From contig JABLXH010000051.1 of the NCBI GenBank assembly GCA_013178155.1, positions 1 through 41,019 of the forward strand: 41,019 nt of DNA, written 5' to 3'. Every line of letters begins with the position of its first letter. The stretch's first letter is position 1. Made by a program: the position numbers and the translations under genes. The notes beneath the pieces were generated by a model. That model did no database searches. It saw only the letters and a list, made by a program, of their open reading frames with translations, and was not told the DNA's origin. This DNA is from Armatimonadota bacterium (GTDB taxonomy: Bacteria > Armatimonadota > Zipacnadia > Zipacnadales > UBA11051). Positions 1-41,019 of the stretch are shown piece by piece.

Positions 1-900
1 GTGACGGCGCCACCCGGGGATGTACAGCAGGGTCAGCCGGGGGTCCACCCGGCCCGCGAGGTCCTGGAGAAGCTGTCGGTCCTGGCCGGTGATGACCACA
101 AAGCGGATGTCGCGCACCCAGGACGGGCTTTGGTCCTCCAGGCGCGTCAGGCCCCAGGTGCGCTCGGTCCAGTCGCGATAGCGCCGGGCGGCCACACGCC
201 AGTCACCCTGGTGCACGCCCAGCCGCCAACGTACGGATGTGGCCTCCGTGCACGGCGCGAAGGGCGCGTTGTTCTCGGTGGCAAAGGCCAGGCGCCAGCC
301 GCTCTTTCCCCGCGTCACCGTTAGCCGCTTGTAACGACCATCGGCGTCCTCGGCCCAGACGTAGAAGCCGTGTCCCTGGCCCTGCAGGATGACCAACTGC
401 GCCTCCCAACCTATGGGGTAGGTGAAGTCCCAGCGGCTGCCTGGCGACAGCTTGCGGATGCGGATACCGCTGTAGCCGGGGACGATGACGTCGTAGGCGA
501 AGGGCACTTCGGCCAGGCCCCACTGCACGCTACGCACGCCGGTCAGCGGAGAGCGAGCCGTCTGGACCACCGCCAGCTCCTCACCGTCCAGGAGGTAGTC
601 CATCCGCAGTTCTGATCCCGGCAGGTCCGAGAGATCGCGGTACACTTGCGACGTTGTTCCGTCTTCCCGGGCGACCGCCTCGCCCGCTTCTCCTTGCACC
701 CAGTGCTCACCGGCGACGCGGCGCAAGCCGCACTGGTTCCGGAGTTCGCCCGGCGTCACCAGCAGCTGCCCCGCGCTGCGCAGCTCGCAGAGCACGCCGC
801 CGCGCACGGTGGCGGTGAAGGTGGGAGCCTGGATGGAGACGTCTGCAAGAGCGGGCAAGCAGCCCGCAAGGCAAATCAGAAGCGCAACAGCATGACGCAT
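1..900 (-). CDS. Secreted beta-rich protein, possibly glycosidase-related, C-terminus beyond window edge
   Basis: An open frame of 300 codons runs from an ATG at 900 to the left edge without a stop, so the C-terminus is missing. The start has a strong ribosome site, GGAGG six bases upstream. The N-terminus (MRHAVALLICLAGCLPALA, then DVS) is a typical signal peptide, so the protein is exported. About 200 beta-rich residues follow, then a segment with RVAARRYRDWTERTWG near residue 250. A YR-W segment of this kind often precedes the barrel of large glycoside-hydrolase-like proteins of the DUF6259 sort; this resemblance is from memory and weak. The gene is divergent from the DUF4838 gene at 1045, which fits a role in the same glycan locus. 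No catalytic residues can be named because the likely catalytic part lies outside the window. Confidence 0.8.
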   Translation of the reverse strand, partial: MRHAVALLICLAGCLPALADVSIQAPTFTATVRGGVLCELRSAGQLLVTPGELRNQCGLRRVAGEHWVQGEAGEAVAREDGTTSQVYRDLSDLPGSELRMDYLLDGEELAVVQTARSPLTGVRSVQWGLAEVPFAYDVIVPGYSGIRIRKLSPGSRWDFTYPIGWEAQLVILQGQGHGFYVWAEDADGRYKRLTVTRGKSGWRLAFATENNAPFAPCTEATSVRWRLGVHQGDWRVAARRYRDWTERTWGLTRLEDQSPSWVRDIRFVVITGQDRQLLQDLAGRVDPRLTLLYIPGWRRH

Positions 901-941
901 GGCATGCCTCCGCACACGATGGATGGCTTCCTGTTCGCCAA

Positions 942-968
942 CGGCCCAGGGTAGCCCTTGCTGGGCCG
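942..968. promoter_or_regulatory. Inverted repeat in divergent intergenic region, possible operator
   Basis: Arms CGGCCCAG (942-949) and CTGGGCCG (961-968) are perfectly complementary with an 11-base spacer. They lie between two divergent secreted-protein genes starting at 900 and 1045. A regulator site is plausible by position. In GC-rich DNA an 8-bp repeat can also arise by chance, and no promoter was recognised here. Confidence 0.3.
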
Positions 969-1044
969 AGCAGGCAGGAATCCCCGGACGGACGCTGAAC
1001 TCCTTCGCCAGCCACACGCTGCGTCATCTAGGGAGGACCTGACC

Positions 1045-4000
1045 ATGCGTGCCCTGCACTCTCTGCCATTCACAACCTTCGGGCTACTCCTGTACTCGGT
1101 CGCGCTGGGCGCACCGAATATCTATCCGGATCCCGGCTTTGAGACGTCGGGACAGGCGGGCAAGGCCCGGACCGGGGAACGGGCAGGCTACCTCGCTGTT
1201 GGGGGCAAGAGCCATTGGGGGGCCATCGGTGGAGCCATTGAGGTGGAGCCCTTCGCGCGCTACAGGGTCTCTTTGTGGTACCAGGCGCGAACGGGTCAGG
1301 GGACCTTCTTTGCCCCCTACTGCTACGGTTGGGACAGCTACGAGTGGGCCTTCGCCGCCTTCTGCCCCGTGCCTACCACGACCGAGTGGGCCCATGCCGA
1401 GGTGACGTTCGTCACCCCCAACAAGACCATGTACGTTCACCCGCTGGCCTACATGGACGCCGCGGACAGCGAGGGCTGGGTGGACGACATCGTAGTGGAG
1501 AAGATCGCGGAGCCGGCTGAGACGATGGCCGAGATCGAGGCACGCAGCGAGCGCTCCCCCGATGACATGAAGCTTCTGGCCCGGTGGTATGTCAAGCACG
1601 GTAACATAGCGGGCGCCGAGGCGCTAATGAACGCAGCCGAGGGCCCGCTGCGGGCCGACCTGGCCACCGTGCTGGCCAAGGCCACGAAGGACCCCGTGGC
1701 GCGTTTGCCCTATGTGGTGCAAGTCGTGGCTTACGGCGGCCCGACCTACCACGAGGGCATGGCCCGCTTTGGTGAGATGACGGCGGACATGACCCGCGAT
1801 CAGAAGCTGGCTATCGCGGCCGAGGCTGCCCGCTTGAACCCGGAGTATGACCGCTGCGGCCAGGCCGTGCGCCTGATCATCGCCGGCAACGTGGGCATGG
1901 ATCCCCTGGCGACGGTGGCCGAGGGACGGGAGCAGTTGCGCGAGCAGCGCCAGGCTCTGGAAAGCGTGCTGGCGGCCATCCCGGCCGACTCTTTGACCGG
2001 CAAGGAGCTGAGGGAAGCCATGGCAAGCGTACAGGAAGCGTCAGATAGCTTGGCCGAGCGCCGTCGCGAACTGGGGCACTGTCGGCTCGCCATCAACGGC
2101 CAGTCGCTTACCGCACGCAATGGCGCCATCGTCATCCCTGACCAGCCGACAGCATCGGAGCAGTACGCCGCCCGCGACCTCCGCTATCACCTGGAGCTGA
2201 TCACAGGCCGCGTCTTTCCGATCAGGTCCGAGGCGGAGGCGGCAGGCAGCCCCGGGTTCTATGTGGGCAGGACCCGCGCGGCGCGACAGGCCGGGGTGAA
2301 GCTTGACGGACTGGGCCTGGAGGGCCTCCACATCAAGACGGTGGGACCGGCCGTCATCCTGGCTGGCAACCAACGGGGTGTGCTGTACGCGGTCTATACC
2401 TTCCTGCAGGACAACCTTGGGTGCCGGTGGTTCACGCCCGACTGCAGCACCTGGCCACGCAGCGGCGAGCTCGCCATTGCCGACCTGAACCGGCGCTACA
2501 TCCCGCCGCTGGAGTTCCGCATGGGCGACTACCCGGTGGCCCGCAATGGCACCTTCGCCGCCCGGCTGCGGCTCAACGGCGACAACCACGGCATGAGTCC
2601 GGAACAGGGCGGACAGCGCGGCGTCATGGGCCTCGCCCATACCTTCGCCGCTTTGGTGCCGCCGGAGAAGTACTACGCCGCGCATCCGGAGTACTTCTCG
2701 TTGGTTGGCGGCAGGCGCCAATCCGGCTACTCCCAGCTCTGTCTGACCAATCCTGACGTGCTGAAGCTCTGCATCCAGGGCGTACGCCAGTGGATCAAGG
2801 ACCACCCCGATAAGAAGGTCTTCTCCGTGTCGCAAAACGACACGCACGGCTACTGCGAGTGCGAGGAGTGCACGAAGGTGGCCGAAGCTGAGGGCAGCCA
2901 GTCGGGACCGATGGTGCGCTTTGTCAACGCCATCGCCGACGATATCGCCAAGGACTACCCTGACGTGGCGATTGAGACCCTGGCGTACCAGTACACGCGC
3001 AAGCCCCCGAAGCTGACCAAGCCGCGGCCCAATGTGATCATCTGCCTGTGCAGCATCGAGTGCTGCTTCATCCACCCGCTGGGCACGGATGAGTTCAACC
3101 GTAGCTTCGCCGACGACATCCGGGGGTGGAACCGCATCTGTGACCGCTTATGGATCTGGGACTACATCATCAACTATGCCCACTCCATCTGCCCCTTCCC
3201 CAACCTCTACGTCCTCAAGCCCAACATCAACTTTTTCCTGGAGAACGGGGTGAAGGGCATTTACGAGGAGTCCTGCTACTACACCAGGGGTTCGGAGCTA
3301 CAGGAACTGCGGAACTACATCATGGCGCAGACGCTGTGGGACCCGAGCTATGACACGGACCAGGCCATTGATGAGTTCTGCGCCGCGTACTACGGGGCGG
3401 CGGCGGGGGCGGTGCGGGAGTACATCAACCTGATCCACCGGGAGACTCAGAGCCATCCTGACTTGCATGTCACCATCTATACCCACCCCCGGTCTTACGT
3501 GACTCCGGGTATGATCTCCCAGGCGGAGGCCATTTTCGACCGCGCAGAGGCAGCGGTGGCGGACGACCCGGTACTGCTGCATCGGGTGCAAGTGGCCCGT
3601 CTCCCCATCATGTATGCCGCCATCACTCTCGGCCAGACGGATGCCTTCACTGAGGCCGATGGCAAGCTGGTGCAGCAGGGCGGGACGGACGTCTCCTCGC
3701 TGGTGGACCGCTTTGCGGCCATTGCACGCGCCGAAGGTGTGACCATGATCCGTGAGGGTGGGAGCTTTGAGGCCTGGCTGGCAGGGGTGCCGCGCCAGCC
3801 CCGCGACATTCCCATCGAAACCCTCCGTAACGGGACGCTGGAGCTGAAGGTGCTTCCTCTGCTGGGCGGCCGACTGTACCGGCTGATCCACCTGCCCTCG
3901 GGGGCCGACTTGCTCTACCGTGCGGGTTCCGAGGGGGCGGTGGCCCCGCTGGACGGGGGCTACGAGGAGTACAGCGGGAGCGGCTACCGCTCACCGGGCT

Positions 4001-4536
4001 GGAATGAGGCCTACGCAGTCACGGCCCGCAGCTCTACCAGCCTGACGCTGCAGGCTGACCTGGGCAACGGCCTGCGGCTGACGCGGGTCGTGTCACTCGA
4101 GCCGGACCAGCCGGTAGTCGCTGTGTCATCGACCCTGACCAACATCTCGGGCAGCGCCCGCACCGCCTGTCTGCGCGCTCACCCCGAGTTCGCGGTCCGA
4201 TCCCTGGCGCAGGCCTCGGCGCGTGTTCTGCGGCCGGATGGCTCTTGGCAGACCATCAAGTTGCCCAGCGAGAAGGACCCGGCAGCGGAGGTCAACGAGT
4301 TCCTGTCTGGCGAGGACGTGCCCGCCGGGGCGTGGGCCGTAGTGGACGAGGCCGCGGGACTGGCGATCGTGAACCGTTTCGAGCGGGTGCAGGTCAGTCA
4401 GGCGTTGCTCAACCGTTCGGGCAGCCAAAACCGCGTCAACCTGGAGCTCTACTCGCTGGAACGAGAGCTGCAACCCGGGGAGAGTCTGACACTCCAACAC
4501 ACCTACGAGGTCCTGCCCGTTGCTGAGATGCCGTGA
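1045..4536 (+). CDS. Secreted DUF4838 glycosidase-like protein with N-terminal carbohydrate-binding-like domain
   Basis: The product has 1163 residues. The ATG at 1045 follows GGGAGG by eight bases and opens a signal peptide (MRALHSLPFTTFGLLLYSVALG, cut before APN). Domains in order: a galactose-binding-like beta-sandwich (about 25-160, starting NIYPDPGFE); a helical linker; an alpha-glucuronidase N-terminal-like alpha/beta segment (about 350-450, with GNQRGVLYAVYTFLQDNLGCRWF split over it); the DUF4838 region (about 475-750), recognised by VSQNDTHGYCECEECTKV and the following ETLAYQYTRKPP; and a C-terminal mutarotase-like beta-sandwich (about 900-1160, GTLELKVLPLLGGRLYRL). DUF4838 proteins are predicted glycosidases of uncertain specificity. 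The gene overlaps the next one by 17 bases, so the two are probably co-translated. The substrate cannot be told from the sequence. Confidence 0.85.
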   Translation: MRALHSLPFTTFGLLLYSVALGAPNIYPDPGFETSGQAGKARTGERAGYLAVGGKSHWGAIGGAIEVEPFARYRVSLWYQARTGQGTFFAPYCYGWDSYEWAFAAFCPVPTTTEWAHAEVTFVTPNKTMYVHPLAYMDAADSEGWVDDIVVEKIAEPAETMAEIEARSERSPDDMKLLARWYVKHGNIAGAEALMNAAEGPLRADLATVLAKATKDPVARLPYVVQVVAYGGPTYHEGMARFGEMTADMTRDQKLAIAAEAARLNPEYDRCGQAVRLIIAGNVGMDPLATVAEGREQLREQRQALESVLAAIPADSLTGKELREAMASVQEASDSLAERRRELGHCRLAINGQSLTARNGAIVIPDQPTASEQYAARDLRYHLELITGRVFPIRSEAEAAGSPGFYVGRTRAARQAGVKLDGLGLEGLHIKTVGPAVILAGNQRGVLYAVYTFLQDNLGCRWFTPDCSTWPRSGELAIADLNRRYIPPLEFRMGDYPVARNGTFAARLRLNGDNHGMSPEQGGQRGVMGLAHTFAALVPPEKYYAAHPEYFSLVGGRRQSGYSQLCLTNPDVLKLCIQGVRQWIKDHPDKKVFSVSQNDTHGYCECEECTKVAEAEGSQSGPMVRFVNAIADDIAKDYPDVAIETLAYQYTRKPPKLTKPRPNVIICLCSIECCFIHPLGTDEFNRSFADDIRGWNRICDRLWIWDYIINYAHSICPFPNLYVLKPNINFFLENGVKGIYEESCYYTRGSELQELRNYIMAQTLWDPSYDTDQAIDEFCAAYYGAAAGAVREYINLIHRETQSHPDLHVTIYTHPRSYVTPGMISQAEAIFDRAEAAVADDPVLLHRVQVARLPIMYAAITLGQTDAFTEADGKLVQQGGTDVSSLVDRFAAIARAEGVTMIREGGSFEAWLAGVPRQPRDIPIETLRNGTLELKVLPLLGGRLYRLIHLPSGADLLYRAGSEGAVAPLDGGYEEYSGSGYRSPGWNEAYAVTARSSTSLTLQADLGNGLRLTRVVSLEPDQPVVAVSSTLTNISGSARTACLRAHPEFAVRSLAQASARVLRPDGSWQTIKLPSEKDPAAEVNEFLSGEDVPAGAWAVVDEAAGLAIVNRFERVQVSQALLNRSGSQNRVNLELYSLERELQPGESLTLQHTYEVLPVAEMP

Positions 4537-7500
4537 CGCCGGTAGGGGGCCCGGACGCCTGGCGGGGGTCGTCGCTGCCGTGCTGTCGACGCTGACCGCG
4601 ATGCCTTCGGCCTGGGCCGGAACAGGGGCCCATGCGTTACGCACCCCTTACCTCTGGCTGGGCGGCCGTGGCGGGACCATTACCTCCCTGCGGTTCGACG
4701 GCGACGGTCGCGGCGGCTGGGGGGCGGAGACTCTGGCTTTGGCCGGGCTGCGGCTGGTGCGCGTGGCGCCGGACGGTGCCCGGACGCCCCTGAGAAGCCA
4801 CGCCGCAACCTGGCAACGCGCTTCCGATGGGGCGAGCTTGACCATCACCGGTTTGCCGGAGGGAGCCGCGCTGCGGATCATGGCCCGTGGGCCGGACCTG
4901 CAGGTCACGCCCGTCCTGCCCCCCGGTCTGAACGTCGAATGGGAATGGTCCCTGCGGTTCGTCCGTGACGGCTTCTACGACGCGGACAGCCACATCCTCT
5001 ATCCCGACGCGCGTTCCCCGGCGGGTGGGCGCCCGCTGACCCTGCCCTTCCGCAAGTTCGTGGCCGGTACCGGTCACGCCCGTTTCGTCGAGGAGTTTCT
5101 GCGGAGCAAACAGGTAAACTACTGGTGGCTCGGACCATCCGGTCGGTTCCTGGCTTGCGGGGACGCCACCGCCTCCTGGGATCTGGACGTGACCTGGCCG
5201 GGCCCCGAGGGCCGCTGGTGGCGCGTCGAGCCCCACGCCCTTGTCCTCACCGGCCCGGCGAGCCCGCTCACCATTCGCGTGCAGCCCCGGGGTCAGAACG
5301 CCGTCCCTGGCGCTGGCTTCACTCTCCCCGGCATGACATGGGAGCCGGACCGAACCATTACCTCACCGCTGACCGGCAAGCAGGCGTCGCTAAACGGGCT
5401 TCTGGCCGATTTCCTGCAACAGGGCTGCTTCTTCTCGCCGGCGATCATCCTCACCGGTGACTGGGTCTATGGCGGCGTGGAGACCCACCTGTTTGACGAC
5501 GACCGCTCACCTTACAAGCAGGTCATCCGACGCAAGCTGCTGGAGGAAGCCGCCCTCGTTGGCTATGACCGCTACGGCCATTTCGGCTACCGCTTCTGCT
5601 GGGGCGCCTCCCCCAACTATGCGGACCCGGCCATCTACCCCGACCACGCCACGCGCGATGTGCGGCATCTTCACAGTGGCAGCGCGTATGTGGTCGAGGT
5701 GGTCCGCTACGTGCTGGCGACCGGTGACCGCGAGTTGCTGCTGAGCCGCCGTGAGCGCTGGGTGGCCACCGATGGTGCGGAGTCCCAGCCGCTGTGCGGA
5801 GAGGGCGCTGACTGCCCCGACCGTGTGCTGGTCAAGGGCGACGCGCGCCTGGACGGGGGCCCGCCAACCCGGCACTGCCTGGGCCAGACCTTCACGGCCA
5901 GCGCGCCTTTCCGCACTCTGCGCCTGATGCTGGGCAATCTGGGGACAGCCGGCGCCACTGCCGTGGTGTCTCTGCGCCCCAGCCCGAATGACCGGCCAGT
6001 CCAGGAATGGGCGGTGCCGCTGGCGGCACACACGCCCGCAGGCGAAACCACTCTGCGTCTGGACCGTGGTCTACCCCCCGGGCGATACTTTGTCGAGGTC
6101 GCCGACGCGGCCAGCGGCACCTGGTCTGCAGGCAGTATCGCCTGGCTCACCAACCCGTGCGTCAGGGGCGGTTGCGAGGCAGCGTACTCAGGCCCCTTCA
6201 CAGGCACCCTGTACGATCTGCTGCAGGCTCTCATGCAGTACACGTACGAGCGTTTTGGCCCGATCCTTTACGGCGTTTGCGCTTACGACCCATCCTACGG
6301 CTACACCGCCGACCACAGCGGACGGCCTGGCGGCTCCAGCAGCTCCTTCTGGGAAGGTCTCGGCGGCGGCAAGGACGCTTACGCCTCGCTCTTCTACGCC
6401 AGTGCCTGCCAGGCCATGGCCGAAGCCGCCCGTCTGGTAGACGACACCGGCAGCGCCGGACGCTGGGAGGAGCGGTGGCAGGAAGCGCGGCAAGCCTTTG
6501 GCCGCGAGTTCTGGCACACCGCTGACGACAACGGGCGGCGGGTTGGGCGCTTCCACGCCTGCACTGACTGGGATGCCAACGTGTATGACTATGGTTTCAC
6601 CTATCTGAACCTGGAGGCCATCGCTCGCGGCATCGCGACGCCGGAGCAGGCGCGCCAGGTTCTCTGGTGGCTGGATCGCGGCCAGTACAGCCCCGACGGG
6701 CAGACCTGGGTGGACGACATCTACAGCCTCTGGGGCCTTGCTCCGCCCTTCAACACCATCGGCAACTACGACTGGGTACCGTACGGCGGCACGCTGCCCT
6801 ACCGGCAGGTGCTCACCAATGGCGGCACGCGTCCGGTCATCGCCGCCGTGGACCTGCAGGCGCGACTGCGGACCCTCGGAGCCGACAATGCCTATGAGCG
6901 CGACTGCCAGGTCTTGGCGCGCTATGCTTCGCCGGATCGGCTGACCGGTGGGCGTATCGTGGCCGACCCCGGCGGGCGCGGGCGCTGGCATTTCGGACCG
7001 CCGGACACTGACCTGGCGGACATCGAGGGCTTCCGCGAGGTCTTCCCCCAGGAGGGCCTGCTGGCGGCCGTGCACCTGCCCGCTTACCTGGGTCTTGAGC
7101 CCACAGCGCAGGGCCTGCGCCTGCGCCCGCGCCTGCCCTCGGCTCACACGGCGCTGCAGGTCACAGGCCTCGGCTACCGCGGCGCTCTGCTGGACATCCG
7201 TGTCGAGGCACGGCGGACGCTGATCCTCGAAGAGCCGGCGACAGGCAAAGCCCTCCTGTGTACCCCTCTCGCGCGCGTCTTTCGTGCCGACCAGTCCTTC
7301 AACCGGGTTGGCGTCACCGTACGTCGCGAACCGCCTACAGGAAACGGACGCACCGGACTCACGCTGACCCTTCAGCAACGCATCCTCGGCGGCTGGGAGG
7401 ACCTCCGACGCACCTGGCTTAGCCAACTGGCCGACGGCCAGCGCATGTGGCTCACCCTTGACGGTGACGCCGCGCCCGGGGAGTACCGCCTGATCGCCTC

Positions 7501-7681
7501 AGACCCGCTCCTGGACAACCCCGGCACGCTTGCTCTCGCCGCCACAGCGCACGGCGCGCCGGCCCTGCGCCTGGAACGCGAGCGGTTGGAGTTCACGGTG
7601 ACGGTCGGCGGCTCACCGCGCCTAACCGGCTCCCTGCCCCCAGGCGGGAGTGCGATCCTGCCGCTGGAGGCACACCGTTGA
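4520..7681 (+). CDS. Secreted six-hairpin glycosidase-like protein
   Basis: The product has 1053 residues. The start chosen is TTG at 4520, inside the end of the preceding gene, with GAGG nine bases upstream. It gives a good signal peptide (basic start, hydrophobic LAGVVAAVLSTLTAMP, cut after AWA). About 270 residues of beta-structure follow. A helical, aromatic-rich region (about 300-850) carries segments such as YERFGPILYGVCAYDPSYGY and DWDANVYDYGFTYLNLEAIA, typical of (alpha/alpha)6-barrel glycosidases. A C-terminal beta domain follows, with GLRLRPRLPS as in many such enzymes. A galactose-binding-like insert with FTASAPFRTLRL and PPGRYFVEV seems to interrupt the barrel around 450-550. The exact family is not recognised and catalytic acids are not assigned. 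It sits between the DUF4838 gene and a membrane protein gene in overlapping order, which points to a shared glycan substrate. Confidence 0.75.
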   Translation: MLRCRDAGRGPGRLAGVVAAVLSTLTAMPSAWAGTGAHALRTPYLWLGGRGGTITSLRFDGDGRGGWGAETLALAGLRLVRVAPDGARTPLRSHAATWQRASDGASLTITGLPEGAALRIMARGPDLQVTPVLPPGLNVEWEWSLRFVRDGFYDADSHILYPDARSPAGGRPLTLPFRKFVAGTGHARFVEEFLRSKQVNYWWLGPSGRFLACGDATASWDLDVTWPGPEGRWWRVEPHALVLTGPASPLTIRVQPRGQNAVPGAGFTLPGMTWEPDRTITSPLTGKQASLNGLLADFLQQGCFFSPAIILTGDWVYGGVETHLFDDDRSPYKQVIRRKLLEEAALVGYDRYGHFGYRFCWGASPNYADPAIYPDHATRDVRHLHSGSAYVVEVVRYVLATGDRELLLSRRERWVATDGAESQPLCGEGADCPDRVLVKGDARLDGGPPTRHCLGQTFTASAPFRTLRLMLGNLGTAGATAVVSLRPSPNDRPVQEWAVPLAAHTPAGETTLRLDRGLPPGRYFVEVADAASGTWSAGSIAWLTNPCVRGGCEAAYSGPFTGTLYDLLQALMQYTYERFGPILYGVCAYDPSYGYTADHSGRPGGSSSSFWEGLGGGKDAYASLFYASACQAMAEAARLVDDTGSAGRWEERWQEARQAFGREFWHTADDNGRRVGRFHACTDWDANVYDYGFTYLNLEAIARGIATPEQARQVLWWLDRGQYSPDGQTWVDDIYSLWGLAPPFNTIGNYDWVPYGGTLPYRQVLTNGGTRPVIAAVDLQARLRTLGADNAYERDCQVLARYASPDRLTGGRIVADPGGRGRWHFGPPDTDLADIEGFREVFPQEGLLAAVHLPAYLGLEPTAQGLRLRPRLPSAHTALQVTGLGYRGALLDIRVEARRTLILEEPATGKALLCTPLARVFRADQSFNRVGVTVRREPPTGNGRTGLTLTLQQRILGGWEDLRRTWLSQLADGQRMWLTLDGDAAPGEYRLIASDPLLDNPGTLALAATAHGAPALRLERERLEFTVTVGGSPRLTGSLPPGGSAILPLEAHR

Positions 7682-9657
7682 TCTCCGGCACCGACGGGGA
7701 CGCCCGCCAGCGGTCGCTCTGGATGGTCCACGCGGTCGCCGACCGGGGCCACCGGGCGGCGGTCACCTGGCGCGTCGCTGCCGTCTGCGCGGTGCTCATC
7801 CCCTTCAACCTCTACTGGATCACCCAGTCCGAATGTGTGCGCTGGGCCGCGTTCCCAACCACCGCTTCGCTCTTCTACAATGTCGTCGTCTCCCTCCTCG
7901 TGCTGGTGGGCGCGAATCGCTTCCTGGATGCGTTGCGGCCGGCTTGGGCCCTGAGTCCGGCCGAACTGGCCAGCACGTATGTCTTGCTCTCGGTCGCCTC
8001 CGCCGCCGGCGGCCTGGACTTCGGCCAGGTGCTGGTCCCCGCCATCGCCTACCCGTACCACTTCGCCACACCGGAGAACGGGTGGGCTCAGCTCTTCCAC
8101 GCCGATCTTCCGGAATGGCTGCTGGTCCAGGGGCCCTCGGCCCGGGCCATGTGGGAGGGCGGACGCAGCCTGCTGGAGCCCCCGATGTACCGGCCGTGGC
8201 TGGGCCCCACGGCCTGGTGGACCGCCTTCGCCGTGGCCCTGTTCCTGACCGAGTTGGGGATCAACAGCCTCTTCCGCCGTCGCTGGGTGGAGACCGAGCG
8301 ACTCACCTTCCCGATCATCCGGCTGCCGCTCGAACTGGTCAGCCCTGACACAGTGCTATGGCGAAACCGGGGCTTCTACGCCGGCATGGCCCTGGCCGTG
8401 GGCGTGGAGCTGCTCAATGGCCTCAACGCGCTCTACCCCGCCGTCCCTGCTCTCCACACGCGTCTGCTGGCTACCCCCAGCCACAACCTGATGCGTTTCC
8501 TCACCGGCCGGCCGTGGAACGCCATGGGCTTTGTGGGAGTGGCCTTCTATCCCTTTGCCATCGGTCTGGGGATGCTACTGCCCCTGGAACTGAGCTTCTC
8601 GTGCTGGTTCTTCCTCTGGGTGTTCAAGCTCGAGCGCGTAGCCGCTGCGTGGCTGGGGGTCACCACGCCTGGCTCGCCGTGGGTGCTGGAGCAAAGCTTC
8701 GGGGGCTTCATCGGCCTGGCGTTCTTCGCACTGTGGATCGGACGAGCCTATCTCGCGGAGACCTTCCGGCGGGCACTGGGTCCACGCGGGGACGACCCCG
8801 GTGGCGAATGGCGGCGCGGCTACCTCATGCTCGGTGGTGGACTGGCCTTCCTGCTGCTCTTCAGCCTGCGGATTGGCGCTTCCTGGGGTTACTCGGTGGC
8901 CTTCTTTGTCATCTACCTACTGCTCTCCCTGGCGGTCACCCGCATCCGGGCGGAGATGGGCCTGATGGCCCACGACCTGCACCACTCGGGACCCCATCAG
9001 TCCCTGGAGCGCATCCTGGGCAGCCGCGCCCTCGGTAGAGCCAACTGCATCGTCGGCGCCACCTACTACTGGTTCAACCGCGCCTATCGCTCACACGCCA
9101 TGCCCCACGCGGCCGAGGGCATGAAGCTGGTCGGCGCGGCCGGGGGGGCGCTGCGCGGTCTGACTGGGGCCATGGTCGCCGCCATGGCGGTGGGAACGCT
9201 GCTGTCCTTTGTGACCCAGCTTGCGGCGTATTTCGACGTGGGTGCCGCTGCGGGCACCTGGCCGCCACATGCACCGCTAGTCAAGGCCTGGGAGCCGTGG
9301 ATCGAACTGGGAGCCAGGCTCTCCGCTCCGACATCCTTCCGCGCACCCTCGCTGCTGGCGACCCTGGTCGGGGTCGCGGTGACCTTCGGCGGCATGATGC
9401 TCCGCACGCGGCTGTTCTGGTGGCCGCTGCACCCGGTGGGCTTCGCGGTTTCCAGCTCCTGGGCCATGGAGCGGCTCTGGTGCCCCCTGCTCATCGCCTG
9501 GGCGGCTAAGGCTCTCCTGGCCCGCTACGGGGGCAAGGCCTATCTGCGAGTCGTCCCCTTCGCTTTCGGCCTCGTGCTGGGCGATTTCGCCATCGGCAGC
9601 TTCTGGAATCTCTACGGCGTCTTGGCCGATGTTCGAGCTTACAGCTTCTGGGACTAG
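7678..9657 (+). CDS. Polytopic inner-membrane protein, DUF6785/DUF6784 type, candidate transporter
   Basis: The product has 659 residues with about 12-14 hydrophobic segments, including ELASTYVLLSVASAAGGLDF, GYLMLGGGLAFLLLFSLRIG and VPFAFGLVLGDFAIGSFWNL. The start is TTG at 7678, overlapping the previous stop by four bases (TTGA), with GGAGG seven bases upstream; an internal ATG at 7723 is a weaker option. The long loop with EMGLMAHDLHHSGPHQ and the downstream RSHAMPHAAEG resemble the DUF6785/DUF6784 proteins found beside secreted glycosidases in Armatimonadota and Planctomycetota. Those have no settled function. The overall layout recalls oligopeptide-transporter-like permeases, but that is impression only. 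As the third gene of an operon with two secreted hydrolase-like proteins, it is the natural candidate for taking up the released product. Confidence 0.75.
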   Translation: MISGTDGDARQRSLWMVHAVADRGHRAAVTWRVAAVCAVLIPFNLYWITQSECVRWAAFPTTASLFYNVVVSLLVLVGANRFLDALRPAWALSPAELASTYVLLSVASAAGGLDFGQVLVPAIAYPYHFATPENGWAQLFHADLPEWLLVQGPSARAMWEGGRSLLEPPMYRPWLGPTAWWTAFAVALFLTELGINSLFRRRWVETERLTFPIIRLPLELVSPDTVLWRNRGFYAGMALAVGVELLNGLNALYPAVPALHTRLLATPSHNLMRFLTGRPWNAMGFVGVAFYPFAIGLGMLLPLELSFSCWFFLWVFKLERVAAAWLGVTTPGSPWVLEQSFGGFIGLAFFALWIGRAYLAETFRRALGPRGDDPGGEWRRGYLMLGGGLAFLLLFSLRIGASWGYSVAFFVIYLLLSLAVTRIRAEMGLMAHDLHHSGPHQSLERILGSRALGRANCIVGATYYWFNRAYRSHAMPHAAEGMKLVGAAGGALRGLTGAMVAAMAVGTLLSFVTQLAAYFDVGAAAGTWPPHAPLVKAWEPWIELGARLSAPTSFRAPSLLATLVGVAVTFGGMMLRTRLFWWPLHPVGFAVSSSWAMERLWCPLLIAWAAKALLARYGGKAYLRVVPFAFGLVLGDFAIGSFWNLYGVLADVRAYSFWD

Positions 9658-9664
9658 GCAGAAC

Positions 9665-12600
9665 CTACTCGAAGGCCAGTACCTTGAAGTCATGCTTCTT
9701 GAGGCTGAAACTGGCCTGTCCCGGTGCGGCACTGGTCACCGCCTCGCCGCTCTCGAAGTCACTCACCTTCGTCAGCTCCGGGAGCTGCAGCCGCACCAGA
9801 TCCAGTTGCACGGTGCAGTCGCCGCCCTCGCCGTAGTCCGTTACGACCACCAGCGCCTTCCCCCCCCGTACCATGACCAGCCCCTTCAGGTCTGAGCCGG
9901 TGGTGGTCAGCGGGAAGCCCGGGTCCCAGTAATTGTACACCTGGCAGTCGGACTCGCCGTAGCCCCACTGGTACAGCTTGTGCAGCAGGTCGTAGTGCGC
10001 CGCCGGCTGCCAGTCCCAGACCTTTAGCTCGTGCACCAGGCAGACGCCGGTCCGCGTGCGCATCACCCACGGGTACAGCGGGTCCTTGTCATCGTAGAAA
10101 CCGCCTGCCAGAATCAGGGGGATGTTGCCGCACTGCCGCCCGATGGTCTCGGCCACCGCCATCTCGGGCGTGAAGCGGTCCTGGAAGTCGCGCTTGCCGT
10201 ATTGCCATTCCCAGTCCAGATTGACATTAGCGAAGGCCATGATCGGGACCAGATTGGCGTTGGTCATGTGCACCACGTTGCTGAAGACCGGGCGGCCCTG
10301 CTCATTGAACAGAACGGCCGTCCGCTTCACCAGGTCGCGCATGGCCCACAGGCCCATGCTGGGATGGACCCGGCCCTGCTCGTCTACCCAGGCGCCGCCC
10401 GCGACCGTGTCATTGTTGGCGCTCAGGTAGAGGTTGTCCCAGTAGATGCCATCGAAGACCTGCATCATCTCCTTGTAGTACCACATCCAGGCGTCCTGCA
10501 GGCTTTCGACCGGGCAGATTTCGTAGTCTATAGCGCCCTTCCGCGAGCGCTCCAGGTAGGGCAGTTGCACCCACTCGTCCTGGAAGGTTGGCCACTCCTC
10601 CAGGTGAAAGCCAAGGCCACGGGGGTTGGTGTAGGGCGTCCAGAGCCATCCCTCGGACCGCTTGGTGCCGGCGGCGCTGCTCATGCCACTGCGGATATGG
10701 GCCAGGAAGAACTCCCATTGCTCCGACCCGGGCTCTGCATAGGGCTTGTAGCCCTCCATCCACTGGTCCACGAACTCCTGGTCGTACTCGCCCGTGTCCC
10801 GGGCCCGGGAGAGTGCTTCATAGATGGACAGGTCATGCTCGCGGGGGTAGAAATCGTAGCTCAGGCAGCCGTAGTAGTACGAGGCGCCCACGATGGAGAA
10901 GGGCTGCACGTCAATGTCCTCGTAGTTGTGGCAGAGCCAGCGCCGCCAGTTGACAGGCTGTTCCGGCATGGGTTTGACCGGCGTGGCCTGCAGTCCGAAG
11001 ACGATCTCCCGTGGCTCGGTCAGGTCGGTGGGCCGGGTAATGAAGTTGACCCGTAGCAGCAGCGTGGCGCCGTTGCGCTCCAACTGCAGCACGGGCGTCG
11101 TGTCGTCCAGACTCCACCCGCGGTCGCTGTCGGCAAACCAGGCCAGCCCGCGTTCGCCCCCTCCCAGCCAGAGGTACGGGTAGAAGGTGCCCACTATGTT
11201 CTGCTTATTGGCCTGGGAGGAGTCCCAGATCGGCCCCTGGCCTGATGGCGTGCGTCCCGCGTAGTTGAAGCGCAGACCGTCACCGCAGGCATGCATGTAA
11301 CGGCAGAGCAGGTCAGCCAGAGGGATCTCCAGGCTGAGGCGGTCCACCTGGCGTGCGCCCTCGCTCTGCAGCTTGAGCGTGACCTTCGCCATCCCGTCGT
11401 AGTCCCAGTCGGTCCGCACCGTGGCCCGCAGCGGCCCGGCTGCAAAGCCGCCCTGAGTGACAGCGGCATGGGGTTGCGCGCTGACGACCTTGAGCTGGTC
11501 CGCCTGCACGGTGACGGTCTGCCCCCCGGCGCTGACAGTCCACTGCATGGGTCCGGTCAGCAGCGGCTCCTGCAGACTGGTGACCTGCTCCCACACCCCG
11601 TTGCCTCCCAGGATGTGCTCGCGGAGCACCGTCCAGACGGTCCGCCCTTGCACCGCTATGGGCGTGAAGGGGGGGATGACGATGGTTGACTTGCCCAGGT
11701 CGTTGTGCTCCCACGGGAAGACCTTGCGCTCATACTCCCCGGTTGCCGGCTCATCCGGAACGCCGGCCCCGCCCTGCAAGGTGGCCTGCACGAGGTACTC
11801 TCCCGCCCCGAGCTCAGGCAGGTCCAAAATCCCCTCGGCCACATAGTCGGCGAACTTCAGGTCCATGGTGGCCAGGGGTTTCTCCCCTCCCTTGCGTACG
11901 AAGGCCACCTGCACCCCCGTCACGGCGTCCCGGGCGGCCAGCGCGTTGATGCTCACCCGCGCCTTGAGCTTGCGGTAGTAGGGGTAGACCTTGTACTGCA
12001 GGGCGATGGCCTGCTGGTCCTCCTTGACGGTCTCCCAGCGTTCCGCCGGCACCTCGTAGTACCAGCCGAAGTCTCGCAGATAGTACGTCCGCTGCCCATC
12101 CGGGGAGGTCACCCGCAGGATGGTCTGGTGGGCGCCCTCGGCCCCACCGTGAGGCGGCTCGACAGCGACGACCTCTCTGGCCCCGGGCGCAATGGTCAGC
12201 TCCCGCGTGGTCTCGTTGGGCGGGTTACGGCTCCAGGTGTCCGACACGAAAACGCTCACCGGCAGGGCCTCGCCGCCGGGGTTGTGGATGGCCAGCTCGA
12301 TACGTGGCTTCTCCGGCCCTCGCAGACCGAGCACCTGCACCACCGGCGCCCCGGCGGCGAAGGTCACCTGCGGGATGCTCGGCAGGTCCTCGTAGGCGGT
12401 GATGACGCTCTCCCAGCGGCTCTGGTCCCAGGGACGCTGCCAGTTGCGGCACACCCGCAGGCCCCACGGATGCTTCAGGTCGTCAGCCGTCGCGCCGATG
12501 GCGGCAAAGGGTATGGCGGCCTCTACATGCCAGTAGCCGCCAACGGTCTGGTTAGCGAACTGCCAGTCCTTGAGCCGCCAGGCCGTGCTTACCGGGTTCT

Positions 12601-13090
12601 GCGCATTGGCCGGGTCCAAAGCCCGGTCGAACATCGCGCCGCGGGCGTTGACGATGATGTGGAAGAAACGTTGGTCACCGGCGGTCAGAGTCAGGTGAGG
12701 GTGAAGGATCAACTCGACCGTGTCGTCATGCAGGGCGGCGGTGATGTCGCGGTCGCCGTCGGGCACGGCCCGGGTCAAGAGGTCACCGCCGGGCGGAAGC
12801 TCGGTCTTCAGGGCTATGAACAGGCTCTGCCCGTCGCTTCCTACCCAGAAGACGGCCTCGCGCGGGCCCAGAAGGCCGTTGTGTTGGCTTACGAGGCCCA
12901 CCTGGCGCACAGCACCGGCCCACTCAGCCTCGTCTATGGCACCATCTATCGTGGGCGCGGCGACCATCAGCGGCAGCATGACCTGCGGTACGGCGCGGTC
13001 AGCCGACGATGGGTGCAGCATGCCCCACAGCGCCACCGACAGAACAAGCACAGTCAGGTACGTCCCCCGGAAGCGGCCACGAGCAGTCAT
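9665..13090 (-). CDS. Secreted CBM9-like / DUF6067 glycoside-hydrolase-like protein
   Basis: The product has 1141 residues. The ATG at 13090 has AAGGAGG seven bases upstream and overlaps the stop of the preceding gene by four bases (ATGA). A signal peptide (GTYLTVLVLSVALWGMLHPSSA) is followed by a CBM9-like sandwich (about 38-250) opening with APTIDGAIDEAEWAGA. The middle and C-terminal part matches the DUF6067 (GH123-N-like) pattern: GLAWFADSDRGWSLDD, then the very typical FGLQATPVKPMPEQP. A barrel-like region carries DGIYWDNLYLSANND and AFANVNLDWEWQYG, and a short beta domain ends the chain. Asp and Glu residues in the two barrel segments are candidates for catalysis. It is the last gene of the 9665-17181 operon and ends seven bases from the convergent membrane-protein gene, with no terminator hairpin between them. 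Confidence 0.8.
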   Translation of the reverse strand: MTARGRFRGTYLTVLVLSVALWGMLHPSSADRAVPQVMLPLMVAAPTIDGAIDEAEWAGAVRQVGLVSQHNGLLGPREAVFWVGSDGQSLFIALKTELPPGGDLLTRAVPDGDRDITAALHDDTVELILHPHLTLTAGDQRFFHIIVNARGAMFDRALDPANAQNPVSTAWRLKDWQFANQTVGGYWHVEAAIPFAAIGATADDLKHPWGLRVCRNWQRPWDQSRWESVITAYEDLPSIPQVTFAAGAPVVQVLGLRGPEKPRIELAIHNPGGEALPVSVFVSDTWSRNPPNETTRELTIAPGAREVVAVEPPHGGAEGAHQTILRVTSPDGQRTYYLRDFGWYYEVPAERWETVKEDQQAIALQYKVYPYYRKLKARVSINALAARDAVTGVQVAFVRKGGEKPLATMDLKFADYVAEGILDLPELGAGEYLVQATLQGGAGVPDEPATGEYERKVFPWEHNDLGKSTIVIPPFTPIAVQGRTVWTVLREHILGGNGVWEQVTSLQEPLLTGPMQWTVSAGGQTVTVQADQLKVVSAQPHAAVTQGGFAAGPLRATVRTDWDYDGMAKVTLKLQSEGARQVDRLSLEIPLADLLCRYMHACGDGLRFNYAGRTPSGQGPIWDSSQANKQNIVGTFYPYLWLGGGERGLAWFADSDRGWSLDDTTPVLQLERNGATLLLRVNFITRPTDLTEPREIVFGLQATPVKPMPEQPVNWRRWLCHNYEDIDVQPFSIVGASYYYGCLSYDFYPREHDLSIYEALSRARDTGEYDQEFVDQWMEGYKPYAEPGSEQWEFFLAHIRSGMSSAAGTKRSEGWLWTPYTNPRGLGFHLEEWPTFQDEWVQLPYLERSRKGAIDYEICPVESLQDAWMWYYKEMMQVFDGIYWDNLYLSANNDTVAGGAWVDEQGRVHPSMGLWAMRDLVKRTAVLFNEQGRPVFSNVVHMTNANLVPIMAFANVNLDWEWQYGKRDFQDRFTPEMAVAETIGRQCGNIPLILAGGFYDDKDPLYPWVMRTRTGVCLVHELKVWDWQPAAHYDLLHKLYQWGYGESDCQVYNYWDPGFPLTTTGSDLKGLVMVRGGKALVVVTDYGEGGDCTVQLDLVRLQLPELTKVSDFESGEAVTSAAPGQASFSLKKHDFKVLAFE

Positions 13091-13872
13091 GGGACGGCCT
13101 CCTTGGGCTTGAGGGTCTCGTACAGCAGACGAACCTCGGCCAGAGACAGGGGCCGACGGTAGAAACAGAGCTCGTCCATCAGCGTCGGGTCGCCGCCATC
13201 GGCCCCAATCAACAACCCCCCGAAGTCGGCATCAGCGGGTGCGGTCTTTACCGTGAAGACCGCGAACTCACCACCGTCCAGTGAGAGCTGCATCACCGGC
13301 CAGCTCCAGTTGGCCACCACAAAGCGCCAACGGCCGTTGGGCCAGTCTCCGGTGCCCACCATCAGGGTGCCCGGTCCCTTCTCCGGCACCAGCATCAGGA
13401 ACTGCAGGCCTTCCAGCCGCGCCCAGCTACCGTCGGTGTTCTGCATGGGTCCTTGACGCTGGAGGTAGAAGGTCGCGTTGGAGCTCATCACCAGAGTGGT
13501 GTTGCCCCCGTTGTCGTGCTTCCAGTCCAGTGGACAAACCCAAAGCGAGATGGCTCCCCGGCTGCCCAGCGTGGCGTTGGGGCCGCGAGCGAAAAGCTCC
13601 GCGGCGCTACCATCCCCGGCCAGGAGAGCTTGTCCGCGCACTCCAGGGCGGAACTGGGGCGCCTTCCCCCATTGCGGCGCGAAATCGCCGGCGGCCATGT
13701 CGGGCAGGAGGTTACCGGCGTCGAAGGTGAAGCGCAGCGTGACCCAGTCCATAAGGCCCCGGAGGGTGGGGTTGCTGAAATAGGGGTCCTGTCGCGGGTC
13801 GGCCAGCTCCTGCGCGGCTGCCGGCAGGCCCACGAGAGCCACCAAGATGCTGGCACGCCACCAGTAAGCCAT
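13087..13872 (-). CDS. Secreted LamG-like (concanavalin A-fold) protein
   Basis: The product has 261 residues. The ATG at 13872 is preferred over a GTG one codon upstream because GGAGG lies seven bases before it. A signal peptide (MAYWWRASILVALVGLPAAA) is followed by one domain of the laminin-G/concanavalin A type. Supporting segments are WVTLRFTFDAGNLLPD near the start, RGAISLWVCPLDW in the middle, and the closing MDELCFYRRPLSLAEVRLLY, which is the usual last strand of LamG_3 domains. These domains bind glycans. The start overlaps the upstream oxidoreductase stop by one base and the stop overlaps the downstream DUF6067 gene by four, so translation is probably coupled. It may act as a binding partner of that large protein. 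Confidence 0.8.
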   Translation of the reverse strand: MAYWWRASILVALVGLPAAAQELADPRQDPYFSNPTLRGLMDWVTLRFTFDAGNLLPDMAAGDFAPQWGKAPQFRPGVRGQALLAGDGSAAELFARGPNATLGSRGAISLWVCPLDWKHDNGGNTTLVMSSNATFYLQRQGPMQNTDGSWARLEGLQFLMLVPEKGPGTLMVGTGDWPNGRWRFVVANWSWPVMQLSLDGGEFAVFTVKTAPADADFGGLLIGADGGDPTLMDELCFYRRPLSLAEVRLLYETLKPKEAVP

Positions 13873-14876
13873 CACATCGCCTCCAGGGCAACCGCCTCGC
13901 CAGTTTCGATGGACTCGATCGCCGCCAGCGACACCTGGAGCGCGATCAGCCCGTCCCGCGCATCGGCGGCGACCGGTAGATCGCCGCGCACGGCGTCGGC
14001 GAAGGCCTGCTGCTGTCGCAGGTACATGTCCGTACCCAGGTTGCCGAAGACCTCGGCTGTGCCCCCCCTGGTGAGCAGGGTGACGGTGTCAGCCGTGATC
14101 TTCAGCAGCCCCCGTGGGCCCAGGCAGTCCTCCAGGCTGTCACTGCCCACCCCCAGGGGCAGACCCCAGCTCATGGACAGCGCCAGGACATCGCCGCTCT
14201 GGTACTCGACGGTGAGGGTGAAAGTGTCCAGTTGCGGGTCAGCGCCTGGCAACTCGGGCGCGCCGCGCGAGAAGAGCATGCCGGCTGCTTTGACACGCAG
14301 CGGCTCGGCGCCAAAGATGACGCGGCACTGGTCCACGTAGTGGCAGGCGATGTCAATGAGCGGGCCGCCGCCCATGTGCCCGTCCATGATCCAGGGCTTG
14401 GGGCGGATCTCCCACCCGCTGACATGCCGGTACATGACAGGCCGTCCGAGACGTCCGCTGTGCACCAGGTTAGCAACCGTCTCAACCTGCCCCATGAACC
14501 GCTTGCAGAAACCCACGGCCAGCTTTCGGCCCGCCGTCTCCGCCCGCTTCCGCATCTCTCGACCCTCGGCCAAGGTCAGCGCCAGCGGCTTCTCGCACAG
14601 CACATGGCAGCCCGCGTCCAGGGCCGCGAGCGTGCACTCGTGGTGGAAACACGTGGGAGTCGCTACGGAGGCCAGGTGCAGGTCGGGAAGGGCCAGGGCC
14701 TCCCGGTAGTCGGCGAAGAAGTTAGGCAGCCCTAGCTCCTTCGCCAGCCCCTCGGCGCGCAGGGCTATGGGGTCGGCTACCGCTACCACTTCCACCCCCC
14801 GGATCTGCGCCCAGTTTCGGGCGTGGACGGTCCCCAGGTTCCCGGCTCCGATGACAACGGCGCGCAGCGTGTCCAT
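13872..14876 (-). CDS. Gfo/Idh/MocA-family NAD(P)-dependent oxidoreductase
   Basis: The product has 334 residues, the usual family length. The ATG at 14876 has GGGGGAG six bases upstream and places the Rossmann strand at the very N-terminus (LRAVVIGAGNLGTVHA, a GxGxxG motif). The family signature CEKPLA follows near residue 97; its lysine is the usual catalytic or binding residue. The C-terminal alpha/beta domain includes GGGPLIDIACHYVDQCR, with the conserved helix carrying D and H. Family members oxidise or reduce sugars, inositols and related polyols, or act in glycoside cleavage by oxidation. No signal peptide is present, so it is cytoplasmic. Its place between an FAD enzyme and secreted glycan-binding proteins suggests sugar catabolism; the substrate is unknown. 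Confidence 0.92.
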   Translation of the reverse strand: MDTLRAVVIGAGNLGTVHARNWAQIRGVEVVAVADPIALRAEGLAKELGLPNFFADYREALALPDLHLASVATPTCFHHECTLAALDAGCHVLCEKPLALTLAEGREMRKRAETAGRKLAVGFCKRFMGQVETVANLVHSGRLGRPVMYRHVSGWEIRPKPWIMDGHMGGGPLIDIACHYVDQCRVIFGAEPLRVKAAGMLFSRGAPELPGADPQLDTFTLTVEYQSGDVLALSMSWGLPLGVGSDSLEDCLGPRGLLKITADTVTLLTRGGTAEVFGNLGTDMYLRQQQAFADAVRGDLPVAADARDGLIALQVSLAAIESIETGEAVALEAM

Positions 14877-14898
14877 GGCCCACTCCCCCAGCATGAGG

Positions 14899-15858
14899 CT
14901 AAGGAGTGCGTTTCTCTCGCTCGCCGTGAGGTTCCTCCCAGGCCGCCAGGCGACGCAGACGGCAGATCGGGCACACGCCGCTGGCGGTGGGGTTGCCACA
15001 GTCCGGACAGGGCAAGTCCGGGCCGCCGGGCGATGGTCGGTTCATGGCCCGCCCCAGCGACTGCACGAGCTGCACTTTCGCCATCGGCGCCAGACTCTCC
15101 AGCAGGTCGAAGACGGCGCGGAACCGATGGGTCTGCGGGTCGAACTGTGGGCAGCTCTCGGGGCAGATAGGGAGACTTTCGAGCCGGGCATACGCCTCCA
15201 CGGCCCGGTCGGGGATGAGACACAGAGGCTTTATCTTCCGGGGGTGAGCGGCATCGCCGGGAAGAACCGGCCGCGGGGCGTCCAGGCGGCCCGTCAGCAG
15301 CCGCTTGAGCATCTGCTGCAGGCGGTCATCGAGCGTATGGCCGGTGGCGACCGCGCTCCAGCCCTCGCGGAGGCCCACGCGGTCCAGCAACGCCCGGCGC
15401 ACGGCGCCACAGACCGAGCACATGGCGAAGGTCCCGACCGGGGCCAGCTCGATGCCGAGGTCGCTGGTCCGTTCGACCACGAGCCGCACGCCCAGGCGCC
15501 CGGCCAGTTCCTCGGCGCTTGCCAGGGAGCGGTCGCTGTACTCGCCCAGGCCCATGTGCACATGGACCGCGGCCACCCAGACGCCCAGGTCATGGCGCAT
15601 GGTCGCCAGGGCATGCAGCAGCGCGCTGCTGTCCTTCCCCCCCGACACGGCCACGCCGATGGTCTCCTTCTTCCGCGCCATCTGGTAGCGGCTGAGGGTG
15701 CGAGCCACGCGCCGACGGAAGAACGACGGATAGCAGGTCGGGCATACAGCCTTCCCAAACTCGGTGAAGCGCAGCAGGTCGCCCGTTGCGCCACAGCGGT
15801 AGCAACTACCATCGTGGAAGGTAAGCCGGGTGCTGTTGGGGACCGCCAAGTCAGCCAT
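14899..15858 (-). CDS. TtuA/Ncs6-type tRNA 2-thiolation ATPase
   Basis: The product has 319 residues. The PP-loop motif SGGKDSS (72-78) binds ATP to adenylate the tRNA base. An N-terminal zinc ribbon (C19, C22, C39, C42) and a C-terminal one (C284, C287, C296, C299) frame the core. The CSVC pair (C147, C150), with a cysteine around C232-C236, matches the Fe-S or catalytic cysteines of TtuA/Ncs6 enzymes. ATGHTLDD (171-178) is the usual second PP-loop-family motif, with T where N is common. TtuA thiolates U54 and Ncs6/NcsA thiolates U34; the sequence alone does not decide. The start (ATG at 15858) is six bases after the upstream stop and has AGAGG close by. Placement of a translation enzyme inside a sugar-catabolic operon is odd. 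Confidence 0.85.
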   Translation of the reverse strand: MADLAVPNSTRLTFHDGSCYRCGATGDLLRFTEFGKAVCPTCYPSFFRRRVARTLSRYQMARKKETIGVAVSGGKDSSALLHALATMRHDLGVWVAAVHVHMGLGEYSDRSLASAEELAGRLGVRLVVERTSDLGIELAPVGTFAMCSVCGAVRRALLDRVGLREGWSAVATGHTLDDRLQQMLKRLLTGRLDAPRPVLPGDAAHPRKIKPLCLIPDRAVEAYARLESLPICPESCPQFDPQTHRFRAVFDLLESLAPMAKVQLVQSLGRAMNRPSPGGPDLPCPDCGNPTASGVCPICRLRRLAAWEEPHGEREKRTP

Positions 15859-15864
15859 CGTCCT

Positions 15865-17181
15865 CTATGCCCAGACGTTCGCCCCAGCGTCGCCGAGGGC
15901 CGCCAGCAGGACGTTCGGGGAGAGATCTCTCGGCCGGCAGCCTTGCTCCAGGCACAGCGCCGCGGCCGTGCCTGCGGCCTCGCCCAGGGCGCGGCAGGTG
16001 GGCTCGATGCGAATCGCAGCCTGGGCCTCGAAAGTGGCCGAGATGCAGCGCCCCGCTACCAGCAGATCGTCCACCTTCAGCGGGACGAGGCAGCGGTAGG
16101 GGATATCGTGGTACTCCCCCGGCGCCAACCCCTTGAGCGTGACGCCGCTGCCGGTGGGACTGTGGATGTCAATGGGGTAGTTGCTTTTGGCGACCCGGTC
16201 CGGGAAGCGGGTCGGCTGGGTGCACTCCTCGGCGGTCAGAACGTGCTCACCGACGATGCGGCGACTCTCACGGATGCCGGGCAGGACGGCCGTGGTGAGC
16301 AGGTAGCAGTCATCAAACCCACGCAGGTACCGCTGGCACCAGGCGATGATCCGCGGGATCATCCGGCGGCCCTCGATCTGCACCCGGGTCAGGTCCTCGG
16401 CTCGGGCGCCATTGATGTAGGTCACCCGCGGGCAGTTGAAGGCGACCTCGCCAGGCCGCCCCGGGATGCTGAAGAACTGGATGTAGACCGCCTCGGCCTC
16501 GGTCCAGACGCCCTCGGCGACGCCACGGTCAATGAGCTCTTCAATCTTGGGGGCGTCGGTATGCCCTTTGGCGAAGCCCATGTGCAGCTCTGGCGGCGCA
16601 CTCGGCCGGTCCAGCTCCTCCAGGCGCGCCGAGAGGGCCTGCAGGTCTACGTTGCCCACCACAAACCGCAGCGAGGCCGACTGGTTCAGACCGTCCTCCT
16701 GGCGGCCGCTCTCACAGGGCACGCCGGCGCGGAAGGCCACGTCGGCGTCGCCGGTACAGTCAATGACCTGCCGGGCCGCGAATTCTTGCCGCCCCGACTT
16801 GCTGCAGGTGACGACCCCGGCAATGCGGCTGCCTTCCGTGATGGCGTCGCTGACGAAGGTGTGGTAGCGCAGTTCCACACCGGCCTCCACGGCCATCTCT
16901 TCCAGGACATACTTCAGCAACTCGTAGTTGAAGAAGGCCGTGTCGGCGCCGCCAGGCCACGCCGCCAGACGGTCAATGATCTCCTGGTGCAGCCCGGCGA
17001 TGAGCTGCTGGGTAGGGGTGCGATAGTTCATGTAAGGCAGCACCAGCGCTCCCGTCTGCGACCCGCCCAGGAAGCCAAGCTGCTCGATGAGCAGCACCCG
17101 CTTGCCGCGCCGCCCGGCCGCGATAGCCGCACAGGCACCGGCTGTTCCACCCCCGCAGACGATGACATCATACAGGTTCAT
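15865..17181 (-). CDS. FAD-dependent oxidoreductase (FAD_oxidored family)
   Basis: The product has 438 residues. The dinucleotide-binding fold is at the N-terminus (YDVIVCGGGTAGACAAIAAG, then RVLLIEQLGFLGG). DCTGDADVAFRAGVP (about 145-160) is the second FAD-contact segment typical of the PF12831 family, and LLVAGRCISATFEAQAAIRI with the following GEAAGTAAALC is the C-terminal FAD-binding part. These enzymes are common in polysaccharide loci of Planctomycetota, Lentisphaerota and Armatimonadota, but few have a known substrate. No signal peptide was seen, so it is probably cytoplasmic. The ATG at 17181 has GAGG nine bases upstream (counted to the first base of ATG). It is the first gene of a five-gene minus-strand operon, and the next start is six bases after its stop. 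Confidence 0.88.
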   Translation of the reverse strand: MNLYDVIVCGGGTAGACAAIAAGRRGKRVLLIEQLGFLGGSQTGALVLPYMNYRTPTQQLIAGLHQEIIDRLAAWPGGADTAFFNYELLKYVLEEMAVEAGVELRYHTFVSDAITEGSRIAGVVTCSKSGRQEFAARQVIDCTGDADVAFRAGVPCESGRQEDGLNQSASLRFVVGNVDLQALSARLEELDRPSAPPELHMGFAKGHTDAPKIEELIDRGVAEGVWTEAEAVYIQFFSIPGRPGEVAFNCPRVTYINGARAEDLTRVQIEGRRMIPRIIAWCQRYLRGFDDCYLLTTAVLPGIRESRRIVGEHVLTAEECTQPTRFPDRVAKSNYPIDIHSPTGSGVTLKGLAPGEYHDIPYRCLVPLKVDDLLVAGRCISATFEAQAAIRIEPTCRALGEAAGTAAALCLEQGCRPRDLSPNVLLAALGDAGANVWA

Positions 17182-17240
17182 GTCGTTTCACCTCGATGCG
17201 GTAGGCGGAGCCCGTTGCCTTTCGCTGCCGTTACGGCCCC

Positions 17241-17270
17241 AAGGTACCGCCCGGAAGGGCGATTCGTCAA
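17241..17270 (-). promoter_or_regulatory. Weak candidate promoter for the FAD oxidoreductase operon
   Basis: Reading the minus strand, TTGACG (17265-17270) and TACCTT (17241-17246) are 18 bases apart, about 60 bases before the ATG at 17181. The -35 box is good but the -10 box matches only three of six positions. The spacer contains the palindrome CGCCCTTCCGGGCG (17248-17261), which could be an operator. Confidence 0.3.
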
Positions 17271-17374
17271 GTTGCGCCCGAGAGGAACCATTCACTGCAC
17301 TCACGTTACCAAGGGGTTTGACCGAGGTCGGGGGGACGGCGACCACGATGCGACACTGTACCGGGAGCCCACAG

Positions 17375-19282
17375 ATGCATGTCTCATTGCGTTCGACACT
17401 ACTCGGCGCGACTGTAACCCTGGTGCTTGCCGGGGTAGCCTGGCCCGACGCTGACCTGGACCTGGGACAAGCGCTGCAGGCCAACTACAACCGGGCTACC
17501 AGCCGGGTCATGGTGCGGATCATCGAGCGGACCGAGCGCGCCAGCCTCGATTACCTGACCCATGACCGCAACTGCCTGTTCCATTACCCCTCGCCCCAGG
17601 GCCTGAAGGCCCCCGCCGCGGCGCCGTCGCTGCGCGACCTGGGCTTCGGCGGGACGCTGGTAGCGGGCACCTTCTGTGACAAGCTGGCTGAGACCCCTCT
17701 GACGGCCGAAGAGATGGCGCGTCCCCTGGCCTGGGCACCGGTGACCAAGCTGCTGACGGAGTGGAACTACGACGCTGCGGCCCCGCTGCTGGCTGCGGCC
17801 AGTCGCGTCAGTGGCGAGAAGTGGGGCAACACCGGCATGGTGCGGCCGCTGCAGCAGATCAGCACGGCCTACCTGCACGGCGACGAGATGTGGGTCAAAA
17901 TCGAGTTCCGCCCGGAGCTGACCTGGATCCCGGCCGATGACGAGGACGGTGACGGCTACCGGGAGCTGTACGGGCAGTTCTCCCCGCAGGCCGTCACGGC
18001 GGACCTGCTGGCATACCTGCGCGGCGACTACCTCACCAAGCCGCTGAGTCCCCAGGAGCTCACCGACTACTTCTTCACGCTCTCCTCGCAGTGGTACCAG
18101 GCGCTGCAGACCGTGACGCTGAAGCCCGAGGAGACCCGGCCGTGGCCCAATGCGGACACTGACCCCGGGATCTCGGCAGAGCTGGGCGGAAAGCAGTTTA
18201 CCAACCCCTTTGTGGTCATCCGCGGTGAGCCCTATGGGCAGGAAGTGTACAACGTCTTTCTGCTGGCCACAGACGGGGACGGACTGCAGCCCACGGACTG
18301 GGCGGCCGAGTTGGAGCAGTTCGGTGGCACCTGGGAGGCCTGGAAGGCGGCGTTGGCCGGCTTTCACGGCGATGTCCGGCAGCAGCTCGAGGCGCGTCCG
18401 GAGGAGCTGCGGGGTCTCATCGGCAAGGATGGCTGGCTGTTCTTCCGCGGCGACCTGACCTTCCTGCTATCGGACGACCTGCGGCAGCAGGCCGACGGTC
18501 GCGACCCCTACCCGGCCATCACCGACTTCAACGAGCAGATGAAGGCGCGAGGGATTGACGTGCTGCTCGTGGTGATCCCGACCAAGACGGAGGTCTATCC
18601 CGAGAAGCTGTCGGACCAGGCGCCGGCTGGCGGTAAGCCCTATGTGGCGCCGTACTGCCGCAAGCTGCTGGGAGAGCTGGCCGCGGCGGGCGTGGGCGTG
18701 GTTGACCTCCTGCCCCACTTCCTGGCGGCTCGCGACGGCGATGAGCCCCTCTACATGACCCAGGACACCCACTGGACCAACCGCGGGGTGAGGCTGGCGG
18801 CGAAGCTGATCGCCGAGACAATCAAGCAGCGCCCGGTGAAGGAGGCCCTGCCGCTGGGTTCCGCGGCGTACACCACTCGCGAGGTGACGTGCACGCGTCT
18901 GGGTGACATCTGCCCCATGCTGACGGACGAAGAGGCCCTGAACTACCGCCCCATGCAACTGAAGGCGCAGCAAGTCCTCAACCCCGACGGCAGCGAGTAC
19001 GTGGACGACCCGGCCAGCCCGCTGGTGATGCTGGGCGACAGCTTCACCGGGGTTTTCCAGCTTGAGGACTGCAAGCACGCCGGCCTGTCGGCTCACGTGG
19101 CGCGGGAGCTGGGGATGCCAGTGGACTTGATCATGGCGCAGGGCAGTGGGCCACGGATACGGGGCCAGTTCGCTCGCCAGGGACATGACGCTATCGGGCA
19201 GAAGAAGCTGGTGGTCTGGACGGTGGCGGCGCGGGATCTCTACAACTACTGGGCCCCCTGGGAACTGATAAGGATACCGTAG
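17375..19282 (+). CDS. Exported AlgX/AlgJ-like SGNH protein with long N-terminal domain
   Basis: The product has 635 residues. The ATG at 17375 has GGGAG eight bases upstream and starts a signal peptide or anchor (MHVSLRSTLLGATVTLVLAGVA). Residues about 30-340 form a domain I do not recognise. From GKDGWLFFRGDL (about 350) the protein follows the AlgX/AlgJ acetyl-esterase-like SGNH fold: IDVLLVVIPTKTEVYPEKL, then the D-x-H motif DTHW (D464, H466), then the nucleophile motif GDSF (S556). In AlgX the equivalent Ser, His and Asp form the triad that moves acetyl groups to the polymer. It is followed without a gap by the MBOAT gene, its expected membrane partner. AlgX itself is shorter, about 470 residues, so the N-terminal third is the unusual part. 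Confidence 0.85.
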   Translation: MHVSLRSTLLGATVTLVLAGVAWPDADLDLGQALQANYNRATSRVMVRIIERTERASLDYLTHDRNCLFHYPSPQGLKAPAAAPSLRDLGFGGTLVAGTFCDKLAETPLTAEEMARPLAWAPVTKLLTEWNYDAAAPLLAAASRVSGEKWGNTGMVRPLQQISTAYLHGDEMWVKIEFRPELTWIPADDEDGDGYRELYGQFSPQAVTADLLAYLRGDYLTKPLSPQELTDYFFTLSSQWYQALQTVTLKPEETRPWPNADTDPGISAELGGKQFTNPFVVIRGEPYGQEVYNVFLLATDGDGLQPTDWAAELEQFGGTWEAWKAALAGFHGDVRQQLEARPEELRGLIGKDGWLFFRGDLTFLLSDDLRQQADGRDPYPAITDFNEQMKARGIDVLLVVIPTKTEVYPEKLSDQAPAGGKPYVAPYCRKLLGELAAAGVGVVDLLPHFLAARDGDEPLYMTQDTHWTNRGVRLAAKLIAETIKQRPVKEALPLGSAAYTTREVTCTRLGDICPMLTDEEALNYRPMQLKAQQVLNPDGSEYVDDPASPLVMLGDSFTGVFQLEDCKHAGLSAHVARELGMPVDLIMAQGSGPRIRGQFARQGHDAIGQKKLVVWTVAARDLYNYWAPWELIRIP

Positions 19283-20731
19283 ATGGTTTTCTCCTCACAC
19301 CTGTTCCTCTTCTACTTCCTGCCTACGGCGCTGGCGCTGTACTACACCTGCCCATGGCGCTGGCGGTCGCTGCTGCTGACCGTGCTCAGCTACATCTTCT
19401 ACGGCTGGGCCAACCCGTGGTTCGTCTTCCTGATGCTCGTATCCACGGCCATTGACTACTGCGCCGGACAGTTCATCTGTGGCCGCTGGACCATCCCGTG
19501 GTGCCGGGGCGAGGAGCCCGCCGGCCCCGGCCTGCCTTCCGCCCGCCAGCGCAAGACGGCCCTGGTTGCCTCGATGGTGAGCAATCTCAGCCTCTTGGGT
19601 TTCTTCAAGTACCTGGGTTTTGCCCAGACCAACCTCAACTACCTGCTGCACCTGTTCGGACACGAGGGCGTACGCGTGTTTGAGGTCGTGCTGCCAGTGG
19701 GCATCTCCTTCTACACGTTCCAGTCCATGAGCTATGCCATTGACCTTTACCGGGGACACGCCAAACCGGCCCGGGACTTCCTGGACTTCGCCTGCTACGT
19801 CTCGCTTTACCCGCAGCTTGTGGCTGGTCCCATTGTGCGCTACCAGGACCTGGCCGACCAGTTGGTGGAGCGCCAGCACACCGTGGGCCAGTTCGCCCAG
19901 GGCGTGCTTTTCCTGGCCTTCGGCCTGGCCAAGAAGATCCTGCTGGCCAACCCGATGGGTGAGGTGGCCGACGCCGCCTTCGGCGCCAGCGCCCTCACGC
20001 CGTTGCAGGCCTGGACCGGGGTCTTGGGTTACGCCTTCCAGATCTACTTTGACTTCAGCGGCTACTCGGACATGGCCATCGGCCTGGGCCTGATGCTGGG
20101 CTTCCGTTTCAAGCGCAACTTCGACCTGCCCTACATTTCCCAGAGCATCACCGAGTTCTGGCGGCGCTGGCACATCTCACTGTCTACCTGGCTGCGCGAC
20201 AACCTCTACATACCCCTGGGCGGCAATCGTCTGGGCCCCCGGCGCACCTACATCAACCTCGCGGCGGTCATGTTGCTGGGAGGCCTTTGGCACGGGGCCC
20301 AGTGGACCTTCGTTATCTGGGGCGCCATCCACGGAGCCCTGTTGGCGCTGGAGCGGTGGCATGGCAAGACGACCCTCTACGCCCGGCTGCCACGGCCCTT
20401 GCCCACGCTGCTAACCTTTGGTCTGGTGCTGATCACCTGGGTCTTCTTCCGCGCCGAGAGTCTGCCGGCTGCCCTCCAGTATCTGGGTTCTATGTTCGGC
20501 TTGGGGCCCAGGCCGGCTGCCACGCAGCTCCTGGACGCGGTGCTGTTTGCACCCCAGTACTTGCTGATCTTCGCTGTCTGCGTACTGGTCCACTGGCTCA
20601 AGTGGGACACGTGGGACATCGCCTATGACCTCAAGCCGGTGCGACTGGTGGGGGCCGCCGCTGCTCTCACTTGCTCTGTCGCCGTGCTGTTTACTCAGAG
20701 TTACAACCCCTTCCTCTACTTCAGGTTCTGA
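19283..20731 (+). CDS. AlgI-like MBOAT O-acyltransferase (polysaccharide O-acetylation)
   Basis: The product has 482 residues and is a multi-pass membrane protein matching AlgI/PatA/DltB-type MBOAT proteins throughout. Diagnostic segments are MVFSSHLFLFYFLPTALALYY, GISFYTFQSMSYAIDLYRG, YFDFSGYSDMAIGLGLMLGF, and the core ITEFWRRWHISLSTWLRDN with H297, then LLGGLWHGAQWTFVIWGAIHG with the invariant H337. Such proteins move acetyl groups from cytoplasmic acetyl-CoA across the membrane to a periplasmic SGNH acceptor enzyme. The ATG directly follows the upstream TAG, with AAGGA eight bases before it. An SGNH gene lies on each side, so one channel may feed two transferases. Its alginate relatives give the family name only; no alginate synthesis genes are present here. 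Confidence 0.95.
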   Translation: MVFSSHLFLFYFLPTALALYYTCPWRWRSLLLTVLSYIFYGWANPWFVFLMLVSTAIDYCAGQFICGRWTIPWCRGEEPAGPGLPSARQRKTALVASMVSNLSLLGFFKYLGFAQTNLNYLLHLFGHEGVRVFEVVLPVGISFYTFQSMSYAIDLYRGHAKPARDFLDFACYVSLYPQLVAGPIVRYQDLADQLVERQHTVGQFAQGVLFLAFGLAKKILLANPMGEVADAAFGASALTPLQAWTGVLGYAFQIYFDFSGYSDMAIGLGLMLGFRFKRNFDLPYISQSITEFWRRWHISLSTWLRDNLYIPLGGNRLGPRRTYINLAAVMLLGGLWHGAQWTFVIWGAIHGALLALERWHGKTTLYARLPRPLPTLLTFGLVLITWVFFRAESLPAALQYLGSMFGLGPRPAATQLLDAVLFAPQYLLIFAVCVLVHWLKWDTWDIAYDLKPVRLVGAAAALTCSVAVLFTQSYNPFLYFRF

Positions 20732-20736
20732 CGACC

Positions 20737-21945
20737 ATGAGTTCCGAGACTGCTACCAGCGAGTCAACAGGCGAACTGATCCGGGCAGCCGAGACGGCGA
20801 TTGCCGGCGTGCCGCTCCGCCTGCAGCGCCTCCTCATTGCCTATTTCCTACTGGTGATCGGGATCGTCCCGCTGGCCCAGGTGTACGCTGAACTCCGCAC
20901 CGGGGAGTCAGTCCAGGTATTCGATGTGTTTCGCCAGGTGCCGACCGTGGAAGCACTGACGGCCTACGAGCGGCAACTGGAGAAGCGGTCGGTGGTCGCG
21001 GCCCCGGTTCGACGGTTCCTGCAATGGCTCGGTCTCGTAACGCTCCGCACCGGCAACCAGAAGGCGTTAGTTGGCCCAACGGGGGTGCTGTTCTACAAGC
21101 CCAGCCTTGAGGCCGCCGTGCGTCCAGGGTTCATGGCTGCCCCCCAGGCACAGGGGCACCCGCTGCCAGCCATTGTCGCATGGCATGAGGCTTTGGCTGC
21201 CGCTGGTGTGAAGCTGGTGGTGCTGGCCTGTCCGGGCAAGGAGGCTATCTATCCGGAGTGGCTTGACCCCGGCTACGATCTCAGCCGCGGCCCCGCAGTG
21301 AACCCCGACCTGGACCACTTTGTGGCGACACTCCGCCAGCGCGGGGTCACGGTCATCGAGCCCACCGACCTGCTATGGTCACAGAAGCACCAGGGCGAGC
21401 TCTACCTGCATCAGGATACCCACTGGTCACCCCTGGGCATGCGACTGGTCGCCGACGAGGTGGCCCGCCACGTGCCGAGGCCCATCGGCCGGCGGCAGGA
21501 GTTCGCGCTGCAGGAGGCCGAGGTTGTCGCGTACGGGGACCTCTATGAAATGCTTCAACTACCCGACTTGCCCACGCCGCTGCTCCCTCAGCGTGTCCGC
21601 ATTGAGCGCGTGGTTCATGTAGCCTCGGGGGATCCGGTGGAACCTGACGACGGGGCGCCAGTGGTGCTCCTGGGCGACAGCTTCACGAATATCTATTCGG
21701 TGCCCGAGATGGGCTGGGGCGATCATGCCGGGCTGGGAGAACAGCTTGCCTATCGCCTCGGGTGTCGGCTGGACATCGTGGCGATGAACGATGGCGGCGT
21801 GAACCGTGCGCGTGTCGCCTTCGCCCGCCGCGGCGACCCACTGCGCGGCAAGCGCGTCGTGATCTGGCAGTTTGCGGCCCGTGACCTGGTGGTCTCGAAT
21901 GGCGATTGGGAGACCATCGCGATCGGCCGGAAGAGCAAGGAGTGA
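20737..21945 (+). CDS. AlgX/AlgJ-like membrane-anchored SGNH protein
   Basis: The product has 402 residues. The ATG at 20737 is five bases after the MBOAT stop. One hydrophobic helix (LLIAYFLLVIGIVPLAQVYA, about 35-54) after a short polar N-terminus indicates an anchored protein facing the periplasm. The SGNH features are complete: TGVLFYKPSLEA, GVKLVVLACPGKEAIYPEWL, the D-x-H motif DTHWSP (D227, H229) and GDSF (S315). The length and layout fit AlgJ-like proteins. It differs from the SGNH protein upstream of the MBOAT gene by lacking the long N-terminal domain, so the two probably act at different steps or on different acceptors. The next gene starts eight bases after its stop. Confidence 0.88.
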   Translation: MSSETATSESTGELIRAAETAIAGVPLRLQRLLIAYFLLVIGIVPLAQVYAELRTGESVQVFDVFRQVPTVEALTAYERQLEKRSVVAAPVRRFLQWLGLVTLRTGNQKALVGPTGVLFYKPSLEAAVRPGFMAAPQAQGHPLPAIVAWHEALAAAGVKLVVLACPGKEAIYPEWLDPGYDLSRGPAVNPDLDHFVATLRQRGVTVIEPTDLLWSQKHQGELYLHQDTHWSPLGMRLVADEVARHVPRPIGRRQEFALQEAEVVAYGDLYEMLQLPDLPTPLLPQRVRIERVVHVASGDPVEPDDGAPVVLLGDSFTNIYSVPEMGWGDHAGLGEQLAYRLGCRLDIVAMNDGGVNRARVAFARRGDPLRGKRVVIWQFAARDLVVSNGDWETIAIGRKSKE

Positions 21946-21952
21946 GCACTCC

Positions 21953-22648
21953 GTGAGTCAGCGTCCTGGCTTGATCGTAGGGCTTATAGTGGCGGCCATC
22001 GCCTGCGCGCTGGCAGCCGGCTGTGGGCCCAAGCCGCCGCAGCCGATGGCCCAGGACCTGCCCATGGCCCCAGCCAAGCCGACAGCGGCGTCTCCACCAG
22101 CCGCTGCTCCGGCGACGAATGTGGGGATGGAGGCGTCCAAGCTGCCCCCCACTCCGCCTGTGGCGCCGCAGAAGACGGCCGCAGTCACACCCGCCACGCC
22201 ACAGCCCTCGCCGGCCAAGGCGAGCCCGGCCAGCAAGGCCGCACCGGCCAAGACGACTCCCCCGCCGTCGAAGTCGCAGTCAACTGCCACCAAGCAGACG
22301 GCCACCGCGGCCAAGAGCGAGGGCACGGTGGTCATCGGCACCATCGAGCTGGTCTCAAAGATACCGGACCCGTCCACGCTGCCATACGACACGTGTGTGA
22401 CCTTCATCAAGTACAAGGTCAACAAGGTCGTGAGCGGGAGCTACGATGGCGACAGCCTGTTGGCCGTCTTCTGGGGCCTCCGCAAGGGCAAGTTGCAGCC
22501 TGCAGCCAGCTTCCGGGTCGGTCAGACCCACCGTCTAACCATCGAGCCCTTCTCCGAGCACGAGGAGCTCGCTCGCGTGATGCAGGCGGATGATACCAAT
22601 GAGTACAGCTTGACGCCCTACTGGGTGGTTTCGTACACGGCGGAGTAG
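21953..22648 (+). CDS. Pro/Ala/Lys-rich lipoprotein of unknown function
   Basis: The product has 231 residues. The start is GTG at 21953, with AAGGAG ten bases upstream. The N-terminus is a lipoprotein signal (GLIVGLIVAAIACALAAGC) with a lipobox ending in A-A-G-C, so the mature protein is lipid-anchored. Residues about 27-125 are a low-complexity linker of Pro, Ala, Lys, Thr and Ser. A small globular domain of about 105 residues ends the chain, starting EGTVVIGTIELVSKIPDP and containing CVTFIKYKVNKVVSG and SFRVGQTHRLTIEPF. It is beta-rich and not a family I can name. Position after two SGNH proteins and an MBOAT gene suggests an envelope part of the acetylation machine, held away from the membrane by the linker. 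Confidence 0.8.
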   Translation: MSQRPGLIVGLIVAAIACALAAGCGPKPPQPMAQDLPMAPAKPTAASPPAAAPATNVGMEASKLPPTPPVAPQKTAAVTPATPQPSPAKASPASKAAPAKTTPPPSKSQSTATKQTATAAKSEGTVVIGTIELVSKIPDPSTLPYDTCVTFIKYKVNKVVSGSYDGDSLLAVFWGLRKGKLQPAASFRVGQTHRLTIEPFSEHEELARVMQADDTNEYSLTPYWVVSYTAE

Positions 22649-22682
22649 CCGCCGGCGCTCCGCCGCCGAAGGGATGGTCATA

Positions 22683-24242
22683 GTGAGTAGTTGTAGAGTG
22701 TTGCGTCTGACGGCAGTTGTGGCCTTGGCCCTGAGCCTCGGCGCCACTGGGTGGGCCGCCGGAGGTAGTCCCACCGACGACGAGCAGACGGCCCTGAATG
22801 GGCTGAAGGGCAAGCTGATTGGCCTCATCGTCTGGGAGTCCAACCGTACGGGTTACTGGGAGCTGTTTGTGATGAACGCCGACGGCACGGGCGCGCGGCA
22901 GCTCACCCACCTGGGGGATACGGCCCGAACGGCCTACCAGGCCTACATGCGCCCCCAGGTCTCGCCCGACGGCAAGAGCATCATGTTCGGCTATGGCCAA
23001 CACGACAACGCCGTAGAAGCGTGGATCGTCTCGCTGAAGGGTAATGATGCCCACAAAGTGTGTGATGGGCTGCCTCTCAACTGGTCGGCCGATGGCAAGA
23101 CAATCTATGTCCTGCGCGACTCGCTGGTCGTTGCTCACGTGCTGGCCAGCGGTGAGGAGTCGTTGGTCAGTGACGTCAAGGCCCCGACGGAGGGACGAGC
23201 GGGAAGCACGGTTGGCTCGATACATCCCTCGCTGAAGTCAGTAGCCCTGCGCACCCCCCGAGCCAACGAGTACTTCGTGTTTGCCGAGGGCAAGACGATC
23301 AAGACCACCGGTGGCTGCGAGGTCCGCTTGACCGCTGACGGACGCTACATGTACTGGGTCCAGGGCCCCAAGGACTTCCGTGTCTGGGACATGGAAGCGG
23401 ACACAGAGCAGCAGATGCTGGGGACGCCGGCTGTCGAGCCTTACAACTATACGTACTTCCCCACTGTCTCTGCGGACAATCGCTGGCTGATGTATGGCGC
23501 ATCTCCCGGCCAGCACGACCACTCGACCAGCGACTATGAGGTCTACCTTCAGGAGCTGGACAACTGGAGCCCCAAGGGGACGCCGATCAGGCTCACCTGG
23601 AATACTGCGACGGACCGCTGGCCATACTTGTGGCTGGCCCCCCGGGGCGCCAAGAACCCCTTGCCTGCTGGTCCCTATGATGTCGCCAGCAACCGCGCCA
23701 CCAACCCCCCGCCGCCGCCCCTGACGATCTTCACCTTCGCCGCCCAGGACGCCGGTCCCGAGTTCGGCGGCGAGTGGGGGTTGTGGCCGCAGCAGGAGGA
23801 TTGCCGCGGCGAGGCCACCTTCGTCTCTGAGGACGCCGAGGGCGGTCAGGGCGGCAGCATCAAAGTGGACTACACCATCAAGGCTGAGCCCCACAGCTTC
23901 TCCCTGTGGATCACCTCCGGGGATGGCGCCGTAGACCTCACGGCCTACGACCGGTTCGTCCTCTATGTCCGCGGCACGGTCCCCACACTGACCCTGGTGG
24001 TCAAAGACCAGACCGCCGTGGACCCCGACGCGCCGCGAGGTATCGCCGAGTTCGTCCTCAAGGGCGTCAAGCCCGAATGGCAGCGGTTCGAGGCCCCCTT
24101 TGCCGCTTTCCGGCCCCGCGAAAAGGGAGGGAGGATTGACTGGCGCGCCATCAACCACCTGGGCCTGGCTATGATCGCGCCCCAAAACGCTGCCAGTGGC
24201 ACCTTCTGGGTGGACAACCTGAGAGCTGAAGCGGCTCCCTGA
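22683..24242 (+). CDS. Exported TolB-like beta-propeller with C-terminal carbohydrate-binding-like domain
   Basis: The product has 519 residues. GTG at 22683 is preferred to ATG at 22674 because GAAGGG lies nine bases before GTG and abuts the ATG. A signal peptide (LRLTAVVALALSLGATGWAAG) is followed by propeller blades (about 50-330) with TolB/PD40 marks: YWELFVMNADGTGARQLTHL, RPQVSPDGKSIMFGY, LNWSADGKTIYVL and FPTVSADNRWLMYGA. After a proline-rich break (PPPPPLTIFTF), a sandwich of about 165 residues with GGSIKVDYTIKAEPHSFSLW, DRFVLYVRG and FWVDNLRAE resembles CBM11/CIA30-type domains. It is probably a periplasmic or surface protein that recognises glycan. It is 34 bases downstream of the lipoprotein gene in the same direction. 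Confidence 0.8.
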   Translation: MSSCRVLRLTAVVALALSLGATGWAAGGSPTDDEQTALNGLKGKLIGLIVWESNRTGYWELFVMNADGTGARQLTHLGDTARTAYQAYMRPQVSPDGKSIMFGYGQHDNAVEAWIVSLKGNDAHKVCDGLPLNWSADGKTIYVLRDSLVVAHVLASGEESLVSDVKAPTEGRAGSTVGSIHPSLKSVALRTPRANEYFVFAEGKTIKTTGGCEVRLTADGRYMYWVQGPKDFRVWDMEADTEQQMLGTPAVEPYNYTYFPTVSADNRWLMYGASPGQHDHSTSDYEVYLQELDNWSPKGTPIRLTWNTATDRWPYLWLAPRGAKNPLPAGPYDVASNRATNPPPPPLTIFTFAAQDAGPEFGGEWGLWPQQEDCRGEATFVSEDAEGGQGGSIKVDYTIKAEPHSFSLWITSGDGAVDLTAYDRFVLYVRGTVPTLTLVVKDQTAVDPDAPRGIAEFVLKGVKPEWQRFEAPFAAFRPREKGGRIDWRAINHLGLAMIAPQNAASGTFWVDNLRAEAAP

Positions 24243-24265
24243 GCCTTTGCCGATGAGAGGGACCG

Positions 24266-24299
24266 ACGGCCAGCCGGTTGCTCTCGACTGGCTGGCCGT
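24266..24299. promoter_or_regulatory. 10-bp inverted repeat overlapping the deacetylase promoter
   Basis: Arms ACGGCCAGCC (24266-24275) and GGCTGGCCGT (24290-24299) are perfect complements with a 14-base loop. The repeat starts 23 bases after the stop of the propeller gene and covers the -35 box and spacer of the candidate promoter at 24278-24307. No T-run follows, so it is a poor intrinsic terminator. It could be an operator or an mRNA 3'-end stabiliser. Confidence 0.5.
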
Positions 24300-24307
24300 G
24301 GTACAAT
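24278..24307 (+). promoter_or_regulatory. Candidate sigma-70 promoter of the polysaccharide deacetylase gene
   Basis: TTGCTC (24278-24283) and TACAAT (24302-24307) are 18 bases apart. The -10 box matches five of six positions and lies 28 bases before the ATG at 24336, which would give a short leader. Confidence 0.5.
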
Positions 24308-24335
24308 AGGGCAACACGGAAGTCCACTACGAACC

Positions 24336-25772
24336 ATGCGTCACCCCTTCCTGATTCCGCTGCTGCTCGCTGTCGCCTGGGCCTGCTCACCCGTAACAGC
24401 AAGGGCCGAGGCGCCAGACCTGCCGATGCAACTCCTGGAACGCGGTCTGTCACACCTCGTACCTCACATTTTCCCGCATCTGGCCGCCTCGCCCGACAGT
24501 GCTGAGTTGCCACCGGTCCCCGACAGTCTGCTGGAACCCTTGCGGGCCGACGGCGAGGACGTGATCAAGGGGCTGAATCCGGAGGACGAGCGCCTGATGG
24601 CCGCGGCTCTGCTCGCCTTGCCCCTGCGACAGCGAGTGCTGAAGGTGGCTGTGGCCGGGGCCAACGACAAGCGCCTGGGGCTCATCAAGTTGCAGGCCGG
24701 CGATTTCGAGTCCCGACGCTTCCGTCTCGACGACCTGCAGGACGATGCGGTCAGTGCGCTCCGGGTGGCCTTCGCGCTGCCTTTGGACCTCGACGAAGTG
24801 GACCTGTGGTCAGTCATCCCGGAGCGCAACGGTAAGGACTCCGTGCATCGTCCTGTCTTTTCCGTGGCTGCCAACCGCCGACCATTCCTGGCGGCCTGTA
24901 ACGCCCCCAAAGCGTCCAAGGACATCCTCGGCGAACTCGGCCTGGTGCGCTTTGCCCCTGAGTACCTGCGCTATGCGGGGGGCGAGGAGCTGCAGGCCGT
25001 GGCCGCCCAGTTGCCCCGGACGGCCTACAGCGTCAGGCCCCTCGCTGATAGCTGGGAACAGCTCACCAAGGCGTCCAGCTCGGACCCCCGGCTCAGCGAG
25101 GCCAGCGTGGCGCGGGTCGTTGTCCGCATCCCGGTCAGCGATAATAGCGTTGGCCTGACCATTGATGATGGCCCCCATCCGCTGATCACTTCGCTGTTCC
25201 TGGAGACCTTGCGGCAGTACCGCGTGAAGGCGACGTTCTTCGTTGTTGGAGAGAAGGTCGAGGAGTGCCCCGAACTGCTGCGCCGGCTGGCTGAGGACGG
25301 GCACGAGCTTGGCAATCACACCTACAGCCACCCCCGGCTGGCCCATGTCTCCCCGGTGGAGGCACTGACCCAGATCCGGGCCTGTGGCGAGGTCGTGGGG
25401 CGGGTGTGCGGCCAGCGCATGCATCTGCTGCGTCCGCCGGGGGGCGGGATCAGCGCGCAGGTCCTGCGCGCGGCAACCGCCGCCAACTGCTCGGTCATCC
25501 TCTGGACGCACAACACCAATGACTGGCTTAAGCCCTCAGCGGAGGAGATTGCCGAGAACGCTCTGCGCGACCTGCGGCCCGGCGACATCATCTTGATGCA
25601 TCAGGGCGAGGCTGAAAGCGCAAGGGCGCTGGCTTACATTCTCGAGGGGCTGGAGGCGCGCGGCTTGCGTCCTGCCACCATTGGCGAGATGCTGGCCCAG
25701 GCCCCCGTCCCGGCCCAGCCGATCAGCGACATCATGACCCTCTACGCCAAACATGAGCTTGGCATGGAGTAG
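24336..25772 (+). CDS. Secreted polysaccharide deacetylase (NodB / carbohydrate esterase 4)
   Basis: The product has 478 residues. A signal peptide (MRHPFLIPLLLAVAWACSPVTARA) is followed by about 240 residues that I do not recognise, then a NodB domain (about 270-460) with all five motifs. Motif 1 is TIDDGP (catalytic-base D277 and metal D278). Motif 2 is HTYSH (metal H328, H332). Motif 3 is RPPGG (R366). Motif 4 is NDW (D396). Motif 5 is LMH (H422). The enzyme should remove N- or O-acetyl groups from an extracellular polymer or peptidoglycan, using a divalent metal. It sits after a polysaccharide O-acetylation cluster, so the region holds both writer and eraser functions for acetyl marks. 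The ribosome site is weak (GGAAG, 14 bases upstream). Confidence 0.92.
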   Translation: MRHPFLIPLLLAVAWACSPVTARAEAPDLPMQLLERGLSHLVPHIFPHLAASPDSAELPPVPDSLLEPLRADGEDVIKGLNPEDERLMAAALLALPLRQRVLKVAVAGANDKRLGLIKLQAGDFESRRFRLDDLQDDAVSALRVAFALPLDLDEVDLWSVIPERNGKDSVHRPVFSVAANRRPFLAACNAPKASKDILGELGLVRFAPEYLRYAGGEELQAVAAQLPRTAYSVRPLADSWEQLTKASSSDPRLSEASVARVVVRIPVSDNSVGLTIDDGPHPLITSLFLETLRQYRVKATFFVVGEKVEECPELLRRLAEDGHELGNHTYSHPRLAHVSPVEALTQIRACGEVVGRVCGQRMHLLRPPGGGISAQVLRAATAANCSVILWTHNTNDWLKPSAEEIAENALRDLRPGDIILMHQGEAESARALAYILEGLEARGLRPATIGEMLAQAPVPAQPISDIMTLYAKHELGME

Positions 25773-25778
25773 CGGGCG

Positions 25779-26915
25779 CTATCCCCCCACCGCTGGCTGC
25801 CGGGCATTGCGGATGGCCTCCAGGTACGCCTCCGGCAGGTTGGAGGGCGGGAAGAAGCCCGGCGTCTGCTGGTAGATCCACACGTACTCATCACTCAATT
25901 CCAGGGCCAACTTCAGGCTGTCGCGGAACTGCTCCGGACTGAAGTAGTTTGCGGCGAAGTCCTGCGCGTCCCAGTGAGAGCCGTTGTCGAGATAGAGACC
26001 GAAGCCGCAGCTCACCTGCGCCCGGTACCTCTCCGGCAGGCTGGTGACGGCCAGGGCCTTGTTGAGCACCGTGTGGTAGCCTTCGAGAAACTGGGTCCGC
26101 TCGCGGTAGCCGTAGGAGAACTCCCACAGGTCCACAAACCGCGTCTGTGGGGCCGAGCCTTCCAGCATCCCGTCCAGGAAGTCCGCCAGCAGGGAGTACC
26201 GGGTCTCCTCAGGTGGTTGGCCGGCAAACCCGGCTCGGTCGTACTGTACCAGCGTCCACCCATACAGCATCAGCACGGTGATGTCGGGGTACAAGGCGCA
26301 CGTCTGCTGCATCAACTCGCGCCCGCGCCGTCGCACCTGCGCCCGGCAGTCGGCGAAGGGCCGGTTGGTGCGCTGCTGTCGGTGGTGGCGGTAACAGAAC
26401 AGCTCGCAGCCGTAGTCATAGTGCTCCACATCCAGCAGCAGGCCCTGGCAGCCCCCCTCGCGGGCGATGGTTACCAGTGACCGCCAGTTCGCTAGAAGCG
26501 TCGCCCAGCGTTGGTCATCGAACCAGTCATACCCCTGGTCCTGTCCGCTGGAGGCAATGCAGACGGGCAGGAAAAGCTCCCGGAGGCGGTCCCGGGGGAC
26601 GCTCTGCAGATCGGCGATCTGCTGCGCGAACTGCGCCGCGGGGTACGCAGTGGCCCCGAAGGTGTTCCAGCCGAGCAGGTTCGCGGTCGCGCCATCGCCG
26701 ACGGTGGGCTTGTCACGGTCCAGCGCCACGGAGACCGCGAGGCCGTCAAACGGCATCTCCTGCATCTCCTGCCAGTGGTCGCGCAGGTAGATAGTGTCCC
26801 GGGTGGACCAGCCGTAGTGGATCAGTTTCTTGGGTCGTGGGGGGATCTGGGCCTCGGTGGGAACTGCCATCCCCAGTGCGACCAGCGCAACAAGAGCGTG
26901 GCACCAGCGGACCAT
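25779..26915 (-). CDS. Secreted TIM-barrel-like protein, possible glycosidase
   Basis: The product has 378 residues. ATG at 26915 is preferred to an in-frame GTG at 26924 because GAGGTG is well placed before it. A signal peptide (VRWCHALVALVALGMAVPTEA) is followed by one domain with a strand-helix rhythm: KKLIHYGWSTRDTIYLRDHW, FDGLAVSVALD, GLLLDVEHYDYG, ITVLMLYGWTLVQYD, and RFVDLWEFSYGYRER. The acidic residues at strand ends (D-V-E in LLLDVEHYDYG, D and E in VDLWEFSYGY) are where barrel glycosidases carry theirs. I cannot name the family. The gene is 21 bases after dgt on the same strand, so it may be read through from the housekeeping operon. It ends six bases from the convergent deacetylase gene. 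Confidence 0.7.
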   Translation of the reverse strand: MVRWCHALVALVALGMAVPTEAQIPPRPKKLIHYGWSTRDTIYLRDHWQEMQEMPFDGLAVSVALDRDKPTVGDGATANLLGWNTFGATAYPAAQFAQQIADLQSVPRDRLRELFLPVCIASSGQDQGYDWFDDQRWATLLANWRSLVTIAREGGCQGLLLDVEHYDYGCELFCYRHHRQQRTNRPFADCRAQVRRRGRELMQQTCALYPDITVLMLYGWTLVQYDRAGFAGQPPEETRYSLLADFLDGMLEGSAPQTRFVDLWEFSYGYRERTQFLEGYHTVLNKALAVTSLPERYRAQVSCGFGLYLDNGSHWDAQDFAANYFSPEQFRDSLKLALELSDEYVWIYQQTPGFFPPSNLPEAYLEAIRNARQPAVGG

Positions 26916-26936
26916 GGCTGTCACCTCACCTGGCTC

Positions 26937-27986
26937 TCAGAAGGGGTAACCGGAGGGCAGGAAGTGCTTCACATACTGCGCGCGGGCGAACCGGTCGGTC
27001 ATCCCGGCGATGTAGTCGCACACGATCCTTGCCCGACGGCGGACCTCCTCGGGCACAAAGCCAACGGCCTCAAAGAGCGCGCGGTCATCCTCCATGTACA
27101 CGTCGAACAGGCCGCCGATGATCCCCTTGACCTTGGCGCACTCGGCCAGGAGTTCAGGGCGTTGATAGACGTGGTCAAACATGAAGCGTTTGAGCGTATC
27201 GGTGGCCGTGAGCACCTCCTCCCCCATGGCGATACGCGGCTGCTCGAGGCTGGCCTCAATCACGTCGGTCACCATCCGCCCCACCCGCTGGCTATGCCGC
27301 CAACCGAGGACGTTCATGCATTCCGTCGGTAGCTCCTCCTGCGTGAGCACCCGGGCGTGCAGGCAGTCGTCCAGATCGTGGTTCAGGTAGGCGATGCGGT
27401 CAGCCACCCGGATGACCATTGCTTCCAGGGTGCTCTCGCCCTCCGCCAGGACCTCCGCCAGGTCACGCTCCGACTTGCGGTGACCCAGGACACCCATGCG
27501 CGTCTCGTAAGTGAGGTTCAGCCCTGCGCCGTCGCGTTCCAGCTCGTCGAGCACGCGCAAGCTGTGTACGTTGTGGGCGAAACCTCCGGCCGGGTCATGG
27601 CGGCGGTAGGCCTCGTCCAGGGCAGCCTCACCGGAGTGGCCAAAGGGTGTGTGGCCGACGTCGTGGCCCAGGGCGATGGCCTCGGTGAGCTCCTCGTTGA
27701 GCCGCAAGGCCTTGGCGATGGTACGGCCGATCTGCGCCACCTCAAGCGTGTGGCTTAGACGAGTCCGCAGGTGGTCTTCCCGTGGTGAGATGAAGACCTG
27801 CGTCTTGTGGGCGAGACGCCGGAAGGCCTTGCAGAGGTGGATGATGCGGTCCCGGTCCCGCTGGTAGACGGTGCGAACGGGGTCCTGGCTCTCCGCAACC
27901 TGACGGCCACGCGAGCGCGAACTCAGCGCCGCGTAGGGGCTGAGACTGGATTCCTCCATCGCCTCGATACGTTCACGGATGGTCAT
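26937..27986 (-). CDS. dgt: dGTP triphosphohydrolase-like HD-domain protein
   Basis: The product has 349 residues. ATG at 27986 is chosen because MTIRERIEAMEES is where close relatives begin; the ribosome site is weak. The HD metal site is clear: RLSHTLEVAQIGRTIAKAL gives the first His, and GHDVGHTPFGHSGE gives the HD pair and the following His. DRIAYLNHDLDD carries the last metal Asp. RDRDRIIHLCKAFRRLAHKTQVF is the usual N-terminal signature of the short bacterial dGTPase-like class. Such enzymes hydrolyse dNTPs to nucleoside and triphosphate, although the short type is often allosteric and its natural role is less clear. It follows glyS by 31 bases, an arrangement known in several bacteria. 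Confidence 0.92.
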   Translation of the reverse strand: MTIRERIEAMEESSLSPYAALSSRSRGRQVAESQDPVRTVYQRDRDRIIHLCKAFRRLAHKTQVFISPREDHLRTRLSHTLEVAQIGRTIAKALRLNEELTEAIALGHDVGHTPFGHSGEAALDEAYRRHDPAGGFAHNVHSLRVLDELERDGAGLNLTYETRMGVLGHRKSERDLAEVLAEGESTLEAMVIRVADRIAYLNHDLDDCLHARVLTQEELPTECMNVLGWRHSQRVGRMVTDVIEASLEQPRIAMGEEVLTATDTLKRFMFDHVYQRPELLAECAKVKGIIGGLFDVYMEDDRALFEAVGFVPEEVRRRARIVCDYIAGMTDRFARAQYVKHFLPSGYPF

Positions 27987-28017
27987 GACTGGCGGCCACT
28001 CAGACCGGCCCCCTGGC

Positions 28018-30129
28018 CTACTGCACAATCTCCCGGAAGTCAGCCAGTTCAAGATACAATCGGTCCAGCTCTCGCATCATCGCCAACCGGTTGCGGCGCA
28101 GGTTCATGTCCTCCGCGTTGACCATGACCGCATCGAACAGGGCCGCGATGGGCTGCTGCAACTGGCTGAGCGTCTCCCATACCGCCCGGTAGTCCACTGG
28201 CGCCGTCTGCTTCAGGGCGGCGATGCGTTCGCGCGCAACGCCCCAGACAGTCCACAGGCTCTGTTCCGTGGGATCGGCGAACAGCGCCGGGTCCACCACC
28301 GTCTCGGCGGGCAGATCGGTGCCGCGCCAGATGTTGGCCGGCCGGGTCGCGGTATCCACCTGTGCCTCGAAGTCGGCGGCTGAGCGACGAAGGAAGCCCA
28401 GAGCGCGGGCACGCTCGATCACATCCACCACGTCCGTCCAGTGCGACCCCAGCGCCGATCGGACCGTGTCGTAGCTGAGCCCCTCGTCTTCGAGCATCGC
28501 CTGGAGCCGGCTGGCTATGAACTCCCACAAGGCGTCCCTGGCCTCCGTGGGCTCCAAGGCGCCCTTCGGTGCCGGGTCGGGACGCGGAATCTGGGCCAGG
28601 CCGAAGCTCAGCGCCGACAACAGATCCAATCGGTAGCCCGCCTCCAGCAAGATGGCAATGAGCCCCTGCGTCTGTCGTCGTAGCCCCTGCGGGTCGCGGG
28701 TGCCCCGGGGAACAAGCCCCAGGGTGAACGCGGCGCAGAGGTTGTCAAAGCGGTCGGCGACAGCCAGCAGCCTCCCCGCCGCCGTGGCGGGCAACGGGTC
28801 GTCCTGCCGGACGGGGAGGTATTGCTCCGCCAGGGCGACTGCCACTGCCTCGGGTTCTCCGGCGCAACGTGCGTAATGCCCTCCGATGTACCCCTGGAGC
28901 GCGGCCAGTTTCCCATCGCCTACCATGAGCGTGACCTGATCGCACTTGCTGAGCATCGCCGCCCGCAAGGCCGCTTGTCGTTCATCTTCGCTCAGCCCCG
29001 GGAGCCGTTCGTTGAGCCACGACACCCAGGCCTCCAGCCGCTTGGTCTTGTCATACAGAGAGCCCAGCGACTCCATGTAGGTGACCCGCCGGAGGGTCTC
29101 CAGGCGCTCAGGCAGCGGTGTCTTCAGGTCTTCGGTAAGGTAGAACTCGGCATCCTCAAGACGCGGAACAATGACCTTCTCGTTGCCTCGCCGCACGATG
29201 TCACTACCGGCCTCGCTGCCGTTGCGAACGATGACGAAGTACGGCAGAAGCGCCCCGTGTTCATCCTCCACGGCAAAGTACCGCTGGTGCTTCTCCATGA
29301 CCGTCACGGGAACGCGCTCGGGCAAAGCCAGGTACCGCTCAGGGAAGCTGCCCAGTACGCAGGTGGGGTACTCCACGAGGAAGTTGTTCTCGGTCAGGAG
29401 GTCCGGGTCCAGGCGTGGTCGCGCATTGACCGTGGCTGCGACCTCGCGCGCCTTCGCCGCGATCAGGTTCTCTCGCTCCTCGTGGTCCACAATCACGAAC
29501 AGATCCCGCAGGGTCTCCACGTAGGCCGAGGGACGGGCGATGTCGCCACTGCCAGGGCCCAGAAAGCGGTGGCCGCGCGTAGTCCGACCAGCCTTCAGCC
29601 CGGCATAGGTCCACTCCAGGACCTCCTCGTCCAGCAGCGCCACCAGCCAGCGCACGGGCCGGCAGAAACGTGTGTCCACATCGCCCCATCGCATGGTCTT
29701 GGGGAACGAAAGGTCGTTGAGCACGTCGGTCAGCAGCGCCGGAATGACGACGCTGGCGGGCTGTCCGCGTTCGGCGACGGTGGCGAAAACGAAGCTGCCC
29801 TTGTCAGTCTCCACGACGCGCAACTGGTCCATCGCGACACCGCGGCTGGCAGCAAAGCCCAGCGCCGCCGGCGTGGGCTTCCCGTCGGCATCGAAGGCGG
29901 CGGCAGCGGGTGGCCCCTTGACCTCCTTGACTTCGTCTGGCTGGCAAGCTGCGACATCCGTCACGAGCACTGCCAGACGGCGCGGAGTGCCGAATACGCG
30001 CACCGGACCGTGCTCCAGCCGCCGGGCGGTAAGGCCCTCGTCCACTGCTTGGCGCAGTTGCTCCAGAGCCGGCAGAACAACGGGCGCCGGGATCTCCTCA
30101 ACACCGATCTCGACAAGCAAGTCAGGCAT
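28018..30129 (-). CDS. glyS: Glycine-tRNA ligase beta subunit
   Basis: The product has 703 residues, the normal length. It starts with the family signature PDLLVEIGVEEIPAPVVLPA and includes FPKTMRWGD, FCRPVRWLVALL, RGHRFLGPG, and VMEKHQRYFAVED, all conserved in bacterial GlyS. The C-terminal part (DVIERARAL and onward, about 570-700) is the anticodon-binding region, with PVDYRAVWETLSQLQQPI and MVNAEDMNLRRNRLAMMREL. With the alpha subunit it forms the tetramer that charges tRNA-Gly. ATG at 30129 has GGAG six bases upstream. It lies 66 bases after the glyQ stop in the same operon. Confidence 0.98.
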   Translation of the reverse strand: MPDLLVEIGVEEIPAPVVLPALEQLRQAVDEGLTARRLEHGPVRVFGTPRRLAVLVTDVAACQPDEVKEVKGPPAAAAFDADGKPTPAALGFAASRGVAMDQLRVVETDKGSFVFATVAERGQPASVVIPALLTDVLNDLSFPKTMRWGDVDTRFCRPVRWLVALLDEEVLEWTYAGLKAGRTTRGHRFLGPGSGDIARPSAYVETLRDLFVIVDHEERENLIAAKAREVAATVNARPRLDPDLLTENNFLVEYPTCVLGSFPERYLALPERVPVTVMEKHQRYFAVEDEHGALLPYFVIVRNGSEAGSDIVRRGNEKVIVPRLEDAEFYLTEDLKTPLPERLETLRRVTYMESLGSLYDKTKRLEAWVSWLNERLPGLSEDERQAALRAAMLSKCDQVTLMVGDGKLAALQGYIGGHYARCAGEPEAVAVALAEQYLPVRQDDPLPATAAGRLLAVADRFDNLCAAFTLGLVPRGTRDPQGLRRQTQGLIAILLEAGYRLDLLSALSFGLAQIPRPDPAPKGALEPTEARDALWEFIASRLQAMLEDEGLSYDTVRSALGSHWTDVVDVIERARALGFLRRSAADFEAQVDTATRPANIWRGTDLPAETVVDPALFADPTEQSLWTVWGVARERIAALKQTAPVDYRAVWETLSQLQQPIAALFDAVMVNAEDMNLRRNRLAMMRELDRLYLELADFREIVQ

Positions 30130-30195
30130 GACGGAACTCCAGTTTCTGATTGCGCCCTGCCGGTCGTCTCGCCGCCGCCACGGGCCTGGTCGCCC

Positions 30196-31065
30196 CTATC
30201 GGTGGCACAGGGGGTAGCCCAGGGCGGCGCGCATCGCAACATGAGCCTGGGCTACCTGGCCGGCAAGATTGCGGATCCGCCCGATCATGGCCGGACGTTC
30301 CGTAATGCTCACCGCTCCACGCGCGTCCAGCAGGTTGAAGACATGAGAGCACTTAAGCACGTAGTCATAGGCTGGCAGATGGAGGTCGCTCTGCACCAGG
30401 CGAGCGGCTTCGGCCTCATATAGCCGGAAGAGCTGCCAGAGCATGTCAATGTCGGCCACCTCGAAGTTGTAGGTGGAAAACTGGCGCTCCTCTTCCTTTC
30501 GCAGTTCCCCGAAGTTGATGTCGTCATTCCACAGCAGGTGCCGATAGTGATCAACGTCCTGCATGTACATGGCCAAGCGCTCAATGCCATAGGTGAGCTC
30601 CACGGAAACGGGGTCACAGGGCATGCCGCCTGCCTTCTGGAAGTAGGTGAACTGTGTGATCTCCATACCATCTAGCCAGACCTCCCATCCCACCCCCGAG
30701 GCCCCGAGGGTCGGCGCCTCCCAGTCGTCCTCCACAAACCGGAAGTCGTGCAGCACCGGGTCGATCCCCAGGGACGCAACGCTCTCCAGGTAGGTCTCCT
30801 GTACATCGTCGGGGGAAGGCTTGAGGATGACCTGGTACTGGTAGTACTTCTGCATGCGGTTCGGGTTCTCGCCATACCGCCCATCGTTGGGGCGCCGGGA
30901 GCCCTGAACATAGGCCACATTCCAGGGCTCGGGCCCCAGCGCCCGCAGGAAGGTGTCCGGCGTCATGGTCCCGGCGCCGACCTCCACGTCATAGGGCTGC
31001 GCCAGAATACAACCCCGAGCGGCCCAGAAGTCGTCAAGTCTGCGGATGATCTGCTGAAAGGTCAT
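30196..31065 (-). CDS. glyQ: Glycine-tRNA ligase alpha subunit
   Basis: The product has 289 residues. ATG at 31065 gives the family start [19 protein letters not shown] and has AGAGGA five bases upstream. The class II core motifs are intact: [40 protein letters not shown], and the adenylate-site segment [16 protein letters not shown] with [14 protein letters not shown]. It is the catalytic half of the heterotetrameric enzyme, with GlyS encoded next. The 149-base space between the sigma factor gene and glyQ holds a hairpin (31121-31143) but no T-box and no glycine-riboswitch pattern that I can see. Confidence 0.98.
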
Positions 31066-31120
31066 GGTCTTCCTCTTTGCGTCGGAGCATGGCATGGAGA
31101 GCCTACGACGCACGCAATCA

Positions 31121-31143
31121 GGCGGGCCAGTAGCTGACCCGCC
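31121..31143 (-). promoter_or_regulatory. Hairpin in the glyQ leader
   Basis: In the minus-strand transcript, GGCGGGTCA pairs with TGGCCCGCC around the loop GCTAC: nine pairs, one of them G-U. It lies 56 bases before the glyQ ATG. No U-run follows, so it is not a classic terminator. It may mark an mRNA processing or attenuation point between sigH and glyQ. Confidence 0.4.
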
Positions 31144-31214
31144 CGGGGGATACGCAACAGGCTACACCGTCGGCGGCTATCCGCGCCTGCGGTGTCCTGC
31201 TAACGGCTATAGCT

Positions 31215-31907
31215 TCACGTCGCGGCGTGCTGACGCAGGCGCTGGACCTGTTCCGGCGCCACCTGTGGCAGCTTGCGCCGAATCCGCGACAGCGCATTGT
31301 CTATGGACTTGATCTTGCACCGCAGTTCGTCGGCCATCTCCTTGTACGACTTGCCGGTGCGGTACTCGCTGAGGACTTTCCACTCAAACGGCGAGAGCTC
31401 CTGTCGCAGGGTTTCCTGCAGCAGTCGCTCCCCCTCTTTGCCGAGCACAATCGTCTCCGGGTCCACCTCGGGCTTGGAGGTCAGGACATCGGAGAGAGAG
31501 CGATCGTCGTTGTCGCCGCCCGGAGGGGCCTCCAGGGACACTGACGAGTTCAGCGGGGCTTGCTTCTGCCGGGTGGCGGCCTTGATCGCCGATATCATCT
31601 GGCGCTGGATGCAGACCTTGGCAAAGCAGGCAAACGACGTATGGCGGTCGGCCTTGAAGTCAGTGATCGCTTCCCAGAGCCCAATCATGCCGATCTGCAG
31701 CAGATCATCGCGTTCGGCACCGACCAGGAAATACGACTTCACCTTGGCTCGCACGAGGTTGCGGTACTTGTACAGAAGATACTCCGTCGCCTCGCGGTCC
31801 CGGAACTGCTGGGCCCGCCGAACCAATTCTTCGTCCGATAGCGGGTCGTGCGAGGAGCCACCGAGACGTCCCGCGGCTTCTCTGAAGAACTCCGCTGCAT
31901 TAACCAT
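31215..31907 (-). CDS. sigH: Sigma-70 family RNA polymerase sigma factor, SigH-like
   Basis: The product has 230 residues. Region 1.2/2.1 starts DPLSDEELVRRAQQF; region 2 reads EYLLYKYRNLVRAKVKSYFLVGAERDDLLQIGMIGLWEAITDF (two segments of the SigH signature), with TSFACFAKVCIQRQMISAIK as regions 2.3-2.4. A charged linker follows. Region 4 has LSPFEWKVLSEYRTGKSYKEMA and the recognition helix KSIDNALSRIRRKL. This is the SigH/Spo0H type, which in Firmicutes serves the transition to stationary phase and sporulation. Related genes occur in non-sporulating phyla such as Armatimonadota, where the role is unclear. ATG at 31907 has GAGG five bases upstream. It is 29 bases after the DUF4342 gene, so it is probably co-transcribed with cvpA and DUF4342. 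Confidence 0.93.
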   Translation of the reverse strand: MVNAAEFFREAAGRLGGSSHDPLSDEELVRRAQQFRDREATEYLLYKYRNLVRAKVKSYFLVGAERDDLLQIGMIGLWEAITDFKADRHTSFACFAKVCIQRQMISAIKAATRQKQAPLNSSVSLEAPPGGDNDDRSLSDVLTSKPEVDPETIVLGKEGERLLQETLRQELSPFEWKVLSEYRTGKSYKEMADELRCKIKSIDNALSRIRRKLPQVAPEQVQRLRQHAAT

Positions 31908-31936
31908 TGGTCACCTCGGCCACTGACTGATAGGGG

Positions 31937-32332
31937 TTAGCTGCCGGCCGGTCCGTCACTGCGGCCGCCGGTGTAAGCGGTCTCGATAGCACTGCTTGAG
32001 ATCAGGATGGACAGTATCTCCACTACGGCCGCCATCACACCCGCCAGCGCTACCGGCGCTTCCACCACGACCTGGTCCTGCACCCGCCACCTGATCGCCC
32101 CGATGGTGTCCCCTTGTAGGCTGCGCGTCACTCCTTCCTTGACCTGTGCGGTCAGCCGGGCCAGGCTCTCCCTTTGCCGCTTCTCCAGATAGCTAAGCGC
32201 CCTCACCACATCGCCCTGCGCGGCATCCAGCGCCTCCACCGCCGCCTCGTACCCAACGCCCATGCGCTCCCGCAGGGTGTCCACAGCGCTCAGATCGTGT
32301 ATCAACCGCAGACTCCCAGCGACCGCACTCAC
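31937..32332 (-). CDS. DUF4342-type protein with N-terminal UBA/TS-N-like domain
   Basis: The product has 131 residues. The start is GTG at 32332, four bases after the cvpA stop, with little ribosome site, so translation is probably coupled. Residues about 14-50 match the UBA/TS-N fold found at the start of EF-Ts (VDTLRERMGVGYEAAVEALDAA, GDVVRALSYLEK). The C-terminal part has a short amphipathic stretch, IRWRVQDQVVVEAPVAL, then a hydrophobic segment, AGVMAAVVEILSILISS, which in DUF4342 proteins may lie on or in the membrane. The function of the family is unknown. The chain is short and ends in a polar tail. Confidence 0.75.
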   Translation of the reverse strand: MSAVAGSLRLIHDLSAVDTLRERMGVGYEAAVEALDAAQGDVVRALSYLEKRQRESLARLTAQVKEGVTRSLQGDTIGAIRWRVQDQVVVEAPVALAGVMAAVVEILSILISSSAIETAYTGGRSDGPAGS

Positions 32333-32335
32333 GTC

Positions 32336-32806
32336 TTACTTGGCGATCTCCGTCGTGCCAATCTTGCCCATGAAACCCAGAAAACCGTGTACAGCCCGCA
32401 ACTCGTAAATCTGCCCCGCGAAGGCTGACCGGGCGTAGACGTAACTGCCCATGCCGTAGGCCAGCACCACCGCCCCGTACATGGCGTGCGACAGGATCAG
32501 GGCCACGACAATCCCAAACAGGCCGCCCAGTGAACTGTCAAAGGAGCCGATGTCAAACTGAGTCTGCCGCTTCAGCAGGGTGGTTGCCGTCGCCGTGATG
32601 GCCGTTCCGACGCCGATACAGATAAGGTACGCGGTGCACGGGGACAGGGTGCCGGAAGCAGTGAGGTTCAGGTAGACGGCAGGCGCAATCTCCACTGTCA
32701 GGAGGACGCCTAGCATATCGAGGAAAGCCACAACAAAGCCGCGCTGGGCTTCTGCAATGCCGATCAGGATGCAGAGAACGATGACGATGAAGTCGGGCCA
32801 GGTCAT
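32336..32806 (-). CDS. CvpA-like small membrane protein
   Basis: The product has 156 residues with four hydrophobic segments. The start (TWPDFIVIVLCILIGIAEAQ, then RGFVVAFLDMLG) is the typical CvpA/colicin V production-like opening: a membrane helix, an R-G-F turn, a second helix. Later helices are AYLICIGVGTAITATATTLL and GGLFGIVVALILSHAMYGAVV. CvpA-like proteins are inner-membrane proteins of poorly known role, linked with envelope homeostasis. ATG at 32806 has GAGG fifteen bases upstream (first base of GAGG to ATG), a loose fit. It is the first gene after the strong promoter at 32966-32995. Confidence 0.75.
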   Translation of the reverse strand: MTWPDFIVIVLCILIGIAEAQRGFVVAFLDMLGVLLTVEIAPAVYLNLTASGTLSPCTAYLICIGVGTAITATATTLLKRQTQFDIGSFDSSLGGLFGIVVALILSHAMYGAVVLAYGMGSYVYARSAFAGQIYELRAVHGFLGFMGKIGTTEIAK

Positions 32807-32965
32807 CTAGCGAACCGCCTCAACGGGCTGTCACCTGCACCTGTTGCCGTAGCAGCAGACCACTCCACGCAAAAGAGCTGTAAGGAGGTCGGGTCCTGGA
32901 CGCGGGCTACGATGGGGGGCGCGTTCGAGGCCACAAACCCACTAGCTGACTACCGGCATGGGCTC

Positions 32966-32995
32966 AATATACACCACGGACGCAAGACCTGTCAA
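32966..32995 (-). promoter_or_regulatory. Strong sigma-70 promoter of the cvpA-sigH-glyQS-dgt operon
   Basis: On the minus strand, TTGACA (32990-32995, perfect) and TATATT (32966-32971, five of six) are 18 bases apart. The expected start is near 32958, giving a leader of about 150 bases before the cvpA-like ATG. No structured RNA family was recognised in that leader. Confidence 0.8.
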
Positions 32996-33009
32996 CCATC
33001 CAACATGCC

Positions 33010-33069
33010 AAAAAAACCCAAGAAACACCCCCAAGAACAGGTTTGGCACCGCCTTCGCGGTGCCAAACC
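33010..33069 (-). terminator. Intrinsic terminator of the repeat barrel-protein gene
   Basis: In the minus-strand transcript a 13-bp perfect stem, GGTTTGGCACCGC with loop GAAG and its complement (33040-33069), starts 20 bases after the TAG at 33089. It is followed by a U-rich stretch that ends in seven Us (33010-33016). The U-run is not directly at the stem, so termination may be partial. It separates this gene from the promoter at 32966. Confidence 0.75.
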
Positions 33070-33088
33070 CCCACTATCCAGCGAAGAA

Positions 33089-35929
33089 CTACCAGAAGAG
33101 CTTTCTGAGCTCCAAACGCCCTTCCGTGGTGCCGTCCGCTACCGTGTACATCGGCGCCGTGCGACGCGTCACCGAAAGCACCATCCGGCCGTTCTCGCCC
33201 CACGACCTGATGTAGGACAGGTCCAGAGCAGAACCCGGAGGCACTTTCTGACCGGGGTCAGGCTGGCAGAAGTCCCCTGTCAGGTAAGCCAAAGCGATCT
33301 TCCCCGACCCCTCCTCGCTGCCACCATCGAGCTGGATCCGAACGAACTGGTCCACCACGTCTGGGACCCGGGAATCCAGATACCGATACCCCAACTGCAA
33401 CTGCAGCGAATCCCCGATGGAGCGAGCCAGTGAGGCGTCGATCTGGGAGGCCTGGCGAATGGTCTTTCCATCGGCCGCCAACTGATTGGCCGCGTAGGTC
33501 AATTGGAAGGTGCCACCCAGCGCCGGCATGGCAAAGTCGAAGGCTTTGGCCGGCGCGATTCGCCCCGGCTGGTCTTCGTAGCGCCATCGCACGGCCATCT
33601 TGTCCGGCGTGCCATGCTCCACCGCCAGAGCCACTATGCCGTCGTCATTCAGGCTGACCATCTTCGCCGGATCGTATTCCGAATAAGCGGCCGTAACGGC
33701 GATGCCCTTTGGATCTCCCAGGCTTAGCTCGACGCGCCGAGCGTTGTCCACGTCGGGCAACGAGTTGCCGAAGGAGACCAGGCCCGCGCGCAGACCGATC
33801 CCGGAGTCACCACGCTCACGCACCAACTCCAGGACACGCAGACTGTTGGCCACTCCTCCCAGCACATCAGCCGAGTTGTACTGCCCCTGCACTGACAGGC
33901 TGTCGGACACCGACCATTTACCCAGCATCTGGGTCTGGGTCAGGGTCGGAACCGTCATGCCGGCATCATTGATGGTGTACTTCGCCTCGACGGTGAACGG
34001 TCGCAGTGGCTGCGCCTGCAGCGAGAGGTTCGTGACATCGGAACTGCCGACACCCTTGGTGTCGGTGCTCACGTGCTGCCCACTCAGCAGCAGCTTCTTG
34101 CTCAGCTTCACCTTGGGAAGCGTAACGGCCATCTGCCGCTGCTCGCCCCGGCCGCCGGGCGAGAAGGTCTCAACCACCTGCCGCTGGACGGTCGCACCCT
34201 CCGCCACGGGCGCCGTCAGCTTGCCCGTGGTCGTCTTCGTATAGACGCCGCCCTGCCGCACCGTGACTATGGTCTCTTCGGCACCAAAGTCCTTGTCAAA
34301 GAGGCGGAACGGGTTGTTGATGTAGGTTGTGCGCGCCTCGGACATACCACCGCCAGTATCCTGCCCATGGATGGTATGCTGGAAGGACGCCTGCTTGCCA
34401 AACAGCTTCAGCGGCATCGCGAAGGTCGTGTCACGGACCTCAGTATGCGTGCCGTTGAGGTAGGTGTAGTTGGAGTGATGCTCGGCCCTCACCAGGAACG
34501 GACCGATCTCCAGGGGCATCGCCAGGTCCAACTTCTGGCTCCGCGTCGCCACACCCTTCACCGGTCCGGTCGAGCGCACCAGCGACCAGGTGGTTGGCAT
34601 CGCCTGTCCATCCACCTGGAAGGGAATCTCAACTGTGGTCGTGCGCGACTCGAATACGCCCTGGCCCACATCGCTGCCGTCGATCACGTAGTTCAGCTTA
34701 TACGCTTTGCCCAGCAGCTTCACCGGCGTGGCGAAGGCCGTCTTGCGTGTCTCGGTGTGCACGCCCTTGGCGTAGTTGAACTGGTACCCATGCTCGATGA
34801 CGCTGCCCTCGCCCAGGAAACGCAGCGGCAAACGCATGGCCACATTCTGCGACTTGGTCAGTTGGCCCACATCGGTCTGATACAGCGACGAGTAGGCCCA
34901 GGTAACGTCCTCACCGGAGATCCGCAGGGGCAGGGCCAGGTCCCACGTGCGAGACTTGGACACCGCCCCGAAGTTGTTGTTGTACGTGTTGGCGAAGGCC
35001 CACTTGGTGTCCTTGCCGCTGATCTTTAGAGGGAGGGCGACCGAGAGGTTCTCCGACCGAGCCCGGACGCCGTTGCGCTCCTGGAAGGTGTTGCCGAAAG
35101 CAATGTCAGCCCGGTTACCGCGGATGGCCACAGGCAACGCAGCGCTGAAGCTCTCCGTGCGCAGGTCCAGACCGTTGCCCTCCTGCTGCGAGGTGGCGTA
35201 GCTCCAGGTAGCCGGCCCACCCGAGAACGGCGTGGTCAGCCCTGTGGCAAAGCTGCTGCCCGTGATCCCTGTCAGGCCTTCATCGGTCTCAAACTGAGCG
35301 GCCTTCAGGTTCATCGTCCAGCCCTCGGCGAAGCCCGTGGCCAACTCCAGGGAGTCATCGGTACGGTTGACGTCGCGCGCTCCCGCGACCATCGTCTTGG
35401 TCTGCGTGCGGGAGAACTTCAGGGTGCTGGCCGCCGTACCGCTGCCAAAGTCCTGCACCATGCCCATCGTTCGCACCCGGCTGCCTGACAGGAACGTGCC
35501 CAGCACGTTGGTGCGGGTGGTGGTGGTTTCGGAGAAGCTAAGACGCGTCCGGTCGGACAGCCCGAAAGCGGTCTCGAGCCCCGAGTCCTCCTGGAAGGCC
35601 ACAAACAGCGCCTGGGACTTGTCATCCACCACCGTCGGGTTGTACTTGTAGGTGATGGAGTTAGAGCGGCCGGGCGTCAAATGGATGGTGTAGCTGTCAG
35701 CAGCGCGCAAGGCACCACCGGCAGCCAGATCACGCAGGGAGAGTGGCGCCGAGGTATCCGTATCAAGCCCCCGCAGCCGCAGCACCGTACCTCTGACCTC
35801 ATTGAGGTAGAACTTGCTGCGGTCGAACTCCTCCGCGGCCGCGGCTGTGACAAAGACGGCGATGACTAAAGCCAGGCGGAGTAGTCTCATAGTCCTTTTC
35901 TTTGCTGTGACGGTGTTGGCAGTGATCAT
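33089..35929 (-). CDS. Putative outer-membrane beta-barrel protein with ten 34-residue repeats
   Basis: The product has 946 residues from ATG at 35929, with AGG nine bases before it; ATG at 35890 is a second option that still keeps a signal peptide. The N-terminus has a basic stretch, then LLRLALVIAVFVTAAAA, then EEFD, an export signal. Nearly all the rest predicts as amphipathic beta-strands with alternating polar and hydrophobic residues. Residues 226-567 are ten tandem repeats of 34 residues (one of 36). The C-terminal third has further strand-like segments such as QLQLGYRYLDSR and LDLSYIRSWGENGRMVLSVT. The chain ends LELRKLFW; a last aromatic residue in an amphipathic strand is the mark of proteins inserted by the BAM complex. 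I recognise no family. It is a single gene with its own promoter and terminator. Confidence 0.8.
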   Translation of the reverse strand: MITANTVTAKKRTMRLLRLALVIAVFVTAAAAEEFDRSKFYLNEVRGTVLRLRGLDTDTSAPLSLRDLAAGGALRAADSYTIHLTPGRSNSITYKYNPTVVDDKSQALFVAFQEDSGLETAFGLSDRTRLSFSETTTTRTNVLGTFLSGSRVRTMGMVQDFGSGTAASTLKFSRTQTKTMVAGARDVNRTDDSLELATGFAEGWTMNLKAAQFETDEGLTGITGSSFATGLTTPFSGGPATWSYATSQQEGNGLDLRTESFSAALPVAIRGNRADIAFGNTFQERNGVRARSENLSVALPLKISGKDTKWAFANTYNNNFGAVSKSRTWDLALPLRISGEDVTWAYSSLYQTDVGQLTKSQNVAMRLPLRFLGEGSVIEHGYQFNYAKGVHTETRKTAFATPVKLLGKAYKLNYVIDGSDVGQGVFESRTTTVEIPFQVDGQAMPTTWSLVRSTGPVKGVATRSQKLDLAMPLEIGPFLVRAEHHSNYTYLNGTHTEVRDTTFAMPLKLFGKQASFQHTIHGQDTGGGMSEARTTYINNPFRLFDKDFGAEETIVTVRQGGVYTKTTTGKLTAPVAEGATVQRQVVETFSPGGRGEQRQMAVTLPKVKLSKKLLLSGQHVSTDTKGVGSSDVTNLSLQAQPLRPFTVEAKYTINDAGMTVPTLTQTQMLGKWSVSDSLSVQGQYNSADVLGGVANSLRVLELVRERGDSGIGLRAGLVSFGNSLPDVDNARRVELSLGDPKGIAVTAAYSEYDPAKMVSLNDDGIVALAVEHGTPDKMAVRWRYEDQPGRIAPAKAFDFAMPALGGTFQLTYAANQLAADGKTIRQASQIDASLARSIGDSLQLQLGYRYLDSRVPDVVDQFVRIQLDGGSEEGSGKIALAYLTGDFCQPDPGQKVPPGSALDLSYIRSWGENGRMVLSVTRRTAPMYTVADGTTEGRLELRKLFW
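34229..35254 (-). repeat. Ten tandem copies of a 34-residue beta-hairpin-like protein repeat
   Basis: Within the barrel-like protein, copies start at residues 226, 260, 294, 328, 362, 396, 430, 466, 500 and 534 of the 946-residue chain. Nine are exactly 34 residues and the seventh is 36. Consensus features are Pro at position 7 (nine of ten, usually as LPL), Gly at 12 (eight of ten), Gly at 28 (eight of ten), and a polar end rich in S, T, E, R and K. One unit, for example, starts TWDLALPLRISGEDVTWAYS. Each copy looks like two strands with a turn at the glycines. DNA identity between copies is low, so the duplications are old. A partial copy may precede the first. Confidence 0.85.
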
Positions 35930-36056
35930 TTTCGACCTGCGCCGCAATACCTGGACACCGAGTTGGCACCGATAGCTTAGTGGCCGCAAGCGCCGGGAAT
36001 GTTCCCCAGGCCGCCATGCAGCTTGCGCCATCCATCTATCGTCGCCAGTAACACCG

Positions 36057-36090
36057 TATATAGTATAACCTTGAAGCCCCCTCAAGACAA
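36057..36090 (-). promoter_or_regulatory. Promoter(s) of the repeat barrel-protein gene
   Basis: Two overlapping minus-strand options exist, both with 17-base spacing: TTGTCT (36085-36090) with TATACT (36062-36067), and TTGAGG (36080-36085) with TATATA (36057-36062). Either would start transcription near 36050, about 120 bases before the chosen ATG. Confidence 0.65.
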
Positions 36091-36277
36091 CCCCCTACCC
36101 CACAATTCTTGACCGACCGTTGAGCCCCAGCTTGCCTGTCTCTACGCGTACCTTAGACCATCTCGCAGAGCTCGGGTTCCGCCTGTTTCGGCGTCGCCAC
36201 ATGCCTGACAGAACACGGGGCGTGTCTATGTCCAAACAGCGCTCCCAATCCGACATGAAAATTCTTCATAAAAATGC

Positions 36278-36306
36278 TTGACAGTCATGCACTCAATCCA
36301 TATAAT
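36278..36306 (+). promoter_or_regulatory. Perfect consensus sigma-70 promoter of hsp20
   Basis: TTGACA (36278-36283) and TATAAT (36301-36306) are both exact consensus, with the ideal 17-base spacer and A/T-rich DNA just upstream. The start of transcription should be near 36313, about 35 bases before the ATG. A promoter this strong usually needs a repressor or mRNA-level control for a heat-shock gene. Confidence 0.9.
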
Positions 36307-36347
36307 GGCGACAGTAGCATACCTCAGTCAGAAGGGAGTTGACACCC

Positions 36348-36791
36348 ATGTCGCTGATCCGTTGGTATCGCACCCGCAACTTGCCCACTGTGTGGGACCA
36401 GATGGAGCAGATGGCTCGTGAAATGTCGCGTCTGATACCATGGCAGGAGGAGGGTGAAGACCGCCCCTTCGGCATCCCGGTCAACGTCTACGAGACCGAC
36501 AAAGAGGTCGTTGTGAAGGCGGAACTGCCCGGCGTCAAGAAGGAGGACCTCGACGTTAACATCCAGGACAACACTCTCACGATCCGGGCCCAGACCCGCG
36601 AGGAGAGCGAGGTCAAGGAGGAGAGCTACTATCGCCGCGAGCTGCGCACGGGTAGCTTCTTCCGCGCGGTTCCGCTTCCGGTCGAGGTCAAGGAGGAGGA
36701 GCTCAAGGCCTCCTACGAAAATGGCGTATTGACCGTGACGGCGCCGAAGGCCGTGGAGAAGAAAGTGGGCCGCAAGGTCGAGATCAAGTAA
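36348..36791 (+). CDS. hsp20: Hsp20 / alpha-crystallin family small heat-shock protein
   Basis: The product has 147 residues. ATG at 36348 has GGGAG nine bases upstream; a TTG three codons earlier is less likely because it abuts that site. A short N-terminal region (MSLIRWYRTRNLPTVWDQME) leads into the alpha-crystallin domain (about 43-135): PVNVYETDKEVVVKAELPGV, the QDNTLTIRAQ strand, and the signature YENGVLTVTAPKA. The C-terminal tail ends KKVGRKVEIK; the usual I-x-I motif appears only as V-E-I. The protein should be an ATP-independent holdase chaperone forming oligomers in the cytoplasm. It is a single-gene unit with a strong promoter and a terminator hairpin 28 bases after its stop. Confidence 0.96.
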   Translation: MSLIRWYRTRNLPTVWDQMEQMAREMSRLIPWQEEGEDRPFGIPVNVYETDKEVVVKAELPGVKKEDLDVNIQDNTLTIRAQTREESEVKEESYYRRELRTGSFFRAVPLPVEVKEEELKASYENGVLTVTAPKAVEKKVGRKVEIK

Positions 36792-36818
36792 TCTGCATGC
36801 TGCCTTAGGGTCTAGCAA

Positions 36819-36851
36819 CCGGAGCGCGGCCACAGGCCGCGCTCCGGGTTT
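36819..36851 (+). terminator. Terminator hairpin after hsp20, possibly bidirectional
   Basis: A 13-bp perfect GC-rich stem, CCGGAGCGCGGCC with loop ACA and its complement (36819-36847), is followed by GTTTA. The U-run is short. It lies between hsp20 and the end of the convergent mutM gene at 36877, so it may serve both. Confidence 0.7.
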
Positions 36852-36876
36852 ATGGCCTCAGGGGCAGCTCTCGCCG

Positions 36877-37716
36877 CTACTTGCGTCTTCGTCCCTTGCG
36901 CTGGCAGTGACTGCAGAAGTAGGTACTGCGGCCGGCCAGCACCACCCGCTGGATACGCCCCGGGCAACCCGCCCGCAGGCAGATCTCGCCCTCGCGCCCG
37001 TAGACCGCAAGGCGCTTCTGGAAGCCACCGGACCTTCCCCCAACGGTGCGGTAGTCAGAGATGGTCGTTCCGCGCAGCGCGATCCCTTCGCTCAGAACCG
37101 CCTCGGTCGCCGCTGCCAGTTGCCGCACTTCGGGCAGTCGCAGCGCATGACTGGGTGTCCGAGGGTCCAGGCCGCAGCGGTAGCAGATCTCCGAGGCATA
37201 GATGTTCCCGATGCCGGCCAGGATGGTCTGGTCCAGGAGCAATGCCTTTATCGGCGTCCGCCGCCGTCTCAGCGCTTCGCGCAACCGGTCGGCATCGCAG
37301 CGCGTGGCGTCGGGACCGATGCGACACAGCAGCGTCCCGGCCTCCTCCTCCCCCGCCGGGCGGAGCTCAACACGCCCGAAACGCCGCGGGTCCTCAAAGA
37401 CCAGCCGCTGTCCGCCGGACAGGTGGAAGACCACCCGGGCGTGCCGGGGGAGTTCATCATGGGGCCGCAACAACTGGAATCTCCCGGTCATCCGCGGGTG
37501 CAGAAGCAGAGTGCGGCCATCGTCCAGGCGCAGGATCAGCACCTTCCCCCGGCGGTCGTATGAGCGGACGTGGCGACCGGCGAGGCCGGTGGTAAGACTG
37601 TCAGGGCCACCGGCAACCGCTTTGGGGTCCAGAACCTCAACAGCGGTGATAACCTTGCGGCCCACTGCTTTCTGCAGGTCGCGCCGCATCGTCTCAACTT
37701 CCGGCAACTCCGGCAT
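36877..37716 (-). CDS. mutM: Formamidopyrimidine-DNA glycosylase
   Basis: The product has 279 residues. The start must be ATG at 37716, because the mature enzyme needs Pro2 as N-terminal nucleophile in PELPEVETMRRDL; Glu3 and Glu6 are also present. The helix-two-turn-helix part has LLDQTILAGIGNIYASEICY, with the DNA-contact Asn. The C-terminal zinc finger is CLRAGCPGRI, then YFCSHCQ, with four cysteines. The intercalation-loop region and GRRSGGFQ-like segment (TVGGRSGGFQKRLAVYGREG) are as expected. MutM removes 8-oxoguanine and formamidopyrimidines and cuts the AP site. It starts four bases after the cimA stop, so it is probably carried on the T-box-controlled cimA transcript. Confidence 0.97.
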   Translation of the reverse strand: MPELPEVETMRRDLQKAVGRKVITAVEVLDPKAVAGGPDSLTTGLAGRHVRSYDRRGKVLILRLDDGRTLLLHPRMTGRFQLLRPHDELPRHARVVFHLSGGQRLVFEDPRRFGRVELRPAGEEEAGTLLCRIGPDATRCDADRLREALRRRRTPIKALLLDQTILAGIGNIYASEICYRCGLDPRTPSHALRLPEVRQLAAATEAVLSEGIALRGTTISDYRTVGGRSGGFQKRLAVYGREGEICLRAGCPGRIQRVVLAGRSTYFCSHCQRKGRRRK

Positions 37717-37720
37717 GGCC

Positions 37721-39292
37721 TCAGTCCCCGTTGCGCAGCAGACCAAACACGATGGCGTCGACTAGCGCCTGCCAACTGGCCTCGATGATGTTCGCGTGGA
37801 CCCCGACGGTCCCCCACGTCTCTTGACCATCGGTGGTTTCAATGAGCACGCGCACCTTTGTGGCGGTGCCCTCATCTGCGGTCAGCACCCGCACCTTGTA
37901 GTCCACCAACTGCACCTGCTGCAGACGCGGGAAGAGCTCAGTCAGCGCTTTGCGCAGGGCGTTATCCAGCGCATTGACTGGACCATCGCCATCCGCTGCG
38001 GTATGCACCTCGCGGTCGCCGATGCTGACCTTGACTGTCGCCTCGCTGTAGGGCTCGGACTTCTCGTCTGCCTTCAGCACGGATACCCGGTACCCGTGCA
38101 GGTCGAAGGGGTTCTCCAGTTCGCCTCGCAGGCGGCGGGCCAGAAGCTGCAGCGACCCCTCCGCGGCCTCAAACTGGTACCCCTCGTTCTCCAGCTCCTT
38201 GACCCGGTTGAGCACTTCAGCAACGATCGGGTCGTTGCGGTCCAGGTTAGGCCACAGCTGGCGCAGTTTGCCCTGGATCGTGGAGCTTCCTGAATAGTCG
38301 CTGACCAGGATGCGGCGCTCGTTGCCGACGGTCTCCGGGGGCACATGCTCAAAGGAGGACGGGTCCTTCATGACCGCGTTCACATGCATACCGCCCTTGT
38401 GCGCGAAGGAGGAGTGCCCCACATAGGGCGCCCGGTGGTCAGGCATCACATTGGCGATCTCAGAGACGTAGTGGCTGACCGACGTAAGCTCGCTCAGCTT
38501 GCCTGGTAGCAGACACTGCACCCCGAGTTTGAGTTCGAGATTGGGGATGATGGTGCAAAGGTTGGCGTTGCCCGTGCGCTCCCCGTAGCCGTTCATTGTC
38601 CCCTGAACCTGCGTGCAGCCCGCGATCACTGCCGTCAAGGTATTACCTACGGCCGTCCCCGCATCGTTGTGGCAGTGGATGCCCAGGGGAGTGGCGAGTT
38701 CGGCTCTGCTGCGGGTGACGATCTCGTGGATCTGATGCGGGAGCATTCCTCCGTTGGTGTCGCACAGCACGAGACAGTCGGCTCCCCCGTGCGCGGCCGC
38801 TCGCAGGCACTCCAGAGCGTACTCCGCATCGGCACGGTAGCCGTCGAAGAAGTGCTCCGCGTCGAAGATGACCTCGGCCACCTGGGTCTTGAGCCAGGCC
38901 ACCGAGTCCTCAATCATCCGCAGATTCTCGTCACGGGTGGTCCGCAGGATCTCGGTCACATGCAGGTCCCACGACTTGCCGAAGATGGTGATCACCGGAG
39001 CCCGGCTGGCCACCAGGTCCTGGAGTTGCGGGTCGTCTTCGGGCGCGATGCCCGGCCGCCGTGTACTGCCGAAGGCCGCCAACTTCGCGGTGGACCACTC
39101 CAGGTCAGCGGCGCGCTGGAAGAACTCACGGTCTTTCGGACTCGTGGGGTTAGGCCAGCCGCCCTCAATGTAGGCGACACCAAAGTCGTCCAGGCGCCGG
39201 GCGACCAGCAGCTTGTCCTCGACGCTGAAAGCGATCCCTTCGGCCTGACAGCCATCGCGGAGAGTCGTGTCGTAGATCAGCACGTCCGGCAT
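37721..39292 (-). CDS. cimA: (R)-citramalate synthase
   Basis: The product has 523 residues, the length of the CimA (GSU1798-like) family rather than of isopropylmalate synthase LeuA. The HMGL-like barrel starts LIYDTTLRDGCQAEGIAFS, with the catalytic R-D pair. GIHCHNDAGTAVGN carries the metal-binding H-x-H, and QGTMNGYGERTGNANL is typical. SSFAHKGGMHVNAVMKDP matches the CimA type of the C-side motif. The C-terminal regulatory LeuA-dimer-like domain (about 390-515) probably binds isoleucine. The enzyme joins pyruvate and acetyl-CoA to give citramalate, the first step of isoleucine synthesis without threonine. ATG at 39292 has GGGAGG eight bases upstream. An isoleucine-type T-box leader lies directly upstream. 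Confidence 0.96.
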   Translation of the reverse strand: MPDVLIYDTTLRDGCQAEGIAFSVEDKLLVARRLDDFGVAYIEGGWPNPTSPKDREFFQRAADLEWSTAKLAAFGSTRRPGIAPEDDPQLQDLVASRAPVITIFGKSWDLHVTEILRTTRDENLRMIEDSVAWLKTQVAEVIFDAEHFFDGYRADAEYALECLRAAAHGGADCLVLCDTNGGMLPHQIHEIVTRSRAELATPLGIHCHNDAGTAVGNTLTAVIAGCTQVQGTMNGYGERTGNANLCTIIPNLELKLGVQCLLPGKLSELTSVSHYVSEIANVMPDHRAPYVGHSSFAHKGGMHVNAVMKDPSSFEHVPPETVGNERRILVSDYSGSSTIQGKLRQLWPNLDRNDPIVAEVLNRVKELENEGYQFEAAEGSLQLLARRLRGELENPFDLHGYRVSVLKADEKSEPYSEATVKVSIGDREVHTAADGDGPVNALDNALRKALTELFPRLQQVQLVDYKVRVLTADEGTATKVRVLIETTDGQETWGTVGVHANIIEASWQALVDAIVFGLLRNGD

Positions 39293-39335
39293 GTTCCGAC
39301 CTCCCTGAGCCTGGCGCTGACGGCGGCCCGGTCAC

Positions 39336-39656
39336 CGAAAAACGAGCACGGCCCGCCTCATTCAGAGACGGGCCGTCAAGGTCCCGCGGTACCACTCTGA
39401 TTGGCAGGAAGACCCTGCCCGCTTACCCGGTGCGGGTGACACCAAGTCACCGATACCGTCCTCCCGGTAACGGGGGAGGAACCGGCGGAGCCTACTCGGG
39501 GCTACGCCCTTTCGGTCCGCGGCTCGAGGGTGATATTCGCCTCCGGCTTACCCGCCGGCTCCCACCGTCCCGGCTCGCTCCACGGGTCTTCATACCGTCC
39601 CGACCCTGGGCAGACCCGAAGGTTACTCGTCCCTGTCATCGCCATCGCGCCCAGAT
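39336..39656 (-). ncRNA. T-box riboswitch, isoleucine type, controlling cimA
   Basis: The minus-strand leader has the expected parts in order. Near the 5' end is GGGACGAGTAACC (about 39620-39632), the Stem I GA-motif region. Then comes AGCGAGCCGGGACGGTGGGAG (split; about 39562-39582), the distal bulge and loop of Stem I. The specifier loop is GAATATCACC, in which ATC (39532-39534) is the triplet before the conserved purine. Further stems follow. The T-box sequence is AGAGTGGTACCGCGGG (39383-39398), whose TGGT bulge pairs with an ACCA end, as for tRNA-Ile with A73. A terminator hairpin ends the leader. Uncharged tRNA-Ile should stabilise the antiterminator and switch on cimA. The specifier assignment is by eye from consensus, not from folding software. 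Confidence 0.92.
39338..39376 (-). terminator. T-box-controlled intrinsic terminator before cimA
   Basis: In the transcript, ACGGCCCGTCTC pairs with GAGGCGGGCCGT around the loop TGAAT (39348-39376), 12 pairs with one G-U. GCTCG and then five Us (39338-39342) follow. It lies about 45 bases before the cimA ATG and just after the T-box sequence, as in other T-box leaders. Confidence 0.9.
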
Positions 39657-39666
39657 TGTGGAAGAC

Positions 39667-39695
39667 AATATAGCACAGCTAACTTTGGGGTTCAA
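39667..39695 (-). promoter_or_regulatory. Sigma-70 promoter of the T-box leader and cimA-mutM
   Basis: On the minus strand, TTGAAC (39690-39695) and TATATT (39667-39672) are 17 bases apart. The start should fall near 39656-39660, right at the beginning of the T-box leader, which supports both calls. Confidence 0.85.
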
Positions 39696-39744
39696 GGCGT
39701 TTCATTGCGTGGCTCAGGGTTACCGCAACCACGTCCGCGTCAGC

Positions 39745-39774
39745 TTGACTTCCGTTTCGACGCCCCCCTATAAT
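39745..39774 (+). promoter_or_regulatory. Sigma-70 promoter of dtd
   Basis: TTGACT (39745-39750) and the exact TATAAT (39769-39774) are 18 bases apart. The start should be near 39781, leaving a leader under 20 bases before the TTG start codon. It is divergent from the T-box promoter, about 50 bases away. Confidence 0.8.
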
Positions 39775-39798
39775 CCAGCCGAGAAGGGACTGTTAGCC

Positions 39799-40239
39799 TT
39801 GAGAGTCGTGCTGCAACGTGTGGCTCATGCCAGCGTCGAGGTCGAGGGGTCCACGGTAGGTCAGATCGGGCCGGGTCTCCTGGCCCTGGTTGCGTTCCGT
39901 CAGGGCGACGGGGATACGGCGCTGGGCTGGATGGCTCAGAAACTCACCAGCCTCCGGGTGTTTGAAGATGAGGCTGGCAAGATGAACCTCGGCCTCAGCG
40001 ACGTTGGCGGCGAACTCCTCCTGGTGCCCCAGTTCACCTTGTATGGCGACTGTCGCAAGGGACGGCGTCCGGGCTTCGATGGCGCCCTGGAGCCGGCTCA
40101 GGCGAGCCGGCTCTTCGACGAGTTCTGTGCCCGCTGCGCCAACGCCGGGTTTCCCCCCCAGCGCGGCGTTTTCGGTGCCCACATGCGCGTGTCCCTGCTA
40201 AACGACGGTCCGGTCACTCTCATCCTGGACAGTCCGTAA
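39799..40239 (+). CDS. dtd: D-aminoacyl-tRNA deacylase
   Basis: The product has 146 residues, the usual family length. The start is TTG at 39799, giving the family opening MRVVLQRVAHASVEVEG; AAGGGA lies nine bases upstream. The first signature is VPQFTLYGDCRKGRRPGF (usually SQFTLYGD, here P for S before Q). The second is GVFGAHMRVSLLNDGPVTLI, which matches the G-x-F-G-A-x-M-x-V form; its usual Gly-cisPro counterpart lies where these proteins contact the D-amino acid. Dtd frees tRNA from D-amino acids and also from mischarged glycine. It has its own promoter. The Pro in place of the active-site-side Ser in the SQFTL motif is a small oddity worth checking against relatives. Confidence 0.95.
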   Translation: MRVVLQRVAHASVEVEGSTVGQIGPGLLALVAFRQGDGDTALGWMAQKLTSLRVFEDEAGKMNLGLSDVGGELLLVPQFTLYGDCRKGRRPGFDGALEPAQASRLFDEFCARCANAGFPPQRGVFGAHMRVSLLNDGPVTLILDSP

Positions 40240-40261
40240 CCTGAATGGTAGAAGAAACCTG

Positions 40262-41019
40262 ATGGCTCGCCAACGCCGCCGCTCCAGTCGCTCGCTTCGC
40301 CGTCGCCGCGTCGCTCAGGCCCGGGTGCGTCTTGCGGACCATCTCGCTGAGCGAGGATTCGCCGAAGAGGCAATCGTTCACTACGAACGCGCTGTCGAAC
40401 TTGAGGGACACAACGCCGACACGCGGGTGAAGCTGGGGGACGCCTACTTCGAGGCCGAGATGCCTCGCAAAGCTTATCAGGCCTACCGCAAGGCACTCAA
40501 CATCCACCCCCGACATGCCGAAGCCAACTTCTGTCTCGGCGAGTTCCTGTACAATCACGGCTTCGTGCGGCACGCTCTGGCGGCCATGGAGAAGGCGGTA
40601 GCCTGCGACCCGAAACGACACTACTACGCCTGCCGACTGGGTGACATGTATCTGTTCCTCAGCCGGCTGGACGATGCGCGGCGGCTCTATGAGAAGGCGG
40701 TGAGCCTGGAGCCGCGCGAAGGTTACTACCACTACAAGCTGGCCGAGCTCCATATGCGGACCATGGACTTCACGGCCGCCGTCAGCGAGTATGAGGCGGC
40801 GGTGCAATGCTCTCCTGTGGATGACTTCTACTTTGCCCGGCTGGGGGCCGCCTACGTGCGGCAGGAACGCTGGGAACCGGCCCTGCGCAGCCTGGAGCGC
40901 GCCGCGGCCATCGCTCCCGATAATCCGGTGCACCGCTACGCCCTGGCTGACATACTCATCCTGTTCGCCGACGGCGAGCGTGCGCGGCAGGAGGTGGCTG
41001 GGGCCGGTCCGCTGGACGA
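40262..41019 (+). CDS. Tetratricopeptide repeat protein, C-terminus beyond window edge
   Basis: An open frame of 252 codons runs from ATG at 40262 to the right edge, so the C-terminus is missing. After a very basic start (MARQRRRSSRSLRRRRVAQA) come at least six TPR units of 34 residues, with the usual pattern of small and aromatic positions: LAERGFAEEAIVHYERAVEL, LGDAYFEAEMPRKAYQAYRK, LGEFLYNHGFVRHALAAMEK, LGDMYLFLSRLDDARRLYEK, LAELHMRTMDFTAAVSEYEA and LGAAYVRQERWEPALRSLER. TPR arrays are protein-protein scaffolds. No signal peptide is seen, so the part in view is cytoplasmic. It starts 22 bases after dtd and is probably co-transcribed with it. The ribosome site is weak. The function cannot be given. 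Confidence 0.85.
   Translation, partial: MARQRRRSSRSLRRRRVAQARVRLADHLAERGFAEEAIVHYERAVELEGHNADTRVKLGDAYFEAEMPRKAYQAYRKALNIHPRHAEANFCLGEFLYNHGFVRHALAAMEKAVACDPKRHYYACRLGDMYLFLSRLDDARRLYEKAVSLEPREGYYHYKLAELHMRTMDFTAAVSEYEAAVQCSPVDDFYFARLGAAYVRQERWEPALRSLERAAAIAPDNPVHRYALADILILFADGERARQEVAGAGPLD

Follow-up and report, generated by a model that had tools for sequence, protein, structure and literature searches.

A hairpin-repeat protein family of one Armatimonadota order: a candidate for an unusually wide outer-membrane beta-barrel

The gene, its 34-residue repeat and its relatives

The window, as we call the whole 41,019-nucleotide stretch of DNA analysed here, carries on its minus strand a gene for a protein of 933 residues. 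Its reading frame is open from 36085, and residue numbers below refer to the open frame 33092-35932, in which the ATG start is residue 15. A putative Sec signal peptide was read by eye, and its removal would leave a mature chain of about 914 residues. Relatives likewise have hydrophobic N-termini with AxA- or GxA-like ends and typical n, h and c regions, also judged by eye. The features of the gene are as follows.

33089-35890, minus strand: whole gene, ATG to stop, 933 amino acids, no known family
35834-35890, minus strand: putative Sec signal peptide MRLLRLALVIAVFVTAAAA, cleavage before EEF
35165-35695, minus strand: N-terminal conserved run of predicted strands (AlphaFold), residues 80-256, present in 27-29 of 30 aligned members
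34241-35164, minus strand: nine tandem hairpin units, residues 257-564, lengths 34, 34, 34, 34, 34, 36, 34, 34 and 34
34859-35164, minus strand: hairpins 1-3, mutually similar
34547-34858, minus strand: hairpins 4-6, duplicate of the block 7-9 at a lag of 104 residues
34241-34546, minus strand: hairpins 7-9, the ancestral three-hairpin block, matched by the units of genome G001
34475-34486, minus strand: AEHH motif in hairpin 7
33092-34240, minus strand: C-terminal conserved part with predicted strands, residues 565-947, aligned in 30 of 30 members
33254-33280, minus strand: TGDFCQPDP, the window's version of a conserved (S/T)GxFVPxP turn at which genus g5 has extra hairpins
33092-33124, minus strand: outer-membrane-protein (OMP)-type terminal strand EGRLELRKLFW

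An HSP20 gene (36339-36791, plus strand) is the divergent neighbour and also lies near six other loci, in families f1 and f5. It is the sole recurrent neighbour, and the gene neighbourhood gave no clue to function. Synteny of glyQS, sigma and cvpA genes is common only to the window and its nearest relative; between the sigma factor and the CvpA-like gene lies a small protein (31937-32332, minus strand) with a UBA/TS-N-like segment (PF19026, E 0.0023, below the cut-off).

A sequence-only reading of this DNA had proposed a 34-residue tandem repeat, and the period is real. At lag 34, self-comparison of residues 227-568 scored +0.83 per residue (BLOSUM62), about 16 SD above shuffled sequences (-0.89 ± 0.11, n=1000), the highest score of any shuffle over lags 20-50 being -0.27. 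Harmonics appeared at lags 68 and 102, with a second peak at 104. The nine units were delimited by dynamic-programming tiling, and the prolines that anchor them and the adjoining copies lie at residues 235, 267, 301, 335, 369, 403, 437, 473, 507, 541 and 575. These are spaced by 32, five times 34, 36 and three times 34 residues, so that exactly 34 residues occur in eight of ten spacings and not in nine of ten copies as had been counted; the N-terminal tenth copy has 32. Among the three positions said to be shared, the proline (position 7) is invariant in the nine clear units and the glycine after it (position 12) is kept in seven of nine, while the glycine near position 28 recurs less regularly. 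A weaker form of the repeat extends further: lag 34 also ranks top over residues 607-947 and over the complete mature chain, and hairpin units range from 32 to 36 residues along the chain. The segment first marked contains the repeat but covers only the best-preserved third of a predicted all-beta chain of about 914 residues.

The view that the units are beta-rich and unlike TPR or PPR was borne out by AlphaFold models consisting of strands throughout and by the Pfam search, in which the repeat protein had no TPR match although a neighbouring TPR gene was matched in the same search. Searches of Pfam, NCBIfam and PDB sequences with the window protein and 26 relatives found no match, in keeping with the earlier statement that no described family has this repeat, and a PDB profile search returned helicase chance matches only. 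Plug and TonB-dependent/SusC receptor models of Pfam and NCBIfam did not match either. Single-sequence searches detected homologues in 39 of 41 genomes from this uncultured order (Ca. Zipacnadia/WS1, Armatimonadota); 20 genomes from outside it had none, and tblastn found nothing on plasmids. A single-sequence scan of genome contigs returned nothing; the full-family alignment was too little conserved for a contig scan, and a profile from a closer subset worked. By profile search, four further genomes of the class and phylum match weakly over part of the chain. The family is thus restricted to one order apart from weak remote relatives.

Two such remote relatives in other Armatimonadota (L077, 976-3369, plus strand; L078, 1703-3748, plus strand) combine a hairpin-repeat beta chain with the N-terminal motif GPYxLxW...GxDYxIDYxxGxVxF, which in L077 matches positions 601-638 of the SprA model TIGR04189 (E 2.9e-5). 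The SprA models TIGR04189 and PF14349 had no match in the window protein and 26 relatives.

The family alignment comprises 30 members, 29 of them with a complete C-terminus, and most of its invariant columns lie in the C-terminal part (residues 565-947). The window protein ends ...GRLELRKLFW. The sequence-only reading had likened this Phe-Trp end to that of a BAM substrate, and the likeness holds across the family, with F, W or FW as the last residue or residues in 29 of 29 complete members.

Whole hairpins are gained and lost with the flanks fixed

Copy number was one of the checks that the sequence-only reading had proposed, and it varies widely: 3, 5, 6, 7, 8, 9 or 11 units among homologues. 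Unit counts and gaps were measured between conserved flanks. Most members have 17-18 residues from flank to flank, others 122, 154-157, 186-189 or 224 (the window); the excess over this baseline is about 104, 136-139, 168-171 or 206 residues, which corresponds to 3, 4, 5 or 6 times 34. Three units occupy the stretch in the f5 genomes and in G001, G002, G006 and G024, five in G003 (two of them of 29 residues), seven in G030 and G037, eight in G034, G036, G013, G018 and G026, nine in the window, and eleven in G032, where a three-hairpin insertion is added to eight. Within single families, G012 has three units against seven in G007 and G017, and G011 has eight against six in G016. Members of family f4 are about four hairpins shorter, and genus g5 has two or four extra hairpins at a second site, a conserved SGDFVPxP turn near the C-terminus.

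Pairs of closer relatives differ in the same way. G018 and G032, at 84% identity, are still set apart by 101 residues in the repeat stretch (three hairpins) and by 74 at the tail; G013 and G028 (58% identity) differ by 101 residues, and G011 and G016 by 68. Gaps between G024 and G013 and between the window and G001 are split, and their sums are multiples of 34 within a few residues. The exception to whole 34-residue steps is G003, with 58 residues in two shortened hairpins. The genomes are related, so the differences are not all independent events; those within genera (g3, g5, g10) and within families (f1, f2, f6) imply several events. In the G032 locus (L014, 286-2940 and 2637-3347, both minus strand) the N-terminal part of the gene lies in another frame, through a frameshift or an assembly error.

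Traces of the underlying duplications are visible in the proteins and in the DNA. Relatives without the insert (L003, L018) have three units at the nine-unit site, and units 1, 2 and 3 of G001 best match window units 7, 8 and 9 (scores 40, 66 and 46). Hairpins 4-6 of the window arose from hairpins 7-9 by block duplication: the two blocks share 33 identities over 102 residues, with the pairing strongest for 5-8 and weak for 6-9, and the DNA coding for residues 379-408 and 483-512 retains a 70% match over 90 bases (E 4e-6). Hairpins 1-3 look like single-hairpin copies, judging from unit scores of 57 (1-2) and 79 (2-3) against a mean of 18.5. The three-hairpin copy in G032 matches at 70% over 118 bases of DNA (E 1.5e-10) at a spacing of about 100-104 codons. 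Because the copies in G032 and in the window differ by about 30%, they are not an assembly echo. In G011 (family f6), units 1-2 and 3-4 match pairwise at 42% and 44%, and G016 has one such pair.

Growth by hairpin duplication, which the sequence-only reading had offered as a possibility, is therefore upheld by both the whole-hairpin length differences among relatives and the DNA-level remnants. Between fixed flanks, the N-terminal half of the protein acquires and sheds whole hairpins, one at a time or two or three together, and this turnover of strand pairs seems to happen over short evolutionary times.

The AEHH motif of hairpin 7 recurs as AE(H/Y/F)H-like sequences in the corresponding position of the first ancestral hairpin of L003, L004, L007, L012, L018 and L029, and by unit alignment in families f1, f2, f3 and f5. 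It is possibly a ligand or metal site.

Predicted structure and form of the sheet

Structures were predicted with AlphaFold from an alignment of the window protein and the related-locus proteins. The model of a short member (L058) has 39 strands of 7-16 residues (pLDDT 79, pTM 0.52) and that of the window protein about 50-54 strands (pLDDT 61, pTM 0.39), those of its repeat region mostly of 11-16 residues and joined by two-residue turns. The 11-15 extra strands of the window model agree with its six extra hairpins (12 strands). By DSSP, both models are antiparallel and up-and-down throughout. The AlphaFold check suggested in the sequence-only reading thus predicts an antiparallel meander with medium confidence, and the alternative of a surface beta-solenoid raised there finds no support in either model.

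The Foldseek and VIA-align matches listed were mainly outer-membrane barrels (FimD, LptD, SusC, FecA, BtuB, OmpG), the best with Z 15-16 over about 300 residues. Each VIA-align alignment extended over only about half of the chain, and the rmsd of several was 8-16 Å. The low pTM and these half-chain, high-rmsd matches make a single closed barrel no more than a prediction. The polarity of the hydrophobic face is constant in 28 of 39 strands of the short member (p about 0.001) and in 37 of 50 of the window protein (p about 0.002). In the C-terminal half, hydrophobic faces have an aliphatic centre followed by aromatic and then charged residues on one side, and inner faces carry many Gly, Ser, Thr and charged residues; in the N-terminal half, a weak hydrophobic face appears on every second strand. 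Counts of hydrophobic alternation were tried as a discriminator between barrel and groove and dropped, LptD and FhuA having scored below TamB.

The barrel matches, the constant hydrophobic polarity and the aliphatic, aromatic and charged pattern of the C-terminal half favour a barrel form. We therefore consider, with a probability of about 0.6, that the gene encodes a new family of outer-membrane beta-barrels in which one continuous sheet closes into an unusually wide barrel. The chain would be exported by Sec and its signal peptide removed, and it would then be folded by BAM from the C-terminal terminal-strand signal; an Omp85 (BAM) protein is encoded in the same genome. With about 39 strands in the short proteins and about 50-54 in the window protein, the antiparallel sheet is predicted to close into the barrel. 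Since the unit of change is two strands, later strands would keep their original direction in the membrane. The stronger version of this proposal is held only tentatively and we would sooner bet against it: one closed transmembrane barrel with about 50 strands, exceeding every known single-chain barrel, in an orthologous family varying from about 31 to 57 strands and changing within genera by one, two or three duplicated or deleted hairpins.

Under standard barrel geometry (shear n+2; our own arithmetic), the backbone diameter would be about 7 nm for 40 strands and about 9 nm for 52. A single-chain barrel of about 52 strands and 9 nm would be a severe leak unless plugged or flattened, and as the chain contains no plug-sized domain, a partner protein would be expected. 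Two mid-sized barrels would avoid the 9 nm hole. Such an arrangement, of two or more barrels of ordinary size in tandem (about 18-22 strands each, with hairpin gain enlarging the first), is suggested by the VIA-align matches of the short member, which fall into a porin-like set over residues 36-357 and a BtuB/LptD-like set over 361-697, parted by a break near 355-365. However, the chain has no linker there, other turns are as large as the break, inspection of the mid-chain region showed no terminal strand of the signal-like type, and the hydrophobic face carries its alternating polarity unchanged past the break. The size of the library barrels may by itself account for the split, and we regard tandem barrels as improbable.

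The terminal Phe is no proof of a barrel, because TamB of the same genome also has an OMP-like end (L074, contig C193 of G000, minus strand, ...EIGYRRSF); the start of the Omp85 gene adjoins it. This brings in a lipid-carrying beta-groove free in the periplasm, of the same kind as TamB, YhdP and LptA, in which extra hairpins would lengthen the groove and span a wider periplasm. The meander with tight turns at both edges would fit a groove, as would length steps of two strands, each hairpin adding about 1 nm by our own arithmetic. The Leu-rich, aromatic-poor composition also comes near that of TamB and YhdP: aromatic residues make up 8.4% of the window protein, 5-8% of TamB and YhdP, and 14-15% of the E. 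coli LptD and FhuA barrels. Against a groove speak the cleavable-looking signal peptide, where TamB has an inner-membrane anchor (PMC11014939), the lack of any PF04357, AsmA or LptD_N match in the window protein, and the presence of TamB as a separate gene. The Gly/Ser/Thr- and charge-rich inner faces of the C-terminal half and the one-sided aromatic-charged edge of its outer face are likewise OMP-like. The fold matches listed, being mainly barrels, also weigh against a groove; that AsmA/TamB or LptA structures were absent from them proves nothing. A groove is unlikely in our estimation, though less so than tandem barrels.

ApoB100 and vitellogenin were also among the Foldseek matches of the window model, an ApoB fragment reaching Z 15.4, and might indicate an apolipoprotein-like amphipathic sheet on a lipid surface or another non-barrel surface beta-structure. 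This is very improbable in view of the regular tight turns, the C-terminus of OMP type and the predominance of barrels among the matches; we know of no lipoprotein particles of the apolipoprotein kind in bacteria.

Cell envelope context and known large barrels

An outer membrane with LPS is likely in these organisms, since Omp85 and TamB are encoded in the genome and, in the order, LptF/LptG were found in 21 of 21 genomes and LpxC in 19 of 21. The LptD models PF04453 and PF19838 matched in none of the 21 genomes, and LptD is one of the top fold matches for the short member, which together could make the window protein the order's LPS exporter, an analogue of LptD. The PF04453 model is insensitive, however (matches in 2 of 14 controls), and neither an LptD_N domain nor an LptD barrel model was matched in the window protein. 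Moreover, a separate LptD-like protein of about 830 amino acids is encoded directly after an lptF/G gene in the same genome, G000 (L109, contig C68, 2189-4678, plus strand; NF003358, E 4.4e-8). The LPS-exporter identity was dropped once this gene had been found, and we now give it hardly any credence, marginally less than the apolipoprotein-like sheet. L109 itself was missed by PF04453 and PF19838, and relatives carry LptD_N at that place; we take it for a divergent LptD of the order.

The near-universal presence of the hairpin-repeat gene in the order speaks for a housekeeping role in the envelope. As to its nature, our best guess, and a weak one, is that the protein may form a wide outer-membrane conduit or scaffold, SprA-like in size, blocked by or shared with partner proteins. 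Its location in the outer membrane, its folding by BAM and its barrel form are, as set out above, what we infer from the chain and its models.

LptD and the TonB-dependent/SusC barrels have 22-26 strands. Parts of the models find some of their best structural matches in these barrels; the window protein differs in having more strands, no sequence relation to them, no plug or LptD_N domain and no long loops in the repeat region. TamB and YhdP resemble it in their long amphipathic meander (PMC11014939), and this genome's TamB in its terminal Phe, whereas the window protein has a putative signal peptide in place of a membrane anchor, no match to their families and barrel-like fold matches. The largest single-chain barrel reported is SprA/Sov, the T9SS translocon, with 36 strands (PMC10994853, PMC13067283). 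The likeness to it lies in a very large predicted single-chain sheet and in the short SprA-like N-terminal motif of a remote relative, L077; in contrast, the window protein has short turns on both sides and matches no SprA model.

Franklin et al. (2018, PMC6340704) inferred that OMPs grew, deep in their history, by a hairpin or a double hairpin at a time. Those steps were reconstructed between barrel classes, and fixed ones were described as rare and ancient (PMC6340704), whereas strand number here varies among the orthologues of a single family, also within genera. Laboratory variants of OmpX with duplicated or deleted hairpins still fold, as cited in PMC5542473; in the present family the change is natural and repeated, and occurs in a far larger chain.

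If the chain forms one barrel, it would exceed the 36-strand upper limit of single-chain barrels (PMC13067283) and would raise the questions of how BAM closes such a chain and how so wide a pore is sealed. The recent, repeated hairpin steps in one gene would make change in barrel size testable with natural pairs.
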